In this document: in pieces, positions 1 to 64,000 of the stretch
Numbering within the stretch: position 1 is the stretch's first letter
Layout of the letters: each line of letters begins with the position of its first letter
Notes under the pieces: generated by a model
Seen by the model: only the letters and a program-made list of their open reading frames with translations
What the model was told of the DNA's origin: nothing
The model's database searches: none
DNA from: Fluviispira vulneris
Lineage (GTDB): Bacteria; Bdellovibrionota_B; Oligoflexia; Silvanigrellales; Silvanigrellaceae
DNA: 64,000 bases
NCBI RefSeq assembly: GCF_014281055.1
Contig: NZ_JACRSE010000001.1
Coordinates: 868,001-932,000, forward strand
Direction of reading: 5' to 3'
Translations under genes and position numbers: made by a program

Positions 1-962
1 GTTAAAGTAGAGTCAAATGGAAGAAGCGTCGATGTAGTCGTACAACCGAGAGCAGAGGATGTTCCTCCACCTAACATTGAAATATTATAAGGTGTGTAAG
101 TACAAGTGCTCGTTGTGTTTTGCGCTGCATTATTGATAGAAACAGGATTGAGATAAAAAGTCCAACCACCAGGGTTTGCTTTACAACCTGTGGCAACACC
201 ATTCGCATCGCGGTCAAGCCAATAAAGCAAAACATAGCCAGAAAAAGTGTTGTCAGTTGTTTTTGTAAGATTCGTGCTCGTAGAATCGGCAGCTGCAAGG
301 TTTGTTGGAGCTGCTAAATTCACCACTATGGCGCTGTCAGCCGAAGTAACTGACATAGTTGGGGGATAAAGCATGGCACCTTTGTCCGCTTGCCATGAAA
401 ATTTTAAAGAATTATTCACTGAAGAACTATATATTGGAATAATTCCCAATGCATTGTTTGAAGTGTCAATTAGATTTTGCACTTTAGCTGGTAATTTATT
501 ATTTATGCTTGCATCGGTGAAATATAAAGTAACAATTATTGTTCCAACATAAACATTATTAACAGTCCTCATTCCTGTATCATTGACTTCCACGGTCACA
601 TTATCGTTACTTTTATTTGATAAATAATAATCTTGTGGACTGCCATTATTAGTATCAACAAAACGCACTCCCCAGTTTTGATTGGAATAATCAATAGGAA
701 TTGTCGCATCTGCTGGGTTATAAAGTTTAATGCTATAAGTTAGGACTAATTTAGAAATATTATCTTTTGCCTGCACAGGAGGCATAAAGGAAGCTGTATA
801 ACTATTTGCGGCATAAACTTTCACTGAACTTGCAGAACATGTTACGTTTGTCGTTAACGTTGAATCACAAACATCGAGAGCTAAATTTGAAGTTTGAGCA
901 TAACTTAATTGAGCATTAAAATTTAAATATAAATAAAAAAAAACAAGAATTACATTTTTCAC
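1..962 (-). CDS. secreted Ser/Thr/Asn-rich protein, 3' end cut by the window edge
   Basis: An open frame of 320 codons runs from a GTG at 962 off the left edge, so the C-terminus is missing. GTG is chosen because AAAGAG lies 8 nt upstream and the only nearby ATG reads straight into a stop. Residues 1-22 form a signal peptide (short positive start, hydrophobic core, cleavage near SYA-Q). The rest has alternating hydrophobic/polar beta-type sequence rich in Asn, Thr and Ser with scattered Cys, typical of exported adhesin-like or carbohydrate-binding beta-sandwich proteins. I do not recognise a named family. It starts 21 nt after asd and may be the last gene of that operon. Export is well supported; function is unknown. 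Confidence 0.7.
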   Translation of the reverse strand, partial: MKNVILVFFYLYLNFNAQLSYAQTSNLALDVCDSTLTTNVTCSASSVKVYAANSYTASFMPPVQAKDNISKLVLTYSIKLYNPADATIPIDYSNQNWGVRFVDTNNGSPQDYYLSNKSNDNVTVEVNDTGMRTVNNVYVGTIIVTLYFTDASINNKLPAKVQNLIDTSNNALGIIPIYSSSVNNSLKFSWQADKGAMLYPPTMSVTSADSAIVVNLAAPTNLAAADSTSTNLTKTTDNTFSGYVLLYWLDRDANGVATGCKANPGGWTFYLNPVSINNAAQNTTSTCTYTPYNISMLGGGTSSALGCTTTSTLLPFDSTL

Positions 963-983
963 AGTTCAGACTCTTTCAGTGAA

Positions 984-2060
984 TTATTTTCTTTTTAAAG
1001 AAATAATTGTTCCATTTAGTGCGCAATGATTAATAACTTGAATTGCATTCAATGCTGCACCCTTTCTTAAATTATCACTCACTATCCACAGGGATAAGCC
1101 ATTTTCAAAAACGTCTGTCGTACGAATGCGACTGACATAAACTTCATCTTTGCCATGGGCTTCACGTGGTGTGACAAATAGTTCAAAATCATCTTCTTCA
1201 AGTTTAGAGCTTTCATCTATCACGCGCAAACCTGCAAATTTTGCCAGTATTTCTTTAACATGTTTAGTTGTTACCTTGTTTTTAAACTCTAAAGTAACAG
1301 ATTCGCCATGCCCTACAAAGGTTGGCACTCTCACACTAGTAGCAGCCAATGGAAGATTTGTTTTTTCTAAGATTTTACGTGTTTCTGCAATAATTTTTGC
1401 TTCTTCGTCAGTGTCGCCATTTTCTAAAATTCCAGCCACAAATGGCATAACATTAAAAGCAATTGATTTGGGAAAAACATCGGATTTGCCGCAGGTGAGA
1501 TCTTGGTTGACAAAAAAGCTTTGGGATTCTTCAGTCAGGGTTTCCACTCCAGGTTTGCCTGCACCCGAAACACTTTGATAGGTTGATACGATAGCACGTT
1601 TAAGTGAAAATTCTTCATCTAAAGCTTTTAAAACCATAACGAGAGGAATTGTACAGCAATTTGGACTTGCTATAACAGGAAATTTTGCAATTTTTTCATA
1701 CGAAAGTGTATGGCCATTGACTTCTGGCACAACGAGTGGAACGTCCGGATGAGCGCGAAATGCCGATGATTTATCTATGCAAAGGATACCTTTCTCAGCA
1801 AGTTTTGGAATATATTCTTGTGAAATAGCTGCATCGGTAGCGAACAACAATGCATCACATTCAAGCATAGAATCTAAATGAATTTCTTCAATTGTTACCT
1901 TAGTATTTCTAAAATTGAAAACTTTACCAGCAGAACTACGAGAAGCATACATCTTTAATTTTTTAACTTTGAATCCTGAAAAATCATCGGCAAGAATATC
2001 AAATGCAGTTTGCCCAACAACTCCGGTGGCACCAACAATTCCAATGGTCAATTCTAACAT
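984..2060 (-). CDS. asd: aspartate-semialdehyde dehydrogenase
   Basis: Reduces aspartyl-4-phosphate to aspartate semialdehyde with NADPH, the branch point to lysine/diaminopimelate, threonine and methionine. The 358-residue protein has the N-terminal nucleotide loop GATGVVG (residues 10-16) and the catalytic segment SPNCCT with nucleophile Cys135, followed by the conserved QSVSGAG stretch. Length is normal for the family. The frame opens at a TTG at 2075, but GGAG lies 9 nt before the ATG at 2060, which I take as the start. It is 23 nt downstream of pssA in the same direction. Assignment is firm. Confidence 0.95.
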   Translation of the reverse strand: MLELTIGIVGATGVVGQTAFDILADDFSGFKVKKLKMYASRSSAGKVFNFRNTKVTIEEIHLDSMLECDALLFATDAAISQEYIPKLAEKGILCIDKSSAFRAHPDVPLVVPEVNGHTLSYEKIAKFPVIASPNCCTIPLVMVLKALDEEFSLKRAIVSTYQSVSGAGKPGVETLTEESQSFFVNQDLTCGKSDVFPKSIAFNVMPFVAGILENGDTDEEAKIIAETRKILEKTNLPLAATSVRVPTFVGHGESVTLEFKNKVTTKHVKEILAKFAGLRVIDESSKLEEDDFELFVTPREAHGKDEVYVSRIRTTDVFENGLSLWIVSDNLRKGAALNAIQVINHCALNGTIISLKRK

Positions 2061-2083
2061 GTACGTATGCTCCAAAAAATTAA

Positions 2084-2995
2084 TTAAGATTCCTCTGAAT
2101 TATTTCCAGCTTCAAAAAGTTCTTCTTCTTCCTCTGCTCTATCTTTGCGTGTGAATAACCATAAAATGGGTCCATGTGAACAATAGATAATTAAAAGCAA
2201 TGCTAAAGAAACAACAAATTGAATATTAAAAAATAATGCAAATATAATTAAGACCGCTGCAAAAACACGGAAAGGTCTTTTTCTCGGCAAACGAATTGCC
2301 TTATGACTTATATATTCAAATGTTGAGATCATGCCAAGGGCTAATAAAAAAGTAATTATGAGAAGAGTTGTATTTCTTACATCTACACTCGTCAATGCCT
2401 GCGCAAGAGTCACTTCCCAATGAGCATGATCGACATTTGTCCAACTTGCGAGTTCTTGTTGAGCCATAATAAAAACGGCTAAAGGAGCTGCAGCCATAGG
2501 AATAGGGATACCTGTAAAATTACCGTTTGCTCTGCCCATTGAACTTTGCACATTAAAACGTGCCAATCGTAAAGCTCCACAGGCTGCAAAAATAAATGCA
2601 ACACAAAAACCAAGCCTAAAAAATTCATTCAAACCATAGTTATAGATAACAACCGCTGGCGCAACACCAAAAGAAACAAGATCACACAAAGAGTCGAGCT
2701 GTACACCAAATGAACTTTGAGTATGGGTTAACCGCGCAACACTACCGTCCAAACCATCACATATTCCTGCAGCCAAAATTGCATATGCAGCAAAGACGAA
2801 ATTTTGCATTTCTCCACTTATCCTGCCATCTATGGAGTACTTTATTGCAAGTAAACCAAAAAATAATGAGGTGGCAGTGATAAGGTTGGGCAACAAATAA
2901 ATACTTGATTTGACACGCCGTCTTTTTTCAGTAAAAGACGTTACATTAAGTTGTCCTTTGTCATTAAAATTTTCATCTCGCATATCGCTATTCAT
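2084..2995 (-). CDS. pssA: CDP-diacylglycerol-serine O-phosphatidyltransferase
   Basis: Integral membrane enzyme transferring a phosphatidyl group from CDP-diacylglycerol to serine, the first step to phosphatidylethanolamine. The CDP-alcohol phosphatidyltransferase signature is complete: D83-G84-x2-A87-R88-x8-G97-x3-D101-x3-D105, giving all metal/substrate Asp residues. About eight hydrophobic segments follow the 35-residue basic, soluble N-terminus; the C-terminal tail is acidic. The ATG overlaps the tsaB stop (ATGA), indicating translational coupling. Among CDP-alcohol transferases the serine enzyme is favoured by length and by the LPNLIT...FGLLAI start; phosphatidylglycerophosphate synthase is the main alternative. 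Confidence 0.88.
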   Translation of the reverse strand: MNSDMRDENFNDKGQLNVTSFTEKRRRVKSSIYLLPNLITATSLFFGLLAIKYSIDGRISGEMQNFVFAAYAILAAGICDGLDGSVARLTHTQSSFGVQLDSLCDLVSFGVAPAVVIYNYGLNEFFRLGFCVAFIFAACGALRLARFNVQSSMGRANGNFTGIPIPMAAAPLAVFIMAQQELASWTNVDHAHWEVTLAQALTSVDVRNTTLLIITFLLALGMISTFEYISHKAIRLPRKRPFRVFAAVLIIFALFFNIQFVVSLALLLIIYCSHGPILWLFTRKDRAEEEEELFEAGNNSEES

Positions 2996-3630
2996 TTATT
3001 TAATCCTTCATTTAATTTTATGACTGGGCCAGGTTCTCTTCCATATTCAGGAATAAGCGAGTCAACAAATATTCTATCTTCATTTCGTGCATGTAAAAGA
3101 CTTGCCAAAAGATCAAAAAAAGTAACAAAACCTGTGGATTCATCATCTTCTTGATAATCACCCAATTGCTCAATAAACTCATGTTCTACAGACATTTTGC
3201 GACATATTTCAAGGAGCTCTGGGGTTAAAAATGTTTTCACTGGCAAGAGATTGATCGGCAATCCCATTTTTAATCCATTGGCAAAAGCGCATCCGAGGCG
3301 CAAACCTGTAAAAGACCCAGGGCCTGTGCCGACAAGCAATGTTTTAATTTCGTGAGATTTAATGGAAAATCTCTCCAACGTTTTAGTGTATAAGTGAAAA
3401 AGATTTTCCGCAGTTTTTCCTTTCACTCGTGAGAAGATCAAGTCTTCAAATTCAAGTAATTCTATATTGTCATCACGAATTTGAGTCATCTTTGAATTCT
3501 TTATGAGAGTATAATAATCAAGCTCATTGAAAGATGATGAAAAAATAAGATCACTTTTAAAGAGAGCAATCCCCACACCTCTTCTATGCGTAAGAATAAG
3601 GGCAAAGGGGAATTCAAGTTGAGAAAACAC
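2992..3630 (-). CDS. tsaB: tRNA threonylcarbamoyladenosine biosynthesis protein TsaB
   Basis: Non-catalytic ASKHA-fold partner of TsaD in making t6A37 on ANN-decoding tRNAs. The diagnostic motif GTGPGSFTGLRLG lies at about residues 102-114 in the 212-residue protein, followed by KMGLPINLLPV. The N-terminal beta-hairpin usual for the fold is recognisable (ALILTHRRGVGIALF), although the typical first Asp-Thr is not obvious. The start is GTG at 3630, supported by AAAGGA 6 nt upstream; the next codons are TTT TCT. It sits 15 nt after rseP and overlaps pssA by 4 nt. Confidence 0.88.
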   Translation of the reverse strand: MFSQLEFPFALILTHRRGVGIALFKSDLIFSSSFNELDYYTLIKNSKMTQIRDDNIELLEFEDLIFSRVKGKTAENLFHLYTKTLERFSIKSHEIKTLLVGTGPGSFTGLRLGCAFANGLKMGLPINLLPVKTFLTPELLEICRKMSVEHEFIEQLGDYQEDDESTGFVTFFDLLASLLHARNEDRIFVDSLIPEYGREPGPVIKLNEGLNK

Positions 3631-3645
3631 AAAATATCCTTTAGA

Positions 3646-5451
3646 TTAAAAGCGTATCAAGCGCAAAATATCATTATAAAATACCACAACAAAAAGTCCT
3701 AAAAGAATAAGTATTCCAGCTCGCTGAACGCCTAATTGAATTGATTTTGGAAGTGGCTTGCCATATGCCGACTCAACCGCATGTAGCAGCAATGCACCAC
3801 CATCAAGGGCAGGTAAAGGCAGGAGATTCATCATTCCAACATTTATGCTTATAAATGCCATGGTAAAAACAAAAGTCATCAATCCACCTTTAGCTGCATC
3901 ACCAGCAACACCTGCAATGGCAATTGGTCCGCCAAGGTTAGACAAAGGGATGGAACCTGTCACCAGCATTTTTATGCTTGTCAATGTCAAGCTCATTTGA
4001 CTGAGCATAGAATGAAAGCCTTTTTCAAACGCATCTAAAATTGAGTTTGCTTTAAATAAAACAGGCTTTAAAGCTACATTTTGAGTCATAAATTGCAAAG
4101 GAAAATCCAAAAATAAATGTTCTCGATTAAGATGATCAACGCCCTGGCGCAAAGGAATGCCACAATTTAATGATGCCTGTGTGCCATTTGCACGAATCAC
4201 ATCCATTTTAATATTTGCTTTGGCTAATTTATCGCTCTGCTGCATAGCACTTTTTGTTAATTTATCGAGCCAAATATAAAATTGAGACAGAGAAAGAATC
4301 CTGCCATATCCTTCTACAGCATAAAGGGTATCTCCTGGACTTAATCCACAGCTTTTCCAACCTTCTTGTGCAGATATCAATTTGTTTCCTTTTGGTAATT
4401 CAGAAAATAAGGAAACGGTTTGGTCCGTTGAAAGAAGATCTTTAGCCCAAGGAATGTCTTGCAATTTTTTATGTTTTAAATAATTTTCTGCCCAGTTTTT
4501 TAGTTTATTATCTGTTAATTTAAAATTAATTGTTAATAACTCTGTTTTACTATTTTCTCCCTTTCGTTCAATCACAAATACTATTGGAGAATTAGGAGTG
4601 TATTTATTATTTTTAATATTTTGAGCTAGAGTATATTCTGACTTAGAATTTGTTGTTCTTCGCATTGCATAAATAACTTCATATAGATAATTAGTTTCTT
4701 TTCCATTTATTTTAAGAATTTTGTCCCCACTTTTTAAACCCAAGCTTGCAAAAAATGAGTCTTTAATTACTACAATATTTGGTGAATTAAATGAATTCAC
4801 TATGCCTATCCGGCCCACAAATTGTGTATTGCCAAAAATAGTTTCAACTTCTTCTTTTTTTGGAATAAGTTCGAGCTGTACATCTTTTCCGTCTCTTTCA
4901 ATAACGACAGCTAATTTATTTTCTGCATTTTTTGAAATAACTGATGACAATTGTGACCAATTTGCTACCTCTTTTTCATTGATTTTTAGAAATTTATCTC
5001 CTGTTTCTAAGCCAAAACTTTCTGCTACTGAGTCAGGTAAAACAGAAATAACAGGAAGTTCCTGAGGAATACCAAATACACTAATTCCAGTTAATACAAA
5101 AAAACTTAAAATAAAATTTGCAAGAGGCCCTGCAAAAGAAACAATTGCTCTTTTATAAACTTTTGCATGTAAAATAGATTTTTCTCTATTTTCCATGGGA
5201 ATATTTTCTTCAATATCAGCCCCATAAAATCGAACATAACCACCAAGAGGAAACCAATTGATTCTGTAATCTGTAGTCCCTTTTTTGATTGAAAAAGCTT
5301 TTGGTCCAAAACCTATACTAAATTCTTCGACTTGAATTCCAAAAATTTTGCCTGCGACAAAATGTCCAAGCTCATGAACAAATACGACAACTCCTATAAG
5401 AATAATAAAGGCAATAATCGTATTTGAAAATATTGTCTGTAGAATTTCCAT
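3646..5451 (-). CDS. rseP: RseP-like site-2 intramembrane metalloprotease with extra PDZ repeats
   Basis: Inner-membrane zinc protease of the M50 family, expected to cleave transmembrane segments such as anti-sigma factors and remnant signal peptides. Zinc motif HELGH is at residues 26-30 within TM1; the second metal motif, LPLPALDGG, lies near the C-terminus between the last TM segments. At 601 residues it is about 150 longer than E. coli RseP. Two clear PDZ-like repeats contain SFGLETGDKFLKING-type text (about residues 130-200) and SLGLKSGDKILKINGKE (about 230-320). A third, weaker one (SCGLSPGDTLYAVEG, about 360-430) accounts for the extra length. uppS lies just upstream; the usual cdsA and dxr are missing between them. 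Confidence 0.92.
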   Translation of the reverse strand: MEILQTIFSNTIIAFIILIGVVVFVHELGHFVAGKIFGIQVEEFSIGFGPKAFSIKKGTTDYRINWFPLGGYVRFYGADIEENIPMENREKSILHAKVYKRAIVSFAGPLANFILSFFVLTGISVFGIPQELPVISVLPDSVAESFGLETGDKFLKINEKEVANWSQLSSVISKNAENKLAVVIERDGKDVQLELIPKKEEVETIFGNTQFVGRIGIVNSFNSPNIVVIKDSFFASLGLKSGDKILKINGKETNYLYEVIYAMRRTTNSKSEYTLAQNIKNNKYTPNSPIVFVIERKGENSKTELLTINFKLTDNKLKNWAENYLKHKKLQDIPWAKDLLSTDQTVSLFSELPKGNKLISAQEGWKSCGLSPGDTLYAVEGYGRILSLSQFYIWLDKLTKSAMQQSDKLAKANIKMDVIRANGTQASLNCGIPLRQGVDHLNREHLFLDFPLQFMTQNVALKPVLFKANSILDAFEKGFHSMLSQMSLTLTSIKMLVTGSIPLSNLGGPIAIAGVAGDAAKGGLMTFVFTMAFISINVGMMNLLPLPALDGGALLLHAVESAYGKPLPKSIQLGVQRAGILILLGLFVVVFYNDILRLIRF

Positions 5452-5471
5452 CTACACAATCCTTTCTCATC

Positions 5472-6248
5472 TCAGCCAAGAGTCATGTTGAATGATTTTT
5501 CTGCTATTTGCTCAGACGTTCTACCAAAACGTCTTTCTCTTAAAGAATACATATGTAACAGCTCTACCATTTTTTCTGAATCAAAATCTGGCCACAATAT
5601 ATTGTCAAAAAAGAGCTCAGCATATGCTATTTGCCACAATAAAAAATTGCTGACACGATACTCACCACTTGTTCTGATAAACATATCTAATGGAGGAAGA
5701 CCGTTTGTATCTAGAGATTGCTCGAATATCTTTTCATTTATATCATTTGGTTTGAGTTCTTCTTGCTGAACTTTTTTGACAATTTTTTTCACGGCACGCA
5801 GTATTTCCCCTTGCGCACCATAACTTAATGCAATGCATAAATGCATACCTGTATTATTTTTTGTGTCTTTTTCTAAATTCTCAATTAACTCGACTATGTC
5901 TTTAGATAATTTAATGCGATTCCCAATAACTCTAAATTGAACATTTTTCTCGACAATCCGTTTGTGTTCTTTTCGGATATACCACCTAAGAAGTCCCATA
6001 ATTCCATATACTTCTTCTTCTGGCCTGCACCAATTTTCTTCTGAAAAAGCAAATAGAGTTAAAGCTTCTATTCCTAAATTTCCGCAAAGTTCTGTGATTT
6101 CTTGAACTCTTTCAACCCCTTTATGATGACCCGAAATACGGGGCAGAACTCGCTTTGTAGCCCAACGTCCATTCCCATCCATCACAATTCCAATGTGCTG
6201 AGGAAGTTTAAGAGGATTTAAGTTCCATTTATCACAATAACTATTCAT
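5472..6248 (-). CDS. uppS: undecaprenyl diphosphate synthase (cis-isoprenyl transferase)
   Basis: Adds cis isoprene units from IPP to farnesyl diphosphate to make the C55 lipid carrier for peptidoglycan and O-antigen. The 258-residue protein has the family motif H18-IGIVMDGNGRWA with catalytic Asp24, the middle SEENW motif, and the C-terminal RTSGEYRVSNFLLWQ...ELFF motif that binds IPP phosphate. First gene of the minus-strand block uppS-rseP-tsaB-pssA-asd, with 20 nt to rseP. Residues all appear intact; assignment is firm. Confidence 0.96.
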   Translation of the reverse strand: MNSYCDKWNLNPLKLPQHIGIVMDGNGRWATKRVLPRISGHHKGVERVQEITELCGNLGIEALTLFAFSEENWCRPEEEVYGIMGLLRWYIRKEHKRIVEKNVQFRVIGNRIKLSKDIVELIENLEKDTKNNTGMHLCIALSYGAQGEILRAVKKIVKKVQQEELKPNDINEKIFEQSLDTNGLPPLDMFIRTSGEYRVSNFLLWQIAYAELFFDNILWPDFDSEKMVELLHMYSLRERRFGRTSEQIAEKSFNMTLG

Positions 6249-6371
6249 GATTTATGCCTGTGAAAAACTGCAATGTTAGACAAATAAACACATCAATGTT
6301 AAGTAAATCTCAGTGTTTGACAATTCTCAAGATTACGAATCTGCAATCTGACACATATAAATACTCGAGAT

Positions 6372-6412
6372 CAAGCTTCTGGTGAAGTCAATTTTAAAAA
6401 TTGACAGCCAGA
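6372..6412. other. two-tier hairpin in the uppS-hisS divergent leader
   Basis: Inner arms GTCAATTTT (6387-6395) and AAAATTGAC (6397-6405) are enclosed, after 4-nt and 2-nt offsets, by TCTGG (6378-6382) and CCAGA (6408-6412). No T-run follows, so it is not a classical terminator. It lies 73 nt before the chosen hisS start and could shape the hisS leader RNA. I could not match it to a known riboswitch or T-box. Function is unknown. Confidence 0.35.
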
Positions 6413-6484
6413 TTCTATGCCATTAGCTTAGCAAAAGCTCATTAGAGCCTAACCCAGTCTGACATGTGTAGGAATGATAAAAAT

Positions 6485-7822
6485 ATGGCAAATGATATCC
6501 AAAAGACTAAAAAAGCAAGTTTGAGCACTCAAGGTTATAGAGGAACTCGAGACTTTTTTCCTGAAGATCAACGCTTAAAAAATTACGTTTACACAAAAAT
6601 TCACACTGTCATGCATTCTTTTGGATATGAAGAATATAACGGCCCTATTGTTGAGCATCTAGAACTTTATGCAGCAAAATCAAGTGAAGAAATTGTTCGC
6701 GAGCAACTTTATTCTTTTAAAGATAAAGGAGATAGAACTCTTGCCATTCGTCCCGAAATGACACCAACTCTTGCAAGAATGATAGCCTCTAAACAAAAAG
6801 AGCTTACTCGCCCAATCCGTTGGTACAGTATTCCGACCTGCATGCGTTTTGAACGCCCGCAACGCGGCAGATTGCGTGAATTTGATCAACTCAATGTTGA
6901 CTTATTCGGTGGCATCCCACTCGATGAAGATGTGGAAATTATCCTCACTGCTATTGAAGTTCTTAAAAGTGTTGGGGCGACAGATGATCAATTTACAGTT
7001 AAAGTAAATCACCGTGGAATCATAAACGCATTTCTTGATCATAATTTAAGCGTTTCTAAAGATATCATTCCACAATTATTACGTCTTCTCGACAAAAGAG
7101 ATAAAATTTCTTCTGAAGTTTTTCATGCAGAGTGTAAAAAACTTGAATTAGATGAAAAGAAAATTCAAAGTCTTGAAGTCTTTCTCAATTCTTCGATTGA
7201 AGAAATTATTCAAATACTCAAGGAAAACTCTCTAGATGCAGTTGAACTTAAAAAAAGAATAGATATTTTAAAAGAGCTAACCAACTCGCACTGCGTCAAA
7301 TTTTCTCCTGATATAATGCGCGGATTCGATTATTACACCGGCATGGTTTTCGAAGTTTTTGATAACCATCCTGACAATAACCGTGCACTTTTTGGAGGGG
7401 GTCGTTATGACAATCTTGTTGGTGCATTTGGTGGGGATGAGTTGCCAGGAATCGGCTATGGGATGGGTGATGTGGCTATTTTAAACTTTATGGAATCTCA
7501 CAATCTCACTCCGAAATTAAAAAAAGAAACCGATGTATGTGTTCTTCGTTTTTCAGAAAATGACAGACTGGATTCTCTCAAAATTGCCACTATTTTAAGA
7601 AATTATCAAATTAAAGTAGAAGCGCCTGTTGCACAGAGTAAATTTGGCAAACAAATTCAAAATGCAGAAAAATCTGGAGCAAAAGCAGTTGTATTTCGTG
7701 GCAATGATGAACTACAAAACAATTTATTTGCAGTTAAATGGCTTAATTCAGGTGAACAAGAAACTTTTGCAAATGAAAAGAAAGGTTACGAACAATTTAT
7801 TCATAAATTAAAAAATATTTAA
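6485..7822 (+). CDS. hisS: histidyl-tRNA synthetase
   Basis: Class II aminoacyl-tRNA synthetase charging tRNA-His in the cytoplasm. The 445-residue protein has motif 2 text MRFERPQRGRLREFDQLNVDLFG, the histidine-specific motif RGFDYYTGMVFEVF, and motif 3 PGIGYGMGD, followed by an anticodon-binding domain (about residues 345-445). The frame could open at 6464, but that ATG has no ribosome-binding site, whereas AGGA precedes the ATG at 6485; hence the later start (MANDIQ). The stop overlaps the stop of the convergent NMN adenylyltransferase gene by 4 nt. Confidence 0.96.
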   Translation: MANDIQKTKKASLSTQGYRGTRDFFPEDQRLKNYVYTKIHTVMHSFGYEEYNGPIVEHLELYAAKSSEEIVREQLYSFKDKGDRTLAIRPEMTPTLARMIASKQKELTRPIRWYSIPTCMRFERPQRGRLREFDQLNVDLFGGIPLDEDVEIILTAIEVLKSVGATDDQFTVKVNHRGIINAFLDHNLSVSKDIIPQLLRLLDKRDKISSEVFHAECKKLELDEKKIQSLEVFLNSSIEEIIQILKENSLDAVELKKRIDILKELTNSHCVKFSPDIMRGFDYYTGMVFEVFDNHPDNNRALFGGGRYDNLVGAFGGDELPGIGYGMGDVAILNFMESHNLTPKLKKETDVCVLRFSENDRLDSLKIATILRNYQIKVEAPVAQSKFGKQIQNAEKSGAKAVVFRGNDELQNNLFAVKWLNSGEQETFANEKKGYEQFIHKLKNI

Positions 7823-8844
7823 TAACTTCGCAGAAACCATTGAATGATTTGAAAGAAATCCGAGTAAAAGCAATTCTCATTTAAATAAATATCATCATAC
7901 AAAACCCATTCAACTTTAGCAATATTTTTTCCTGCCGTTACCTTAGGGTACGGTACGTCATTTAATTCGAAAAGAAATGTATGTGAAATCGTTTTTTCTA
8001 AAGGATTTCTTCCGGCATAATCAAAAGTTCCTTCTTTTTTATAATATTGCCTTAATTTTTCTGGAGAAATACGAAGTCCCGTTTCTTCCAATAAAGCACG
8101 AGCAACACACTCAAAATAAGATTCATTTGTTTTGGGTGTGGCCTCTGGCAGAGAATATAAATTTTGTGAAAATATTTCTTTTCTTTTAACAAATAAAAAA
8201 TAACCTCCACAAGCTATAATTGCATTACAAACTGTTTTTTCAGGTTCTTTTTTCATATGTAACTTTAATGATTCATAAGCATTAAATTTGGCTTTTAATA
8301 TTTTATAGTCTTCAGTTCTTTTAAATTTTTTTAAATAAGGTATAACTCCTTCAGGAATATGCTCATATAATGCTACAGTTTTATCTCTTAAAAAATAATT
8401 CATGCGAATATCTGTGGCATTGATTCCCATATAATTTCCTGTTTCCATAAATTTCCAATTTGGAAAAAGGCGTAAATAATACGATGAAGAATCTTTCTCG
8501 TGACCAATTATTGCAATTGATTTATCAGATCCAACCTTTTTTTCAACTTCATTAATAATATTACTTTTCCAAATATCTTCATTATAAAGCCTGTCCCGTA
8601 TACAGATAAACTGAATTTTCTTTAATTGTGCAGGGGAAAGAGCAGATTGAATCATTGCAATGCGTTCTTCGGCTGCCCAAGGACCGCGTATCGATGCTGA
8701 CATCCGATAGCTACCTAAAATAATGATAAGCTGCTGTGCACTTTGCAAAGCAATTCTCACACTATTTACATGTCCTTTATGAAAAGGCTGAAAACGACCT
8801 ATAAACACCGCAACATCAAATTTAAATGATTTTTGCTTTACCAT
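7819..8844 (-). CDS. bifunctional NMN adenylyltransferase / Nudix hydrolase (NadM-Nudix type)
   Basis: The N-terminal nucleotidyltransferase (about residues 5-185) has GRFQPFHKGH, the ATP-binding HxGH-type loop, and SIRGPWAAEERIAMI, matching NadM-type NMN adenylyltransferase (NAD synthesis). The C-terminal half (about 200-341) is a Nudix fold. Its box, LPEATPKTNESYFECVARALLEETG in outline, keeps E-x7-R and the EE pair. It lacks the first Gly (Ala) and the Glu of the REU element (Ala), so hydrolase activity may be altered. The fusion is known in Synechocystis and Francisella. Start ATG 8844 is backed by GAGAGGAG 5 nt upstream rather than the GTG at 8859. Confidence 0.88.
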   Translation of the reverse strand: MVKQKSFKFDVAVFIGRFQPFHKGHVNSVRIALQSAQQLIIILGSYRMSASIRGPWAAEERIAMIQSALSPAQLKKIQFICIRDRLYNEDIWKSNIINEVEKKVGSDKSIAIIGHEKDSSSYYLRLFPNWKFMETGNYMGINATDIRMNYFLRDKTVALYEHIPEGVIPYLKKFKRTEDYKILKAKFNAYESLKLHMKKEPEKTVCNAIIACGGYFLFVKRKEIFSQNLYSLPEATPKTNESYFECVARALLEETGLRISPEKLRQYYKKEGTFDYAGRNPLEKTISHTFLFELNDVPYPKVTAGKNIAKVEWVLYDDIYLNENCFYSDFFQIIQWFLRSY

Positions 8845-8909
8845 GAAAACTCCTCTCACTCAGACCAATACAATAACACTTACCGTATTAAATTTAGGAC
8901 TTCTAGTGC

Positions 8910-8938
8910 TTGACACTTATATACAACAGTAATACAGT
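8910..8938 (+). promoter_or_regulatory. sigma70-type promoter of the FKBP isomerase gene
   Basis: Perfect -35 TTGACA (8910-8915), 17-nt spacer, -10 TACAGT (8933-8938). The start would fall near 8945, giving a short leader containing a CATTCGT/ACGAATG hairpin and AAGAAGGA before the ATG at 8999. Confidence 0.7.
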
Positions 8939-8998
8939 CCTGCCATCATTCGTTAGTCTACGAATGCCGTATTTCTAATCATAAGAAGGAATTCTGTC

Positions 8999-9757
8999 AT
9001 GAAGATTGCTTCAACAAAAAAATGGGCACTTGTTGCAGCCCTCGCATGTTCCCCTTTGATCTCGCTTGCAGCAAATGCAACGACACCCATCCCTCAAACT
9101 GCAAAGAAAAGTACAGTGACCTTCAAAAACGACGAAGAAAAAGCAGGATATATTATAGGCCATCAATTTTCATCTAGCATCAATGGCTCTGATTTTAAAA
9201 TTGACAAAAAAGCATTGCTCAAGGCTTTTGATGAAGGTTTAAATGGTAAGAAATCTGAGTTGACTGAAAAAGAATCTCAAGAATTCATGCAAAAATATTT
9301 AACTGAACAACAAAAACTTATTGGTGATAAAAACCAAAAAGCAGGCGAAGAATTCTTAAATAAGAATAAGAAAGAAAAAGGCATCGTAACTCTTCCGAGT
9401 GGTCTTCAATACAAGATCGTTTCTGAAGGAAAAGGTGGAAAACCAAAAATAACAGACACTGTGACTGTTAATTACGAAGGTACTTTAATCAATGGTAAGG
9501 TTTTTGATAGCTCCTATGAACGCGGTCAACCTGCAACATTCCCTGTCAACGGTGTGATCAAGGGCTGGACAGAAGCACTCCAACTTATGCCTGAAGGTTC
9601 TACTTGGATGCTTTATATTCCTGCTTCTCTAGCATATGGCGCTCAGTCTCCATCCCCAAATATTGGACCAAACTCTACACTTGTATTTAAAGTGAACCTC
9701 GTTTCTATTGCTAAACCTGCAGCACAGGCTCCAGCAAATGAAAATGTAAAAAAATAA
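8999..9757 (+). CDS. exported FKBP-type peptidyl-prolyl isomerase, Mip/FkpA-like
   Basis: Periplasmic or surface-anchored proline isomerase/chaperone. Residues 1-27 form a signal peptide (KKWALVAALACSPLISLAANA). An FKBP_N dimerisation helix region spans about 40-125 (GYIIGHQFSSSI...), rich in charged residues. The FKBP catalytic domain is at about 130-235, with VTVNYEGTLINGKVFDSSYERGQPATF, the V-I-x-GW segment, and YGAQSPSPNIGPNSTLVFKVNLV. It is monocistronic, with a strong promoter at 8910 and a hairpin terminator just after. Mip and FkpA are both possible family names. Confidence 0.93.
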   Translation: MKIASTKKWALVAALACSPLISLAANATTPIPQTAKKSTVTFKNDEEKAGYIIGHQFSSSINGSDFKIDKKALLKAFDEGLNGKKSELTEKESQEFMQKYLTEQQKLIGDKNQKAGEEFLNKNKKEKGIVTLPSGLQYKIVSEGKGGKPKITDTVTVNYEGTLINGKVFDSSYERGQPATFPVNGVIKGWTEALQLMPEGSTWMLYIPASLAYGAQSPSPNIGPNSTLVFKVNLVSIAKPAAQAPANENVKK

Positions 9758-9784
9758 TTAAAATTTAAATATTTTTTTTATATT

Positions 9785-9813
9785 AAAAGGCATCCTTTTC
9801 AGGATGCCTTTTT
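9785..9813. terminator. Rho-independent terminator after the FKBP gene
   Basis: Perfect 11-bp stem AAAAGGCATCC (9785-9795) / GGATGCCTTTT (9802-9812), 6-nt loop, followed by T residues. The A-run on the other side lets it work in both directions, so it may also end transcription from the convergent gene at 9840. Confidence 0.88.
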
Positions 9814-9839
9814 CGTAATCAATTTATAAATAAACTTTT

Positions 9840-11393
9840 TTATAAATATAAATTGTTTTGCCGTGAATCTGAAATAAATTTAAAATCATTTCCGTAAGTA
9901 TCATGTCCTTCTATAGTTAACTTAAAGTAGACATCTGCTGAGACACGTGTACAGCCATTGCAATAACTTTGTGTAACCAATGCCAAATCATTTTTCTGAA
10001 AAGAAGCAAAACTAAAATATGAGCCATCTAAATTAATGCTATCTATAAAATTTGGTTTATGTTTTAAGGAGATAAGATCCAATACTTGAAATTTTCTCCC
10101 GTATTTAAAGTTATAATTTATACCAACATCATAGTTGTTGTTAGAATTGTATTTCAAACTTGGAGAATTATCGTAATAACCGCGAACTAAATTAAAGCTC
10201 TCACGATTGAATTTAAGAGGTTTCAACCCTGTCGTATAATGCTCACCAAATGTTGTATCTGTCATAGAAAAACTACTTAAACGATAGTGATAAAGATTGG
10301 GATAAACTTCAACCTTTGGCGAAACTCGAATTACAGAGCGAGTTGATGCAGTGAATCCAAAACCAGTACTTTTTTCTTGCACAAGATGAAAAAGATTTTC
10401 ATTGGGATATATAATTTTATCTGAACTTTGAATTGTTAAAAATCCGTTATCACTCGTTTTAATCGTTTTTATTTCGCCTGATTTATTGATATAATCAATC
10501 TTCCCACCTATAATAATATTTTCACCCCCATTGCTCGAAGTAAAAAACAATTTGTGATTATTATAAGAATCATTCGTAGGAGAATTCATACAACGGGAGA
10601 ATTTATTTTTCGTTTGCGAAACACTGTATGTACTGTTTCCTTTATTTTGTTCAATAAATTGATTTGTATTTCCACGTCTTACAAAAATTTGCACAGCTTC
10701 ATATACTTCATTTTCATCAACTGTGATTTTTTTATAGTTTTTATCTGTAATAGAGAGGCTTGGAAATAATGGAATATTATGTTTGCCATTTGCATACATT
10801 CTTTTCTCTGAACAAATAGTTCCCATATTAAGAGAGGCATAAACTTCATCATACATAGATAAATCGAGCACATTTTTTGGTATAGTTTGGTACTTTATTT
10901 GATCTAATTTGATCAATTTTGAGTCATTTCCATTATAATACGCTATCTTAATTTCATCTGACCCTTTTTGGTCGTTACTTTGTGGAGAAAAAACAATTTT
11001 ATAAACACAACTTTGTGAAGGGGAAAGTTCTCCATCACAAGAATTATGCAATATTTGTAAAGGATAAGTCAAAGGTAACGGTTCAACACGTATATAATCT
11101 GAGCGACTCGTATTTGTAATTGTTACAATTGATTCTCTCTTATCTCCTAAATGTGCATTTAGTTTCTGGGTAGAAATTAGATATGATAAATTAGAAAGCT
11201 TGAGTAAATTATTTCTACTTTCCTTTTTTTCAGAATTTATATCACTTGTCGCTTGAAAATTTTTTCTTGAATGAGTTCTTTTTGTTGAAGAGTTTTCATT
11301 CGGTAAAACGTCTTCCGCACTGATTTGTGAGCAATAAAGAATAGAAGAGATGATCATTAACTTTGGTAACAATATTTGTCTTACGCTTAGCAT
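9840..11393 (-). CDS. secreted protein with an N-terminal beta-sandwich-like domain, unknown function
   Basis: 517 residues. Two ATGs lie 6 nt apart; AGGA is directly against the first (11399) and 7 nt from the second (11393), which I prefer. Signal peptide with cleavage near ISA-E. After a Ser/Asn/Lys linker, residues about 65-170 read like the beta-sandwich domains found in ASH/'choice-of-anchor' proteins: VTITNTS..., a Cys before ELSPSQSCVYKIVFSPQS, then IKIAYY. The remainder (about 170-517) is beta-rich with paired Cys (NGC) and no recognised family. It probably acts in the periplasm or outside. Flanked by a 545-nt AT-rich gap upstream and the shared terminator downstream. Confidence 0.75.
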   Translation of the reverse strand: MLSVRQILLPKLMIISSILYCSQISAEDVLPNENSSTKRTHSRKNFQATSDINSEKKESRNNLLKLSNLSYLISTQKLNAHLGDKRESIVTITNTSRSDYIRVEPLPLTYPLQILHNSCDGELSPSQSCVYKIVFSPQSNDQKGSDEIKIAYYNGNDSKLIKLDQIKYQTIPKNVLDLSMYDEVYASLNMGTICSEKRMYANGKHNIPLFPSLSITDKNYKKITVDENEVYEAVQIFVRRGNTNQFIEQNKGNSTYSVSQTKNKFSRCMNSPTNDSYNNHKLFFTSSNGGENIIIGGKIDYINKSGEIKTIKTSDNGFLTIQSSDKIIYPNENLFHLVQEKSTGFGFTASTRSVIRVSPKVEVYPNLYHYRLSSFSMTDTTFGEHYTTGLKPLKFNRESFNLVRGYYDNSPSLKYNSNNNYDVGINYNFKYGRKFQVLDLISLKHKPNFIDSINLDGSYFSFASFQKNDLALVTQSYCNGCTRVSADVYFKLTIEGHDTYGNDFKFISDSRQNNLYL

Positions 11394-11938
11394 ATTCATT
11401 TCCTCATACAGTTGAAATGCTTATATAAAATTTTAAAATTATTTATATTTTTAAAAAGTTAATATTTTTTCATATCCATCTCTCCTTTTTTTAACAAATT
11501 AAACGCTTCTTATTAATTTTTTAATAAGACAATACTTTTTAAAGATTAAAAAAACTAAATATTAAATTGGTTTAAAGTGTTTACTTATGTTAACTCTTTC
11601 ATTACCATTTACATATTATAAAATAATTTTTAAAAACACAATTATAAATTTCAATATTTATTATTAATTTAATAATAAATATTCACATTAATAATATAAT
11701 TAACAAATACATTGCCTTATAAAAAAATTTACTCACCAAATGCCCCAGACACAACATATTGCAAAATAGCTTTGAAAATCATATAGTCCAATAGAGTTTT
11801 TAAATTGTTATCCAAACAGGTGCTATATTATATATTTCAACAAGATTGTCAAAATAATATCAAAAAAAAGAGCTTAAAAATGTTTCATAAAACATCTATA
11901 CAGAATTTTGAAAATTTATTGCAAGAAAGGAGAGATTT
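11394..11938. other. 545-nt very AT-rich intergenic region between divergent genes
   Basis: No frame with both a ribosome-binding site and protein-like composition was seen. A weak promoter-like pair TTGTTA (about 11807) with a 17-nt spacer to TTATAT points to the downstream plus-strand gene. Apart from this I see only short A/T tracts; the length and composition would suit regulatory curvature or a decayed gene. Confidence 0.4.
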
Positions 11939-12301
11939 ATGATGAAGATATTTAATAATTTCACATTTATAATTTGTGCAGCTATGATATCTCAAAGTGC
12001 TTCTGCAGAGATGAGCACATTGCAAACGATCAAGATTTCAGCTCTGCATCCACAAAATTGGGGCTATATCTCTTCGAGTATTCAAATAAATGACAGAAAT
12101 TGGATTCCATTTAATGAAGAGATCACACTCCCTATTTCTATTGGCAATAAAATTGATCTGAATGTTTATGCTATGAATTCTAAATCAGAGCTGGACTCGA
12201 GCTGTTTAAAAATAGAGATTAAGGAACAAAAAAAAATTCATTTGTTTTTTGAATTAAAACAGGATTGGAAAATTCATTGTTTCTTTGGTTACATAAAATA
12301 G
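11939..12301 (+). CDS. small secreted protein, unknown function
   Basis: 120 residues. AAGGAG lies 6 nt before the ATGATG start. Signal peptide of about 23 residues ends SASA-E. The mature part (about 97 residues) has aromatic/polar beta-type sequence and two late Cys (SSCLKI and IHCFF) that could form a disulfide. I recognise no family. The last 13 nt overlap the 3' end of leuB on the opposite strand. It stands alone between the AT-rich gap and the leu operon. Confidence 0.68.
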   Translation: MMKIFNNFTFIICAAMISQSASAEMSTLQTIKISALHPQNWGYISSSIQINDRNWIPFNEEITLPISIGNKIDLNVYAMNSKSELDSSCLKIEIKEQKKIHLFFELKQDWKIHCFFGYIK

Positions 12302-13365
12302 AGAATTTGCTCAGTCATTTGCTCTGTAGTCACTGCTTTTTCTTTGTCTATACATATATCCGAGGTTCTATAACCTGCTCGCAAAGCTTTTTGGATTGCA
12401 TTTTCTATACATTGAGCTTCCTCAACTAATTCAAATGAATGTCTTAAAAGCATGGCGAGTGACATGATCTGCGCAATTGGGTTTGCAATATTTTTTCCTG
12501 CAATGTCTGGAGCAGAGCCACCTGAAGGTTCATACAAAGCAAATCCAGTTTCATTAAAACTTGCTGAAGGCATAAGCCCTAAACTTCCTGGAAAGGCTGC
12601 AGCCGCATCGGAAAGAATATCTCCAAATAAATTTGCTGTTACAATAACATCAAACTGCGATGGATTGATAAAGAATTGCATAGCACAATTGTCAACCAAC
12701 ATATGTTCTAAAGTTACAGTGGGATATTGTTTACCGACCTCGGTAACCACCTCTCTCCACAATTTTGAAGTATCCAAAACATTTGCTTTATCAACCGATG
12801 TCACTTTACGCTTGCGCCCAAGGGCAATTTTAAAACTTTGATGAGCAACTGTTTCAATTTGCTTTTCATTGTATTCACAAAGATCCGATGCTTTCCTCAA
12901 CTGATTTTCAATAAATGTTCTATGCTCACCAAAGTAAACATCTCCTAAAAGCTCACGCACAATGACGATATCAATTCCTTCTCTTATAATAGTATCTTTT
13001 AATGGGCAGATATCTTTTAATTCAAAGTAAACTTTTGCTGGTCGAATATTAGAACTAAACTGAAATTCTTTTCTTAATGAAAGTATAGAATTTTTTTCAC
13101 AATCTTTCCATTTAGCAAGATGGGATTCTTGAATTGGTCCACCCACAGAACCAAACAAAATTGCATCTGCTTTTTGGCATATGAATTTCGTTGATTCTGG
13201 GAAATGACTGCCAAATTTTTCATAAGCTGCTCCACCTACATGACCATAATTAATGTCAAACTGGTGGTTAAATTTCTTTTCAATACCACGCAATACTTGT
13301 ATTGCTTGTTCCATAACTTCTGGTCCGATTCCGTCACCAGGTAAAACTGCAATTTTTTTATTCAT
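12289..13365 (-). CDS. leuB: 3-isopropylmalate dehydrogenase
   Basis: Oxidatively decarboxylates 3-isopropylmalate to 2-oxoisocaproate with NAD+, the last leucine-specific step before transamination. 358 residues. Visible motifs are the N-terminal PGDGIGPEV, the substrate Arg cluster and RELLGDVYFGEH, VDNCAMQF, NLFGDILSDAAA with metal-binding Asp residues, and ...EPSGGSAPDIAGK...NP. The start overlaps the leuD stop by one base (TAATG), with AGGA upstream. Last gene of leuACDB; its 3' end converges with the secreted protein gene at 11939. Confidence 0.97.
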   Translation of the reverse strand: MNKKIAVLPGDGIGPEVMEQAIQVLRGIEKKFNHQFDINYGHVGGAAYEKFGSHFPESTKFICQKADAILFGSVGGPIQESHLAKWKDCEKNSILSLRKEFQFSSNIRPAKVYFELKDICPLKDTIIREGIDIVIVRELLGDVYFGEHRTFIENQLRKASDLCEYNEKQIETVAHQSFKIALGRKRKVTSVDKANVLDTSKLWREVVTEVGKQYPTVTLEHMLVDNCAMQFFINPSQFDVIVTANLFGDILSDAAAAFPGSLGLMPSASFNETGFALYEPSGGSAPDIAGKNIANPIAQIMSLAMLLRHSFELVEEAQCIENAIQKALRAGYRTSDICIDKEKAVTTEQMTEQILYFM

Positions 13366-13970
13366 TATATTGTCCTATTTAATTTTGGTATAATATTTTT
13401 TTGCATTTGTTCTTGCTTAAATTTTTTAATTTTTTCTTTGAAAGAAAGTAGATAAACTATTTCATCAAATCCATTAATGAAACATGATTTTTGAAAATCA
13501 TCCATATTAAAATGATAAACATCTCCACATTTAGATTCGATTTTTGAGCTATGTAAATCGATTTTTAATATATATTCATTTTGTTTTGATTTTTCTAAAA
13601 TTTTATTTATTTCGCTTTCTGAAAGCTGGATTAGAATAAGACGATTTTTTAAACTATTTCCAGCAAAAATATCTGCAAATGATTGGGCAATTATTACTTG
13701 TATACCATACTCTTTTAACGCCCAAACGGCATGTTCGCGTGACGATCCACATCCAAAGTTATTTTTTGTAACTAAAATCTCAGCATCTTTATATTTTGTA
13801 TCATTAAAGATAAAATCAGGTGAATTTTCACGCAACCTTTTAAAAAGATTTTCACCATAGCCTTTGCGAGTCACTGAAGTTAAATATTGAGCAGGAATGA
13901 TTAAATCTGTATCTACATCACTCATCTCAAGTGGAATACATTTTCCTGTTATTAATGCTTTACTTTCCAT
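13365..13970 (-). CDS. leuD: 3-isopropylmalate dehydratase small subunit
   Basis: Small (swivel-domain) subunit of isopropylmalate isomerase, working with LeuC to convert 2- to 3-isopropylmalate. 201 residues; conserved VDTDLIIPAQYL near the N-terminus and the substrate-binding loop NNFGCGSSREHAVWALKEYGI, then QSFADIFAGNSLKN. Located directly after leuC (15 nt) and coupled to leuB. Normal family length. Confidence 0.96.
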   Translation of the reverse strand: MESKALITGKCIPLEMSDVDTDLIIPAQYLTSVTRKGYGENLFKRLRENSPDFIFNDTKYKDAEILVTKNNFGCGSSREHAVWALKEYGIQVIIAQSFADIFAGNSLKNRLILIQLSESEINKILEKSKQNEYILKIDLHSSKIESKCGDVYHFNMDDFQKSCFINGFDEIVYLLSFKEKIKKFKQEQMQKNIIPKLNRTI

Positions 13971-13985
13971 ATCTAAAACCTTTTT

Positions 13986-15383
13986 TTAAAAATATTTTGT
14001 AGGTGAACAGATTTTTCCTTCGATCGCACTTGCTATAACTGTTGCAGGAGAAGCTAAATGGGTAAAACTCCCAGTTCCCTGCCGTCCTACAAAATTTCGA
14101 TTTGTAGAACTAATGCATCTTTTCCCTGCTGGTACTTTATCATCGTTCATACCTAAGCATAACGAACATCCGGGCATACGAAAATCAGCACCTGCTTCTA
14201 AAAATATTTTATCGAGACCTTCTTTTTTTGCCTGTTGCATCACACCCTCAGAGCCAGGAACGATAAACAACGTAACAGATGGGTGGACTTTTTTATTTTG
14301 AATAATTTTTGCGCATATTCTGAGATCTTCAATTCTTCCATTCGTGCATGAACCTATAAATGCCCAATCAATTGGAATATCTCTCATTTTCATTCCACCT
14401 TTAAGATTCATATAATCTAAGGCTTTTTCATACATTATTTTTTCATTATGTGATATTTCAGACTTTTCAGGAATTTCTTTAGAAATTCCTATTGCTTGTG
14501 AAGGATTTGTCCCCCATGTTACCATAGGTTCTAATTCTTGTATATCAACAATAACTTCAGAATCATATTTACAATTTTCATCACTTCTAAAAGAATTCCA
14601 ATAGTTTACTAAATATTCCCAATCTTCTTCAACAGGTGCAAAAGGTCTTTGTGATAAATATTGATAAGTTGTTGCATCGGGTGAGATAAGACCTGCTTTT
14701 GCTCCACATTCTATACTCATGTTACAAATGGTCATTCGCTCTTCCATGCTCATTTCTCGTATGACTTGTCCTGTATATTCAATAATATAACCAGTTCCAC
14801 CTCCGATGCCTATTTGAGCTATCAACTTCATGATAAGATCTTTTGCAAAGACTCCCTTTTGTATTTTCCCACGGAATTCCACCTTCATAACTTTAGGTTT
14901 ATTTAATAATAAACATCCAGAAGCTAAAACATGCGATAATTCTGAGGTCCCGACTCCAAATGCTAAAGTTCCAAATGCACCGTGAGTTGCTGTGTGAGAA
15001 TCACCACAAATTAATGTCATTCCAGGTTGTGTGATTCCAAGCTCCGGTCCTATCACATGCACAATTCCCTGATATCCACTTTCAAAGTCATAAAATGGAA
15101 TCGAATTTTTTTTGGCATTGTATCTTAACAATTCAACCTGATTTTTAGCTGCTGTATCATATATTTCTGTTCTATTTTTCCGAGTTGGAATACTGTGATC
15201 AATTGTGGCTATACACTGATGAGGAAACATGATTTCAATATTTCGATCTTTGAGAGTCTGGAATGCCTGTGCAGATGTAACTTCATGTAAAAAAGCAAAA
15301 TCAATTGCACAAACTGAAGATTGTCCTGGAGTTTCATTTATTAAATGTGCATCCCAAATTTTTTCAACTATATTTTTATTCAT
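13986..15383 (-). CDS. leuC: 3-isopropylmalate dehydratase large subunit
   Basis: Fe-S subunit of isopropylmalate isomerase. The [4Fe-4S] ligands are in IGSCTNGRIEDL and PGCSLCLGMNDD; CGDSHTATHGAFG is also present. The frame can extend to 15446, inside leuA, but TGAGG (leuA stop plus Shine-Dalgarno) lies 8 nt before the ATG at 15383. That start gives 465 residues, the usual LeuC length, and a 10-nt gap to leuA. Second gene of the operon. Confidence 0.96.
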   Translation of the reverse strand: MNKNIVEKIWDAHLINETPGQSSVCAIDFAFLHEVTSAQAFQTLKDRNIEIMFPHQCIATIDHSIPTRKNRTEIYDTAAKNQVELLRYNAKKNSIPFYDFESGYQGIVHVIGPELGITQPGMTLICGDSHTATHGAFGTLAFGVGTSELSHVLASGCLLLNKPKVMKVEFRGKIQKGVFAKDLIMKLIAQIGIGGGTGYIIEYTGQVIREMSMEERMTICNMSIECGAKAGLISPDATTYQYLSQRPFAPVEEDWEYLVNYWNSFRSDENCKYDSEVIVDIQELEPMVTWGTNPSQAIGISKEIPEKSEISHNEKIMYEKALDYMNLKGGMKMRDIPIDWAFIGSCTNGRIEDLRICAKIIQNKKVHPSVTLFIVPGSEGVMQQAKKEGLDKIFLEAGADFRMPGCSLCLGMNDDKVPAGKRCISSTNRNFVGRQGTGSFTHLASPATVIASAIEGKICSPTKYF

Positions 15384-15393
15384 CTGCCGATCC

Positions 15394-16983
15394 TCAATTT
15401 GTTTTGACATAGGTTCTTCGAATATACATATGATTTGCTGCATCAATCAATGATTTTAAAGCAGATATTTCAATATCAAAGTCTTCACCGATTCCAGTAT
15501 AAATTTTATTGTCTTGATCTTCAATCATGGTTTTAGATCGATTTATTGCATTCACACCTTTTTCAATAGACTGACTGGAGTATCTTCCAATTTTCATATC
15601 AGGAATAAATTTCACTATAGCATTATATAGAGCAGTGTATACAGAGCCATCTTGTGAGTGAGTGAAATAAAATTTTTTATTTTCTCCAAAGAAATCGCCT
15701 TCAATTTCTATTGAATTATTATTATCCGATTTAGCATAATTAAAATTGTGAATTTTTATTGGTTTTCTATATTCAATATAAGTGCTAATTAACTCTGAAT
15801 CGGTAATTCCTTTTCGTCTGTCTGAATGAAAATCTTTTATAAATTGGGCAATGTTTGCCTTTTCCTCTTCACGACAAATATAGCCAAACTCTTCAATTAT
15901 GTCTTTGGCATGATTTCCACCACTAAAAGGGCCAAACAAAAATGAAATTTTCTTACCTATTTCATTTGGGTCAAACGGCTGATATGATAAAGGATTTTTT
16001 ATAATTGCGTTTGTATGACCTCCTGAAGAGTGCTTTGCCGCATTTTCTCCTGTAATTGGCCAATGCGGTTGACGTTGCAGCATATTTATACTGACAAAGT
16101 CAGAAATTGCTTGCAAATGTTCAATTTTAACATTTGTATAGTAATGCATTTTATTATTTTCGCACGCTCCAAATTTTTTAAGAAACATAATTGTTTGCTC
16201 TAAAGAAACATTACCAGCTCTTTCGCCAATGCCATTAAAACAACCCTCTATTTGTGTGGCTGGACCATAGATTACTGCGTTGATCGAGTTCTCGAGTGCT
16301 AAGCCAAAATCATTGTGGCAGTGAGCCGACCAAGTAATTTTTTTATTAGGAAATTCTTTTTCAATAATTTTTGCATGATCATTCATTTTTTCTACAAAAT
16401 ATTCACGTCCCTGTAATTTACAAGCTCCGCCAATTGTATCAGGACAATTTATTATAGTTGCACCAGCATCTATAGCAGCTCTGATTAAATCAGTTACAAA
16501 ATTAAAATGCTCACCCATCCTAGAATATCCTTCTGGACTGAACTCGACTTCGACATCTGCTTGCGTTGCAATTTTAATATAATTGTAAACATCTTTTATT
16601 ATTTGTGAGAAATTTTTTCCATAATCACCCAAGGCAGACATCAGTTGTGAATCCACTGGCACATATGTATGTAAACGTGCTCTGCCATATTTAATTGCTG
16701 GTTCAAGAGAACGAACAGTAGTTGCAATTTGATTTTCTCTAAGTTGACAGAGAGCAGCAATAATAGGACTTGTTTTATTTTCTACAACTTCTTTTGCAAC
16801 AGAATGGACGATCATATAATCTAATTTACTTGCACTTGGAAAACCAACTTCAATAATATCAATATTTGCTTTTGCTGCCAATTTTGCATATTCAATATTA
16901 TTTTCGAATGACATTCCTGCACCTGGGCACTGTTGTCCATCTCTTAAGGTTGTATCAAATATTTTTATCTGACGTGATTGCAT
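15394..16983 (-). CDS. leuA: 2-isopropylmalate synthase
   Basis: Condenses acetyl-CoA with 2-oxoisovalerate, the committed step of leucine synthesis and usually the feedback-inhibited one. The TIM barrel begins with FDTTLRDGQQCPGAGMS (metal-binding Asp in TLRDG) and includes the metal-site HCHNDFGLALENS and the GIGERAGN loop. The C-terminal ~110 residues form the LeuA allosteric/dimerisation region. 529 residues from the ATG at 16983, chosen because GGAG lies 6 nt upstream; upstream ATGs at 16995 and 17007 lack a site. First gene of leuACDB, 128 nt downstream of a leucine-rich leader peptide. Confidence 0.96.
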   Translation of the reverse strand: MQSRQIKIFDTTLRDGQQCPGAGMSFENNIEYAKLAAKANIDIIEVGFPSASKLDYMIVHSVAKEVVENKTSPIIAALCQLRENQIATTVRSLEPAIKYGRARLHTYVPVDSQLMSALGDYGKNFSQIIKDVYNYIKIATQADVEVEFSPEGYSRMGEHFNFVTDLIRAAIDAGATIINCPDTIGGACKLQGREYFVEKMNDHAKIIEKEFPNKKITWSAHCHNDFGLALENSINAVIYGPATQIEGCFNGIGERAGNVSLEQTIMFLKKFGACENNKMHYYTNVKIEHLQAISDFVSINMLQRQPHWPITGENAAKHSSGGHTNAIIKNPLSYQPFDPNEIGKKISFLFGPFSGGNHAKDIIEEFGYICREEEKANIAQFIKDFHSDRRKGITDSELISTYIEYRKPIKIHNFNYAKSDNNNSIEIEGDFFGENKKFYFTHSQDGSVYTALYNAIVKFIPDMKIGRYSSQSIEKGVNAINRSKTMIEDQDNKIYTGIGEDFDIEISALKSLIDAANHMYIRRTYVKTN

Positions 16984-17111
16984 AACAAACTCCATTCTAA
17001 ATTTCATGTTAAATAATACAATTGTGTTAATACATTCGAAAAATTATTAAGAAAGTATATATTTTATTTTATAACAAATATGATAATATTAAATTTTAAA
17101 AAAAGATTGTT

Positions 17112-17213
17112 TTAATTTAGTAGAGATAGATCTAGATAAGATAGGAGGAGCATTGAGGATTTGTAATATGGTTTAATTATATCGAAACTATTATTTTTCT
17201 GTATGCCCTTCAT
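17112..17213 (-). CDS. leucine-rich leader peptide of the leu operon (candidate LeuL)
   Basis: A 33-codon frame on the minus strand: ATG at 17213, GAGGG 7 nt upstream, TAA at 17112-17114, 128 nt before leuA. Residues 21-32 read MLLLSYLDLSLL: seven leucines among eleven codons (22-32). All are CTC or CTA; the TTA codon expected in such AT-rich DNA is absent. Position, size, ribosome-binding site and leucine clustering are the hallmarks of a leader peptide whose translation senses charged tRNA-Leu (established for enteric leu operons). A clear Rho-independent attenuator is not visible after it; TTTTTTT occurs 10 nt past the stop but without a good stem. The output mechanism is therefore open. 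Confidence 0.72.
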   Translation of the reverse strand: MKGIQKNNSFDIIKPYYKSSMLLLSYLDLSLLN

Positions 17214-17330
17214 TTTACATCCCTCATTATAATCCACGAGATATTACTATCCGGTCAGTCATATGCATGTATCTATCATAAGTTTTTTTTTATGTAAAGA
17301 TTTTCATTAAAAATTTATTTTTATTAAATA

Positions 17331-17359
17331 TTGACGATAAAAATTTTTTATAACGTCAA
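17331..17359. promoter_or_regulatory. inverted repeat in the leu/sulP divergent region
   Basis: TTGACG (17331-17336) and CGTCAA (17354-17359) flank an A/T core that is itself nearly self-complementary (ATAAAAA against TTTTTAT). It could be a dimeric regulator site or a hairpin, lying 115 nt before the SulP gene and upstream of the leu leader. No known consensus matched with confidence. Confidence 0.35.
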
Positions 17360-17473
17360 TTAATTAGCACCACTTTCTAATTTATGTTAATCAAGATATA
17401 AATTGAAAATAATGAATTTTAGAGGAATAAATATTTTTGTAATTTAACTTAATATGATCGATTTGGAGTTACA

Positions 17474-19555
17474 ATGAAGAAATTAATTGGATATTCTAAT
17501 TCTAATCATATTCTCATTAAAAATAAGAATTTATTTCATAAAAAATCATTGGAAAAAAATATATTTAATTTAAAAAATATTTTGCATATAAATGATCTCG
17601 CAAAAGATCTTACTGATAATTGGCTCGAAGTGCTGCGCAGTAAAAGTTTAATTCAAGATATAATTGCTGCAATAACTGTCGCTTCAGTTGCACTCCCCCT
17701 CAATATTGCACTTGCTGTTGCCTGCGGACTGCCAGCAAGTACTGGGATCATAGCCGGCGCCGTAGGCGGAGGGATAGCGGCTTTATTTGGTGGATCTGCT
17801 TTGCAAGTAACAGGACCTGCTGCAGCCCTAAGCTTTATGATTTTATCCATTACCAAGGAATTTGGTGCAGTGGGTGTTGCTGGAGCTTGCATTATTATTG
17901 CAATTATTCAGTTCTTACTGAGTTTATTAAAAGCAGGAAGATTTATCAAATTTATGCCTGAAGCCGTTCTCGTCGGATTTACGACTGGAGTTGGCTTGAG
18001 ACTGCTTGACAACCAATTTCCTGAATTACTTGGATTTAATAGTAGTGTTTTTGCAATTTCAAAAATTTTTAACAGAAGTGATTGGCTACATGAAGTTTCA
18101 TGGCACGCTGTTGTCTGTGGCCTTGTTGTTGCATTGCTTGTCACGTCTTGCAAACAGTTTAAACGCTTCCCTGCTGCCTTTGTTGGAATTGTTATCGTCA
18201 CAGAAGTGTCCACAAGATTAGACTGGAGCATTCAAAGAGTTGGTTCAATTCCTTCTTTTTTACCTTTACCGAGTTTGCCATTGCTCAGTTTAGACAGATG
18301 GATTCAACTTCTTGCTCTTGCAATTCCCTTAGCTTTCCTTGCTTCAATTGAGTCATTGCTTTCCGCTCAAGCTATTGACCGAATTTCACATAGTAAAAAG
18401 AGTCACAATTCAAACCTCGAGCTCTTTGGCCAAGGCTTTGCCAACTTAGGTTCAGGATTATTCGGCGGTATGCCCGTTTCGGGAGTCATTGTTCGATCGA
18501 GTGTCAATGTCCAATGCGGAGCGAAAACGAGACTGTCTTCTCTTCTTCATGCAGTTCTTCTGTTGGTATGCATATTCTATTTGGCAGATACGATGGCGTC
18601 CATTCCTTTAGCAGCACTCGCTGGTTTGCTGTGTGTGATCGGTCTGAGACTTGTTGAATTTAAAACTTTTTTTCATTTACTCAAAGCTCAAAAATTTGCA
18701 GCTCTCTCTTTTGCCCTGACCATGATTGGCACTGTTTCAGGACATCTTTTATGGGGGCTTTTAAGTGGTATTCTTGTATTTTCTTTTGGCTATTGGCTTA
18801 AAAAGCCCGAGAAAAAAACTGAGATTTCTCCACTCAAATCGAAAAATATTCGTGGCCATTTACCAAGTCGAATAAAGGTTGAGTATAAAAAACCAACACA
18901 TTATACACTGCCAATAGAAAATCAAAATTGGCTCACACAAATTCGTGAAAAAGCATATATAACGGCCTCCGCATTCGTTCATCAAAAAGCATCTTTGATC
19001 GGGCGTATTGTTTTAGGGGATCATGTTCATATTGCAGCAGAATCTTCAATCCGTGCCGATGAAGGAACACCATTTTTTATTGGTTCAAATTCTAATATTC
19101 AGGATGGAGTTGTTATCCATGCTTTGAAAGAAAAATGGGTAAGCGTTGGCGGCGAAGACTGGGCAGTGTATATTGGAGAAAATGTATCTGTTGCTCACCA
19201 GGCACTCGTCCATGGTCCATGTTTTATAGGGGATAATTCCTTTATTGGTTTTCAAGCAATTGTTCATGATTCTATCATCGGTTCGCATTGTTATATTGGT
19301 ATCGGAGCCATCGTTGTTGGAGTCGAAATTCCCGCTGGACGTTATGTCCCGCATGGAATGGTTGTCGATTCTCTCGATAAAGTTGATATACTCCCTCAAG
19401 TTACAGATGCACATATGAATTTCAATGAAGATGTCGTTGATGTGAATAAAGGGCTAGTCGCAGCTTATAAAAAACACAATGGTCATTTTGATACCAATAA
19501 AAAGAATTTAGAAAATACAAGTATGAAATGGAAAAAGACGCCCTATAAATTTTAA
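17474..19555 (+). CDS. SulP-family anion transporter fused to a gamma-carbonic-anhydrase-like domain
   Basis: 693 residues. Residues about 40-445 form the SulP membrane domain: PLNIALAVACGLPASTGIIAGAVGG, the FGGSALQVTGPAAA signature, and many TM segments. Instead of a STAS domain, residues about 460-650 carry left-handed beta-helix hexapeptides like Cam/CcmM: IRADEGTPFFIGSNSNIQDGVVIH, VSVAHQALVHG, and PAGRYVPHGMVV. The three His positions for zinc (549, 575, 580) are present, the last two with the 5-residue spacing known in Cam. Inferred role: bicarbonate uptake coupled to CO2/bicarbonate interconversion. SulP-carbonic anhydrase fusions are known. TTTGGAG precedes the ATG. First of three plus-strand genes with two SPFH partners. 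Confidence 0.88.
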   Translation: MKKLIGYSNSNHILIKNKNLFHKKSLEKNIFNLKNILHINDLAKDLTDNWLEVLRSKSLIQDIIAAITVASVALPLNIALAVACGLPASTGIIAGAVGGGIAALFGGSALQVTGPAAALSFMILSITKEFGAVGVAGACIIIAIIQFLLSLLKAGRFIKFMPEAVLVGFTTGVGLRLLDNQFPELLGFNSSVFAISKIFNRSDWLHEVSWHAVVCGLVVALLVTSCKQFKRFPAAFVGIVIVTEVSTRLDWSIQRVGSIPSFLPLPSLPLLSLDRWIQLLALAIPLAFLASIESLLSAQAIDRISHSKKSHNSNLELFGQGFANLGSGLFGGMPVSGVIVRSSVNVQCGAKTRLSSLLHAVLLLVCIFYLADTMASIPLAALAGLLCVIGLRLVEFKTFFHLLKAQKFAALSFALTMIGTVSGHLLWGLLSGILVFSFGYWLKKPEKKTEISPLKSKNIRGHLPSRIKVEYKKPTHYTLPIENQNWLTQIREKAYITASAFVHQKASLIGRIVLGDHVHIAAESSIRADEGTPFFIGSNSNIQDGVVIHALKEKWVSVGGEDWAVYIGENVSVAHQALVHGPCFIGDNSFIGFQAIVHDSIIGSHCYIGIGAIVVGVEIPAGRYVPHGMVVDSLDKVDILPQVTDAHMNFNEDVVDVNKGLVAAYKKHNGHFDTNKKNLENTSMKWKKTPYKF

Positions 19556-19574
19556 TTGAAAAGGGAGATTAAAA

Positions 19575-20441
19575 ATGACTGAGCATATGCTCATTGGTTT
19601 TTTAACTGGCTTTGCCTTTTATCTTTTATACATTACTAAAAAATGCAGATTTCAAGTCAATGAAGGTTCAGTCGCCATTCTAACAAGTTTTGGCAGAGCC
19701 TTATTGATAAATAAAGAAACAAAACAATTAAAAACTTTTTTACCAGGATTGCATTTTAAATGGCCATGGCAAAGGGAACATAAAATATCGATCATGGAAC
19801 AAATGATTGATTTGTCAAATAATGAAGGCGCACCAATGGCAATGGTAGCAGATGGGACATTGTTAAGACTCGATGCAAAATTAAGATACAGTCCACTTAA
19901 AACAAATCTCTATGAATATTTATTTACTATGGAAAATGCTACTGAGCATATCAAAAGTTTATTTACTTGCTTGCTACATAATGAAATAGCAAGTTTTGAA
20001 AATAAAAATAGCACTTTTAAAAAATCTCAAGAGGGATCTTATGCAGCTCTCAGAAGAGATCGTCAACAATTGAATCAACATATTCAAGAATTTTTTACCT
20101 TAAAGATGGGTGAAAATTACGGAATTCATTTTGATGGTGTCGACTTAACGGATATACTTCCACCAGATGAACTGGCAAACGCACTCAATGGCGTGATCAA
20201 TGCACAAAGCGAAGCTCAGCGATCTTATGCACAGACAGAAGGAGAGTGTGAACAGCGTTTAATTGCGGCGAAAAAAGGGATAGCTATTGCGCGGGCAAAA
20301 GCAAAAGCAGTAGAAGAAGAAATCACGACTCTCGCTCAAATATTAGAAGAATTGCAAAATAATGGAACGTTACAACAATATCTAGAACGTAGAAAAGTAG
20401 AAGTTTTTTCAGAATCTAAGCTCTCTTATATTAAGAGGTAA
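19575..20441 (+). CDS. SPFH/band-7 membrane-anchored protein (first of a pair)
   Basis: 288 residues with one N-terminal TM segment (about 5-22). A stomatin/prohibitin-type domain follows: CRFQVNEGSVAILTSFGRAL, then LPGLHFKWPW, and LDAKLRYSPL. It ends in an Ala/Glu/Lys-rich coiled coil (about 205-275) with IAAKKGIAIARAKAKAVEEEI. SPFH proteins form ring-shaped scaffolds around membrane proteases or transporters. It lies 19 nt after the SulP fusion gene and 2 nt before a second SPFH gene, a layout like HflK/HflC but without the FtsH-linked context. Role at the SulP transporter is inference. Confidence 0.85.
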   Translation: MTEHMLIGFLTGFAFYLLYITKKCRFQVNEGSVAILTSFGRALLINKETKQLKTFLPGLHFKWPWQREHKISIMEQMIDLSNNEGAPMAMVADGTLLRLDAKLRYSPLKTNLYEYLFTMENATEHIKSLFTCLLHNEIASFENKNSTFKKSQEGSYAALRRDRQQLNQHIQEFFTLKMGENYGIHFDGVDLTDILPPDELANALNGVINAQSEAQRSYAQTEGECEQRLIAAKKGIAIARAKAKAVEEEITTLAQILEELQNNGTLQQYLERRKVEVFSESKLSYIKR

Positions 20442-20443
20442 TT

Positions 20444-21418
20444 ATGAAACACGAAATTTTACAAATTATTCTTGGAATCGTTCTCGGAACTATCGCTATA
20501 CCCCTCATTTTTTTATTTTGCAAAGCTTTTATCATTCAGGTTGATAATGAAACAAATATATTAATGTGTCGCTTCGGTAAGCTTATAAAAATTTATACCA
20601 AACCCGGTTTACATTTTTGTTTGGAAAAAATACTGCCAACCTGTCAAACCATTTCTGTTTCTTTAAAAAAAGATTTTCGAACTTTTGAAGAAATCCACAT
20701 AAATGATCTTTCTGGCACAACAATTATAATAGATCTGTGGGTTGAATTTAATATCACCAGTCCAGTAAAAGCTGCATTTCAAGTTGAAAATTTAGAAAAA
20801 TCATTACAAAGTACTTTAACCAGTGCTGCAACGTCTATTTTAGGAACTCTAGAATTCAAGCAGATATTAAGTAACAGAAATGCATTGAATCAAAAAATAA
20901 AAGATGAGATCAAAAATGAAACTTTGCGTTGGGGCATCACTGTTGATAAGATTTTTATTAGTAAACTTAGCCTCTTACCAGAAGTTTCCCAACAACTTTT
21001 TGATACAGTTGCTGCTCGTTTGGAAAAAGCAAAAGCAGATATCGAAGAAGTTGGCCGACTCGATGCACAATTACTCGAAGCGGAAACTGCGTCGAAGGTG
21101 GCAGCATTGGTGGCTGAAGCAAAAGGACAATACAGTTTGTCCATTGGTAAAGCTTATCAAAAACTCGCACAAAATCCTGAACTTTTTGAGGCATATACAA
21201 GACTATACGAATATTCACTTATAAAACCACATAGAACAATTGCATTTCAGGGATTTGCAAATGAAGAAATGATTGCTATGCAAGGATCATTACCACAAAT
21301 TTTATCTTATGACGAAACACATTCAATCCCCCCTCATACCCAAAATCATTTCATGCAGAATATTTCGCAAAAAAACTCATTCTCACATAAAAAAAATGAA
21401 ATTTCCCCAGAAAGTTAA
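20444..21418 (+). CDS. SPFH/band-7 membrane-anchored protein (second of a pair)
   Basis: 324 residues: N-terminal TM (about 8-28), SPFH domain (about 30-200) with VDNETNILMCRFGKLIKIYTKPGLHF and a TITVD-like WGITVDKIFI strand, then a coiled coil AKADIEEVGRLDAQLLEAETASKVAALVAEAKG (about 195-230). A tail of about 60 residues is rich in Gln, His and Ser. AAGAGG precedes the start, only 2 nt after the previous stop, so the two are surely co-translated. With its neighbour it may build a hetero-oligomeric ring. No obvious terminator follows. Confidence 0.84.
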   Translation: MKHEILQIILGIVLGTIAIPLIFLFCKAFIIQVDNETNILMCRFGKLIKIYTKPGLHFCLEKILPTCQTISVSLKKDFRTFEEIHINDLSGTTIIIDLWVEFNITSPVKAAFQVENLEKSLQSTLTSAATSILGTLEFKQILSNRNALNQKIKDEIKNETLRWGITVDKIFISKLSLLPEVSQQLFDTVAARLEKAKADIEEVGRLDAQLLEAETASKVAALVAEAKGQYSLSIGKAYQKLAQNPELFEAYTRLYEYSLIKPHRTIAFQGFANEEMIAMQGSLPQILSYDETHSIPPHTQNHFMQNISQKNSFSHKKNEISPES

Positions 21419-21550
21419 CAGATAAACACAATTTTTTATTTATTATTATTTAAAATTTTTAAGATTATTCTATTATTTATAATCATTTTTTATATTTAAA
21501 AATATAATAAAATTAATTTGCTATTTTTGTTTTTTTTTATTACTTTTTTG

Positions 21551-21568
21551 TTACCAAGGCCTTGGTAA
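21551..21568. promoter_or_regulatory. perfect 18-bp palindrome upstream of a secreted protein gene
   Basis: TTACCAAGGCCTTGGTAA reads identically on both strands, with no loop, in an otherwise AT-only intergenic stretch 49 nt before the gene at 21617. This is the usual form of a homodimeric regulator's operator. A terminator for the SPFH gene is less likely because there is no loop and only a short T-run. Confidence 0.45.
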
Positions 21569-21616
21569 TTTCCACCATCTGTATATTTTTGGCATCGAAT
21601 AAAATAGGATTAAATC

Positions 21617-22186
21617 ATGAAAAAATCTTTAGTTTCTTCACTATTATTCTGCTCTGTTTCCTTAATTCAATTTTCTGCTCACGCTAGCAATATTGGTTCT
21701 TATTTATTCTGTGTCAATAAAGAAAATTCAAGCGACTGGAAATGGGCGCCCATTACTCCAAAAGGTGTACATGAATTCGAAAAACGCGGAGCCTCGGGTA
21801 GCAAAAGAGGCACTTGGGTAGATGGCACTCCTTCCTTAAATTCCTATTTGCATCCTGTCCTTGAGGTTTCAACCATTTATAAAGATGTTGATGAAGCTAA
21901 ACAATTTTGTACCTCTCTCCAAAAAATATGTACAAAAAGTTATGGTGAAGATTATTCGCACATAGGCACTTCTGGTGGAATTATTCCAGCATTCTTTTGG
22001 AATTATATTGGAGTAAACTATTATGGGGAAAATAAAGATAAAATAAAAAGCTCAGCATGTGAAAATTGGACTTATACCGAATTCCCAAACAAAGGTGGAG
22101 TCGATGCTAAACTGATAAAAGCGATTAAAGATACAGTTAAAGAGGGAGATATTACCCCTATTAAAGATTTAGTTTTGGAAAAGTAA
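21617..22186 (+). CDS. secreted protein, unknown function
   Basis: 189 residues with a 23-residue signal peptide ending AHA-S. The mature protein has five Cys (FCVN, QFCTSLQKICTK, SACENW) and several Trp, consistent with a compact disulfide-bonded exported domain. AGGA lies 7 nt before the ATG. A perfect palindrome upstream hints at its own control. I do not recognise the family. Both neighbours are separated by AT-rich gaps of about 200 nt, so it is probably transcribed alone. Confidence 0.7.
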   Translation: MKKSLVSSLLFCSVSLIQFSAHASNIGSYLFCVNKENSSDWKWAPITPKGVHEFEKRGASGSKRGTWVDGTPSLNSYLHPVLEVSTIYKDVDEAKQFCTSLQKICTKSYGEDYSHIGTSGGIIPAFFWNYIGVNYYGENKDKIKSSACENWTYTEFPNKGGVDAKLIKAIKDTVKEGDITPIKDLVLEK

Positions 22187-22294
22187 ATCTTTATTTTTTT
22201 AAAATTTGCAACAGTTATACCAGAAAGCCCTAAATCGTTGCAAATTGAAAACTAAAAATTATTTTATTTAATAAGTTATTTCACCACTTAATTG

Positions 22295-22317
22295 CTTTAC
22301 AGTACAGTAATGTAAAG
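22295..22317. terminator. weak hairpin between convergent genes
   Basis: CTTTACA (22295-22301) and TGTAAAG (22311-22317) form a 7-bp stem with a 9-nt loop, followed on the plus strand by a T-rich stretch. It sits between the converging secreted-protein and tpiA genes and could end either; strength is doubtful. Confidence 0.35.
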
Positions 22318-22405
22318 AGTTATTTTATTTTTCATTTCGAACCTTATAATTCAAATTATATTTCAACATTAAAAAATAATAATAGATAAGGATAAGGATA
22401 AAATT

Positions 22406-23200
22406 TTAATTACATTTTTCGCACAGATCAGCAAAATCTTTTGCTATTAAACTCGCACCGCCCACTAAAGCACCATCAATATCAGGGCAAGCCATATAAT
22501 CACTCACGTTATTGAGCTTGACACTCCCACCATAAAGTATTTGGAGACGTGAACTTGTTTCAGGATTAAAGTATGATGCTAGAACTTCCCGAATATATGC
22601 ATGAGCCTCTTGAGCTTCTACAGGAGAAGCCGCTTTGCCTGTGCCAATCGCCCAAACTGGTTCATAGGCAATGGAAAGAAGAGGTGAGGAAGGATCCGAT
22701 CCGATAAATTCACTTGCACCACGAATACCTGACGCATTGAGGGCATCTTCGATCTGAGTTTTTAAAACCTTTTTCAGCTCACCTTTTTCACGCTCTGCAA
22801 GAGTTTCTCCAATACACAAAACAGCTTTCATACCTGAACGAATGAGCGCACCTACGCGTTTTCCAGCTGTTTCATTGCTTTCAGCGAACATTTGTCTACG
22901 TTCACTGTGAGCCACTAGACTTCCATTGATGCGAATGCTTTTGAGCATAGAAGATGAGACTTCACCTGTAAAAGCACCTTCATTTGCCCAGTGCGCATTT
23001 TGCGCAAATAAAGTAACAGAGTTCTGGGTTTTACGTGCAAGCTCGGCAAGAAAAACACTTGGCGCAGCAATGCCAACTTCAATATTTAAATTTTTAGCTA
23101 CAATTAATGTTGCTAAATCAGAAAAATCAGCACTCGCTTGTGCTGCATTCTTATACATTTTCCAATTGCCAATTACTATTTTTTTACGCTTTGAAACCAT
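22406..23200 (-). CDS. tpiA: triosephosphate isomerase
   Basis: Interconverts dihydroxyacetone phosphate and glyceraldehyde 3-phosphate. The 264-residue TIM barrel has N-x-K in GNWKMYKN, catalytic His in VAHSERR, catalytic Glu in AYEPVWAIGTGKAA, and the phosphate loops LYGGSVK and GALVGGASL. Start ATG 23200 is chosen because TTGGAG lies 6 nt upstream; the frame could open at 23218. It follows pgk in the same direction, but a hairpin terminator-like element lies between them. Confidence 0.96.
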   Translation of the reverse strand: MVSKRKKIVIGNWKMYKNAAQASADFSDLATLIVAKNLNIEVGIAAPSVFLAELARKTQNSVTLFAQNAHWANEGAFTGEVSSSMLKSIRINGSLVAHSERRQMFAESNETAGKRVGALIRSGMKAVLCIGETLAEREKGELKKVLKTQIEDALNASGIRGASEFIGSDPSSPLLSIAYEPVWAIGTGKAASPVEAQEAHAYIREVLASYFNPETSSRLQILYGGSVKLNNVSDYMACPDIDGALVGGASLIAKDFADLCEKCN

Positions 23201-23221
23201 AATCAACTCCAATAACATTTT

Positions 23222-23249
23222 AAAAACACTCTTTTTCTTAAAAAGAGTG
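23222..23249 (-). terminator. Rho-independent-like terminator between pgk and tpiA
   Basis: On the minus strand, CACTCTTTTT (23249-23240) pairs with AAAAAGAGTG (23236-23227) around a 3-nt loop, followed at once by TTTTT. It starts 5 nt after the pgk stop and ends about 20 nt before the tpiA start, so it probably reduces rather than abolishes tpiA readthrough. Confidence 0.65.
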
Positions 23250-23254
23250 CAAAA

Positions 23255-24463
23255 TTATTTTGTTCTTAAAACACGAATTCCAGGGAGTTCTTTGCCTTCA
23301 AGAAGTTCCATGCTCGCTCCACCGCCAGTAGAAACATGTGTTACTTTGTCTTGCATTTTGAATTTAACTATAGCAGCAGCAGAATCGCCTCCACCCACAA
23401 TTGTTGTGCCTTCACATTCTGCCATTGCTTGTGCTACAGCTTTTGTTCCCTTTGCAAAGGAATCAAATTCGAAAACACCCATAGGGCCATTCCAAACAAC
23501 GACATTGCTCTTTTCAATTACACTTGCAAATAATTCGGATGTACGCGGGCCGATATCTAGTCCCATTAATCCATCTGGAATATCAACAGCCCCAACAGGA
23601 ACAGGTGTTACATTTTCAGAAAATTCCGCTCCACACAGATGATCTTCTGGTAAATAAATTTTCACATTACGCTTTTCTGCTGCTTTAAATATTTCTTCAA
23701 CAAGAGCGAATTTATCGGATTCTACTCTTGAATTACCAACATTTTTGCCTTTACATTTTAAAAATGTATAAGCCATAGCTCCACCAATGATCATATTATT
23801 TGCAATTGTAGTGAATTTACGCAGGATATCAATTTTGTCGGAAACTTTTGAACCGCCAAATACAGCTGTAACTGGAGCTTTTGGCGCACGGAAAGCATCT
23901 TCAAGAAATTTCATTTCCTTTTCGATCAGAAAACCAGCTGCTCTTTTTTCCAACGGAAAGCATTCTGGCACGGCAACCATAGATGCATCCGCTCTGTGAC
24001 ATGTTCCAAAAGCATCGTTGACATAATAATCTGCGCTACGCGCTAATTTATTGGCAAAACTTTCATTTCCTGCTTGCTCTTCTTTATGAAAACGTAAATT
24101 TTCTAATAGAATAATTTGTTTTGGTTTTAAATCATAGACAATTTTTGAAAAACCATCTTCAGTATAATCATGCGCAAGAATAACATCTATGTTAAGAAGT
24201 TCTGCCAAACGTGAGCCAACTGGTGAAAGAGAAAATTCCTCCTCAAAACCAATACCCTTTGGGCGTCCCAAGTGGGAACAAGCAATTATTTTCGCATTTT
24301 TTTCTAGCAACCACTTAATGGTAGGAAGTGCTGCTTGTATACGAGTGTCATCGCTTATTTTTCCGTGCTTTATTGGAACATTTAAATCAAGACGTAAAAA
24401 AACAACAGGGTTAGAATTTTCTTCAAATTTAAGATCTTCGAGTGTACGAATACGATTTGCCAT
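23255..24463 (-). CDS. pgk: phosphoglycerate kinase
   Basis: Transfers phosphate from 1,3-bisphosphoglycerate to ADP. 402 residues: N-domain signature RLDLNVPIKHGKISDDTRI, substrate motif ACSHLGRPKG, LLENLRFHKEE, hinge AVFGGSKVSDK, and nucleotide-site motifs WNGPMGVFE, GGGDSAAAI and VSTGGGASMELLEG. AAGGGG lies 7 nt before the ATG at 24463; the longer frame to 24481 has no better site. Upstream of tpiA with a hairpin between. Confidence 0.97.
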   Translation of the reverse strand: MANRIRTLEDLKFEENSNPVVFLRLDLNVPIKHGKISDDTRIQAALPTIKWLLEKNAKIIACSHLGRPKGIGFEEEFSLSPVGSRLAELLNIDVILAHDYTEDGFSKIVYDLKPKQIILLENLRFHKEEQAGNESFANKLARSADYYVNDAFGTCHRADASMVAVPECFPLEKRAAGFLIEKEMKFLEDAFRAPKAPVTAVFGGSKVSDKIDILRKFTTIANNMIIGGAMAYTFLKCKGKNVGNSRVESDKFALVEEIFKAAEKRNVKIYLPEDHLCGAEFSENVTPVPVGAVDIPDGLMGLDIGPRTSELFASVIEKSNVVVWNGPMGVFEFDSFAKGTKAVAQAMAECEGTTIVGGGDSAAAIVKFKMQDKVTHVSTGGGASMELLEGKELPGIRVLRTK

Positions 24464-24502
24464 TGGCGAGCCCCTTTCCATGAGTCGATGTAGCCCAATT
24501 CA

Positions 24503-24640
24503 ATGGAAAGTAAAGATCTCTTGGAGGGCTTTGTCAAACAGTTGAGAAAATGCTTTGCTTATGCGACAACACGACTTCAAGAGGAACCCGAAATGATGGG
24601 AAAACCTTTGTTAAAAACTAAACACGATGGGAGAGTGTAA
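24503..24640 (+). CDS. possible small upstream frame coupled to manC
   Basis: A 45-codon frame whose TAA overlaps the manC ATG as TAATG. The outer ATG has no ribosome-binding site, but an internal ATGATG near codon 31 is preceded by AAGAGGAACCCGAA, so a 15-16-residue peptide might be made and coupled to manC translation. Sequence is basic with no recognised family. It may equally be chance; the evidence is the overlap and the internal Shine-Dalgarno only. Confidence 0.25.
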   Translation: MESKDLLEGFVKQLRKCFAYATTRLQEEPEMMGKPLLKTKHDGRV

Positions 24641-25749
24641 TGACTCAACACGATGTATTTGAAAAAGATCAAAATATTTATTCAATTATCTTGTGTGGCG
24701 GCTCAGGCACACGCCTCTGGCCACTCTCACGTAAATCGTTTCCAAAACAGTTTTTAACCTTGGGTGGTGCAAAAAAATCACTGCTCGAACTCTCTATTGA
24801 GCGCATAAAAAATATTTCACCTATCAGCAGACGCTGGCTTGTCACAGCTAAAGGACAAGAAAATCTGTGCACAAATCAAGTTTCAAACCAAATTGCCAAA
24901 ATGATTATTGAACCCGAAGCACGCAACACAGCCCCAGCAATTGCATTGAGCGCTTGGCGTCTTATGCAAGAAGATCCTGAAGCAATCATGGTTATCTTAT
25001 CGTCAGACCATGCCATTCAAAATATCCGTTCCTTCGAACAAACTATTTCCGATGCAATTCAACTCGCTAAAAATAATTTTTTTGTCACTGTTGGCATTCA
25101 ACCAACCTATCCTGCAACTGGATTTGGTTATATAGAGCAAGGACTTCCTTTGGATAAAGATGGAAATATTCTCTCTCCACAAAAATTAACTGAAGTCACC
25201 GCTACAGGTTATAGCGTGCGCAGTTTTCGGGAAAAACCCAATCAAGCTGCTGCGGAACAATTTTTACGCACAAAAAAATATCTTTGGAATGCAGGAATAT
25301 TTGTTTGGAAAACAAAAACTTTTTGGAATGCATTTTCCCATATTCAACCTGAAACTGCCGCATTAATTGAATCTATTAATAATGATAATCTAAATGAAAT
25401 ATATGGAAAAATAGAAAACTCTCCCATCGATATAGCATTTATTGAACAAACGAGTCACGTCGCATGTATCCCAGCAAATTTTGATTGGAATGATGTTGGT
25501 TCTTGGTCTGCCGTGCGTGAATGTTTTGAACAAGACAGCCAAGGTAACACACTCTCAGGGGAAATCTTTACTCATGAAACAAAAAATAGCGTAATCCATA
25601 CAACAGGGCCATTTGTTTCTGTAGTTGGTATGGAAAATGTTGCTGTTATAGCTACAAATGATGCTGTTTTAGTCATGCCTCTTGCCCGCAGTCAAGATGT
25701 TAAAAAAGTCGTGCAACACCTTGAACAAAAAAACACAAAGTTACTTTAA
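24640..25749 (+). CDS. manC: mannose-1-phosphate guanylyltransferase
   Basis: Makes GDP-mannose from mannose 1-phosphate and GTP for surface polysaccharides. 369 residues; the N-terminal nucleotidyltransferase signature is IILCGGSGTRLWPLSRKSFPKQFL, with PEARNTAPAIALSA, the metal loop VILSSDHAIQ, and FREKPNQAAAEQFL. The left-handed helix end is present, but the C-terminal cupin with phosphomannose isomerase activity found in ~470-residue bifunctional ManC/AlgA is absent, so it is monofunctional. GGGAGA precedes the start. hemE follows after 19 nt, though the pathways are unrelated. Confidence 0.93.
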   Translation: MTQHDVFEKDQNIYSIILCGGSGTRLWPLSRKSFPKQFLTLGGAKKSLLELSIERIKNISPISRRWLVTAKGQENLCTNQVSNQIAKMIIEPEARNTAPAIALSAWRLMQEDPEAIMVILSSDHAIQNIRSFEQTISDAIQLAKNNFFVTVGIQPTYPATGFGYIEQGLPLDKDGNILSPQKLTEVTATGYSVRSFREKPNQAAAEQFLRTKKYLWNAGIFVWKTKTFWNAFSHIQPETAALIESINNDNLNEIYGKIENSPIDIAFIEQTSHVACIPANFDWNDVGSWSAVRECFEQDSQGNTLSGEIFTHETKNSVIHTTGPFVSVVGMENVAVIATNDAVLVMPLARSQDVKKVVQHLEQKNTKLL

Positions 25750-25768
25750 TTAATTTTCTGGAGACAAT

Positions 25769-26815
25769 ATGAGCAAACTTCTATTAGAAGCAGCTAAAGG
25801 AAACAAAACTAAAAAGACACCACTTTGGCTTATGCGACAAGCGGGTCGTTACCTTCCAGAATACCGTGAAATTCGAAAAAAATATAACACATTAACTATG
25901 TTCAAAACACCGAGTATTGCAGCAGAAATAACTTTACAACCCTTAAAAAGATTTAATCTTCAAGGTGCAATATTATACGCAGACATATTACTTATTCCCG
26001 ATGCTATGGGTTTACAATTATCATTTGTTGAAAAAGAAGGACCACGCTATGCAAAAACTATTCGCAGTAGTGATGATCTTAAAAACATTTTACCTGCTGC
26101 AGAAAATGTAGAGGAACTCATAGAAAAATTAAGTTATGTCGGTGAAACAGTTGAAAGAGTAAAACCCCACTTATCTAAAGAAACAACTATGCTGGGTTTT
26201 GCAGGCGCTCCATTTACAGTGGCAAGTTATATGATTGAAGGCGGCAGTGCAAAAGGGGAATTTTTTGAAAGCAAAAAACTCATGTTTAACGAACCTGAGA
26301 CATTTCATCGCCTCATGCAATTGCTGACAACGGCAACCATTGCTTATTTGAAAATGCAAATACACGCAGGGGTAGAAGCAATTCAGTTGTTTGAAAGTTG
26401 GTCGGGCGCTCTTACACCGGATCAGTATAGAGAATTTTGCCTTCCCTATACAAAACGAATTGTCGATGAAATCAAACCACTCGTTCCTGTGATCAATTTC
26501 TTCGGCCAAGGAGCTGGACTTGCAGAGGAAGCCCTCTCAATCCAGTCCAATGTTTACAGTGTTGATTGGCGCCAAGATTTATACAAAGTCTCTAAGCATT
26601 TTACCGGCAGTGGTATTGCCCTTCAAGGAAACCTCGATCCTTTGCTATTATATGGTCCGCAAAAACTCTTAAAAGAAAAATTAATTCATTGCTTAGAAAT
26701 TGGCTCTCGCCATCCACATGGTTATATATTTAATTTAGGCCATGGCTGTACACAGCACACTCCAGTTGAAAATATTGAATATCTTGTACAACTTGTTAAT
26801 GAATTTAGAGCTTAA
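25769..26815 (+). CDS. hemE: uroporphyrinogen decarboxylase
   Basis: Decarboxylates the four acetate side chains of uroporphyrinogen III to give coproporphyrinogen III in heme synthesis. The 348-residue barrel has the signature PLWLMRQAGRYLPEYREIR, the active-site Asp region YADILLIPDAMG, FAGAPFTVASYMIEGG, and GNLDP...NLGHG near the end. CTGGAG lies 6 nt before the ATG. Probably co-transcribed with manC. The adjacent downstream region holds the Fur-controlled iron operon. Confidence 0.96.
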   Translation: MSKLLLEAAKGNKTKKTPLWLMRQAGRYLPEYREIRKKYNTLTMFKTPSIAAEITLQPLKRFNLQGAILYADILLIPDAMGLQLSFVEKEGPRYAKTIRSSDDLKNILPAAENVEELIEKLSYVGETVERVKPHLSKETTMLGFAGAPFTVASYMIEGGSAKGEFFESKKLMFNEPETFHRLMQLLTTATIAYLKMQIHAGVEAIQLFESWSGALTPDQYREFCLPYTKRIVDEIKPLVPVINFFGQGAGLAEEALSIQSNVYSVDWRQDLYKVSKHFTGSGIALQGNLDPLLLYGPQKLLKEKLIHCLEIGSRHPHGYIFNLGHGCTQHTPVENIEYLVQLVNEFRA

Positions 26816-26920
26816 AATTATAAAAAACAAAAGAAATTTCAATAAAAACAATATTTATTATAATATATTTTAATATTTTAGATATAAAAAAAATTTTTAT
26901 GACTTGAGTGGATTTTTAAT

Positions 26921-26949
26921 TTGCCTAAGGTTAAAAGCAATGTGATAAT
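26921..26949 (+). promoter_or_regulatory. sigma70-type promoter of the siderophore operon
   Basis: -35 TTGCCT (26921-26926), 17-nt spacer, -10 GATAAT (26944-26949). The -10 is the first part of a Fur box, so Fur binding would directly block RNA polymerase. Confidence 0.7.
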
Positions 26950-26962
26950 GATTATCATTTTC
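26944..26962. promoter_or_regulatory. Fur box
   Basis: GATAATGATTATCATTTTC matches the 19-bp Fur consensus GATAATGATAATCATTATC at 17 of 19 positions. It covers the -10 element and lies 30 nt before the first gene of the siderophore operon. Expected effect is repression when iron is plentiful. Confidence 0.85.
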
Positions 26963-26991
26963 ATGCTAAATATCGTTTGTAGGTATAACAA

Positions 26992-28209
26992 ATGGAAAAT
27001 GCTCTGAGATATAAAAACTATCAGTATTTTATTGGAGGAAGTTTTTTCACGCTTTTGGGGGATTACATTGGCTTTGCTGCGCTCAATTGGGTGATATGGA
27101 CACACACTGCTTCTGAATTAAATCTTGGAATTATAAATTTCATAAGATTATTACCTGCACTCTTTATCGGTTTTGTAGGCGGCTCACTCGCAGATAAATA
27201 CAATCAAAAAAAATTATTGATACTTATTTACTTATCCATTGCATTTTTTAATTTTGCTCTTTTTTTCATCGTACTCAATAAAAATATAAATATTATCTTA
27301 ATAGGTTTTATAGTTGGCCTAAGAGGACTTTTTGTCGAGATGGAACCCTCAGTGCGAAACGCCCTTCTCCCGCACTTAATAGAAAAAGAAGCGATTTGCA
27401 GCGCTGTTTCTATTTATACTTCAGTTCTTAATATCACTGCTATTCTAGGACCAGCTCTTGCAGGCATCGCTTTGGCAAAAATGGATTCTGGATTCTTATT
27501 TCTTTTTCAATTTTTAGGACAGATACTCGTAATTATTTCTTTATTTTTTATCAAAAATATTCAAGAAAATTCATCCGTAAATATTCTTGAAAAAAATACA
27601 AAAAAATCAAATTATAGCGATGTGTTTTTATATTTAAAAGCACATCCAGACTTACTCTGCATTTTATTTGCAGGATGCATTCTCATGTTTTTTTTATTTC
27701 CATATATTGGATTAATGCCTGCATTTGTAAATGCCTCAACAAATATGGGACCTGAAATATATGGAAGATTTCTTATGATATCAGCTCTCGGTACTATACT
27801 CGGATCAAGTTTAATTAGTCTTTTAAGAAAAAAAATCCAGGTTCTGTTTATTCTCTCGACTGCTGCTTTGGCTTCAATCGCTATTATTTCTCTGGGAACA
27901 GCTAACCATATTTTTCTTATGTACATTTTTTTATTTTTACTCGGATTTTTGAGTCAAATATCTCGAACAGCAAATCGAGTTTATTTTCAAATAAAATCTC
28001 CCAATGAAATCCGCGGTAAATTAATAAGTCTTGTCCTCAGTGACAGAGGTTTTTTACCTTTTGGCACACTTTTAGCGGGATTTTTAGCTCACAATTTTGG
28101 AATGCCGAATACATTTATTATTTTTGGAATGTGTTCATTCTTTTTTATCATTTTATTATTTATTACTTATCAAGTAAAAGAAAGGAAAGTATCAAATGAA
28201 GCTCGTTAA
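26992..28209 (+). CDS. MFS transporter, probable siderophore exporter
   Basis: 405 residues with about 12 TM segments of the EntS/MFS_3 type; loop 2-3 carries GGSLADKYNQKK, the family motif A equivalent. It opens an iron-regulated operon containing uptake genes and a siderophore synthetase, which favours export of the newly made siderophore, as proposed for the MFS proteins of the Legionella legiobactin and Francisella rhizoferrin loci. AGG lies 8 nt before the ATG. It overlaps the binding-protein gene by 14 nt. Confidence 0.82.
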   Translation: MENALRYKNYQYFIGGSFFTLLGDYIGFAALNWVIWTHTASELNLGIINFIRLLPALFIGFVGGSLADKYNQKKLLILIYLSIAFFNFALFFIVLNKNINIILIGFIVGLRGLFVEMEPSVRNALLPHLIEKEAICSAVSIYTSVLNITAILGPALAGIALAKMDSGFLFLFQFLGQILVIISLFFIKNIQENSSVNILEKNTKKSNYSDVFLYLKAHPDLLCILFAGCILMFFLFPYIGLMPAFVNASTNMGPEIYGRFLMISALGTILGSSLISLLRKKIQVLFILSTAALASIAIISLGTANHIFLMYIFLFLLGFLSQISRTANRVYFQIKSPNEIRGKLISLVLSDRGFLPFGTLLAGFLAHNFGMPNTFIIFGMCSFFFIILLFITYQVKERKVSNEAR

Positions 28210-29113
28210 AATACACCTAAAAATCTTTTTATTCATAGGATTATTTCTCTTAAACTTTAAAACCTTTGCTAAACCAGAAGAAATTAAGCGTATAAAAGAT
28301 GAAATTTCTGCTCTCAATTTCAAAATTCCGCCCAAAAGAATCGTTACTTTAAGTGTGACGGGAATGGAAATATTAGATGTTCTAGGAGTTAAGCCTGTTG
28401 GTATTATTATCACCGCAGCAGGCTCCGTTCCAGACTATTTAAGTCCTGAATTTCAAAAGATACCAATTGTTGGAAAGATTTCTCATCCAAGCCTAGAGCG
28501 AATTAATGAACTCAAACCAGATCTTATATTAATAGATAGAGTTTATGAAGAGCAAAGAGATATAATTACTAAACTCACTAAAATTGCACCTGTACTAAAT
28601 TTTAGACCGGATACATATTCAGAAACTTTAAGTTACTTAAATATATTTGCTGAACTTTTGCAAAAGCAAAACGCTGCTAAAAAATATCAAGATAAATTTA
28701 AAAGTAAATTAAAAGAAGTTAAACTTGTGAATCAAAAAAAGTCAAAATCTGTTTTGGCAATATATGTACCTAATAACAAAATCTGGGCTTGGACGGGGGA
28801 ATCATTTATTGCAAATTTGATTGGTGAAATTGGAGTCGATTATGCTTATAAAGGAGAAGGTAATAAAGATTATCCTGATCTTATTGAGCTCAGCGCAGAG
28901 AATATTCTCAAAATAAATCCAGATAATATAATTGTTTTTGATGATCCTGGAAAAAATATTCTAAATTTTCTAGAAAAAAATCCTATTTGGAAAAATTTAA
29001 GTGCAGTGAAAAATAAAAATGTTGTTGTTGTTGAACGAGAAAGAGGATCTCGCAGTAAAGGCCCTTTGGCAACATTATATATTACAGAAAATATGGCTGA
29101 TTTTATCAAATGA
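28196..29113 (+). CDS. periplasmic Fe(III)-siderophore binding protein, FhuD/FecB-like
   Basis: 305 residues with a cleavable, non-lipidated signal peptide (cleavage near TFA-K), as expected for a Gram-negative periplasmic protein. The cluster A-5/peripla_BP_2 pattern is clear: RIVTLSVTGMEILDVLGVKPVGI, LERINELKPDLILIDR, and the C-terminal lobe with IWAWTGESFIANLIGEIG. It delivers ferric siderophore to the FecCD permeases encoded next. AAAGGA precedes the start inside the MFS gene; its stop overlaps the next ATG by 4 nt. Confidence 0.9.
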   Translation: MKLVKIHLKIFLFIGLFLLNFKTFAKPEEIKRIKDEISALNFKIPPKRIVTLSVTGMEILDVLGVKPVGIIITAAGSVPDYLSPEFQKIPIVGKISHPSLERINELKPDLILIDRVYEEQRDIITKLTKIAPVLNFRPDTYSETLSYLNIFAELLQKQNAAKKYQDKFKSKLKEVKLVNQKKSKSVLAIYVPNNKIWAWTGESFIANLIGEIGVDYAYKGEGNKDYPDLIELSAENILKINPDNIIVFDDPGKNILNFLEKNPIWKNLSAVKNKNVVVVERERGSRSKGPLATLYITENMADFIK

Positions 29114-30108
29114 ACTCACTTTTATTTAAAAACATTTTTTCATTTTTTCTACTATTGCTTTTCCTATTTATTGCGATGCTATTGAGTTTAGCTTTTGGAA
29201 GTGTGCATATAGAATTTTCGCGTGTGTGGAAATATTTATTTCAGAATAATAGCGACATGGATTCAATCATAATCAACACTCTGCGTTTACCGCGCACAGC
29301 ACTTGCTGCTCTGATAGGGGCTAATTTAGCCGTCGCAGGTGCTCTTATGCAATGCCTTACACGCAATCCTTTAGCGGAGGCAAAAATCATGGGAGTGTCC
29401 GCAGGAGCATCACTTGTTTTTGTCTTAATTTCATTTTTCCAATTGACCATATCCCAGAATTTAATGACTTTATTTATTTTTATGGGAGCTGCAATAGGAG
29501 GTGGTTTTGTTTATCTTATTTCGATAACAAAACGTCAATCAATTGGTAAATTAGTTCTCGCCGGCGTTTCCATCAGCAGTTTTCTCTATGCTCTCAGTAC
29601 TGGAATGCTGATTTCCTTAGGAGAAAATGCAGGCATGATTTACGCATGGCTTGCTGGTGGATTGGCAGGTGTCACTTGGGAACATTTATCACAAATATTC
29701 CCATGGTCATTCTGTGCTTTAGCGAGTGCATTTATTTTTTCCCATTTTATGAATGCTTATTCTCTAGGTGACGACATAGCAAAATCTTTAGGTCTAAATC
29801 TATGGAAAATCCGCACGATCCTTTGTGTACTTATCATTATTTTAGCTGGAGCATCAGTAAGTGTCTCAGGAGCAATCGGTTTTATTGGTTTGATTGTTCC
29901 ACATATAGTTAGAAAACTCATATCCGATGATTATAAAATAATGCTCCCATTTTGCGCTATTTTTGGAGCTTTTTTGCTTGTTTTATCTGACCTTATTGCA
30001 CGTGTTATATTAAAACCTATTGAAATACCTGTAGGAGTCATAACTGCATTTTTAGGTTGCCCTTTCTTTTTATATTTGATTAGAAAACATGGAGATAAGG
30101 CGGCATAA
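29110..30108 (+). CDS. FecCD-family siderophore ABC permease (first)
   Basis: 332 residues, about 9-10 TM helices. Family marks are LRLPRTALAALIGANLAVAGALMQ, TRNPLAEAKIMGVSAGAS, and the coupling region SVSGAIGFIGLIVPHIVR. It pairs with the following permease to form the heterodimeric inner-membrane channel for ferric siderophore. ATGA overlap with the binding-protein gene shows coupling. Confidence 0.93.
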   Translation: MNSLLFKNIFSFFLLLLFLFIAMLLSLAFGSVHIEFSRVWKYLFQNNSDMDSIIINTLRLPRTALAALIGANLAVAGALMQCLTRNPLAEAKIMGVSAGASLVFVLISFFQLTISQNLMTLFIFMGAAIGGGFVYLISITKRQSIGKLVLAGVSISSFLYALSTGMLISLGENAGMIYAWLAGGLAGVTWEHLSQIFPWSFCALASAFIFSHFMNAYSLGDDIAKSLGLNLWKIRTILCVLIIILAGASVSVSGAIGFIGLIVPHIVRKLISDDYKIMLPFCAIFGAFLLVLSDLIARVILKPIEIPVGVITAFLGCPFFLYLIRKHGDKAA

Positions 30109-30111
30109 AAT

Positions 30112-31116
30112 ATGATGACAGCATTTACAAAAAATATTCTTGCACAAACTAAACAAATCTCTCTTTTTTTATTTCTCTTAATTGCTTTAGTAATTTTTAT
30201 TCTCTTTAGCAGTTTTGTAGGAGATGTTAAAATAAATATTTCCCATTTATTTCCAGACATTATTAACAATTATTTGGGAAATACTATTTTATTTGAATAC
30301 CGGCTTCCACGACTCTTAATTGGAGCTTGTGCTGGCGCTCAGTTCGCTATTGCTGGTGCAATATTACAATCTGTCACTAAAAATCAACTCGCTGCACCGA
30401 ATATCATTGGTATCAACTCTGGAGCTAGTTTTTTTTCGGTATTATCTCTACTCGTTTTTAGCAATACAAGTTTTTTTATTCTACCTATTGCAGCATTTTT
30501 AGGAGCTATATTCTCTAGTATTTTAGTTTATATTTTCGCATTTAAAAATGGAATAACACCTTTGCGATTAATTTTATCTGGTATTGGAATCGATGCTTTT
30601 TTCCAAGCATGTACAACATTTATCTTAGTAAATAATACCAATGAAGTTGGCTCAATCTATATGTGGCTCTCGGGCAGTCTATGGGGAAAAGAATGGAATG
30701 AATTTTATTTTCTTCTTCCATGCACTTTTATCGGATCTTTTCTAGCTATTATTTTATCACAGAGAATAAATATTTTAACTTTAAGTGATGAAATAATAAT
30801 TGGTCTGGGAGTGAATATAAATTTATCTCGCATTATTTTATTAGCTCTTGCTATTTTTCTTTCATCGAGTGCCGTTTGCGTTGTTGGCCCGATTGGTTTT
30901 GTCGGATTAATTATTCCTCACATAATGCGTAAATTATTTGATTATGATTACAAAATAATTATTCCATTTTCTGCCCTTGGAGGAGCATTTCTCGTTATTA
31001 TCTCTGACACAATTGGCCGAACGATTTTTGCCCCACACGAAGTTCCTGCAGGACTTATAGCAACATTAATCGGCTCTCCCTATTTTATATATTTGCTTCT
31101 TAAAGAAAGGTATTAA
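30112..31116 (+). CDS. FecCD-family siderophore ABC permease (second)
   Basis: 334 residues with the same fold as the preceding gene: YRLPRLLIGACAGAQFAIAGAILQ, TKNQLAAPNIIGINSGAS, and VVGPIGFVGLIIPHIMRK. The two permeases are diverged paralogs, typical of FecC/FecD or FepD/FepG pairs. Only 3 nt separate it from the first permease and 7 nt from the ATPase. Confidence 0.93.
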   Translation: MMTAFTKNILAQTKQISLFLFLLIALVIFILFSSFVGDVKINISHLFPDIINNYLGNTILFEYRLPRLLIGACAGAQFAIAGAILQSVTKNQLAAPNIIGINSGASFFSVLSLLVFSNTSFFILPIAAFLGAIFSSILVYIFAFKNGITPLRLILSGIGIDAFFQACTTFILVNNTNEVGSIYMWLSGSLWGKEWNEFYFLLPCTFIGSFLAIILSQRINILTLSDEIIIGLGVNINLSRIILLALAIFLSSSAVCVVGPIGFVGLIIPHIMRKLFDYDYKIIIPFSALGGAFLVIISDTIGRTIFAPHEVPAGLIATLIGSPYFIYLLLKERY

Positions 31117-31123
31117 AAGAATT

Positions 31124-31912
31124 ATGTCTGAAATATATTGCGAAAATTTATGCATTTCCTATTCTCAAAAAGAAATTTTACATAATTTAAATATTAAAAT
31201 TAGAAAAAATAAAATAACCGCACTCGTTGGCAGCAACGGTTCAGGAAAATCAACTTTATTAAAAACGATAGCGCGGATCATTATGCCTTCCAGTGGGACT
31301 GTTTATTTAGATGGAAAATCCATCCATAGCTGTTCAAGCCAAGAAGTTGCAAAGATCTTAGCCATTTTGCCACAATCACCTGAAGCTCCCCAGGAGTTTA
31401 CTGTTGAGCGACTTGTGCAATATGGAAGATTTCCACGCCAATCTTTTTTTGGATCTTTAAGTCCAAAAGATTATAATGCTATTGATTGGGCACTTAATGT
31501 AACAGATATGCAAGAACTCAGACAAAAACGTTTGAGCGATTTATCGGGAGGTCAAAAACAACGAGCTTGGATCGCCATGGCTCTTGCACAGGAAGGAGAA
31601 TACTTATTTTTAGATGAGCCTACGACTTATTTAGATATGCGCCATCAAATTGAAGTATTAAATATTCTTGAAAATCTGAATCGAACTCAGAAAAAAACCA
31701 TAGTGATGGTCGTGCATGACATTAATCATGCTGCAAAAATCGCAGATCATATTATTGCGATAAAAAATGGAAAAATTCTAACTGAAGGAAACATTCAACA
31801 AATACTAGATGAAAAAATAATTGAAGATATTTTTGGTGTTAAAGGACTTATAATAAGCAATAGAATCGATAATACCCCTCTCTTTTTTCCACTTGAGGTG
31901 TCATATGTTTGA
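31124..31912 (+). CDS. ferric siderophore ABC transporter ATPase, FecE/FhuC-like
   Basis: 262 residues: Walker A GSNGSGKST (36-44), Q-loop ILPQSPEAP, signature LSGGQKQRAWIAMALAQ, Walker B YLFLDEPTTYLD, and switch His in VVHDINHA. Powers the FecCD pair. The stop overlaps the siderophore synthetase start by 8 nt. Confidence 0.95.
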   Translation: MSEIYCENLCISYSQKEILHNLNIKIRKNKITALVGSNGSGKSTLLKTIARIIMPSSGTVYLDGKSIHSCSSQEVAKILAILPQSPEAPQEFTVERLVQYGRFPRQSFFGSLSPKDYNAIDWALNVTDMQELRQKRLSDLSGGQKQRAWIAMALAQEGEYLFLDEPTTYLDMRHQIEVLNILENLNRTQKKTIVMVVHDINHAAKIADHIIAIKNGKILTEGNIQQILDEKIIEDIFGVKGLIISNRIDNTPLFFPLEVSYV

Positions 31913-33758
31913 AGAAATTGCCAAACAAGCCATTTTAAATAGATTATTTCAAGCTATTATTCGTGAAAAAATAATTCAAAATGATAAAATATCTTACCCA
32001 AATAAAAATCGAATAGCAGTAAAGCTTTCACAAAATAAAGAATTATATGCTGAAATAAATCCTTATGCATCATTTGAAAGATTCGATCTTACGAGCACAA
32101 TCACTCTAATTGATAAAAATGAAACAAAAGAAATTTCTCATCCTTGCGATCTTCTTCAACTCTTTCAAGAAGAGTGGCTCGCAGAAAACAATGATTCAGA
32201 AGATATTTTCATGCGTTTTAAAAATGAAATAGAGAATAGTGTTTCGAACATGATATTAGCACAGATGTCATTTGAAATGAATAAATATAAATTTTCGCAT
32301 AAGAATAATAAACGAATCACATCATCTCTGGATTGGGTCTTAATTGAACGTGAAAAAGATCCTAATTTTAGCCCTATGGCCTTTTACGAACAATGTGTCA
32401 TAAAAGGCCATCCTCTTCATCCAGGCGCAAAAACTCGTATGGGTTTAAATTTAGAAGAACTCATTGCTTATTCGCCAGAATGGCGAAAAATTGTGCCGTT
32501 AAAAATGCTAGCTGTTCACAAAGATTATTGTAAAGTAACATTAATCGAGTTTACCCATTTCAGAGATTTACTCTTAGCAGACTATCCTAATTTTTCCGAT
32601 AAAATATTAATAGAAGCAGAAAAAAACAATATTGATTTTCAAAACTATGAACTGATACCTGTTCACCCATGGCAATATAAACATACCATTAAAGTTCTAT
32701 TTAAGCATTATCTTTCAGAAAAAATAATTGTTCCTTTAAACTCAATTGAAATCCCTGCACGTTCATTAGTTTCTTTTCGTTCATTTGCTCCTGAAAATAC
32801 AGATATGATTAAACGGTTTCATATAAAAACAGCAATAAATATTTTGACCACAAGCGATGTGCGCACAATTTCTCCCCGCTCGACCCAAAGTGGTCCACTT
32901 ATTTCACAAATACTGAAAACAATTCAATTGAGTCTTCCCGATTTCTTATGTGGTAAATTTAAAATTCAAGGCGAAATATCAGGAATTTATTTCGAGGAAA
33001 AATCGACTTTGGTCGATTCCTCTGTCAGAGACTCACTTGGAAGAAATTTAAGTTGCCTTATGCGGGAAAATCCAGAGAAAAATTTATCGGTTAATGAAAT
33101 ATGTATGCCTGCAGCTGCACTGCTTGAAATCTCTCCTATTAGTGAAAAATTAATTTTAACTGAGCTAATTGAACAATTTGCAAATACTGAAAATAATTCT
33201 TCACTTTATATTGCTGCCCTAGAGTTTTTTAAAAAATATATCTCTATATCTATTCCATCTCTATTAACCCTTATGAGTAAATACGGCATTAGCCTCGAAG
33301 CACATCTACAAAATAGCACTCCTATTTTCAAAAAAGGAGTTCCTCATTGCCTATTAGTAAGAGATTTTGCTGATATAAGAATTTCACAAGAGCGACTTGA
33401 AAGGCAAAATTATTTTCTCAATCTCACCATAAAAAACTCTCTTATATTTTGCAAAAATGATTCTTATTTACATAAGAATATATTTTATTCATTTTTCCAA
33501 AGTCATATTGGGGAAATTATTATTGCAATACGCAAAGAATTCAATATTGATGAAAAATTACTTTGGAATTATGTGAAAGAACTGTGTCAAAATACTTTTG
33601 CTGAATTAAAAAAAGATCCTATTATTGCGGACCAAGTCACGAAAGATGAAAAATTTCTTTTCCAAGAAAATATTCAATTAAAAGCTTTAACCCTTATGCG
33701 TTTAAAAGGGGAGTTGACAGAATATTATTTCGTTAATATAGCCAATCCAATCCCCTAA
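31905..33758 (+). CDS. IucA/IucC-family (NIS) siderophore synthetase
   Basis: NRPS-independent synthetase that adenylates a carboxylate such as citrate and couples it to an amine or alcohol. 617 residues. Marks are GHPLHPGAKTRMG (about residue 168; ATP/carboxylate site), PVHPWQ, RSFRSFAP-type loop, KTAINILTTSDVRTISPRST, and in the C-terminal FhuF-like part EAHLQNSTPIF and LLVRDFADIRI. As the only synthetase here it could make a simple bis-citrate siderophore of rhizoferrin/legiobactin type; this is inference. Start ATG 31905 has GAGG 5-6 nt upstream; the in-frame TTG at 31893 is not needed. Confidence 0.9.
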   Translation: MFEEIAKQAILNRLFQAIIREKIIQNDKISYPNKNRIAVKLSQNKELYAEINPYASFERFDLTSTITLIDKNETKEISHPCDLLQLFQEEWLAENNDSEDIFMRFKNEIENSVSNMILAQMSFEMNKYKFSHKNNKRITSSLDWVLIEREKDPNFSPMAFYEQCVIKGHPLHPGAKTRMGLNLEELIAYSPEWRKIVPLKMLAVHKDYCKVTLIEFTHFRDLLLADYPNFSDKILIEAEKNNIDFQNYELIPVHPWQYKHTIKVLFKHYLSEKIIVPLNSIEIPARSLVSFRSFAPENTDMIKRFHIKTAINILTTSDVRTISPRSTQSGPLISQILKTIQLSLPDFLCGKFKIQGEISGIYFEEKSTLVDSSVRDSLGRNLSCLMRENPEKNLSVNEICMPAAALLEISPISEKLILTELIEQFANTENNSSLYIAALEFFKKYISISIPSLLTLMSKYGISLEAHLQNSTPIFKKGVPHCLLVRDFADIRISQERLERQNYFLNLTIKNSLIFCKNDSYLHKNIFYSFFQSHIGEIIIAIRKEFNIDEKLLWNYVKELCQNTFAELKKDPIIADQVTKDEKFLFQENIQLKALTLMRLKGELTEYYFVNIANPIP

Positions 33759-33774
33759 CATAAAACTTCTTTTT

Positions 33775-33804
33775 TAGAAAAAAATCAGAGTTGATTTTTT
33801 TCTA
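33775..33804. terminator. bidirectional terminator between the siderophore operon and the symporter gene
   Basis: Perfect 13-bp stem TAGAAAAAAATCA (33775-33787) / TGATTTTTTTCTA (33792-33804) with loop GAGT. It lies 16 nt past the synthetase stop and directly against the stop of the convergent gene. Confidence 0.7.
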
Positions 33805-35097
33805 CTATTTATCAGATATTGTTTTAGATATATTGTTTTTATTTTGCAAAAATTGCTTCTCTCTCCGATGAACAAGTTCATTGACAACTGAAGCACAACA
33901 AATATTACCCCAAGTGTTCACCATCGTACGAAACCGATCTAAAATTCGATCAAGAGGTAACAAAAGTGTGATTGAAGACACTGGAATATTTACAGCACGT
34001 AATACTGTTACCATCGTGATCAAACCACTTTCAGGCACACCGGCAGCTCCCATACCTGCAACAATAGATGTCACAAAAATAATAATTTGATGACTTAAAG
34101 AAAGCTCTAAACCCAAAATTTGTGCAAAGAAAATAGCTGCAGAAGCTTCATACATCACTGTACTGCCTAAATTAATCGTTGCAGTAAAAGGCATGACAAA
34201 ACGGTTGACATCATCACGTACTTTTTCTTTTTCTGCTGCATCCATAGCTAAAGGTAAAGTGGCAAGCGAACTTGAAGTTCCAAATGCAGTCACAAGTGCG
34301 GCGGATGAGCTTTTAGAAAATTGTTTTAATGCCCTTCTCGCTACAAACTTTACGGCTAACAATTGCCAACCTATCTGTAGGCAAAGACCTGCACCGAAGA
34401 CCAAGACAAACATAGCAAGGCCTTTAATATCTTGCATGAGGTGACCTTCTTGGACAGATTGTGCCACTCCTGTTCCCAGCAAAGAAAAAATACCGAGCGG
34501 ACTTAATAAGATAACCCAAGTGATCATTTTTATAAAAACATTGCGAATCCCAGTAAAGAAAACAGAAACAGATTTTGCTGAATCTCCACAGGATGCACAA
34601 GCCACTGCAAATGCCAAACCAAATAAAACCACAGGCATAATTTCTAATTTAACCGCAGCTTCTAAAATATTCTGAGGAAAAAGACTCGTAATAAAAATTT
34701 CAAAAGTCATTGGGGTATTTTGTTGTAAGGTAGAATCTTTTCCGAGAATTAAGATAGGATCAATACCAACCCCAGGCTTAAATGTATTAAATAAGAAAAG
34801 CCCAATGAGCACCGCGGTACACACGCTTGTAAGTATGTATAAAAACGTATACATCCCAATAGAGCCAAGCTTTTTTAAACTTCCCATGGAAGTCACTGCG
34901 CTGACTAAAGCGGAAAAAATAAGAGGAAGAACAAGCATTTTGAGCATATTAAAAAAGACTTCACCAATCCAACGAATGGATATCATAAACTCTGGAAACA
35001 GAGTTCCCATAAAAAAACCTAAAATCACTGACAAAAATATAAGTATTGTGTTGATATTTTTAAAATTCAAAAACTTTTTTTTGTCCTGTATGACCAT
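33805..35097 (-). CDS. dicarboxylate/amino acid:cation symporter (DAACS family)
   Basis: 430 residues. Family features are the early TM segments with LKMLVLPLIFSALVSAV, the serine-rich reentrant loop SKSSSAALVTAFGTSSSLATLPLA, the MPFTATINLGSTVMYEASAAIF motif (NMDGT-like position reads NLGST), and the second reentrant loop GAAGVPESGLI. Likely imports glutamate, aspartate or C4-dicarboxylates with Na+ or H+; the changed N-x-D-G-T segment makes substrate uncertain. Start ATG 35097 is chosen because AGAGGA lies 8 nt upstream; the frame is open to 35169 without a site. Confidence 0.88.
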   Translation of the reverse strand: MVIQDKKKFLNFKNINTILIFLSVILGFFMGTLFPEFMISIRWIGEVFFNMLKMLVLPLIFSALVSAVTSMGSLKKLGSIGMYTFLYILTSVCTAVLIGLFLFNTFKPGVGIDPILILGKDSTLQQNTPMTFEIFITSLFPQNILEAAVKLEIMPVVLFGLAFAVACASCGDSAKSVSVFFTGIRNVFIKMITWVILLSPLGIFSLLGTGVAQSVQEGHLMQDIKGLAMFVLVFGAGLCLQIGWQLLAVKFVARRALKQFSKSSSAALVTAFGTSSSLATLPLAMDAAEKEKVRDDVNRFVMPFTATINLGSTVMYEASAAIFFAQILGLELSLSHQIIIFVTSIVAGMGAAGVPESGLITMVTVLRAVNIPVSSITLLLPLDRILDRFRTMVNTWGNICCASVVNELVHRREKQFLQNKNNISKTISDK

Positions 35098-35319
35098 AAA
35101 ACCAATCCTCTTCATAAAATCAAAAATGGGAGCAGACAATATGATTATTTTTGCAAAAGTACAGTTCAATAAATCAATTTTAAACTTTTTTTATTTCAAT
35201 ATTTAAAAAATAAATTAAATATACTTACATAATATCAAATAGATATTGTAGAGTGAAAAAGTTCGAAGTGGTTTTATCCAAAACAATTATTTGACACACA
35301 TCAAATGCGAGGACGATTC

Positions 35320-37134
35320 ATGAAAGAAATCCAGAAAATTCAAAAACGAAGTGAAGTAAAAACAGAAGAGACTTGGAATTTAACTGATCTTTTTCAAGAT
35401 TTCAGCCATTGGACTAATGAATTTAATAAATTACCCAGTGAAGATGATTTAGAAAAACTCATAGAAAGTAAATATAAAAACAAACTTTCTCAATCTCCTG
35501 AAATTATTTATGATTGCTTAAAGTGTAGAGATGAATTGAGCCTTCGTCTCGAAAATTTATTTGTTTATGCATCTCTCCGTAACACAGAAGATGTAAAAAA
35601 TACTGAATCAAGTGAAGCAGTGGGTAAAATTGAAATTAAGCATTCTGGATTGATGTCTAAATTTGCTTTCTTAGAACCAGAATTATTAAAAATATCCCAG
35701 ATTAACGAATGGATTAAAATTGAACCTTTAAAAACTTATCAATTTAAAATAATGGAGCTAATTAGAAAAAAACCTCATATATTAACTGAACAAGAAGAAA
35801 GTCTATTAGCAAAATTATCTGTTTCCTTAAATATTTTTGATGAAATTCATAGTAAATGGAACAATGCCGATCTTAAATTTTCAAACGCACTTGATAGCAA
35901 TGGCAAAGAACATATTGTTTCAAACTCACGTTACTCTCTCAACTTACAGGCAAAAGACCGTGTATTAAGAAAAAATACATACAATTCATATAACAGTGAA
36001 ATTTGCAAATGGCGTAACACAATTACATCCAACTACTATGGGAATATGTTATCTGGTTCCACTGTAGCTAAAGTAAGAAAATTTTCAGGATATTTAGAAG
36101 CTGAACTTTTTGATGATGCTATTCCTGTAAGCTTATATGATGGCTTAATAGATGCTATTAAAAAAAATATTTCTTTGCTCCATCGTAGCATGAAGTTGCG
36201 CAAGAAATTATTGAAAATTGATGCTGTCCAACCTTATGATAGAGCTGTTTCTTTATTTGAAAGTAAAGAAGAAGTTACTTTTACATGGGAGGAAGGTAGA
36301 GATATTGTACTTAAAGCTATAGCACCTCTCGGAGAAGAGTATGTTGCAATAGCTACCCAAGGTCTGACTCAGGATAGATGGGTTGATAGAGCAGAAAATG
36401 AAGGAAAAAGATCTGGAGCTTTTTCTTGGGGCACCTATACTTCTCGACCATATATGCTGCAAACTTGGACTGGTACTTTAAGTGATGTCTATACCCTAGC
36501 ACATGAATTAGGCCACTCGATGCATTCCTATTACAGTCATAAGCACCAACCTTATCATAATGCAAATTATACAATATTCGTTGCAGAAGTCGCCAGCACA
36601 TTGAATGAAGCTCTCTTAAGTGACTATATTTTAACTCATATGAAGGATTCAGACCTTGCAAAATCCGTTCTGTCTGAAAACATAGAAAACTTTGAGGGAA
36701 CTGTTTTACGTCAAGTTTTATTTGCTGCATTTGAGCGAGAGGCATCTTTAATTGCAGATAAAGAAGAATCGTTTACTCCGGACACACTTGAAGAAATTTA
36801 TTTAAATTTGAATAAATTTTGGTATGGAAGTGAGTGTGAATATCCTGAGTATGTAAAGCATGAGTGGATGCGTATCCCTCATTTTTATTCCGCTTTTTAT
36901 GTTTATAAATATGCCACCAGCTACTGCGCTTCACTTGCCCTTTCTGAAAATCTTCGCACTGACAAAGAAAAAACTAGAGAAAAAATCTTTAGCTTTTTAA
37001 AGGCTGGAGGATCTAAATCTCCACTTGATATTTTAAAAGATGCAGGAATAGACTTCTTAAATTCTGATCCCGTGGCAAATGCATTTGAGAATTATAAACG
37101 TAACATAGAATTAGCGGAAAAAACTTTTAGTTAA
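35320..37134 (+). CDS. pepF: oligoendopeptidase F (M3 family)
   Basis: Cytoplasmic zinc peptidase that degrades peptides of roughly 7-17 residues. 604 residues; the zinc site HELGHSMHS with the downstream Glu in VAEVASTLNEALL is intact, and the N-terminal PepF domain (EETWNLTDLF) is present. GAGG lies 7 nt before the ATG at 35320; a TTG-like earlier opening at 35305 has none. It is transcribed alone after a 220-nt gap. Family length matches. Confidence 0.94.
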   Translation: MKEIQKIQKRSEVKTEETWNLTDLFQDFSHWTNEFNKLPSEDDLEKLIESKYKNKLSQSPEIIYDCLKCRDELSLRLENLFVYASLRNTEDVKNTESSEAVGKIEIKHSGLMSKFAFLEPELLKISQINEWIKIEPLKTYQFKIMELIRKKPHILTEQEESLLAKLSVSLNIFDEIHSKWNNADLKFSNALDSNGKEHIVSNSRYSLNLQAKDRVLRKNTYNSYNSEICKWRNTITSNYYGNMLSGSTVAKVRKFSGYLEAELFDDAIPVSLYDGLIDAIKKNISLLHRSMKLRKKLLKIDAVQPYDRAVSLFESKEEVTFTWEEGRDIVLKAIAPLGEEYVAIATQGLTQDRWVDRAENEGKRSGAFSWGTYTSRPYMLQTWTGTLSDVYTLAHELGHSMHSYYSHKHQPYHNANYTIFVAEVASTLNEALLSDYILTHMKDSDLAKSVLSENIENFEGTVLRQVLFAAFEREASLIADKEESFTPDTLEEIYLNLNKFWYGSECEYPEYVKHEWMRIPHFYSAFYVYKYATSYCASLALSENLRTDKEKTREKIFSFLKAGGSKSPLDILKDAGIDFLNSDPVANAFENYKRNIELAEKTFS

Positions 37135-37209
37135 TTTCATACACATTTAAAAAAATTATCACTATATCTTGAGATCCTTGTACATTCTGTTTAGTTGTTC
37201 TATATAGTC

Positions 37210-37234
37210 CCCGAGTGGAAAATCACACTACTCG
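37210..37234 (+). other. leader hairpin upstream of the purine-salvage pair
   Basis: CCGAGT and ACTCGG pair around a 13-nt loop, just downstream of a promoter-like TTGTAC-17-TATATA. Without a T-run it looks like a 5'-leader structure. It does not match the guanine/adenine riboswitch core that I can recall. Confidence 0.3.
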
Positions 37235-37291
37235 GAATTATTGCAGTTTTTGAATTCAATTTTCTAAATTTAAAACGAAGGCAGAAAGACT

Positions 37292-38155
37292 ATGATGGAA
37301 CAAAATAAATACGTAAAAAATGTTTCGGCAAGCAGTGATTTTCTTAAAAAATGGCATCCTAATGCACCTGACATTTGTATCGTTTTAGGATCTGGTCTTT
37401 CAAACGCTATACCCAATATTTCTGAAATGAAATCTATCCATTTCTCTGAAATTCCTGGCTTTAAAGCAGCACATGTTGCTGGCCATGCAGGAGATCTTCG
37501 CGTTGGTGAGATAGAAGTTCAACTGCCTGATGGGACTCATAAAAAACGGCAAATTGCGTTTTTGAGAGGACGCAATCACGGTTATGAAGGCAATAATGCT
37601 GGAGAAGTCGTTCATAATGTCAGAAGCATGATATCTTGGGGGGTTAAAGGAATTATATTGACAAACGCAGCTGGCTGTTTGAATACCAACTGGGAATTGG
37701 GAAGGATGATGATTATTTCAGATCACATCAACTCAACTGGAATGAGCCCACTCAATGGCGAATTTGGCGAAGGTTTTGGTGCTCGTTTTGTTGATATGAC
37801 CTCCTGTTACACTCCGGCATGGCAAAAGCAATTTGAATACACTGCAAATGCTTTAGGTCATAAAATATACAATGGAGTTTATTTTGGCGTCATGGGATCT
37901 CAATATGAAACACCAGCAGAAATTCGTATGATGCAAACGATGGGTGCACACTCCGTTGGTATGAGCACTGTTCTTGAAGCCATTGCAGCTCGTCAACTCG
38001 GCGTAAAAATTGCAGGTATCAGTTGTCTCACAAACTACGGAGCTGGCCTAAAGCACCAAACTCTCGATCACTCCGATGTCATGGATATGGGCTCGCTATT
38101 TTCCCAAGATATGGCCAATATCGTCCTCAAAACCGCAGTTGCGCTTGAGGTTTAG
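37292..38155 (+). CDS. purine nucleoside phosphorylase (trimeric type)
   Basis: Phosphorolyses inosine, guanosine or xanthosine to base plus ribose 1-phosphate. 287 residues: phosphate loop VLGSGLSNAIP, AAHVAGHAGDLRVG (His), FLRGRNHGYEG, LTNAAGCLN, the purine-site stretch YETPAEIRMMQTMGAHSVGMST with Glu-Met-Gly-like geometry, and SCLTNYGAG. Trimeric PunA/XapA-like rather than hexameric DeoD. AAGG precedes the ATG. hpt follows 24 nt later: a salvage pair from nucleoside to nucleotide. Confidence 0.93.
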   Translation: MMEQNKYVKNVSASSDFLKKWHPNAPDICIVLGSGLSNAIPNISEMKSIHFSEIPGFKAAHVAGHAGDLRVGEIEVQLPDGTHKKRQIAFLRGRNHGYEGNNAGEVVHNVRSMISWGVKGIILTNAAGCLNTNWELGRMMIISDHINSTGMSPLNGEFGEGFGARFVDMTSCYTPAWQKQFEYTANALGHKIYNGVYFGVMGSQYETPAEIRMMQTMGAHSVGMSTVLEAIAARQLGVKIAGISCLTNYGAGLKHQTLDHSDVMDMGSLFSQDMANIVLKTAVALEV

Positions 38156-38179
38156 TCTAATTATAGCGGGGCTTTGTAA

Positions 38180-38725
38180 ATGCAAATTCAAGTAAACAAC
38201 ACTCTTATGAATGTTAAAGTCTTATTTAGCGAGTCTGATATACGTGAAAGAATTAAACAATTATCAGAACAAATCAACCATGACTATGGCACAGAAAATA
38301 CATTAGTTATATTGATTGTCCTACACGGAGCTCTTATTTTTGCGTCCGATCTCGTTAGAAATTTAGCAATGCCAACTGAAATAGAAACTGTGCGCATAAA
38401 AAGCTATGAAGGCACGACAAGCACGGGAAATATTAATCTCGTTACCCCACTTCCTAAGGATCTCGAAGGCAAGCATATTCTTGTGATTGAAGATATAGTT
38501 GACACAGGAAGATCAATAAACTTTTTGTTAAATGAACTCCAAAAAAGCAACACAAAATCTATCAAAGTCTGTTCATTATTAGACAAGCCAGAAGCACATG
38601 AATACCCTTTAAAAGCTGATTACATTGGCTTTCAAATTGCCAAAAACTTCGTGATTGGCTATGGCCTCGACCTCGATGGCAAATACAGAAATCTTCCTTA
38701 CGTAGCAGACTTAATAAAAGCTTAA
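38180..38725 (+). CDS. hpt: hypoxanthine-guanine phosphoribosyltransferase
   Basis: Joins hypoxanthine or guanine to PRPP. 181 residues; PRPP motif VLVIEDIVDTGRSI has the two acidic residues, and SYEGTTSTG supplies the flexible loop. LHGALIFASDL is the pyrophosphate loop. GGGG lies before the ATG. Coupled with the phosphorylase gene just upstream. Confidence 0.94.
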   Translation: MQIQVNNTLMNVKVLFSESDIRERIKQLSEQINHDYGTENTLVILIVLHGALIFASDLVRNLAMPTEIETVRIKSYEGTTSTGNINLVTPLPKDLEGKHILVIEDIVDTGRSINFLLNELQKSNTKSIKVCSLLDKPEAHEYPLKADYIGFQIAKNFVIGYGLDLDGKYRNLPYVADLIKA

Positions 38726-38970
38726 TTTTTAGAAATAAGGAAACAGTATCTCATAAATCAAGCTTAGCTTATTATTTAATTCGACAGTCATATTTTTGAC
38801 ATTTTCTGATCAACTCTTTTTTCAGCTTTGGAATAAAAAGAACACTTTTATAGTTTATTATAATTGAGAATCCAATGCAGAGTTCATATTATTTTTGTGA
38901 TGGTAAAGGACTCTCAATTTTTAATGAATATTATCCGTTGAGCGAAAAGCCCGGATTATGGAGGTTTCCT

Positions 38971-39204
38971 ATGAAACTAATTCCGATGATCGTTTCATCT
39001 GCTTTGATTTTGTCAATCTCAGGTCCATCTTTTGCTCAAAATACACAGTCTGCAGCCGCTGAACCAGCAGCTGCGCCTGCAACAAGCACTGCATCTGCAG
39101 CACAACCAGCGGCAAATGCGAGTCCAGAGGCACCAAAGAAAGAAAAGAAGAAGAAAGCTAAGAAGAATAAGAAGAAAACTGAAGAAGGTGCATCACACCA
39201 ATAA
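38971..39204 (+). CDS. small exported Ala/Pro- and Lys-rich protein
   Basis: 77 residues from the ATG at 38971, preceded by GGAGG at 6 nt; the longer frame to 38875 has no site. Signal peptide ends SFA-Q. The mature ~54 residues are low complexity: an Ala/Pro/Ser stretch then a run of Lys-Lys-Glu/Asn (about 60-75). Such tails bind anionic polymers or span the periplasm, but no function is known. A strong terminator follows at once. Confidence 0.7.
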   Translation: MKLIPMIVSSALILSISGPSFAQNTQSAAAEPAAAPATSTASAAQPAANASPEAPKKEKKKKAKKNKKKTEEGASHQ

Positions 39205-39226
39205 TTTTTTCGTTGCCAGATACAGA

Positions 39227-39266
39227 AGCCACTGTTTCTTTAAGGTAAAAGAAACAGTGGCTTTTT
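39227..39266 (+). terminator. strong Rho-independent terminator
   Basis: Perfect 15-bp stem AGCCACTGTTTCTTT (39227-39241) / AAAGAAACAGTGGCT (39248-39262), 6-nt loop, then TTTTT. Ends the small Lys-rich protein transcript. Confidence 0.93.
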
Positions 39267-39363
39267 AATGACAATTTTTTGCCATCCTTTTTAAAAATCT
39301 TTTCTATATTCTTATGATATAAATATTGCTTTCCATCTCTTATATTTAAAAAGGATGCGCGCT

Positions 39364-40128
39364 ATGAATTGTGCTTTGATTTTAAAAGTTGGCGCAAATT
39401 TAAAAGACAATCAAGGTTTGTCTCCCATTTTTAACGATGGCACTTATGAATATATCCCATCACCGCTTGAAAAAGAATTTAATAAAAATAAAAAACACAA
39501 TCATAAACATTACAGTAAATTAAATTGTCAAAACGCACTGCTACACGGAATGCATTTAAGTTCTTTTGTAGACGAAGGAACAGCTCATTTTGATCCAGAA
39601 TTTTATTCTTTTACTTATGGTGAGACTCGAAAAACTCATATCCCTCGTTTGAAAGAATTAAACGACGACGATCTTTTACTATTTTGCGCTTCTCTTCAGT
39701 TGTATGAAACGACTGAAGAGAGTTTTTTATTAAATGGCTCTCCCCATTTATATATTATCGGTTACTTTGTAATAGAAAATGCTATGCAAGATATTTTAGA
39801 ATTAAAAGGACCTATCGAAGAAGAAAAACTGGGAAACTTTAAGACTTCTTGCAACGAACATATTATTTATAAAGATCAACACATTGTTACACCAGAGAAA
39901 AAATCACTTCTTTTGATTCAAGGAGACATTCACCGTTCCGTCTTTTTTAAAAAACCTCTCCGCATTGCAGAGGACTGCTCACCTCTGCCCAAATTCGTAA
40001 AAGACTGGAAAATGCCAAAAACAAAATTAAATGACTCCATCCGTGTTTGTCTTAATTACAGCCAAATTTTAAATGATTTAGAAAAACACGGAAAAAATAA
40101 TCATTGGACAGAATGGAGTATTCCTTGA
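39364..40128 (+). CDS. Nmad3-like protein (putative nucleotide-modification-associated domain)
   Basis: 254 residues from the ATG at 39364 (AAGGA 8 nt upstream; the ATG at 39355 abuts the site). The pattern fits the Nmad3 family as I remember it: an opening strand ALILKVGANLKDN, PIFNDGTYEYIPSP, AHFDPEFYSFTYGE, LKELNDDDLLLFCASL, and LYIIGYFVIE. Aravind-type analyses link such domains to modified nucleic acid or nucleotide handling; no activity is proven. The C-terminal ~30 residues recur as a decayed fragment at 40968-41120, beyond the VMO-I gene. No restriction or phage genes adjoin. Confidence 0.6.
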   Translation: MNCALILKVGANLKDNQGLSPIFNDGTYEYIPSPLEKEFNKNKKHNHKHYSKLNCQNALLHGMHLSSFVDEGTAHFDPEFYSFTYGETRKTHIPRLKELNDDDLLLFCASLQLYETTEESFLLNGSPHLYIIGYFVIENAMQDILELKGPIEEEKLGNFKTSCNEHIIYKDQHIVTPEKKSLLLIQGDIHRSVFFKKPLRIAEDCSPLPKFVKDWKMPKTKLNDSIRVCLNYSQILNDLEKHGKNNHWTEWSIP

Positions 40129-40225
40129 TTGGGAAGAGCTGGCTAAAAAAGCGAGAGTGAGATTTTAGATCTTGTAAAATATTGTTTGCAATTTATATAT
40201 TTTATAACAAGAACTATTTATTAAT

Positions 40226-40798
40226 TTAACGGTATCCACAAATAAGTCGTGCACCATTTAATGCAGTATCATCCCCACCAACTTGGTCAGATTCAACCCG
40301 AGTTTGTATTCCTACAACAACCTGTCCTGCTGGACAAACTAAATCTTGACTCCAATTTCCAAAATTTGTTTGCACATTTGCGTATGCACTATTTCCACTG
40401 CTACAAATGAGTTTAAAATTATTTGCAGCAGTATCGTCAGCATTATCGCCTTGAGGAGATTCAATTTGAATAGCAAAGCCTATGGCTGGGCCATAACAAT
40501 ATGAATCATTGCTCCAAGATCCCCATTGCGCAACAGAACTGCTTACATTGGCACCGCCATTACAATGCAATGAAATACCGTTTAACCCAGTGTCATCACC
40601 TTCACCTTGATATGATTCTGATTTGAGTTTAAAGCCATCAACATATTGGCCTTGAGGACATCTATCCCAAGCTCCCCAGTCTCCCCAATAACCGTCTGTT
40701 GGAGCGTACCAGGCAGAATAATTCGGAAGTAAACTATCAGCAAATGCAATACAAGAAAAAGAAGTCATGCAAAATATAGATAATATTTTGGTGTTCAT
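40226..40798 (-). CDS. secreted VMO-I (vitelline membrane outer layer 1)-like protein
   Basis: 190 residues, signal peptide ending AFA-D. The mature protein shows three repeats characteristic of the VMO-I beta-prism fold: W-G-x-W ... C-P-x-G followed by G-EGDDTGLNGISLHC; a middle repeat ending GDNADDTAANNFKLIC; and a third ending VGGDDTALNGARLIC. VMO-I was first described in the hen egg membrane, with scattered bacterial homologs; carbohydrate binding has been suggested. It is encoded alone on the minus strand between the Nmad3-like gene and a fragment of it. Confidence 0.82.
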   Translation of the reverse strand: MNTKILSIFCMTSFSCIAFADSLLPNYSAWYAPTDGYWGDWGAWDRCPQGQYVDGFKLKSESYQGEGDDTGLNGISLHCNGGANVSSSVAQWGSWSNDSYCYGPAIGFAIQIESPQGDNADDTAANNFKLICSSGNSAYANVQTNFGNWSQDLVCPAGQVVVGIQTRVESDQVGGDDTALNGARLICGYR

Positions 40799-40941
40799 AA
40801 TTGTTTCCTTAAAATCGATTGTGGTTTGAAAACTTGAACTGATTAAACCAATAAAATGTTCTTATAAAACAGAACTGTCAAAATACTGACAGTTAATAAT
40901 TGTTAATTATTCTTCTAAAATTATAAATATAATTTCTATCT

Positions 40942-40975
40942 AAATCCATTATTTATTAATTTAAATAATGGATTT
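40942..40975. repeat. 14-bp inverted repeat
   Basis: AAATCCATTATTTA (40942-40955) and TAAATAATGGATTT (40962-40975) are exact complements around a 6-nt A/T loop. It lies at the edge of the decayed Nmad3-like fragment, whose possible ATG is within the right arm. Possibly a terminator, or the scar of a rearrangement. Confidence 0.5.
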
Positions 40976-41120
40976 TGCAAAACACTACAAAATAAATACT
41001 TCCATCTACGGCTGTCTTAATGAAAGCCAAAGATTAGATAATTTAGAAAATCACGACAAAAAAATCACTCGACGAAAAGAAGTACTCTGCAAATATTCTT
41101 CACTTACGAGCAACAAGTAA
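40968..41120 (+). pseudogene. fragment of the Nmad3-like C-terminus
   Basis: A 50-codon frame without a ribosome-binding site. Codons encoding SIYGCLNESQRLDNLENH align with SIRVCLNYSQILNDLEKH at the C-terminus of the gene at 39364 (same spacing, 12 of 18 identical), and the DNA is also similar. After about 25 codons the similarity ends. It is best read as a partial, decayed duplicate that lost everything upstream. Confidence 0.65.
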
Positions 41121-41204
41121 AGAATATTTGATGTTAGAGCATGCAAAGTACTTACATCCATCTAAATATATGTTATGAATTTAACAAAATTCAAGGAGAT
41201 TTTG

Positions 41205-42698
41205 ATGGATGAACTATTTCAAAAAAGAATTAAACTCATTTCTTATATATTTATTTTGTTTTTCTCAATCAAAGCGATACTTGTGTCATGATCATTTTTC
41301 AAAGCAAGTTACTTTGGATTCCATGATTTAGGGCTTATTAGTAATTTTTTAGCAAATACAGCCTATGGTAAATTATTTGTTGTCGATGATAATAGCTTAA
41401 ATCATTTATCTGTTCACTGGACTCCTACGTTGATATTAATTTCCCCTTTTTTCAGAATTTTTGAATCACAATATATAACGATTTTTTTTGGTAATATAGT
41501 TTGCTGTGCTGGGTTGATTTACTATATTTCTTATACTCTAAAAGTTATTTTTAAATCCTTCAATTCAAAATTATTAATTTCATTATTATCTTTATTTTTA
41601 ATTTTTCTATTTTTAGCAAACAAATATTTAAATAAAAATTTTATTTCAGGCCATTTTGAAATTTTTTTCCTTGGATTATCAATTATAACAATCACTATGA
41701 TACTTGAAAATATAAAGTTTTATTATATTTTAATACCTCTCTTTCTCGCTCTTGGCGTCAGGCAAGATATGGGGTTCTTTTTATTTTTCCAAATCTTATC
41801 TCTCTATTTTATCCCTAAAGATTTAAACACAATAAGAAACAATTCCAAAAGATATATTCCATTGTATTTAATAATCTGTGTTATATATGTGATCCTATCT
41901 TTAAAAATATTTATGCCTCTCATGGGCGCTGCAAAAGATCTTAGAGCGACAGATTTCTGGTCACAGTGGGGAAACACCTGGGGAGAAATTATTGTTTCGG
42001 TATTAAGTCAGCCACTGCTTGTATTAGAAACCTTGGCAAAAAGCGGCGCACCTGCCTTCAACGAAAGCTTTCTGTATTTAGGAATTTTTAATCCACTTCA
42101 ATGGCTCTGTATTCATATTCCTGGACTTCTCCTCTTTTTAGCAAATGATACTGATAAAAATCATTTATTTTGGTATAATTCAGGTATGATGCTCCCCGGA
42201 ATTTATCTGGCAACCTTTTTTGGACTTCTCAATTTAATAAAATTAATTATTAATAAATTTCCAAATTCTAATAACATTATTTCTGGTATTTTTGCGATTA
42301 TTCTTTTCATCTTAATAATAAGAATGGATCGAGCTACCAACTCACCTAACTATTCATATAAAACATATGAAAAAGAAAATAATTTAAAAGCCTTTAATTC
42401 CATAAAAAAAATAATCACCCATAGCTGCCCAAAAACATCTCTTATTGTTTCTGCAGACCATCTTAGCATAGTTTTTCTCCCAAACTCAACGAAAAGATAC
42501 TTATTAAAAAATTATTATAAATCTGAAATAGTCATTATTTCACTTTTAAACCCATCGCAGTTTAGCAATGATGAGGGGTATCAAAATTTTCTAAAAGAAT
42601 TCAGAATTATTCGAGAGGATAAAAATTTTAATCTCTTATATAAAGATATACATTACATGGTTTTTTATAAAAAAGAAAAAAAAGTTTGTCGGATTTGA
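41205..42698 (+). pseudogene. DUF2079-like membrane protein with an in-frame TGA
   Basis: AAGGAG lies 6 nt before an ATG at 41205. The frame reads 28 codons (hydrophobic TM1), meets TGA at 41289-41291, then continues in the same frame for 468 codons to 42698. The region past the stop keeps family-like text: FHDLGLISNFLANTAYGKLF, LSVHWTPTLILISPFF, LALGVRQDMGFFL, and about ten TM segments. DUF2079 proteins resemble GT-C glycosyltransferases. A single nonsense change is the simplest reading; an internal TTG at 41430 is a poor rescue start. Readthrough or a sequencing error remain possible. Confidence 0.75.
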
Positions 42699-42774
42699 AG
42701 GTAACTCCCATTCGAAAGTAACCAAGAAAAATCGCATACAAATATTGGCTACTTAAATCCAATGGACTTAGAGT

Positions 42775-44298
42775 CTATTCCTGTTGTTGCTTACTACCAT
42801 CATTCCAAAATAATGCGGAATCCATTAAAACCTCGTTCTCGCCATTTATAGAGTCAATGCTGCTTATTTCTCGGCAGTCAAAAATAGCAAACTCTTTTGG
42901 ATTTTTTGGAAAAAATAAAGTACATCCTTTTGGAATTGAACAAGCTTCAGGATCATTTAGTAAAAATATTCTAAATTGGTGATTTGGATTTAGCGATAAC
43001 GATATATTATAATCTCTTGCCAAATTTGATGCCATCATCTTTGTTGCACCTTTGCCTCTCATCCACTTTGGACAAAAACTTATTAATTTATTTTCTAAAG
43101 GCATTTTTCCTTGCATAGTAAAATCATCGTGGTACTCAGCATTTTTAAGAACTCGATTATAATTTCTTGCGCTTAATATAATGATTACAAAAGTCATTGT
43201 AATCACTAAACTATATAATAAAAATGCACCATATTTTGTTTGAATACACCAATCTTGAAATCTAGATAAATAATTTAAAAACAACGAGGCAATCATCAAA
43301 GCATAAAATGGTAATGAAATCATGAGATACGCCGCATGATTTTTGGAACTGATAACCAATGGCAATGAACTAGAAAGAGCCATTAATAAATAAAGAATTG
43401 TAGTTCGATTAAAATTAAATAATTTCAAGTTTCTAATAAACAACACTATAATAAGGCATAAAGATACAGGCAACACAATTTGTTCTAAAAGAGCTCTTAG
43501 TATTTCAAAATGAGGATCTGAAATTTCTCTATCCCCAACGAGACCTTTATAAACTTGATTTTCAAAATATAATTTGAAGAAATCAAATGATTTTTTATAA
43601 AAAATAAAAGGTAGGGATAATATTAATGTTGAAAATAAGAGTGATATTTGGCAAATAATGGCTTTTGATTTATTAGCTTTATCTAAAAAATAAAAACAAA
43701 AAAATGGGAAAACAAGCAGATATAAAGCAAAAACACCTTTTGATAAAAAACCAAGTAATAGAAAAATTGCTGATATAAATCCATAAAATATAGCTGCGTA
43801 ATTTTTTTGCGCTCTACACCCATTTATAATAAATAAGGTGCCTATCATTAAAAAAACAATTAAAATATTTTCAAGTATATTATTTGCCATTGCCCAAAAA
43901 ACGATAGGAGTTATAACAAAGATAAAAGCAGGTGCCCAAGAGAGATCTTTTTTGTTTGAAATATTTTTCCAAATTTTAGAGATAAGCAGTAATTGAAAGA
44001 TAGCTAAGGCTAAAGCGTAGCCTTTTTCTACCCAGCGGGAATCGCCAAATATACTAAATAAAATAGATTGAATATACAATCCCAAAGGGGGATGCTCATA
44101 AAAAAAAGGGAAAATAGTTTTGGTGAAATAAGGCTCCCAAAAAGTCCCTATATTTTGTGAAAGGTTACGGGCAATTGTCGCATAAAGCACCCCATCTATA
44201 AACATTCCATGCCCAAGTAATTTTGGAAAAATCACTGCGAATAGGAAAAGAAAAGGTAAGCTAAATAATAAGTATTTCTTCTGCAAAACTTTCTTCAT
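42775..44298 (-). CDS. GT39/ArnT-like membrane glycosyltransferase (GT-C fold)
   Basis: 507 residues, about 11-12 TM segments. The first periplasmic loop has the acidic motif FIDGVLYATIARN expected for catalytic Asp in PMT/ArnT enzymes, followed by FYEHPPLGLYIQS. These enzymes transfer a sugar from a polyprenyl-phosphate donor to protein or lipid A on the outer face of the inner membrane. Acceptor cannot be told. The periplasmic C-terminal domain is short (about 120 residues). It converges with the broken DUF2079-like gene, another GT-C-type protein. Confidence 0.82.
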   Translation of the reverse strand: MKKVLQKKYLLFSLPFLFLFAVIFPKLLGHGMFIDGVLYATIARNLSQNIGTFWEPYFTKTIFPFFYEHPPLGLYIQSILFSIFGDSRWVEKGYALALAIFQLLLISKIWKNISNKKDLSWAPAFIFVITPIVFWAMANNILENILIVFLMIGTLFIINGCRAQKNYAAIFYGFISAIFLLLGFLSKGVFALYLLVFPFFCFYFLDKANKSKAIICQISLLFSTLILSLPFIFYKKSFDFFKLYFENQVYKGLVGDREISDPHFEILRALLEQIVLPVSLCLIIVLFIRNLKLFNFNRTTILYLLMALSSSLPLVISSKNHAAYLMISLPFYALMIASLFLNYLSRFQDWCIQTKYGAFLLYSLVITMTFVIIILSARNYNRVLKNAEYHDDFTMQGKMPLENKLISFCPKWMRGKGATKMMASNLARDYNISLSLNPNHQFRIFLLNDPEACSIPKGCTLFFPKNPKEFAIFDCREISSIDSINGENEVLMDSALFWNDGSKQQQE

Positions 44299-44824
44299 TT
44301 TTGAGAAATATCCCTATAAAAAAATTAATAACCATTGATCTTTATAAGCAAAATTCATAAGCGAAAGGATATTTCTCTAAACAATAATTATATAAAAAAA
44401 TATTCACATTCATTTATTCACTCCAATATTTTAGAAGATATTGTTGATTTTTATAATAAATAATAAATAATATATAATAAAATACCAACTTATACCTCTT
44501 TCTATGCATGACGTAATGATCTGCCTTTCGAACCTTCGACCACAAAAAAATTACTAACTCATTTACTTTTTTATTGCAAAACGAATTATTTCATTTTTCA
44601 TCCAAACTGTCTCTTAAATTCATAAAAATGACTTAACTTATAGCCTAAAAGAGAATAATTTCCAAACGAGCAACTGAAATATATATAGCTAAATTCATAT
44701 TTAGATAAAAACGTTTAGTCACACTCCTTGCATATTCCACTATTTTTTTTCTAGTCTCATTTTATGTATAAGTATCAAAATCATTGTCCTTGATAAGAAC
44801 AACAACAATTTTTATACAGAATGC
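44299..44824. other. 526-nt AT-rich intergenic region
   Basis: No protein-like frame with a ribosome-binding site was seen on either strand. There are short direct and inverted A/T tracts and one less AT-rich patch (44516-44560), which I could not assign to a gene. It ends at the promoter of the PaiB-like gene. Confidence 0.4.
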
Positions 44825-44852
44825 TTGACATACATAGCTATAGTTATACAAT
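44825..44852 (+). promoter_or_regulatory. sigma70-type promoter of the PaiB-like gene
   Basis: Perfect TTGACA (44825-44830), 16-nt spacer, TACAAT (44847-44852). The spacer holds the TAGCTA palindrome. It lies 44 nt before the chosen start codon. Confidence 0.68.
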
Positions 44853-44896
44853 CCTCATTTTTATAAATTTATTTAATTATAAAAATGAGGGCTCCT

Positions 44897-45499
44897 ATGT
44901 TTATTCCAATAGAACTAGAACACAATAAAGAATGGCTCGAAAAAAAAATAATCCAGCACAATCCGTTAGCGACACTTATTCTGCGCAATGAGGAGCTTGA
45001 AGTCACATCACTTCCTGTATCTTTATCTGGCAATAAACTTTTAGGGCACCTTGCCAGAAGGAATAACATAACCAAGATCCTTACAACTGGAACACATGCA
45101 CATCTGGTCTTTAATAGCCACAATAGCTATATTTCACCCACTTGGTACAGAAACAAAGATTATAATGTGCCAACATGGAATTATTGTACAATTTTAGCTA
45201 AGGTCAGAATAAATAAAATAACTGATAAAGAAGAAATTAAAACTCTTTTAGAGAAACAAGTCGCCTACTTTGAAAAAACAAATTGGTCAATGAGCAGCCT
45301 GTCTGAAGCTTTAATGAACGAAATGTTATCAGAAATAATAGGATTTGAATTTGAAATCCTCTCCCTAAAATCAAAATTTAAAATAAGTCAAAACAGAACA
45401 GATGAAGATAGAATCTCTATCATGCAAAACCTAAATGAGAAAAAAAATGAAAACTACTTAATTCATAATATTATGCAAGATTTTTATGAATTGGTGTGA
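44897..45499 (+). CDS. PaiB-like FMN-binding protein (split-barrel fold)
   Basis: 200 residues. The PaiB family pattern is clear: MFIPIELEH at the start, NPLATLILR, LPVSLSGNKLLGHLARRNN, ISPTWYRNKDYNVPTWNYCTI, and the C-terminal half with KQVAYFE...W. In Bacillus subtilis PaiB is linked to negative control of sporulation and protease genes; in other bacteria the molecular role is unknown, flavin binding being inferred. GAGGG lies 5 nt before the ATG at 44897; the ATG at 44885 has no site. It is alone and has its own promoter. Confidence 0.88.
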   Translation: MFIPIELEHNKEWLEKKIIQHNPLATLILRNEELEVTSLPVSLSGNKLLGHLARRNNITKILTTGTHAHLVFNSHNSYISPTWYRNKDYNVPTWNYCTILAKVRINKITDKEEIKTLLEKQVAYFEKTNWSMSSLSEALMNEMLSEIIGFEFEILSLKSKFKISQNRTDEDRISIMQNLNEKKNENYLIHNIMQDFYELV

Positions 45500-45582
45500 G
45501 GGTGAAAATTACTTTAATTTATTCTTTACTCACTTCTTAATCGCTGAATGAAATAATTCCTCCTAAAACTTGATTTAATCCC

Positions 45583-48123
45583 TCAGTTTGAAATTAAAAA
45601 TTTAAATTCAACGCCAACTATCTTAATCTTCTGATCAATCTTCCTCTTTCCATTTTCTAATTTATCTAAATGATGAGGTGTGTAAACAAATGTGTAGTTA
45701 CCCAAAAAAGGAAGACCTGCAAATGATTTCTCAACTGAATCTTTTGCAATTGCACAAGAAGGCAAATCGAGTTCATCAGATTCTAAGCATCCTATTATAT
45801 TATTTGTATGCTTTACGAGGCTGGGCATTTCATTTCGAACATTCGATAAATACCCAGTCAAAGATTTCCAATAAATATCATTTACAGAGGGAGAGCTACT
45901 TGGATCTTTTGATAAAAGTTGAAGCCATTTCAGTGAAGTGTATCTATTTTCTAAATTATTATTTTCAGGCAATTCCGAATATGTAGTTTTAACCTTAGAG
46001 CACATAAAATTCTGAGTATGTACAGGATTGAATAAATATGGAAAGCTTTTTCCATATTTATTTTTATTTATTTCCAATTTTTTCATAAAATTACTATATT
46101 TATCATTATTATAATTAATAAAATTCTCTCCGCAAGATTCCGAATTTAATGAATTTTTATCAAGACCATCACGCATTAAATATGCAATACCATCTTGAGA
46201 TTTAAATGCTGAATAGTTATACTCATCTATTCTTGGATTTTCTTGTATAATATTTACAGTCATTTCGATAAGACGTGAATTATAGTATTCATTATTAAAT
46301 TCACCCAGAATAAGGTTCTTAATTGAGAGAAATTTCTCATTAAAATTTAAACTTGAAATACCATTTGTATTGAGAGCATCCAAAAACTGATTGTCAAATA
46401 TCTGCTCATGATCATCAGAAATTATTAGCAATTTATCCCTAATATCACTTGAGTAAAATTTTAAACTTATAATTTTTTTTTGACTGTGTGACCAATCATT
46501 TTTAAATGAGAGCTCTTCTTGTAAAATTTTAAGATCAATCATACAACTTTGTGCATCCTTGAATGATGCAAGATAGGAACAGCTAATTTTTGTTCTTGAA
46601 ATTAAATCTAAAATATTCGAGTAGTCCTCAGTTACGAAAATCATTGACACTGAAGGCATATTTAAAACTTTATTTTCTGCTAAGTTTAAATAATCCTTAG
46701 CAAGAGATCCAACTTCATTTATAATTGGACTATATTTCGAAATACTTTCCAATATTGGGCCATGTGAGCTAACTTCTCCAAAATAGTTCAAATGTGGTTG
46801 ATTGATTTGTAATAGTTGATCTTGTAAGCGTTTATATTTTCTTTGCAAGCGCAAGGGATTGAGTATTCCAGGATTGATATAATTATAAGAAAGCCCTTTT
46901 ATGTTCAGAAAGCTATTGGAAAGCTCAGGCTCTGATTTTATATATGCATCACACTGCGCTTCATTCCAAAACATATTTGCTAAAAGATCAGCAGGAGATT
47001 GTTCGATTGCAACTTTGCTTGCGCTAGAACAAACCAATCGTTTTAAATCAATCTTAATTGCTTTTTCTTTGATCAATGAGAGCTCGGAGCACAATGAAAT
47101 AAAATCTGTAGGAACTTCTCCCGTTTTATTTGTGCTACAATTATTTCCACTTAAAGCAGCCGTTGCAAACTGACCCGCCTTGAGTAAGTCGGCTGCAATA
47201 ATAAGCTTTAAAGGGAGCTTATTATTTTCTTCAATTGAGTTTGTATTTTTAAGTTGTGAAATTATTTGTTTGAGGTCATCTTGTAGACTTTCATTAGGCA
47301 AAGTAACAGGCATATTCAACTCTTTTGCAGAAGTCACTCCATTCCAGCGATAAACAGCGCGCTCATAAAAGCCAATAGCAGAAAATGCTTCTGCTAAAGT
47401 TCTAAGCTGATAATCTAGATTCTCTTCTCTTATACCTTCTTTAAATCCAAATAAATATTTTTTATTTCCATTCTCATCTTCAGAGTAAATTCTTGGAATC
47501 TTATCTTCAAAAGAACGCCCTTTTTCAACCAACTGATAGGCAATCGCAGCAGAACGAATTAGTCCATTTAATTTAGCAAAACGACTTTTGTAAAAATTGT
47601 CTTGTTCGTTCCAATTCTCATTTTCTGCAGGATCGTCTGTACTGAGCGATTCCTGATTAAATGGTGCTAATGGAACTCTTTGCAAAATATTCATAAGTTG
47701 AGCATTCGCCAAAAACAATTCAGGATAATAGCATGCATATATATTAGTATTTAATGGTTTCTCAGATTGAGAGAGTTTGCTAATTCTATTGAGAATACTC
47801 AATATAGGTATTGCTGAATTACCAACATGACTGAGAAGATCTTTTTTGCTATATTCTTTAAATATTTCATGAATTTCATTTTTAAACTCTGAGTTATCAA
47901 TTGAACAGTTTTTTATTCTTTCCTCAATATCTGCATATGACACATGGGAACTAGTTCCATCTTTAAATTTAGAATTTGCTGCATTAAAACTTATTGCATT
48001 GATACGCTTTTCATTTACGTTATCCGCATTTAAATATACTACCTTTTTTTTTGCGCAAGAATAGAATAAAAAGATTGAAAATGAAAATACTATAACTCTT
48101 ATGAACTTATTTTTTTCAAACAT
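45583..48123 (-). CDS. large lipoprotein, unknown function
   Basis: 846 residues. A signal peptide ends in the lipobox LFYS-C (Cys23), so the mature protein should be lipid-anchored; Ala-Lys at +2/+3 gives no inner-membrane retention Asp. The rest is mainly helical, charged, with about 15 scattered Cys and no TM segment. I recognise no family. The central region has helical repeats (LNILQRVPLAP, IISQLKNTNS...). AAGGA precedes the start. It stands alone between a PaiB-like gene and the M1 peptidase. Confidence 0.78.
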   Translation of the reverse strand: MFEKNKFIRVIVFSFSIFLFYSCAKKKVVYLNADNVNEKRINAISFNAANSKFKDGTSSHVSYADIEERIKNCSIDNSEFKNEIHEIFKEYSKKDLLSHVGNSAIPILSILNRISKLSQSEKPLNTNIYACYYPELFLANAQLMNILQRVPLAPFNQESLSTDDPAENENWNEQDNFYKSRFAKLNGLIRSAAIAYQLVEKGRSFEDKIPRIYSEDENGNKKYLFGFKEGIREENLDYQLRTLAEAFSAIGFYERAVYRWNGVTSAKELNMPVTLPNESLQDDLKQIISQLKNTNSIEENNKLPLKLIIAADLLKAGQFATAALSGNNCSTNKTGEVPTDFISLCSELSLIKEKAIKIDLKRLVCSSASKVAIEQSPADLLANMFWNEAQCDAYIKSEPELSNSFLNIKGLSYNYINPGILNPLRLQRKYKRLQDQLLQINQPHLNYFGEVSSHGPILESISKYSPIINEVGSLAKDYLNLAENKVLNMPSVSMIFVTEDYSNILDLISRTKISCSYLASFKDAQSCMIDLKILQEELSFKNDWSHSQKKIISLKFYSSDIRDKLLIISDDHEQIFDNQFLDALNTNGISSLNFNEKFLSIKNLILGEFNNEYYNSRLIEMTVNIIQENPRIDEYNYSAFKSQDGIAYLMRDGLDKNSLNSESCGENFINYNNDKYSNFMKKLEINKNKYGKSFPYLFNPVHTQNFMCSKVKTTYSELPENNNLENRYTSLKWLQLLSKDPSSSPSVNDIYWKSLTGYLSNVRNEMPSLVKHTNNIIGCLESDELDLPSCAIAKDSVEKSFAGLPFLGNYTFVYTPHHLDKLENGKRKIDQKIKIVGVEFKFLISN

Positions 48124-48291
48124 ACATTAAATCCTTAAAAAAATTTTATTAATTATTAAATCACATTTTATTCAAGGAATCAATAACACTTGTTTTATAA
48201 AATAATCTTAGCCTTCAATTTCTTTATAAAATATCTTGTGAGCTGGTTTATGAATCTATAATTGCGCTTTTTTTGTGCATTTAAATAATAA

Positions 48292-48393
48292 GTCAAAACA
48301 GCCTTACCCCAAATCATTTCGGGTCGCACAGGTGAAGCGGGTGGCAAAGAATCACGCCCGAAGAATGTGAATTATATTATCAAATATCGTTAA
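48292..48393 (+). pseudogene. scrap resembling the C-terminus of a phage tail-collar/fibre protein
   Basis: A 33-codon stretch between stops with no start or ribosome-binding site. It encodes SGRTGEAGG followed by KESRPKNVNYIIKY and a stop. Tail-collar and receptor-binding fibre proteins typically end with GG-x-E-T/S-R-P-x-N-V-A/N-x-x-Y-x-I-K. It is noticeably richer in G+C than its surroundings, which is why it stands out. Everything upstream of the end is gone. Identification rests on a short motif. Confidence 0.5.
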
Positions 48394-48596
48394 GTTTATT
48401 AAAATTAATTTCATAATTATATATAAGTTTTGAAATGAAATCATAGTTAAATCCAAATAAATTTTTTATTTCACTTTCAAATAATACTTCACTTGGCCAC
48501 ATCACAATCCGTTCTGCTTTCCGAGAAAATAATATCCTCTATTGAAGTTTGAACCCTTTTTGGATAAATAACAAGCAGACAAAAAGGGGGATCCGC

Positions 48597-51326
48597 ATGA
48601 TAATCGGCTCACATTTAGAAAAAATATTTAATAGCAATGAAGAAAAATCTGAAAATTCTTACGGTTTAAAGCATTTTCCAGCAAATAAAGTGACAAAGCT
48701 AAATTATGACAGCAACAGACCCCTTGAACAGCGCCATATTCATTTAAATCTCGATATTGATTTTAAAAACAATACGCTACATGGTATAGCATATATTATC
48801 TTTCAAACAAAGATAGAGCAGATAGAAAAGTTTTTTCTCGATGCAAATGAGCTGAATATTTTTCAAGCTGCGTATGCTCCTTTTAACTTCGAAGATTATT
48901 TTTCCGGAAAAAAGAATTCTGAACTTTCGTTAAAAAAATTGGAAAAAATTCAGTACAAAGAATGTTCTTATGAAAGCACGAGTGATAAATTACATATAAC
49001 CCTGCCCGTAAAGTTAAAAAGCAATCAATATTTTATCTTGAAAGTGAAATACAACACCATTGAACCCAATGCAGGCATGTATTTTATTCATAAACAGACA
49101 AAAAGTCATGCCAAATACAATTGCATCTGGACCCAAGGGCAAGACACAGATGCTTCTTTTTGGTTCCCGTGTCAAAACGATCCCCGTTTGAAAGTCACGA
49201 CTGATCTAGAAGTGACTTTTCCTAAAGACTGGAATGCACTTTCAAATGGTGTAAAAGTCACGGAAAAAATAGAAGGCAATAAAAAATATCAACATTGGAA
49301 AATGAATAAAGCAAACTCACCTTATTTAGTGGCACTCGTTGCAGGTGAACTTGAACTTTATTCCGACATTTGGCGAAAAAAAGAAGTCGCAATTTTAATT
49401 CCGCAAGAACACAAAAAACAAAAAGAAGTGATCCTAAACGAAACAAAAGAAATGCTTGAATTCTATTCCAACTATTGGGATTATGAGTTCCCTTGGGAAA
49501 AATACGGGCAAGCATTTATCGCAGACTTTATTTACGGCGGTATGGAAAACACTTCTATTACTATTAATACAGATGAAGTCTTAGGTCCCGTTCATTTTAG
49601 TTTGGGCACTGATTTCCGCTCTATTTTAATAATGCATGAAATGGCTCATCAATGGTTTGGCGATTTACTCACCTGCAAATCTTGGTCTCAAGGTTGGCTT
49701 AACGAAGGCTTCGCCACTCAAAGTGAAATGCTTTGGGATGAATTTAAAAATGGCAAAGTCAGTGGTATTTTTTATGCTCGTGATCATTTATTATCAGGCT
49801 ACTTACAAGAAGCAAAATCATACTTACGGCCTATCGTTTGCTCGCAGTACGAATACCCAGCAGAAATATTCGATGCTCACTTATACCAAAAAGCAGCACT
49901 CTTTTTAAATTATTTAAGAGATATTATGGGAGAAAAAGTATTTCAAAAATCCATAAATCATTATTTAAATAAAAATGCTTTTAAAGCTGTTGAAACTTTA
50001 GATTTAATGAATGCGATCCAAGAGTGTAGCGGTATAAATCCCGCCCCTTATTTCGATAATTTTATATTCCGAGGTGGACACCTTATTCTTGACGTGCATA
50101 TTTCAATGTCAGAATTAAATGCCAATTTTGTTGAAATTAAAGTTGAACAGAAACAAGAAATTTCAAAAGAATTCCCACTCTTTTCTTTCGAAACTTATAT
50201 CGTAATTTATTATACGGATGGTAGTAGCGAAGAGATTAAAGTTTACGTCGACGAGAAAATTAAGAAAATTATTCTTCCGCTTAAGCAAAAAATTTCTTTT
50301 TGCATATTTGATCCTCGCTCCACCCTTATATCTGAAACTGAGCAGAAAATACCAGAAATACATTGCAGAAATATCTTAAAAAATAACGACTCGAGATTAG
50401 CTTACCTAAAATACATTGCCACAAAATGTATTTTAGCGCATTTTCCAAGTCGAGAAAATTTAAAATATATTTTAGATTGGTTGAAAATAGAACCCAGTTT
50501 TCGTGCTCGTGAATCCACATATTGTTTATTGGCAGATAAAGGTTCACAATATGCCTATGATCTTCTAATACAAATAGAAGAAAGACACTCCCTGTGTCGC
50601 GCTGCTTATCTCACAGCTCTAGCAAAATGTTATCATGAACAGCCTAGTAAAATATTTGAGCAGCTTGTTAAGTTAAGCCAAAATGAAAAGGAAAGCCTAC
50701 ATGCACAGAGAGCTGCACTGCTTGGGATCAACCAACTTTCTAAGAATTATTGCTTACTGAGAAAAGAAGAATATAGAAAAAAAATACTGAAACTCGCCGA
50801 TGAAATAATAGAAGAAGGTTCTTTCCATGGTCTCCTTGAAAATGCAGCTTTTAGTTTAATTGCAGAATTAGGTAACAGCAAATATATAGCGAAGCTCATT
50901 CCAATTACGGAAGAGTTTGTCCAGCATTGGCGAATAAACACAGGTGCTTTGATGGCTCTTGCACAAATTGTCTCACGCTATCCTGAATTGCGCTCTGAGG
51001 TTCGCCCCGCCTTAAATCGCTTTGCCAAAATATATTTTCCAACCCGGGTCGTCATGACCATGCCGCAGGTGTGGATCGCTAGCCAAGATCCCTGGTATGA
51101 AAATGCTTTTTATCAATATGTCAATCGGAAAAATTATGGTTTATTTTCTTTCCTTATTCCACTTGCAAGAAGATCTCTTGCCCAATTTGCCAAAAATATA
51201 GAAAAAGAAGCTATAGGTGAAAAATTGGTAGAAATTGTTGAACTGAAAGAAAAGCTTGCAAATTTAGAAAAAGAAATAAAGGAATTAAAACTTATTTTGC
51301 CTTTAAAAGAGAAGCAAAATTCGTAA
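48597..51326 (+). CDS. M1-family aminopeptidase (aminopeptidase N-like)
   Basis: 909 residues. N-terminal beta domain (about 20-210), catalytic domain with the exopeptidase motif GGMEN and zinc site HEMAHQWFGDLLT...W...NEGFA, then a HEAT-like helical domain. The last ~30 residues (VEIVELKEKLANLEKEIKELKL) form a leucine-rich coiled coil, unusual for the family, suggesting oligomerisation. No signal peptide, so cytoplasmic. GGGGG lies 6 nt before the ATG at 48597; the longer frame to 48549 has no site. Its 3' end overlaps ruvC by 35 nt on the opposite strand. Confidence 0.92.
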   Translation: MIIGSHLEKIFNSNEEKSENSYGLKHFPANKVTKLNYDSNRPLEQRHIHLNLDIDFKNNTLHGIAYIIFQTKIEQIEKFFLDANELNIFQAAYAPFNFEDYFSGKKNSELSLKKLEKIQYKECSYESTSDKLHITLPVKLKSNQYFILKVKYNTIEPNAGMYFIHKQTKSHAKYNCIWTQGQDTDASFWFPCQNDPRLKVTTDLEVTFPKDWNALSNGVKVTEKIEGNKKYQHWKMNKANSPYLVALVAGELELYSDIWRKKEVAILIPQEHKKQKEVILNETKEMLEFYSNYWDYEFPWEKYGQAFIADFIYGGMENTSITINTDEVLGPVHFSLGTDFRSILIMHEMAHQWFGDLLTCKSWSQGWLNEGFATQSEMLWDEFKNGKVSGIFYARDHLLSGYLQEAKSYLRPIVCSQYEYPAEIFDAHLYQKAALFLNYLRDIMGEKVFQKSINHYLNKNAFKAVETLDLMNAIQECSGINPAPYFDNFIFRGGHLILDVHISMSELNANFVEIKVEQKQEISKEFPLFSFETYIVIYYTDGSSEEIKVYVDEKIKKIILPLKQKISFCIFDPRSTLISETEQKIPEIHCRNILKNNDSRLAYLKYIATKCILAHFPSRENLKYILDWLKIEPSFRARESTYCLLADKGSQYAYDLLIQIEERHSLCRAAYLTALAKCYHEQPSKIFEQLVKLSQNEKESLHAQRAALLGINQLSKNYCLLRKEEYRKKILKLADEIIEEGSFHGLLENAAFSLIAELGNSKYIAKLIPITEEFVQHWRINTGALMALAQIVSRYPELRSEVRPALNRFAKIYFPTRVVMTMPQVWIASQDPWYENAFYQYVNRKNYGLFSFLIPLARRSLAQFAKNIEKEAIGEKLVEIVELKEKLANLEKEIKELKLILPLKEKQNS

Positions 51327-51903
51327 TCCGTGTGTTACTTTTCTTTTTTCTTTTTTGCCATTCATTTAGAATATTCACTTTTGCTTGCGATTTTTCACTT
51401 AATGGAACAACAGAATTGGCAAAGACTTGATCGCGATTGCGCATCGCATCGGCACAAGCAATAGCGAGGGCATCGGTGGCATCGAAGGGAAGTTTGTCAA
51501 AGTTAAAGCCCAACATGGAGGACATGATTTTTGCAATGGCAGCTTTTTCTGCTCGTCCATTGCCAGAAATGATTTTCTTAGCAGAAGTGGCACTGATTTC
51601 TGAAATCACTAAGCCAAGCTGATGCGCTTCAGATAAAATAACGCCTCGCGCATGTCCCAAAAACAAAGCCGTGCGTGGATTGTCAGCTAAAAATGACAAC
51701 TCTAGACACATATGACTTGGCTTATAAACCTCGACCACACGTCTAAATTCAATAGCCAAAGTTGCTAAGCGTGGAGGAAGTTCTTTTTGCACATCCAATT
51801 TCCATGCACCTGCAGCAATTGCTTTTAAACTTTTTTGTTCTGAGAGATCGACAACGCCATAACCCGCAATGCGTGTGCCCGGATCAATTCCAATTATGCG
51901 CAT
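51292..51903 (-). CDS. ruvC: Holliday junction resolvase RuvC
   Basis: Endonuclease that cleaves four-way DNA junctions with RuvAB. 203 residues, about 30 longer than E. coli RuvC owing to a basic tail. Catalytic acids are visible: D in IGIDPGT (residue 6), E in LELSFLADNP, and the pair in FDATDALAIACADA. The tail beyond residue 170 is rich in Lys/Arg and overlaps the M1 gene 3' end. Last gene of the minus-strand wall-elongation block. GGA lies rather far (about 14 nt) before the ATG, so initiation may be coupled. Confidence 0.94.
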   Translation of the reverse strand: MRIIGIDPGTRIAGYGVVDLSEQKSLKAIAAGAWKLDVQKELPPRLATLAIEFRRVVEVYKPSHMCLELSFLADNPRTALFLGHARGVILSEAHQLGLVISEISATSAKKIISGNGRAEKAAIAKIMSSMLGFNFDKLPFDATDALAIACADAMRNRDQVFANSVVPLSEKSQAKVNILNEWQKRKKKSNTRITNFASLLKAK

Positions 51904-51927
51904 AAAAATTGTTTATCCATATGATTT

Positions 51928-52200
51928 TTATTGAGCATTATTATCGTTTACTTGCTTGTTACTTTGCTTACTATCTAATGAAGACTTACTTTCTGCTTGC
52001 TTGTTACTTTGAGTACTTTCAGATGAGGACGTGATTTTAGCAGTGGGTAAATCGCCCTGTAAAGGCGCAGTGAGAATATTTTCTTTATTTTCGTATGATT
52101 CAGCGAAAATTAAAATACTTGCACACACGCCTGCAGTAATCAGACTCCCAATGACAAACACATTTTTTCTAAATTTTGTTTTTTCCGAAATTCTAGACAA
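51928..52200 (-). CDS. small single-TM membrane protein with a 15-residue repeat
   Basis: 90 residues from a TTG start at 52200, with GGAG 7 nt upstream. One TM helix (about 13-33) follows a basic N-terminus, so the Ser/Gln/Lys-rich C-terminal part should be periplasmic. There QSNKQ occurs twice 15 residues apart; the DNA repeats CTTGCTTGTTACTTTG exactly at 51951-51966 and 51996-52011 (45 nt apart). No family recognised. It follows rodA by 10 nt, so a role in elongation is possible but unproven. Confidence 0.65.
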   Translation of the reverse strand: MSRISEKTKFRKNVFVIGSLITAGVCASILIFAESYENKENILTAPLQGDLPTAKITSSSESTQSNKQAESKSSLDSKQSNKQVNDNNAQ

Positions 52201-52210
52201 CTGGTGACTC

Positions 52211-53332
52211 CTAGAATGAAGTTGTCGATAAATGCCTCTTTCTTTCTACGGCAACCACAAGACCAATGCAACTCAATGCTGTGATCATATGTGTCCCTCC
52301 ATAACTAAAAAAGGAAAGAGGCACACCCACAACTGGAAAAACTCCTAATACCATGCTGATATTTATAATAAAATGAAAGAGAAAAAAACCGCCTACCCCA
52401 ACAGAAACAAGCGCTGAAAAAGAATCTCTAGCACGATCTGCTGTCTGAAAGATTTGAATAATAAGAGCGGAAAATAAAAATATCAGAAGAATACAACCAA
52501 CAAACCCATGCTCTTCTGCCCACACAGAAAAAGCAAAATCCGTGTGTCGCTCCGGTAAAAAATTAAGGCGCGCTTGTGTCCCTTGCCCAAATCCCTGCCC
52601 CCAAAGGCCACCACTTCCCACTGCGATCATACTCTGAATAGAGTGATATCCGGATCCCCTCGGATCTAGCATGGGATTAATAAAAGTTAACACCCTTTGT
52701 TTTTGATAGTCATATAGAACAAAATTCCATGCTAAAATAATGCAAGAAATTGTTATAATTAATAAGGTTAAAATACTTTTTCCACGCACTTTAACTGTAG
52801 ATATTTGTAATCCAGAAATGAGTAAAACTAAACTTGCTGTACCCAGATCGGGTTGGGCTAGAATTAATAAAAAAGGCAAAGCAACTAATAAAATTTGTCG
52901 CCATAAACTTAATAAAGAAAATTCTGAAAAACCTTTCATCATATTAAAACTTTGCGCAACCATTAAAATAATAATAAATTTTGCAAATTCACTCGGCTGT
53001 AAACGAATAGGACCAATAACAAGCCAACGCTCAGCACCCTTTGCACTTCGGCCAAAAATATCAACAGATAGCAACATTATACATACAAGGATATAACCTA
53101 AAAGACTGAGTCGCTCTATGCTTTTTAATTCTAAAAAGACACCCCAAAATAAAGCCGCAAGAGTTCCAAGTAAAATAAAAGTGATTTGATCATAAAAGCG
53201 CATAGAATTTACAGTTGCATTGGTTGCACTGTATAAATTATACAAACCAATTAGAATTATTGCATATGATGTTGCTATGATCCCCCATGGCATTCCTTTG
53301 AATTTATCCCGCAAAAGAGAAAGCAAAATCAT
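52211..53332 (-). CDS. rodA: RodA peptidoglycan glycosyltransferase (SEDS)
   Basis: Inner-membrane polymerase of the elongasome that builds glycan strands with PBP2. 373 residues, about 10 TM helices. Family marks are FWGVFLELKSIERLSLLGYI, LQPSEFAKFIIIL, LAQPDLGTASL, the long loop with GSGGLWGQGFGQGTQARLNFLPERHTDFAF (catalytic Asp in HTDFAF/WAEE), and PVVGVPLSFFSYGGTHM. Follows PBP2 by 7 nt, with GAGG in the PBP2 stop region. Confidence 0.96.
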   Translation of the reverse strand: MILLSLLRDKFKGMPWGIIATSYAIILIGLYNLYSATNATVNSMRFYDQITFILLGTLAALFWGVFLELKSIERLSLLGYILVCIMLLSVDIFGRSAKGAERWLVIGPIRLQPSEFAKFIIILMVAQSFNMMKGFSEFSLLSLWRQILLVALPFLLILAQPDLGTASLVLLISGLQISTVKVRGKSILTLLIITISCIILAWNFVLYDYQKQRVLTFINPMLDPRGSGYHSIQSMIAVGSGGLWGQGFGQGTQARLNFLPERHTDFAFSVWAEEHGFVGCILLIFLFSALIIQIFQTADRARDSFSALVSVGVGGFFLFHFIINISMVLGVFPVVGVPLSFFSYGGTHMITALSCIGLVVAVERKRHLSTTSF

Positions 53333-53339
53333 ACAACTA

Positions 53340-55343
53340 TTACCTCAATTCATCAGGAAGATTTACAGGTTCTGTTTCGTTACCTTCTTCATGCACATCA
53401 ATATCTTGTTCTGGTGGAGCATCTTCTCCCACACCATGGGTCATCGGTGATGACATTGCTGTTTTACTCGTACCTGCAAATTTTTCAGGAAATTTTTTCC
53501 GCCAAAAGGCTTCGATGATTTGTTGGGCGATGGGTGCAGCATTAGCTCCCCCACCTCCCCCATCGTATTCGCTAAAAACAACCACAGCAATTTCAGGAAC
53601 ATCACTGGGGCTATAAGAGGCAAACCACGCATGGTCAAGCGCTCGAAAGGCAACATCATCTTGATTCACGCCTTTCGTGAATTTTAAGGCCGATGTTTGC
53701 GCCGTACCTGTCTTTCCAGACACTGTAAAACCAGGAACTCTTGCTTTTTTTGCGGTCCCCTCGGGTGAATGCACAACATCATACAATCCTTTTTTAATCA
53801 GTGCGACATTTGCAGGATTGAGTTTAATTTCTCGAATTAAAGTTTGGCGTTCTTCAAAGATAATTTTCCCTTGATTGTCTACGATTTTTTTTAAAAAATG
53901 TGGTTTAAATAATTTACCACCATTGCCCATTGCGGCAAAGGCATTCAATATTTGAATAGGTGTACAGAGATTAAATCCTTGGCCAATCGAAGCATTTATG
54001 GTATCCCCACTCAACCATGGCAAACCTTTTGTTCGCAATTTCCATTCTGTTGACGGGGAAATTCCAGGTAATTCCATATTTAAATCAAGCCCAGTTCTCT
54101 CACCTAAGCCAAACAATCTTCCCCATTTTGAAATGCGATCGATCCCTAAAAGATTGCCAATATTGTAAAAAAATACATCACAACTTAATTTTAATGCATT
54201 TTCTAAGTTAACAGCACCATGTCCTGTGTGCTTCCAACATTTCCATCTGCCATTGCCTAAAACGAAATATCCTGGACAATTGAATTTTCTCTCACCAGTA
54301 ATAATTCCCTCTTCTAGAGCTGCAATGGCAACAATAATTTTAAATGTCGATCCAGGGGGATAAGCTCCTCCTGTAACTTTATCAAGGAGTGGTTTAAATG
54401 GATTTGCGCGCAGAGTTTGCCAATCTTCAATTGTCAAACCATCTTGGTACATAGAAAGTTTATAATTAGGATTTGATAAATAAACAAGAATTTCACCATT
54501 TCTTGGATCAATTGCACAAACAGAACCATTTTTATTTCTAAAAGCATCACTCGCTACTGCTTGTAATTCTGAATCAATCGTTAAATAAACATCATTTCCT
54601 CTTTGCGCAGCTCGACTTAAATTTATCGTAATATCCATCGAAGAATCTGCTTGTAAACGACCTAGAGCATCGACAAGTAAAGCTTCACGTCCTTCTCCCC
54701 CACGGAGATATCTTTCATATTTACGCTCAATCCCAGCTTTGCCAATAATCGATCCCACACGATATTGATAATTTGAAACCTGGGAATTTAAAATATCCAA
54801 TTCTTTTGAGGTTACTTCACCTAAATATCCAAATAAATGTGCAGACTCATTGCCCAAATAATCTCTCCGAGGCGCTGAATCCACATCCACTCCAGGTAAA
54901 AAGAATTTATTGGATTCAAGAGTAGCAACTTCATGCAAAGACAAATTGCGTTTTATTCTCACTGGAACGAATCTTGGGTTTGCCTGCGACTCCACGAGTT
55001 TACGTTCAATTAGACTTACTGGAATATGAAAAAGATCTGCAACGATAGATAATGTTTTTGTTTTATTCTGCAAATATTGTGGTATAATAATAAGATCAAA
55101 AAACAAGCGATTGGATAACAAAATACGACTTTGTCGATCATAAACAAGTCCACGTGGAGCGGGACGTGTGATTTCACGCACACGATTTCTTTCAGAAGCA
55201 ATGGAAAAATCGGATCCTTTGATAATCTGTAAATACCAAAGACGCGCTGTGATAGCTGCACTGATTCCTAAAAAACAAGTGACGATGATATTCCTTCTCT
55301 TTGGATCCGAAACCGACTCTTGTTTTGATCGACTCTCACTCAT
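53340..55343 (-). CDS. mrdA: penicillin-binding protein 2 (peptidoglycan transpeptidase)
   Basis: Elongasome crosslinking enzyme, partner of RodA. 667 residues: N-terminal TM (about 17-37), PBP dimer domain (about 50-230), transpeptidase domain with SxxK in PPGSTFKI, the SxD form SCDVFFYN of motif 2, and KTGTAQ of motif 3. A C-terminal tail of about 50 residues is rich in Asp and Glu and has no family counterpart I recognise. GGAG lies 8 nt before the ATG. Order mreC-mreD-mrdA-rodA is the usual one. Confidence 0.96.
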   Translation of the reverse strand: MSESRSKQESVSDPKRRNIIVTCFLGISAAITARLWYLQIIKGSDFSIASERNRVREITRPAPRGLVYDRQSRILLSNRLFFDLIIIPQYLQNKTKTLSIVADLFHIPVSLIERKLVESQANPRFVPVRIKRNLSLHEVATLESNKFFLPGVDVDSAPRRDYLGNESAHLFGYLGEVTSKELDILNSQVSNYQYRVGSIIGKAGIERKYERYLRGGEGREALLVDALGRLQADSSMDITINLSRAAQRGNDVYLTIDSELQAVASDAFRNKNGSVCAIDPRNGEILVYLSNPNYKLSMYQDGLTIEDWQTLRANPFKPLLDKVTGGAYPPGSTFKIIVAIAALEEGIITGERKFNCPGYFVLGNGRWKCWKHTGHGAVNLENALKLSCDVFFYNIGNLLGIDRISKWGRLFGLGERTGLDLNMELPGISPSTEWKLRTKGLPWLSGDTINASIGQGFNLCTPIQILNAFAAMGNGGKLFKPHFLKKIVDNQGKIIFEERQTLIREIKLNPANVALIKKGLYDVVHSPEGTAKKARVPGFTVSGKTGTAQTSALKFTKGVNQDDVAFRALDHAWFASYSPSDVPEIAVVVFSEYDGGGGGANAAPIAQQIIEAFWRKKFPEKFAGTSKTAMSSPMTHGVGEDAPPEQDIDVHEEGNETEPVNLPDELR

Positions 55344-55371
55344 TACAAAATCTCCAGCCTTTCAATACCTA

Positions 55372-55920
55372 TTAAATCTCATTTATTTTCTTTTTTTCAT
55401 ATGAAGGAAGATATTCAAAAAAAGAATCGATATAAATTAATAATCTAAATACAGGTAGAGCAATTAATATTGTTACAAAAAATCCCTGCCAAGAACTTGC
55501 AATTAAATACAATGCCGTTGTGAATCCTCTTGGCACAATTGTAAAATAAAACAATAAATATTTAAGAAAAAATAAAGACATAAATATAAATGTCTGACCT
55601 AAAAAACTGCTGATTACAAATATTCTTGATAAAAGATTTGAAAAAACCAAGACAAGTAAAAAATACATAATATAAAATCCATTAGGAGCAGCAGAGGAAA
55701 TTTGCATAAGCAAGGCTGCAAACAGAATTTTAATAATCGATAAAAAAAGAAAATGTTCAATACACATATAAATAACTACAATACTTACGATGTCTATATA
55801 AAACCATGGCGATGACATTTTAGCTAATAAACAGGATTGAAAGTAAATACAAAAAATAAGCGTTAAGAGTGAAAAAGCAAAATGCGATGTTTTACTTCTT
55901 AAAATATTAATTTTAGCCAC
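55372..55920 (-). CDS. mreD: rod-shape-determining protein MreD
   Basis: 182-residue membrane protein with 5-6 TM helices that joins MreC and the cytoskeleton to the elongasome. Identity rests on the gene order, length and hydrophobic pattern; MreD sequences are poorly conserved. The frame can open at ATG 55935, but GGAG lies 7 nt before a GTG at 55920, overlapping the mreC stop by 8 nt; I prefer that start. A long run of Phe, Leu and Ile dominates. Confidence 0.85.
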   Translation of the reverse strand: MAKINILRSKTSHFAFSLLTLIFCIYFQSCLLAKMSSPWFYIDIVSIVVIYMCIEHFLFLSIIKILFAALLMQISSAAPNGFYIMYFLLVLVFSNLLSRIFVISSFLGQTFIFMSLFFLKYLLFYFTIVPRGFTTALYLIASSWQGFFVTILIALPVFRLLIYIDSFFEYLPSYEKKKINEI

Positions 55921-56812
55921 CGGATTTCTCCGCATTCGATTCTAGCAATTTCTTCATCCATTCCACTCCGCCCACTTTTCGAATGACATCGACTTCTCGG
56001 TTTGGATTTAATAAAACCAATGCTTCGGATAGGTCAGAGAAAGCGACTTCAGGACGCACTTCCACAATTTGCGTCACACCATCGGAAGCTATTTTAATAT
56101 TTGAAACTTTTCCCACCAAAATTCCGCTCGGAAATGAACCCGTGAGACCGCTTGTTACGATTTCATCGCCTACTAAAATGCTACTTCCTCGCTCTAGGTA
56201 TTTAAATTGCAAAAGATTGGCCAAGCCACCTTGGAGGACTCCACGTCTTCTGTTGCGTGCAACTATGACGTCTAAGTTGCTATTTGGGTCAATGATCAAC
56301 AAGACATCTGCATAGCTCATCCCCACCCGCATCACGACACCCACGACACCCTCTTCACCGACAACACCCATACCGTGCTGGATCCCTGCTTTAGTTCCTT
56401 GATTGATTCTTACATTTTTATATACAAACGATGGATCTGACCCCGTAACTTCACAGGTGACAAATTTGACCGAGGTACGTTCTGTTAAACTTAGTAATTT
56501 TCTTAATCGATTGTTTTCTAAAACAATATCATCAAGTGTTTTGATTTTTACTTTTAATTCAACATTTTCTCTTTGTAGGTCATCCACTTCTTTACGTGCA
56601 TTTTTTAAATCAATATAAGAATGATATGAAGAATATATGAAATGGCTGGTAGAAAGAAAAACAACTTCAATAGGTTTGCTTATTGTATAGACAAATTTTT
56701 CCAAGATACTCAGTTCTTTTTTTGAAGTATGAGCAGTTGAAAAAAAGAACATTGTAAAGATTAATGTGATAACAGCAACCAACCAAAATCCATAACGTCG
56801 AAATTGTAGCAT
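55913..56812 (-). CDS. mreC: rod-shape-determining protein MreC
   Basis: 299 residues: N-terminal TM (about 9-27), coiled coil (about 60-95, SYIDLKNARKEVDDLQRENVELKVKI), then the beta domain with VTGSDPSFVYKNVRINQGTKAGI, GMGVVGEEGVVGVV, LLIIDPNSNLDVIV, and SGLTGSFPSGILVGKV. It scaffolds PBP2 and RodA in the periplasm. mreB is not encoded upstream, so it must lie elsewhere. Confidence 0.96.
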   Translation of the reverse strand: MLQFRRYGFWLVAVITLIFTMFFFSTAHTSKKELSILEKFVYTISKPIEVVFLSTSHFIYSSYHSYIDLKNARKEVDDLQRENVELKVKIKTLDDIVLENNRLRKLLSLTERTSVKFVTCEVTGSDPSFVYKNVRINQGTKAGIQHGMGVVGEEGVVGVVMRVGMSYADVLLIIDPNSNLDVIVARNRRRGVLQGGLANLLQFKYLERGSSILVGDEIVTSGLTGSFPSGILVGKVSNIKIASDGVTQIVEVRPEVAFSDLSEALVLLNPNREVDVIRKVGGVEWMKKLLESNAEKSGG

Positions 56813-56983
56813 TTTCTACCCATAATTATTATGTCTAATTTAAAAGCAAATATAGCAATTTTATAAATCTTGTAAAATTCTAAGGCTTATTCTTTGGAAA
56901 ATAAAGTTCATATCGAGTAATGTTTGAAATTATCCGCAAAAAATGCGAGATAATGTTGACGGTTTTATGTAGAGGAGTTCACA

Positions 56984-58531
56984 GTGCGTCTGAATACTAA
57001 AATTTTTTCATCGGTAAGCACCAAGTCACTCATGCTAGGCATTGTTATTGTATCTGCTTGTGCTGCCTTCGTTTTCACAGGTTTTGGCAGTCTAAACCCT
57101 GGCAATTTAGCAGGCCTCGATCCAAACACAATTGCTCAAATTGGATCCGAAAAAATTGACGTGCAAAGATTTTCTGCGGCTATGCGATCGCAGAATATAT
57201 CGAGCACAACTCCGCCTGAGCAACGCAAAGCAATTGCTCAACAAATACTCAATCAAATGATTCAAGAAAAAATTCTGATTGAGCAGGCAAAAAAAATTGG
57301 TTGGTCCGTAGATCAATCTGAAATCGCCTCCATTCTCAAAAGTTCACCTTATTTTCAAGATCCACAAACTCAGCAATTTGATATAAAGTTGTTGAAAGGC
57401 TATATTAATCAAAATGGAATGAGCGAAACTGAATTTTATGCTTATTTGCAGCAACAAATTGCAATACAAAAAATGCAAAATCTCTTATTTATGCCGATCG
57501 TTCTACCTGAAAAAATCATAGAAGTAGAGAATCAAATAAAAAATGAAGAATTCAAAATTCAATATGCCGTCATAAAACCATCTGATGCATATTTGAAAAA
57601 TAAAATTTCTGCACAAGCGCATAAATACATTGAAGACAAAGCACAATTACAAAACTTAATGACACTTTTTGAAAACTCAAAAAATCAGTACCAACAAAAA
57701 GCTCAAGTTAAATCTTTGTCTATTCTTGTCTCTTACAAAACAGCTCAACGTGCACAAGGTGAAGCTCTCAATAGAAGCAAAGAAGAAGCTTTATCTCTTG
57801 CAAAACAAATAGAAAGTAAATTAAATTCAGGAGCTGATTTTTCTAAACTTGCTGTTGAAAAAAATGATGATCTCACTGCAAAAAGTAACAAAGGAGATAT
57901 TGGATTTGTTGATGATACGCGCATAGATGAGCTTTCTATGAAAGCATTGTTAGCATTGACTCCTGCAAAACCACTTTCACAGGTTATTGATACCCCATTT
58001 GGATATCGTATTTTTAAATTTATTGACTCTAAACCAGCAGTTGTTAAAAAATTTGATGATGTTAAATTTCAATTAGCAGAACAATTCGTAAGTCAACAAG
58101 TACAGAGTAGCATCGAAGACGAAATGCAAAAAAATATCAGCGAAATTATTGCTGCTAAAAATATATCAAATTTGAATAAAGTCTTAGCTGAGAATAATAT
58201 TTCATGGCAATATTTAAATAAACCATTTAAAATTTCTGACTCCTATATTCCTGAACTTGGTATGACAGATGAACTTGCGGCAAATATATTTGCTTTGAAA
58301 AATCCTGGAGACACTCTCCCCAAAATTATTAATTTTGGCTCTAAAAAAGCAATTATCAAACTGGTGTCAAAAACATCAGCACCCTCTTTGACTCCAGAAC
58401 TTGCGCAAACATTAAAAAATCAAATACTTTCAACTACAACCCAAGAATTTATGAAGAGCGTCCAGCAGTCACTTAATAAAAAATATGAAAAAGATGGTAG
58501 CATCAAAATAAACACTGCTTTAATAAATTGA
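56984..58531 (+). CDS. membrane-anchored SurA/PpiD-type foldase
   Basis: 515 residues. N-terminal TM (about 15-35) without cleavage, SurA_N-like helices (about 50-190) with LDPNTIAQIGSEKIDVQRFSAAMR, and one parvulin-type domain (about 240-350): GADFSKLAVEKNDDLTAKSNKGDIGFV... TPFGYRIFKFIDSKP. A C-terminal helical lobe follows. PpiD-type proteins help outer-membrane and secreted proteins leave the Sec channel. Start is GTG 56984, with AGAGGAG upstream. Divergent from mreC. Confidence 0.85.
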   Translation: MRLNTKIFSSVSTKSLMLGIVIVSACAAFVFTGFGSLNPGNLAGLDPNTIAQIGSEKIDVQRFSAAMRSQNISSTTPPEQRKAIAQQILNQMIQEKILIEQAKKIGWSVDQSEIASILKSSPYFQDPQTQQFDIKLLKGYINQNGMSETEFYAYLQQQIAIQKMQNLLFMPIVLPEKIIEVENQIKNEEFKIQYAVIKPSDAYLKNKISAQAHKYIEDKAQLQNLMTLFENSKNQYQQKAQVKSLSILVSYKTAQRAQGEALNRSKEEALSLAKQIESKLNSGADFSKLAVEKNDDLTAKSNKGDIGFVDDTRIDELSMKALLALTPAKPLSQVIDTPFGYRIFKFIDSKPAVVKKFDDVKFQLAEQFVSQQVQSSIEDEMQKNISEIIAAKNISNLNKVLAENNISWQYLNKPFKISDSYIPELGMTDELAANIFALKNPGDTLPKIINFGSKKAIIKLVSKTSAPSLTPELAQTLKNQILSTTTQEFMKSVQQSLNKKYEKDGSIKINTALIN

Positions 58532-58597
58532 AATTGAGTCTGAGTTTTTCCATGATTATGAAAAAAGCAGTTTTCGCCACTTTAAGAGGTGATCATT

Positions 58598-59581
58598 TTG
58601 CATAATGAAGTTGATGTCTATATTGTTCAAAAGCAGACGACATGGGAACGATACACTCAACGCCCTTTAAATGTTGACTTTTTTGATTATCTTGAACGTG
58701 ACGGACAAACCCATCAACCTCTGCGCTTTGCACATGAGGAACATTTAAAAAGCAGAAAGATCTTAATTGACAGTCTTGAGAAATATCAATTATCTTATAA
58801 AATATATAATTTAGATGAAGTTACGCAAAATAACATCTGTTTCTTTAATGAAAAATGTGATCAGTCCGGACTCCGCCCGCAGAGAAAACTTGTGATTTCC
58901 CTCGGTGGAGATGGAACACTTTTGCACGCAAGTCACCATGTTGGAGCAGATATTAATTTGCTTGGAATCAACTCTTGTCCAGAGCATTCCGTAGGACATT
59001 TATGCCCAATTATTCCTAAATATATTGAAAAAGCAATAGAATGTTTTGTTAAAAATGAGTATAAAACTAAAGCAATTCGCAGATTAAAATTAGAAACGTC
59101 TCACCAGCAAAATCTTCCTTTAGCTTTAAATGATATTCTACTTTGTAATAGACATCCTGCGGCAACGAGCCGTTACCAAATTTCAGTTTGTGCAGAAAAT
59201 GGCCTAAAGGAAATTGAGTCTGAAAAGCAACTTTCAAGCGGTTTGTGGGTTGCTTCTGCAGCTGGCAGCACGGCAGCTATTTCAGCATATGGATTTAAGA
59301 AATCCGAAATAACTGCAAAAGATATTCATGTTGCAGTAAGAGAACCTTACAATCCAAGACATGAAGTTCTAAAAATGAAAAAATTCTCGTTAAACGGAGA
59401 TAAAAATTCTCTCTCGTTTTTTTCAAGAATGCGACAAGGCTTGGTCTGCGTTGATGGTCCGGATTTTTGTACTCATCTTGGCTTTGGTGATTCCGTGCAC
59501 ATCAGTTTACCTGAAGAGTGCGAATTACAGCTTATCCTTGATTTTTTAGGCAAAGTTCCGACCTTTTCATTTGATAAGTAA
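58598..59581 (+). CDS. NAD kinase
   Basis: Phosphorylates NAD+ to NADP+. 327 residues; ATP site VISLGGDGTLLHASH (GGDGT), NSCPEHSVGHLCP, LNDILLCNRHPAATSRYQ and the glycine/alanine-rich SGLWVASAAGSTAAI. The text is closest to the plant-type NADK3/NADH kinase branch (HxVG..INLLGINS) rather than the usual bacterial form; this is from memory. The frame opens at a GTG 58589, which is part of the ribosome-binding site; TTG 58598 with AAGAGG 7 nt upstream is the better start. A gap of 48 nt precedes nuoB. Confidence 0.85.
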   Translation: MHNEVDVYIVQKQTTWERYTQRPLNVDFFDYLERDGQTHQPLRFAHEEHLKSRKILIDSLEKYQLSYKIYNLDEVTQNNICFFNEKCDQSGLRPQRKLVISLGGDGTLLHASHHVGADINLLGINSCPEHSVGHLCPIIPKYIEKAIECFVKNEYKTKAIRRLKLETSHQQNLPLALNDILLCNRHPAATSRYQISVCAENGLKEIESEKQLSSGLWVASAAGSTAAISAYGFKKSEITAKDIHVAVREPYNPRHEVLKMKKFSLNGDKNSLSFFSRMRQGLVCVDGPDFCTHLGFGDSVHISLPEECELQLILDFLGKVPTFSFDK

Positions 59582-59629
59582 GCATGAAATGATTAATGTT
59601 AAAATGTTTAAAGGAGGGGTTTTCAACAA

Positions 59630-60127
59630 ATGAAACACCACAATTATGGAAATGAATTTTACATCACAACAAAACAACAAGAACTAGTTGCATGGGCACG
59701 CAGCAATTCTATGTGGCCATACCCATTTGGTACAGCATGCTGTGGTATTGAACTTATGTCCGTTATGGGACCAAAGTATGATTTAGCACGTTTTGGTGCT
59801 GAAGTTGTTCGCTTTTCTCCTAAGCAAGCCGATCTCTTAATTGTAGCAGGTACGATCACTGAAAAAATGGCTCCTGTGATTAAACGTATATATGATCAAA
59901 TGCCTGAACCTAAATGGGTTATTTCCATGGGCGCCTGTGCTTCTTCGGGTGGATTCTACCGTGCATACCACGTCGTTCAGGGAGTCGATAAATTAATTCC
60001 CGTAGATGTTTATGTACCAGGCTGTCCTCCAACTCCCGAGGCTGTTATTGATGGAGTTATGCAACTTCAAAGCAAAATTAAAGAAACAGCAAAGCAAAAA
60101 ACAGTGAAGGAAAAAGATCAAGCATGA
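59630..60127 (+). CDS. nuoB: NADH-quinone oxidoreductase subunit B (orphan NuoB)
   Basis: Subunit holding cluster N2 of respiratory complex I, next to the quinone site. 165 residues with all four ligands: Cys37, Cys38 (TACCGIELM), Cys103 (GACASSGG) and Cys132 (GCPP). No other nuo gene is nearby, whereas nuoB normally sits in nuoA-N. The Lys/Glu-rich tail (about 145-165) is extra. AGGAGG precedes the start. Its stop overlaps the ATG of a response regulator by 4 nt. Hydrogenase small subunits share the fold but lack this exact pattern. Confidence 0.92.
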
Positions 60128-60897
60128 AGGATGAAAAGTTGCGCATCCTTATTATTGAGGATGACAAAGACCTCAATAATCTTCTTAGATATACATTAGA
60201 AGCATCAAATGATTTTGAGGTTAAATCACATTTTGATGGGGATGGAGCTTTCGAACTCATCCAAGAATTTTTACCTGATCTTGTCTTACTTGATGTTATG
60301 TTACCAAATATATACGGAACTGAAATTTTAAAATCCGTTCGCGATAATAATGTAACAGCAGGGACCTTAGTAATTTTACTCACGGCCCGCTCACAAGAAA
60401 AAGATAAAGTCGAAGGTTTTGAGTCTGGCGCCGATGATTATATTACTAAACCATTTTCTCCACGCGAATTATTATTAAGAGTTAATGCGTTATTAAGGCG
60501 TTCTCATACCTTAAAATCAAATCCTCTTAATTTAGTGAATTCATCACAGAACAATTCTAAAGAAGAAGACAAGACATCCACTCAACTTACAGAAAATAAC
60601 CATAAAACCATTGTCGCTGGCCCAATTAAAATATACCCAGAGGAATTCAAAGTAACAGTGGGAAATGAGTCTGTTTCTTTAACTGCGACAGAATACCAGT
60701 TACTTATTTTTCTTGCTGAAAGAGTTGGTAAGTTACAAAGCCGCGAAGCTTTATTGCAAAAAGTTTGGGGATATGAAGGGCATGTAAATACAAGAACGGT
60801 TGACACTCATATTAAACGCTTAAGGCAAAAGCTTGGAACAGCAGGCTCTTTGATTGAAACTATTCATGGTTTCGGATATCAATTGATAGATTCTTAA
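60124..60897 (+). CDS. OmpR/PhoB-type response regulator
   Basis: 257 residues. Receiver domain (1-125) with acidic patch E12-D13-D14, phospho-acceptor Asp57 in LLDVMLPN, and Lys in YITKPF. After a Ser/Asn-rich linker (about 130-160) there is a winged-helix DNA-binding domain: [29 protein letters not shown], then [25 protein letters not shown]. Transcription factor. No histidine kinase is nearby; its start is coupled to nuoB. The stop overlaps that of the converging pilin-like gene by 4 nt. Confidence 0.94.
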
Positions 60898-61445
60898 TCT
60901 TCATTTAAAATCTTTAAAATTTTTAATTCTTTTAAATCATTTATCTTGTTTTGGGCTGTGAAAATCTGCTCTTTATGGCAGTTTTCAGTTCCCTGATTGA
61001 CACCATTTAACATATGGCAAAATATTTTTTTTGAATTGAGACGTTGAATGTCTAAATTATTATTTGCTAAATTTCTTATATAGGCCAAAACAAATTGCTC
61101 TGATGTACTTAATATATATATATTATCACCTTTCATATAATAATGAATGTCATCTGTGCGTAAATAATTACTTAATCCTCTAAATTCTGTGATTAAAAGT
61201 ATTTGTCCTTTTGTGTCAGGGAAAAATCCATTCTCAATTTTATGAGCATACATTGAGTTGTATATTTTCATAAGTTGAATACGTGCTTCTGATTGTTGCC
61301 CCTTTGCCTTTAAAGTAGAAACCCTCGGCACGACCAATGCACCTAATATTCCAATAATTGACAGTACTAAAATAAGGCTGACAACAGTGTATCCTCGTGT
61401 CATTTTAAAATTATAAAAATATTTATAAAAAGCCAATAATATCAT
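60894..61445 (-). CDS. type II/IV-like pseudopilin with unusual cleavage site
   Basis: 183 residues from the ATG at 61445 (GAGG lies 12 nt off, so the start is uncertain; a TTG at 61463 is also possible). A prepilin-like segment MTRG-YTVVSLILVLSIIGILGALVVP appears near residue 15; the cleaved form would start with Tyr and have Ser at +5 in place of the conserved Glu. After this helix comes text typical of GspG/type IV pilins: QSEARIQLMKIYNSMYAHKIENGFFPDT. The C-terminal part has a CHMLNG...ENCHK pair. No secretion-system genes are adjacent. Confidence 0.7.
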   Translation of the reverse strand: MILLAFYKYFYNFKMTRGYTVVSLILVLSIIGILGALVVPRVSTLKAKGQQSEARIQLMKIYNSMYAHKIENGFFPDTKGQILLITEFRGLSNYLRTDDIHYYMKGDNIYILSTSEQFVLAYIRNLANNNLDIQRLNSKKIFCHMLNGVNQGTENCHKEQIFTAQNKINDLKELKILKILNED

Positions 61446-61603
61446 ATTTAATAAAATCCTCAATAAACTTAAATTGCTTATCGATAGCTTTCGCTCAAAT
61501 TTAAACCTTTTTTCTATGTGAAAGAGATATTTCTTTTTATATATTGATATTTCTTAACTCTTCTCATATCTTAGAAAGAGTTAAGAAAAAAGGACGAGTC
61601 TGT

Positions 61604-61999
61604 ATGTATATAAATACAAATTTTCGTATTAGCGGTTGGCTATTTCCTGATGGAAACTGGATAGATTGCAATCCTTGGGAGCATTTAAAAGCTGCCAAAG
61701 AGCTGCCTTTTTTGATCGAAAAATCTAAAACATGCAATAAGTTACAATCACTTTGGGAACATGAAGATGAAGAATTGCTCCGCTCAGAATTAGCAAAAAT
61801 TGGAATGATTAAAGTATGTTACTACTTAATCGACGCAGATTTTTTAAATACAGGTCAACTTTATAAACTACAAGAATTATTTGCTCTTTCACCTTTAGAT
61901 GAAGAAATTGAGTTTATTGGTAGAATTAAGCTGAAAATACAGGTACGAATTTTCCTTAAAATCAAAGATCCTGAGAGGTTAAATAACCTTTTTTCCTAA
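61604..61999 (+). CDS. hypothetical protein
   Basis: 131 residues from the ATG at 61604 (AGGA 9 nt upstream); the frame extends to 61544 without a site. The start INTNFRISGWLFPDGNWIDCNPWEHLKAA has conserved-looking Trp and Gly, followed by a helical middle and a beta-type end ending IKDPERLNNLF. No signal peptide. I do not recognise a family. It lies 140 nt downstream of the divergent pilin-like gene. Confidence 0.6.
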   Translation: MYINTNFRISGWLFPDGNWIDCNPWEHLKAAKELPFLIEKSKTCNKLQSLWEHEDEELLRSELAKIGMIKVCYYLIDADFLNTGQLYKLQELFALSPLDEEIEFIGRIKLKIQVRIFLKIKDPERLNNLFS

Positions 62000-62127
62000 A
62001 TCTTAAAATATCTTTTAAAATTCCTTATATAGTGGACGAGATAGTCCGAAAAAAGTTAAAGAGGATGCGATCTATTTATATTTTAAATAAACAGATCACA
62101 AACTCTTAGTATTAGACGGATAAAATT

Positions 62128-62322
62128 ATGGCAAATTTTAGTGTCACAGGAAATGAGTTTAAAAAAATCAAGGAATCATATATAAGCTATTTAAAGGCGT
62201 ATATGAAATTAAATAATGGTTCACCAGAAGGAGCAACATCATTTTCGGATTTTTATATTTACAAAACTTTCACGAGCAAATATTCAGATCCTAGAAAATT
62301 CATGACGCATGGAATAAGATAA
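62128..62322 (+). CDS. small hypothetical protein upstream of an alpha/beta hydrolase
   Basis: 64 residues, weakly supported ribosome-binding site (CGGA 7 nt before the ATG). Charged and aromatic, with no TM segment or signal. It ends 15 nt before the hydrolase start, suggesting a common transcript. Family unknown; a real gene is likely but not sure. Confidence 0.45.
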   Translation: MANFSVTGNEFKKIKESYISYLKAYMKLNNGSPEGATSFSDFYIYKTFTSKYSDPRKFMTHGIR

Positions 62323-62337
62323 ATAAAAGGAATTAAA

Positions 62338-63363
62338 GTGACAGAAAGAAGTCTATTTTTAAAAGAAAAAGAATTAGAAAACTCTACTGAAAATATTGAG
62401 CGTAATATTTTGCGTTACAAAGAAAAAATATTGCCATTTTATAAATCTACAGGATCGACGCATCAGTTTTTAGGTATGAATGACATACCTATTTCATGTC
62501 GAATATTTACAAATCCAAATGCGACAGCAAAAATTCTGCTTTGCACAGGTTATAACGAATCATATCTAAAATATGCAGAGCTCATCATGAATCTATTTGA
62601 AATGGGTTACTCAATTTTTTGCTTCGATCACCGAGGACAAGGTTTTTCAGGTCGATTTAAAGAACAAGCAAAAAGAGGGTTCGTAGATAATTTTGCAAAT
62701 TATGTTGATGATCTTTCCTTTTATTTTGAGAATATTGTCAACAGCCAACAAGTGCAATTACCAACTTTTATTCTTGCCCATTCCATGGGGGGAGCAATAG
62801 CTACATTAGCTGTTTGTGGAAAAAAAATTAATCCCCTTGGCGTTATTCTTTCTTCACCTATGCATGGTATTGCTCTTTCACCTTATCGCTTCTTAGAATA
62901 TCCAATCTATCTTCTTACAAAAATATTTTGTAAATTTGGTAAAGAAAAAGAATATGTTTTTGGCCAAACTGATTGCATCCCTTTTAGACCTTTTGAAGGA
63001 AATGATGTCACAAATTCAAAATTTAGATATGATGTTTGGCGCAATCATATTGCAGAAATAGAGGATATGCAATTAGGTGGTCCCACATTTGGCTGGATGT
63101 CTGAAGCTATAAAAGCTTCTCGGCAAGCACGACATATGGGCTATGATAACAATATTCCATTTTTACTTTTACAGGCTGAAAATGACACGGTTGTAGTAAA
63201 TTCGACTCAAGATATTTTTATCAATAAATGTGCAAACAGTGAAAAATTTATTCTTGAAAACGCACAACACGAAATATTAATGGAAGTTAATTTTATACGC
63301 GAAAAAGCTTTAGAACAGATCCGCAAATTCATTTATAAGAAAATAGAAAGCAGAAAAACTTAA
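62338..63363 (+). CDS. alpha/beta hydrolase, lysophospholipase/monoacylglycerol lipase-like
   Basis: 341 residues starting at GTG 62338 with AAAAGGA upstream. Serine hydrolase motifs: ILLCTGYNESYLKYAELIM (oxyanion region), FCFDHRGQGFSGR, nucleophile LAHSMGGAIATLA, acid in LLLQAENDTVVV, and His in NAQHEILME. The pattern is that of PldB/MGL-type enzymes which split lysophospholipids or monoglycerides. No signal peptide, so probably cytoplasmic. Its natural substrate cannot be told. Confidence 0.85.
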   Translation: MTERSLFLKEKELENSTENIERNILRYKEKILPFYKSTGSTHQFLGMNDIPISCRIFTNPNATAKILLCTGYNESYLKYAELIMNLFEMGYSIFCFDHRGQGFSGRFKEQAKRGFVDNFANYVDDLSFYFENIVNSQQVQLPTFILAHSMGGAIATLAVCGKKINPLGVILSSPMHGIALSPYRFLEYPIYLLTKIFCKFGKEKEYVFGQTDCIPFRPFEGNDVTNSKFRYDVWRNHIAEIEDMQLGGPTFGWMSEAIKASRQARHMGYDNNIPFLLLQAENDTVVVNSTQDIFINKCANSEKFILENAQHEILMEVNFIREKALEQIRKFIYKKIESRKT

Positions 63364-63397
63364 GACATAATTTTTTTTATATTTAAGTCCACTCAAG

Positions 63398-64000
63398 CTA
63401 GATGGAATTTTGTTGAACAAGATGTTTTTTTATAGCATATATTTGCATAACAAATGCAGAAATTAAAACAAATGCACCGCAGTAAAGAAAAAGTCCTCCC
63501 CAAGAGGTATAAGAAACGATTAATAATGAAAATATAAGTAATCCAAATATATTTGTAAGTGATGACATAAAAACAAGCTGACCAAAATAGACACGTTTCA
63601 AAGCGCTGTCTAATACAGGAAGCTCAGCAATCCAAGAGCGAAATCCATTGACTAAAGTTGTCATACCTAATGCCAAAATAATATTTCCTATACTTAAAAT
63701 GTATATATTTTTCCCAATTCCAATTAAAAGCAGTCCTCCACCTGCGAATATTCCCGCTATTTCTCTATATCGGGTTAAGATGGGCCATTTTATTGTAATG
63801 ATACTTGCAAGAAACATAGAAAAATACTGAATTGTCATAAAAACTGCGACAACATTGGATTCAATTTTTAATTGCTTTAAATGAACAAGAACTCCTCCGT
63901 TATATGTTGAAACAATTATATTTATAACGATAACAATTGCCCAAAAAGAAAAATGTTTCTTATATAAATACATAATATCTTTATATTTAACAATTTTATT
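63398..64000 (-). CDS. MFS-like membrane transporter, 5' part cut by the window edge
   Basis: The frame has an internal ATG at 63973 but stays open to the right edge, reading NKIVKYKDIMYLYKKHFSFW across the boundary. Six TM helices follow a basic loop, as in the C-terminal half of a 12-TM major-facilitator protein; it is likely truncated on its N-terminal side. GLLIFSLLIVSYTSWGGLFLYCG and IGNIILALGMTTLVNGFRSW look like typical MFS helices. Substrate unknown. Confidence 0.7.
   Translation of the reverse strand, partial: NKIVKYKDIMYLYKKHFSFWAIVIVINIIVSTYNGGVLVHLKQLKIESNVVAVFMTIQYFSMFLASIITIKWPILTRYREIAGIFAGGGLLLIGIGKNIYILSIGNIILALGMTTLVNGFRSWIAELPVLDSALKRVYFGQLVFMSSLTNIFGLLIFSLLIVSYTSWGGLFLYCGAFVLISAFVMQIYAIKKHLVQQNSI

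Follow-up and report, generated by a model that had tools for sequence, protein, structure and literature searches.

A leucine leader peptide before leuACDB in Fluviispira that probably works without a canonical intrinsic terminator

The leuACDB operon lies on the minus strand of the stretch analyzed here (64,000 nt, called the window below) and opens with leuA, whose ATG is at 16983. The DNA in front of this start codon raises the question of whether a short leucine-rich frame reports leucine supply to the operon and, if it does, by what output step. Our overall reading, which we consider probable from sequence comparison, is that leuACDB is controlled by a leucine leader peptide and that no canonical intrinsic terminator takes part. 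The operon comprises the following features:

15394–16983, minus strand: leuA, 2-isopropylmalate synthase-like; LeuA models rank highest among its NCBIfam matches, at scores under their curated cut-offs
13986–15446, minus strand: leuC; the frame is given from its first start, and the true start is probably inside it
13365–13970, minus strand: leuD, family match
12289–13365, minus strand: leuB, family match
16990–16993, minus strand: leuA Shine-Dalgarno (SD) GGAG, from sequence and alignment

The initial annotation had described a 33-codon Leu-rich frame with its own ribosome-binding site 128 nt before leuA, and both the sequence and shuffling experiments confirmed it. The frame runs on the minus strand from an ATG at 17213 to a TAA ending at 17112, translates as MKGIQKNNSFDIIKPYYKSSMLLLSYLDLSLLN (33 aa), and its stop is separated by 128 nt from the leuA ATG. 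Within codons 22–32, the Leu codons follow the order CTC CTC CTA .. CTA. CTA. CTA CTA. Upstream, TCTTTACA at a promoter-like site and the subsequent CTTATG are conserved in a three-way alignment with two other genomes of the genus, Fluviispira multicolorata (G005) and G006; the assignment of the hexamers is our own reading of this alignment rather than a program prediction. The features of the leader region are:

17112–17213, minus strand: putative leucine leader peptide, 33 codons plus stop, from sequence, Leu statistics and comparison
17118–17150, minus strand: candidate control region, 7 Leu codons (2 CTC, 5 CTA) in 11 positions
17221–17225, minus strand: leader-peptide Shine-Dalgarno-like GAGGG, from sequence; SD-like words are also present in G005 and G006
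17270–17298, minus strand: promoter-like site TTTACA, 17 nt, TAGATA, from the three-way alignment

To place these counts against random expectation, frames of 12–80 aa with at least 7 Leu in 11 codons were enumerated; 3 of 1378 on both window strands qualified, the leader frame included, and when the 466 bases upstream were dinucleotide-shuffled, 6 of 3000 shuffles contained such a frame. A stricter test asked for an ATG, an SD-like word and 5 or more Leu among the final 14 codons; the window, G005 and G006 all passed it, as did 8, 5 and 4 of 2000 shuffles, respectively. All p values given here for the Leu content and the codons of the leader are post hoc, the feature having already been picked.

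The window genome (G000) shares its genus with F. multicolorata, a member of the Silvanigrellaceae (Bdellovibrionota). A leuA of the window type was found in three of the eight genus genomes searched (G000, G005, G006), and each of the three carries before it a Leu-rich, C-terminally clustered frame with an SD-like word. The leader is MKSKQVNSNFSISISVQNSTSNLFTLLLLSLHY in G005, with a spacer of 131 nt, and MKTFEYYQYSYFNQNKPHTSISLKTSILLVPSLLIKL in G006, with a spacer of 115 nt. The N-terminal halves have diverged among the three leaders, while the C-terminal Leu cluster has been retained; LeuA itself is 71–77% identical within the genus, yet the Leu runs, the SD and the CTN codons are conserved. 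Outside the genus, Leu-rich leaders precede leuA in six genomes, namely G018 (same class as the window genome, 56% LeuA identity), G034 (LeuA only 34% identical to the query, so that it may not be a true leuA) and four Obscuribacterales genomes of one order that are mutually dependent (L002–L005). Loci L001 and L007 are one stretch of one genome and were counted once; L015–L017, being short, weak matches, were left out of the comparison, and for the leader of L003 two neighboring starts were used in different tests. In seven of eight further, more distant LeuA-like matches, no upstream frame reached 5 Leu in 11 codons. The Leu-rich frame at the eighth (L018) was taken as chance, as it falls inside the adjoining leuB in another frame.

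Thus, a conserved Leu-rich frame upstream of leuA, as anticipated by the initial annotation, is present in relatives. Short Leu-rich frames do arise randomly at a low rate, which would be in line with a chance open frame; given that nine genomes, belonging to two distant groups, carry Leu-rich leaders in front of leuA, such an origin is highly improbable. The frame, placement, Leu run and codon choice of the leader are supported by comparison, and we infer its translation and its response to leucine. The frame is probably a genuine leucine leader peptide and the likely sensor for leuACDB, and we are rather confident that its translation would report leucine supply to the operon.

Codon usage in the leader was compared with that of 50 window ORFs no shorter than 180 codons, in which the Leu codons are TTA (.394), CTT (.232), TTG (.149), CTC (.116), CTA (.064) and CTG (.045). 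CTC and CTA together make up 18% of Leu codons in these long frames; all seven Leu codons of the leader belong to this pair (p = 6e-6 against window usage, post hoc), as do 5/5 in the G000 ilvB leader. The leu leader of G006 is looser, its six Leu codons being TTA, CTT, CTC, CTT, CTG and CTC. Enrichment for C in the Leu codons of the leu leaders gave p values of 0.0057 (window), 0.0018 (G005) and 0.062 (G006), while the non-Leu codons matched genome usage (p 0.44, 0.49 and 0.68, respectively). In the leu leaders the C enrichment is restricted to the Leu codons, which suggests that the CTC/CTA choice was selected for the codons themselves and not for the composition of the RNA. The earlier impression that the codon choice looks selected held up on this evidence. 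Selection for a C-rich Rho site was considered as a source of the codon choice and rejected, since the non-Leu codons of the leu leaders are free of C bias; the exception is the ilvB leader of G006, whose non-Leu codons are C-biased (p 0.001). Among the genome loci scanned there is one tRNA-Leu gene each for the anticodons TAA, TAG, CAA, GAG and CAG, so genes with GAG and TAG are present. PMC1183508 describes CUA control codons in the Salmonella leu leader, where a change from CUA to CUG lowered sensitivity, and presents the selective-charging theory, likewise a matter of codon identity. By analogy, a CTC/CTA preference restricted to Leu codons and recurring in the ilvB leader would fit starvation-sensitive control codons.

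A classical attenuator would carry a terminator after such a leader. The region between the leader stop and leuA contains:

16984–17111, minus strand: untranslated A/U-rich spacer of 128 nt, with 9 C and 10 G and no GC-rich terminator
17086–17101, minus strand: short A/T block, TTTTAAAATTTAATAT in the window, its core conserved 13–15 nt past the leader stop in three genus genomes

One hairpin-plus-T-tract test was applied to 12 leaders, and a simple terminator scanner served as a second method. All six leu leaders from outside the genus have strong, GC-rich terminators of -13.1 to -20.0 kcal/mol, 46–58 nt past the leader stop. The ilvB leaders of G000, G005 and G006 likewise carry terminators, of -18.4 to -19.0 kcal/mol at 57–59 nt past the stop. 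For the leu leaders of the same three genomes, the test returned none in G000 and stems of just -4.3 (G005) and -2.7 kcal/mol (G006), with 0 or 1 GC pair. The scanner reported no minus-strand terminator within 11400–17700 of the window and none for the G005 and G006 leu leaders; as positive controls, it recovered those of G018 and of the G000 ilvB leader. A hidden terminator on the minus strand of 11400–17700 was rejected on this basis. Hence both methods bear out the missing terminator hairpin of the initial annotation. Judged from these predictions, the GC-rich terminator is truly missing, and missing specifically in this lineage, which is represented by three close genomes (n = 3). The ilvB loci of G000, G005 and G006 (L054, L055 and L052) have the look of textbook attenuators with Ile/Val/Leu-rich leader peptides. 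Since these three ilvB leaders have textbook terminators, the same cells would use classical attenuators for ilvB and not for leu. As a separate observation, L002–L005 combine a Leu-rich leader with a terminator immediately before leuA, a classical-looking leu attenuator in Obscuribacterales, an order far from Proteobacteria and Actinobacteria.

Folding for mutually exclusive structures, as the initial annotation had proposed, was carried out and gave no clear switch in the window. Neither folding nor RNAalifold on the three sequences produced a conserved alternative structure that could act as an antiterminator, and the RNAalifold consensus of the three leu leaders was weak (-4.46 kcal/mol). 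No Rfam family matched the window at gathering score; at E values up to 5 within 16950–17473, the only match was mir-365 (E 4.1), a chance hit. The A/T block remains at a nearly constant distance from the leader stop, with variants AAATTTAATA, AAACTTAATA and AAATTTAATA in the three genus genomes. Out of 300 shuffles, a block as good was obtained in 0 at word lengths 10 and 16, in 2 at length 12 and in 80 at length 8; these shuffles remove the shared ancestry of the spacers, which could contribute to the block match.

In the mechanism that we propose, a shortage of charged tRNA-Leu for CUC/CUA would halt the ribosome in the Leu run, and leuACDB would be expressed. When leucine is ample, the ribosome would complete the leader and depart at the stop codon, and leuA expression would be cut. 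The output may be Rho-dependent termination within the untranslated, G-poor 128 nt between leader stop and leuA after departure of the leader ribosome; a stalled ribosome would shield the C-rich Leu run from Rho. We tentatively keep Rho as the leading candidate for the output step, given the length of the spacer, its lack of translation, its low G content and the failure to find a hairpin. A rho gene scored above cut-off in all three genomes (window genome, G005 and G006). The excess of C over G in 78 nt over the Leu run is 17 (window), 22 (G005) and 17 (G006), values matched by 0.22%, 0.04% and 0.22% of window positions, respectively. Leaders that bear terminators are nearly as C-rich (16 each for G018, G034 and the ilvB leader of G006), and the C excess does not single out Rho because the Leu codons explain it. 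The Rho evidence, consisting of the gene and a C-rich leader, is permissive only. Of the two outputs suggested by the initial annotation, Rho is thus compatible with the data and without specific support, and a weak A/U structure is matched by hairpins in G005 and G006, with none qualifying in the window.

That second output would mean that a weak, almost purely A/U intrinsic terminator replaces the GC-rich one of the relatives. The placement of the stems is suitable, as they end 61 nt (G005) and 51 nt (G006) past the leader stop, compared with 46–59 nt for GC-rich terminators elsewhere. Their quality argues in the other direction: at -4.3 and -2.7 kcal/mol with poor T-tracts, they were equaled by 19 (G005) and 15 (G006) of 300 shuffles, which is marginal; no stem qualified in the window, and the ilvB leaders of the same genomes carry stems of -18 to -19 kcal/mol. 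We regard this replacement as improbable. Similarly improbable is that the leader is a relic, its terminator lost, leuACDB constitutive or promoter-controlled and the Leu run decaying. An output element was not found and leuA is patchy in the genus (3/8 genomes), both of which would suit a relic; decay is hard to reconcile with Leu runs, SD and CTN codons retained in three genomes despite 71–77% LeuA identity and a changed remainder of the leader.

A somewhat better, still unlikely, alternative, which the initial annotation had not raised, is translational control, in which RNA structure hides the leuA SD when leucine is available and a stalled leader ribosome exposes it. G005 provides the best case, with a duplex of -16.6 kcal/mol between the Leu run and the leuA SD and pair probabilities of up to 0.89 in the full fold, and the leuA SD and start of the window are paired to an unusual degree (0.19 unpaired, at roughly the 5th percentile among 41 start sites). 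The window SD, however, pairs with a local A/U stem and not with the Leu run; the window Leu run/SD duplex reaches -9.9 kcal/mol, a value equaled or bettered by 30 of 40 other window start regions. Start regions binding the Leu run equally well or better numbered 22/41 in G006 and 4/41 in G005, and synonymous recoding (2000 trials) attained the observed value in 59% (window), 27% (G006) and 5% (G005) of cases. SD accessibility was ordinary in G005 and G006. When a ribosome footprint was placed at successive codons in the window fold, no clear switch at the leuA start appeared, the SD being unpaired at 0.15–0.27 throughout. The Leu run as an anti-Shine-Dalgarno of leuA was rejected as the main reading and kept as a rival, as the window and G006 were not above chance, despite G005 and the TCCCAT/ATGGGA match of G006.

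Among known systems, the classical leu attenuator (leuL of Salmonella and E. coli) likewise has a short leader in front of leuA in which rare Leu codons, CUA among them, are clustered. Unlike it, the leaders of the window, G005 and G006 have no GC-rich terminator, and the window also has no Rfam leu leader match. PMC5864092 is a case of classical terminator-based attenuation. The actinobacterial LEU element resembles the window in the position of a leucine leader before leuA. PMC1262725 proposes base pairing between its Leu run and the Shine-Dalgarno of leuA; such pairing is at chance level in the window and G006, G005 alone being strong. The same paper suggests Rho-dependent termination, as in E. 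coli tna, for mycobacterial cys leaders without terminators. These share with the window a leader peptide that has no terminator and differ in amino acid and phylum, a Rho step being a candidate in the window. Closest to hand are the ilvB leaders L054, L055 and L052, which are likewise branched-chain leader peptides with mostly CTC/CTA Leu codons and differ by the textbook GC-rich terminators that the leu leader lacks. Literature searches, which covered open-licence PMC text, turned up nothing about the window leader or about attenuation in the Silvanigrellales.

By its predicted features, the window leu leader is a known kind of sensor from which the standard output element is absent while its sister ilvB leader retains a terminator. 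That the Silvanigrellaceae leucine leader shed its intrinsic terminator and signals by another route, the ilvB leader staying classical, is a proposition we hold to be evenly balanced; this route could be Rho, or else the shape or decay of the RNA around the start of leuA, perhaps via the block past the leader stop. If true, there would be two output mechanisms for one sensor type in one genome. The two predicted branched-chain leader peptides, of which just one has a terminator, form a natural pair within one genome. This makes the output step of terminator-less leaders, which PMC1262725 did not settle for the leu and cys leaders of actinobacteria, directly testable. An absent terminator does not mean an absent leader peptide, and terminator-based screens would overlook such cases.

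Several observations concern LeuA and the surroundings of the operon. The window LeuA falls far short of the curated cut-off of every LeuA model in NCBIfam, and the matches to it from outside the genus, within the genome collection, are Obscuribacterales LeuA (57–59%). The leuA of these three of eight genus genomes may be an unusual, possibly transferred LeuA type. G006 holds a second leuCDB set, which ends in a further LeuA-like synthase (L089, 3500–7824). The divergent neighbor at 17474–19555 is one frame of 693 aa, putatively a SulP-type anion transporter with a gamma-carbonic-anhydrase-like hexapeptide-repeat domain, an assignment that is our reading of the translation alone.

Follow-up and report, generated by a model that had tools for sequence, protein, structure and literature searches.

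A three-gene unit, in which a SulP-type transporter fused to a γ-class carbonic anhydrase (CA) is followed by two SPFH genes, is present in Fluviispira vulneris, and the linkage of the fusion to its SPFH partners is conserved across genomes and strongly supported. We assign a probability of about 60% to the interpretation that these three genes constitute a transferable module that assembles a bicarbonate transport metabolon at the membrane, enclosed by a heteromeric SPFH ring dedicated to it. In the window (the whole 64,000-nucleotide stretch of DNA analyzed), the unit comprises the following features.

17474..19555, + strand: SulP-γ-carbonic anhydrase fusion, a single ORF of 693 aa (Pfam and CcmM/Cam matches, AlphaFold, Foldseek), with a SulP (SLC26-type) membrane domain (residues ~45-440), a flexible linker (~441-492), and a CcmM/Cam-type γ-CA (~492-673)
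18350..18352, + strand: codon of fusion Glu293, at the position of the BicA Na+-site Asp, SULTR4;1 Glu347, and the SLC26Dg Glu
18947..19492, + strand: γ-carbonic anhydrase domain (residues 492-673), from alignment to the Cam and CcmM chains
19575..20441, + strand: SPFH1, 288 aa, with one N-terminal transmembrane (TM) helix, an SPFH/Band_7 domain, a coiled-coil helix of ~65 residues (198-262), and a second helix (266-287)
20444..21418, + strand: SPFH2, 324 aa, with one N-terminal TM helix, an SPFH/Band_7 domain, and a variable C-terminal tail

The gaps between the genes are 19 nt (fusion to SPFH1) and 2 nt (SPFH1 to SPFH2), and the sequence-only reading, which described a fusion followed within a few bases by two different SPFH genes, had placed them exactly. 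The Rfam search returned no match anywhere in the window, and the promoter and terminator scans gave no signal above shuffled controls, so gene spacing and conservation are what support an operon.

The distribution of the unit was surveyed in 622 genomes of three phyla, namely the phylum of the window itself (58 genomes), Myxococcota, and Bdellovibrionota. A total of 36 full-length fusions were identified (12 plus one remnant in the 58 genomes of the window's own phylum, and 17 of 195 and 7 of 369 in the other two), all 36 with SPFH1 directly after them. The specific SPFH1 family, delimited by a threshold of at least about 157 bits, occurs in exactly these 36 genomes and in one more that carries a broken fusion. 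With the further genomes added by a GTDB-wide scan, SPFH1 is linked at 47/47 fusion loci and SPFH2 at 44/44 (the loci checked for SPFH2 whose contig does not end before it), and the genes are adjacent, co-oriented, and in the order fusion-SPFH1-SPFH2 in every locus checked. The genomic linkage is thus obligatory in the neighborhoods examined, which bears out the conserved association proposed from the sequence. The sequence-only reading had named two outcomes that would overturn it, unconserved SPFH neighborhoods and a CA domain without zinc-site geometry; neither this survey nor the CA comparison below went against it, and its interpretation is partly supported. Flanking synteny is retained in the closest relative only, and the distribution is patchy, covering certain predatory, symbiotic, and soil bacteria, which indicates that the trio acts as a single module. 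Their divergences are also correlated, both between SPFH1 and SPFH2 (r = 0.93) and among SulP, CA, and SPFH (r = 0.83-0.86).

Several apparent relatives proved to be something else. Matches to SPFH1 at ~90-129 bits in many genomes were first taken as fusion-less SPFH1 genes; the ones examined (loci L134 and L169-L175) belong to a separate stand-alone SPFH pair that has no SulP or CA nearby and groups apart on a very long branch. The fusion candidates of the Thiobacillus type arose because tblastn had joined two pieces: γ-CA and SulP are individual genes there, and SPFH is absent. The fusion SulP lineage is also distinct from the SulP genes located beside γ-CA in Thiobacillus. Among viral contigs there were 7 pattern matches, and no relative was among them.

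The membrane domain of the fusion is matched by Pfam Sulfate_transp at residues 59-414 (E value, 1.8e-64; 218 bits against a cut-off of 23.2). Its AlphaFold model, with a mean pLDDT of 77 over the fusion and low-confidence segments at residues 1-36, 444-492, and 670-693, folds like BicA (6ki1; TM score by target, 0.86) and SLC26Dg in Foldseek comparisons. A C-terminal STAS domain is usual, though not universal, in the SulP/SLC26 family. Pfam finds none in 24/24 members (this fusion and 23 homologues), and the γ-CA stands in its place, as the sequence-only reading had recognized. The fusion scores 168 bits against the NCBIfam BicA equivalog cut-off of 880 bits. The domain is taken to transport an anion, with bicarbonate as the probable substrate. 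Separately, Arg341 in TM10 is SLC26-type and conserved, leaving room for sulfate or another anion as the substrate.

The C-terminal domain (residues 492-673) matches CcmM at 194 bits and archaeal Cam at 180 bits. Alignment equates His549, His575, and His580 with the Cam zinc ligands His81, His117, and His122, the three positions assigned from the sequence alone, and R527, D529, E530, N541, Q543, D544, and N658 with the Cam catalytic residues R59, D61, E62, N73, Q75, D76, and N202; all ten are invariant in 45/45 fusions. The domain model superposes on active CcmM (3kwc) with an rmsd of 1.0 Å over 177 columns and on Cam with 1.3 Å (AlphaFold and Foldseek), a comparison of monomers in which the full site geometry lies beyond the model, since the γ-CA site is formed between subunits. 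The acidic-loop proton shuttle of Cam, Glu84, is replaced by Lys552 in 44/45 fusions, and the loop is short, as in CcmM; turnover may therefore differ. With all zinc ligands present, the domain is predicted to be an active CA.

Two Myxococcota loci (L058 and L168) separate the transporter from the rest of the unit. Their SulP domain has been swapped for a distant SulP, while their CA and both SPFH partners are ordinary members. The CA domains of all 45 fusions form one clade (SH-aLRT, 99), and the SulP domains of the two loci are placed elsewhere (AU P = 0.032; lnL lower by 39), with a divergence z of 8-9 for SulP versus about 0 for SPFH. The retention of CA and SPFH through the SulP replacement means that the scaffold pair tracks the CA-bearing assembly and not one transporter lineage.

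In the metabolon that we propose, the SulP domain would carry an anion (HCO3- is the likeliest) through the inner membrane, with Glu293 perhaps providing a coupling to protons, and the γ-CA tethered at its cytoplasmic end would interconvert HCO3- and CO2 at the mouth of the transporter. SPFH1 and SPFH2 would assemble into a heteromeric ring or cage dedicated to the fusion, confining or regulating it, a contact suggested by genomic linkage, which is not itself proof of it. For the 65-residue coiled coil of SPFH1, a published linear fit (y = 0.1782x + 10.22; PMC12624060) predicts that such a ring would have about 22 subunits. The membrane domains of the SulP family are typically dimeric, and γ-CAs are trimeric. 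Joining these two symmetries over a linker of ~50 residues could cluster the fusion into patches bounded by the SPFH ring. The more specific proposal, to which we give somewhat less than an even chance, is that this represents an undescribed inorganic-carbon system of nonautotrophs, in which the ring around a SulP-γ-CA patch serves a single transport metabolon and neither general membrane organization nor FtsH.

The sequence-only reading suggested bicarbonate capture as a possible role, and the first alternative concerns export or pH control. The unit could instead be a pH or CO2 homeostasis valve, exporting or exchanging HCO3- that the CA supplies or removes. The hosts are heterotrophs that produce CO2, and exchangers are common among SLC26 proteins. 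The F. vulneris genome already holds two β-CAs, which, together with two stand-alone small γ-CA-like proteins, rule out the operon as the sole CA system of the cell. The sequence-only reading saw no carbon-fixation genes in view; a CO2-fixing RuBisCO is indeed not evident in the genome, although a RuBisCO-family gene is present. This sole match lies in a methionine salvage cluster (mtnA-mtnW-mtnB-like) and, given its mtnA- and mtnB-like neighbors, is taken as a RuBisCO-like protein, and autotrophy was rejected on this ground. Against the valve stands Glu293, which is invariant in 45/45 fusions: the coupled importers SULTR4;1, SLC26Dg, and BicA are acidic at this position, and most human SLC26 proteins are not. 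We therefore consider the valve unlikely.

The scaffold pair itself raises the second alternative, that SPFH1 and SPFH2 make up a quality-control chamber of the HflK/HflC kind, by which a protease (FtsH) that acts on the fusion is brought in or held back, and have no part in transport. Both proteins combine a Band_7 domain (60 and 76 bits, respectively), a TM helix, and a coiled coil, as in the SPFH superfamily; they are separate subfamilies, not copies of one another, with HflC/HflK and prohibitins as their nearest folds and families. However, canonical HflK/HflC identity was rejected, with scores of 32 and 53 bits against a cut-off of 159.4 and of 25 and 20 bits against 134.4 for the hflK/hflC equivalogs. 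By charge bias, a weak indicator of topology, most of all for SPFH2, the N terminus of SPFH1 is closer to cytoplasm-facing QmcA than to periplasmic HflC, which would put it on the same side as the CA. The unit includes no FtsH or NfeD gene, and strict specificity for a single client would be unusual for such a chamber, which we regard as very improbable. There is equally little probability that the γ-CA is a catalytically silent trimerization module replacing STAS beneath a transporter of sulfate or another anion: the missing STAS, the conserved Arg341, the loss of Glu84, and certain γ-CA homologues without measurable activity (PMC7199487) fit such a role, but the invariance of the zinc ligands and catalytic equivalents goes beyond structural need, and the E62, Q75, and N202 equivalents appear, in our reading of the correspondence, to match residues engineered for higher activity in another γ-CA (PMC7199487).

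Fusion or adjacency of SulP and CA, with bicarbonate transport proposed, is already known from SulP-β-CA fusions and can-sulP pairs (Felce & Saier 2004; Acidithiobacillus clade C), and the clade C SulP, as here, is not fused to STAS. The CA of those systems is β-class. In the present unit it belongs to the γ class (CcmM/Cam type), and the fusion is invariably followed by its own SPFH pair. BicA and CcmM share the two folds of the fusion; in cyanobacteria the two are made as individual proteins and lack an SPFH partner, BicA having STAS and an Asp Na+ site where the fusion lacks STAS and has Glu293, and CcmM having Rubisco-like repeats that the fusion does not. HflK/HflC, prohibitins PHB1/2, stomatin, and QmcA likewise combine a TM helix, an SPFH domain, and a long coiled coil, and paired genes are found as hflKC and PHB1/2. 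The pair described here falls below all curated HflK/HflC cut-offs, and its genomic partner is a transporter fused to an enzyme rather than NfeD or hflX. Clusters of flotillin-associated rhodopsins (FArhodopsin) also conserve a bacterial link between a membrane transport-type protein and an SPFH gene, but with a different client, a flotillin gene in place of the SPFH1/SPFH2 pair, and no enzyme fusion. We found no description of a SulP, γ-CA, and SPFH link in the open-access literature; the γ-CA/SPFH unit is what appears to be new.

A precedent comes from red blood cells, where stomatin binds to AE1, a bicarbonate exchanger, and raises its activity, and lack of stomatin lowers HCO3- permeability by 47%; stomatin is also seen bound to aquaporin 1 in a PDB entry. 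This likewise places an SPFH protein on a bicarbonate exchanger, but a eukaryotic one of the SLC4 family, with the partners encoded apart. By analogy, the module suggests a bacterial "bicarbonate station" and would offer a one-operon counterpart to the eukaryotic association of bicarbonate transporter and stomatin. The unit extends SulP-CA coupling to γ-CA, to heterotrophic predators, and to myxobacteria, and an SPFH pair with one sole client, assayable by anion transport and CO2 hydration, would make the question of what such scaffolds do directly testable.

The module consists of three closely spaced genes on the forward strand of the window:

17474-19555, + strand, ORF of 693 residues joining a SulP transporter domain to a γ-carbonic anhydrase (γ-CA)
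19575-20441, + strand, SPFH1, a Band_7 (Pfam) protein encoded 19 nt after the fusion
20444-21418, + strand, SPFH2, a Band_7 (Pfam) protein encoded 2 nt after SPFH1

Pfam assigns residues 59 to 414 of the fusion to Sulfate_transp and residues ∼583 to 613 to hexapeptide repeats, and the best NCBIfam matches of residues 492 to 673 are the cyanobacterial γ-CA CcmM (194 bits) and the archaeal carbonic anhydrase (180 bits). No STAS domain was found in the fusion or in the 23 homologues checked. The GTDB genus of the 3.6-Mb host genome also includes assemblies with contigs matching Spirobacillus cienkowskii and Fluviispira multicolorata. Just past the module lies a gene for a 189-aa predicted exported protein (21617-22186) with no Pfam or NCBIfam matches; a 30% identical homologue is encoded ∼4.3 kb beyond the module at locus L023.

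The fusion is strictly linked to the SPFH pair. A search of relatives identified 12 genomes with a full-length fusion and one more with a broken copy, and SPFH1 followed by SPFH2 was found at all 13 loci. A scan of GTDB contigs recovered at least 25 fusions in Bdellovibrionota and Myxococcota, with both SPFH genes after each of the 25 listed. Whole-phylum searches of 195 and 369 genomes found 17 and 7 fusions, respectively. After removal of duplicates, 47 fusion loci were identified, a lower bound since later searches added fusions absent from the GTDB listing; SPFH1 adjoins the fusion at all 47, and SPFH2 comes next in 44/44 loci checked where the contig runs on. The broken copy (L033, G035:C27, 8670-10751) retains matches to ∼175 aa of the SulP domain, has lost the CA domain, and is followed by a shortened SPFH1 and an intact SPFH2. 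This remnant, which may reflect decay or an assembly fault, is the sole case seen in which the SPFH genes outlast the fusion.

The linkage also holds in the reverse direction. High-scoring matches to the SPFH1 profile occurred in 13/58, 17/195, and 7/369 genomes of the three phyla searched, and these genomes, which are related by descent, are exactly the fusion genomes plus the one remnant genome. Matches at ∼90 to 129 bits form a clearly separate second class; those examined (L134 and L169 to L175) are not SPFH1 without a fusion but a stand-alone SPFH pair whose surroundings lack SulP and CA genes. This pair (∼340 and ∼300 aa), distantly related to SPFH1 and SPFH2 and scoring under the HflK/HflC cutoffs, is widespread in Bdellovibrionota and Myxococcota. 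The module is distributed patchily across families, and the closest relative is the only one in which shared flanking genes were seen. This pattern suggests that the three genes were selected, or transferred, together.

At two loci (L058 and L168), the SulP domain is only ∼25 to 34% identical to that of other fusions; the CA, SPFH1, and SPFH2 are ordinary family members. The SulP tree places these two apart from the other 43, and a constraint to one clade lowers the log-likelihood by 39 units (AU p = 0.032); the CA tree unites all 45 in one clade (support, 99). When divergence is scaled to that of the CA, the SulP domains of the two loci give residuals of z = 9.5 and 8.2, and the SPFH residuals range from -1.5 to -0.2. 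The simplest reading of these sequences is that the transporter was swapped while the CA-SPFH partnership was kept, with the exact donor unsure due to long branches. One genome (G072) has two module copies, L055 with the usual SulP domain and L168 (G072:C283) with the replaced one.

Alignment to Cam (3ow5) and CcmM (3kwc) equates H549, H575, and H580 with the Cam zinc ligands H81, H117, and H122, and R527, D529, E530, N541, Q543, D544, and N658 with Cam R59, D61, E62, N73, Q75, D76, and N202; all ten are invariant across 45 distinct fusions. As in CcmM, the loop corresponding to that of Cam Glu84 is short; its residue 552 is Lys in 44/45 fusions. Residue 598 (19265-19267) is His in 45/45 fusions and Phe or Tyr in 37/37 Cam/CcmM-type comparison sequences, a mark specific to the fusion clade. 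Together with Lys552 in place of Cam Glu84, His598 possibly alters the proton path. In an AlphaFold model built from 24 sequences (mean pLDDT, 77), the CA domain superposes on active CcmM at 1.0 Å over 177 columns (Foldseek), the γ-CA zinc site lying between subunits; the SulP and CA domains are confident, and the linker (444 to 492) is of low confidence.

The closest relatives of the SulP domain with solved structures are the bicarbonate transporter BicA and SLC26Dg (Foldseek TM against BicA, 0.86 by target length). Arg341, present in 44/45 fusions, is an SLC26-type feature, and the substrate is therefore not fixed by sequence alone. Glu293, invariant in 45/45 fusions, aligns with the Na+-site Asp of BicA and with Glu347 of SULTR4;1, whose mutation showed a role in proton-dependent transport (PMC8298490); proton coupling is thus a guess with some support.

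The closest folds to SPFH1 and SPFH2 are HflC and prohibitins, and curated cutoffs rule out both proteins as HflK or HflC. Their divergences correlate (r = 0.93), as expected of heteromer partners but also of genes that are simply inherited together. SPFH1 has a short N-terminus with little positive charge ahead of the TM helix in most members, unlike HflC and similar to the cytoplasm-facing QmcA of Escherichia coli, which weakly favors a cytoplasmic ring on the CA side of the membrane. From the 65-residue coiled coil of SPFH1 and a published length-copy fit (PMC12624060), a ring of about 22 subunits is predicted.

The individual components all fall in described families, and what is new is how they are combined and how strictly they are linked. 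SulP proteins fused to or neighboring a CA are already known (PMC6458275), but that CA is of the β class, whereas the present fusion is of the γ class with an obligatory SPFH pair, an arrangement not found in our search of the open-access literature. Stand-alone γ-CA genes positioned directly 5′ of a SulP gene occur in Thiobacillus, Hydrogenophilales, and related bacteria (L060 to L069, L074, L075, L083, L086, L090, and L111), and a second SulP gene is frequently nearby; these genes are separate and without SPFH genes, in contrast to the fused module.

The fusion would most likely work by bringing in or taking away bicarbonate at the membrane, with the CA converting it at once, and the SPFH pair would corral and tune it. 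γ-CAs are trimeric. Proteins of the SLC26/SulP fold generally form homodimers (PMC8298490), and both symmetries, acting through the linker (52 to 72 residues, counted from alignment column 441 to column 495), could draw the fusion into clusters. A precedent for an SPFH-family protein with a bicarbonate transporter is stomatin, which interacts with AE1 and whose absence lowers HCO3- permeability by 47% (PMC5383999). Human stomatin has also been solved bound to aquaporin 1 (9zd2). The host genome encodes a RuBisCO-like protein (382 aa; L191, G000:C2:271480-272169) flanked by an mtnA-like and an mtnB-like gene, which places it in methionine salvage and not in CO2 fixation. The purpose of the module may be to provide bicarbonate for biosynthetic carboxylases or to control pH.
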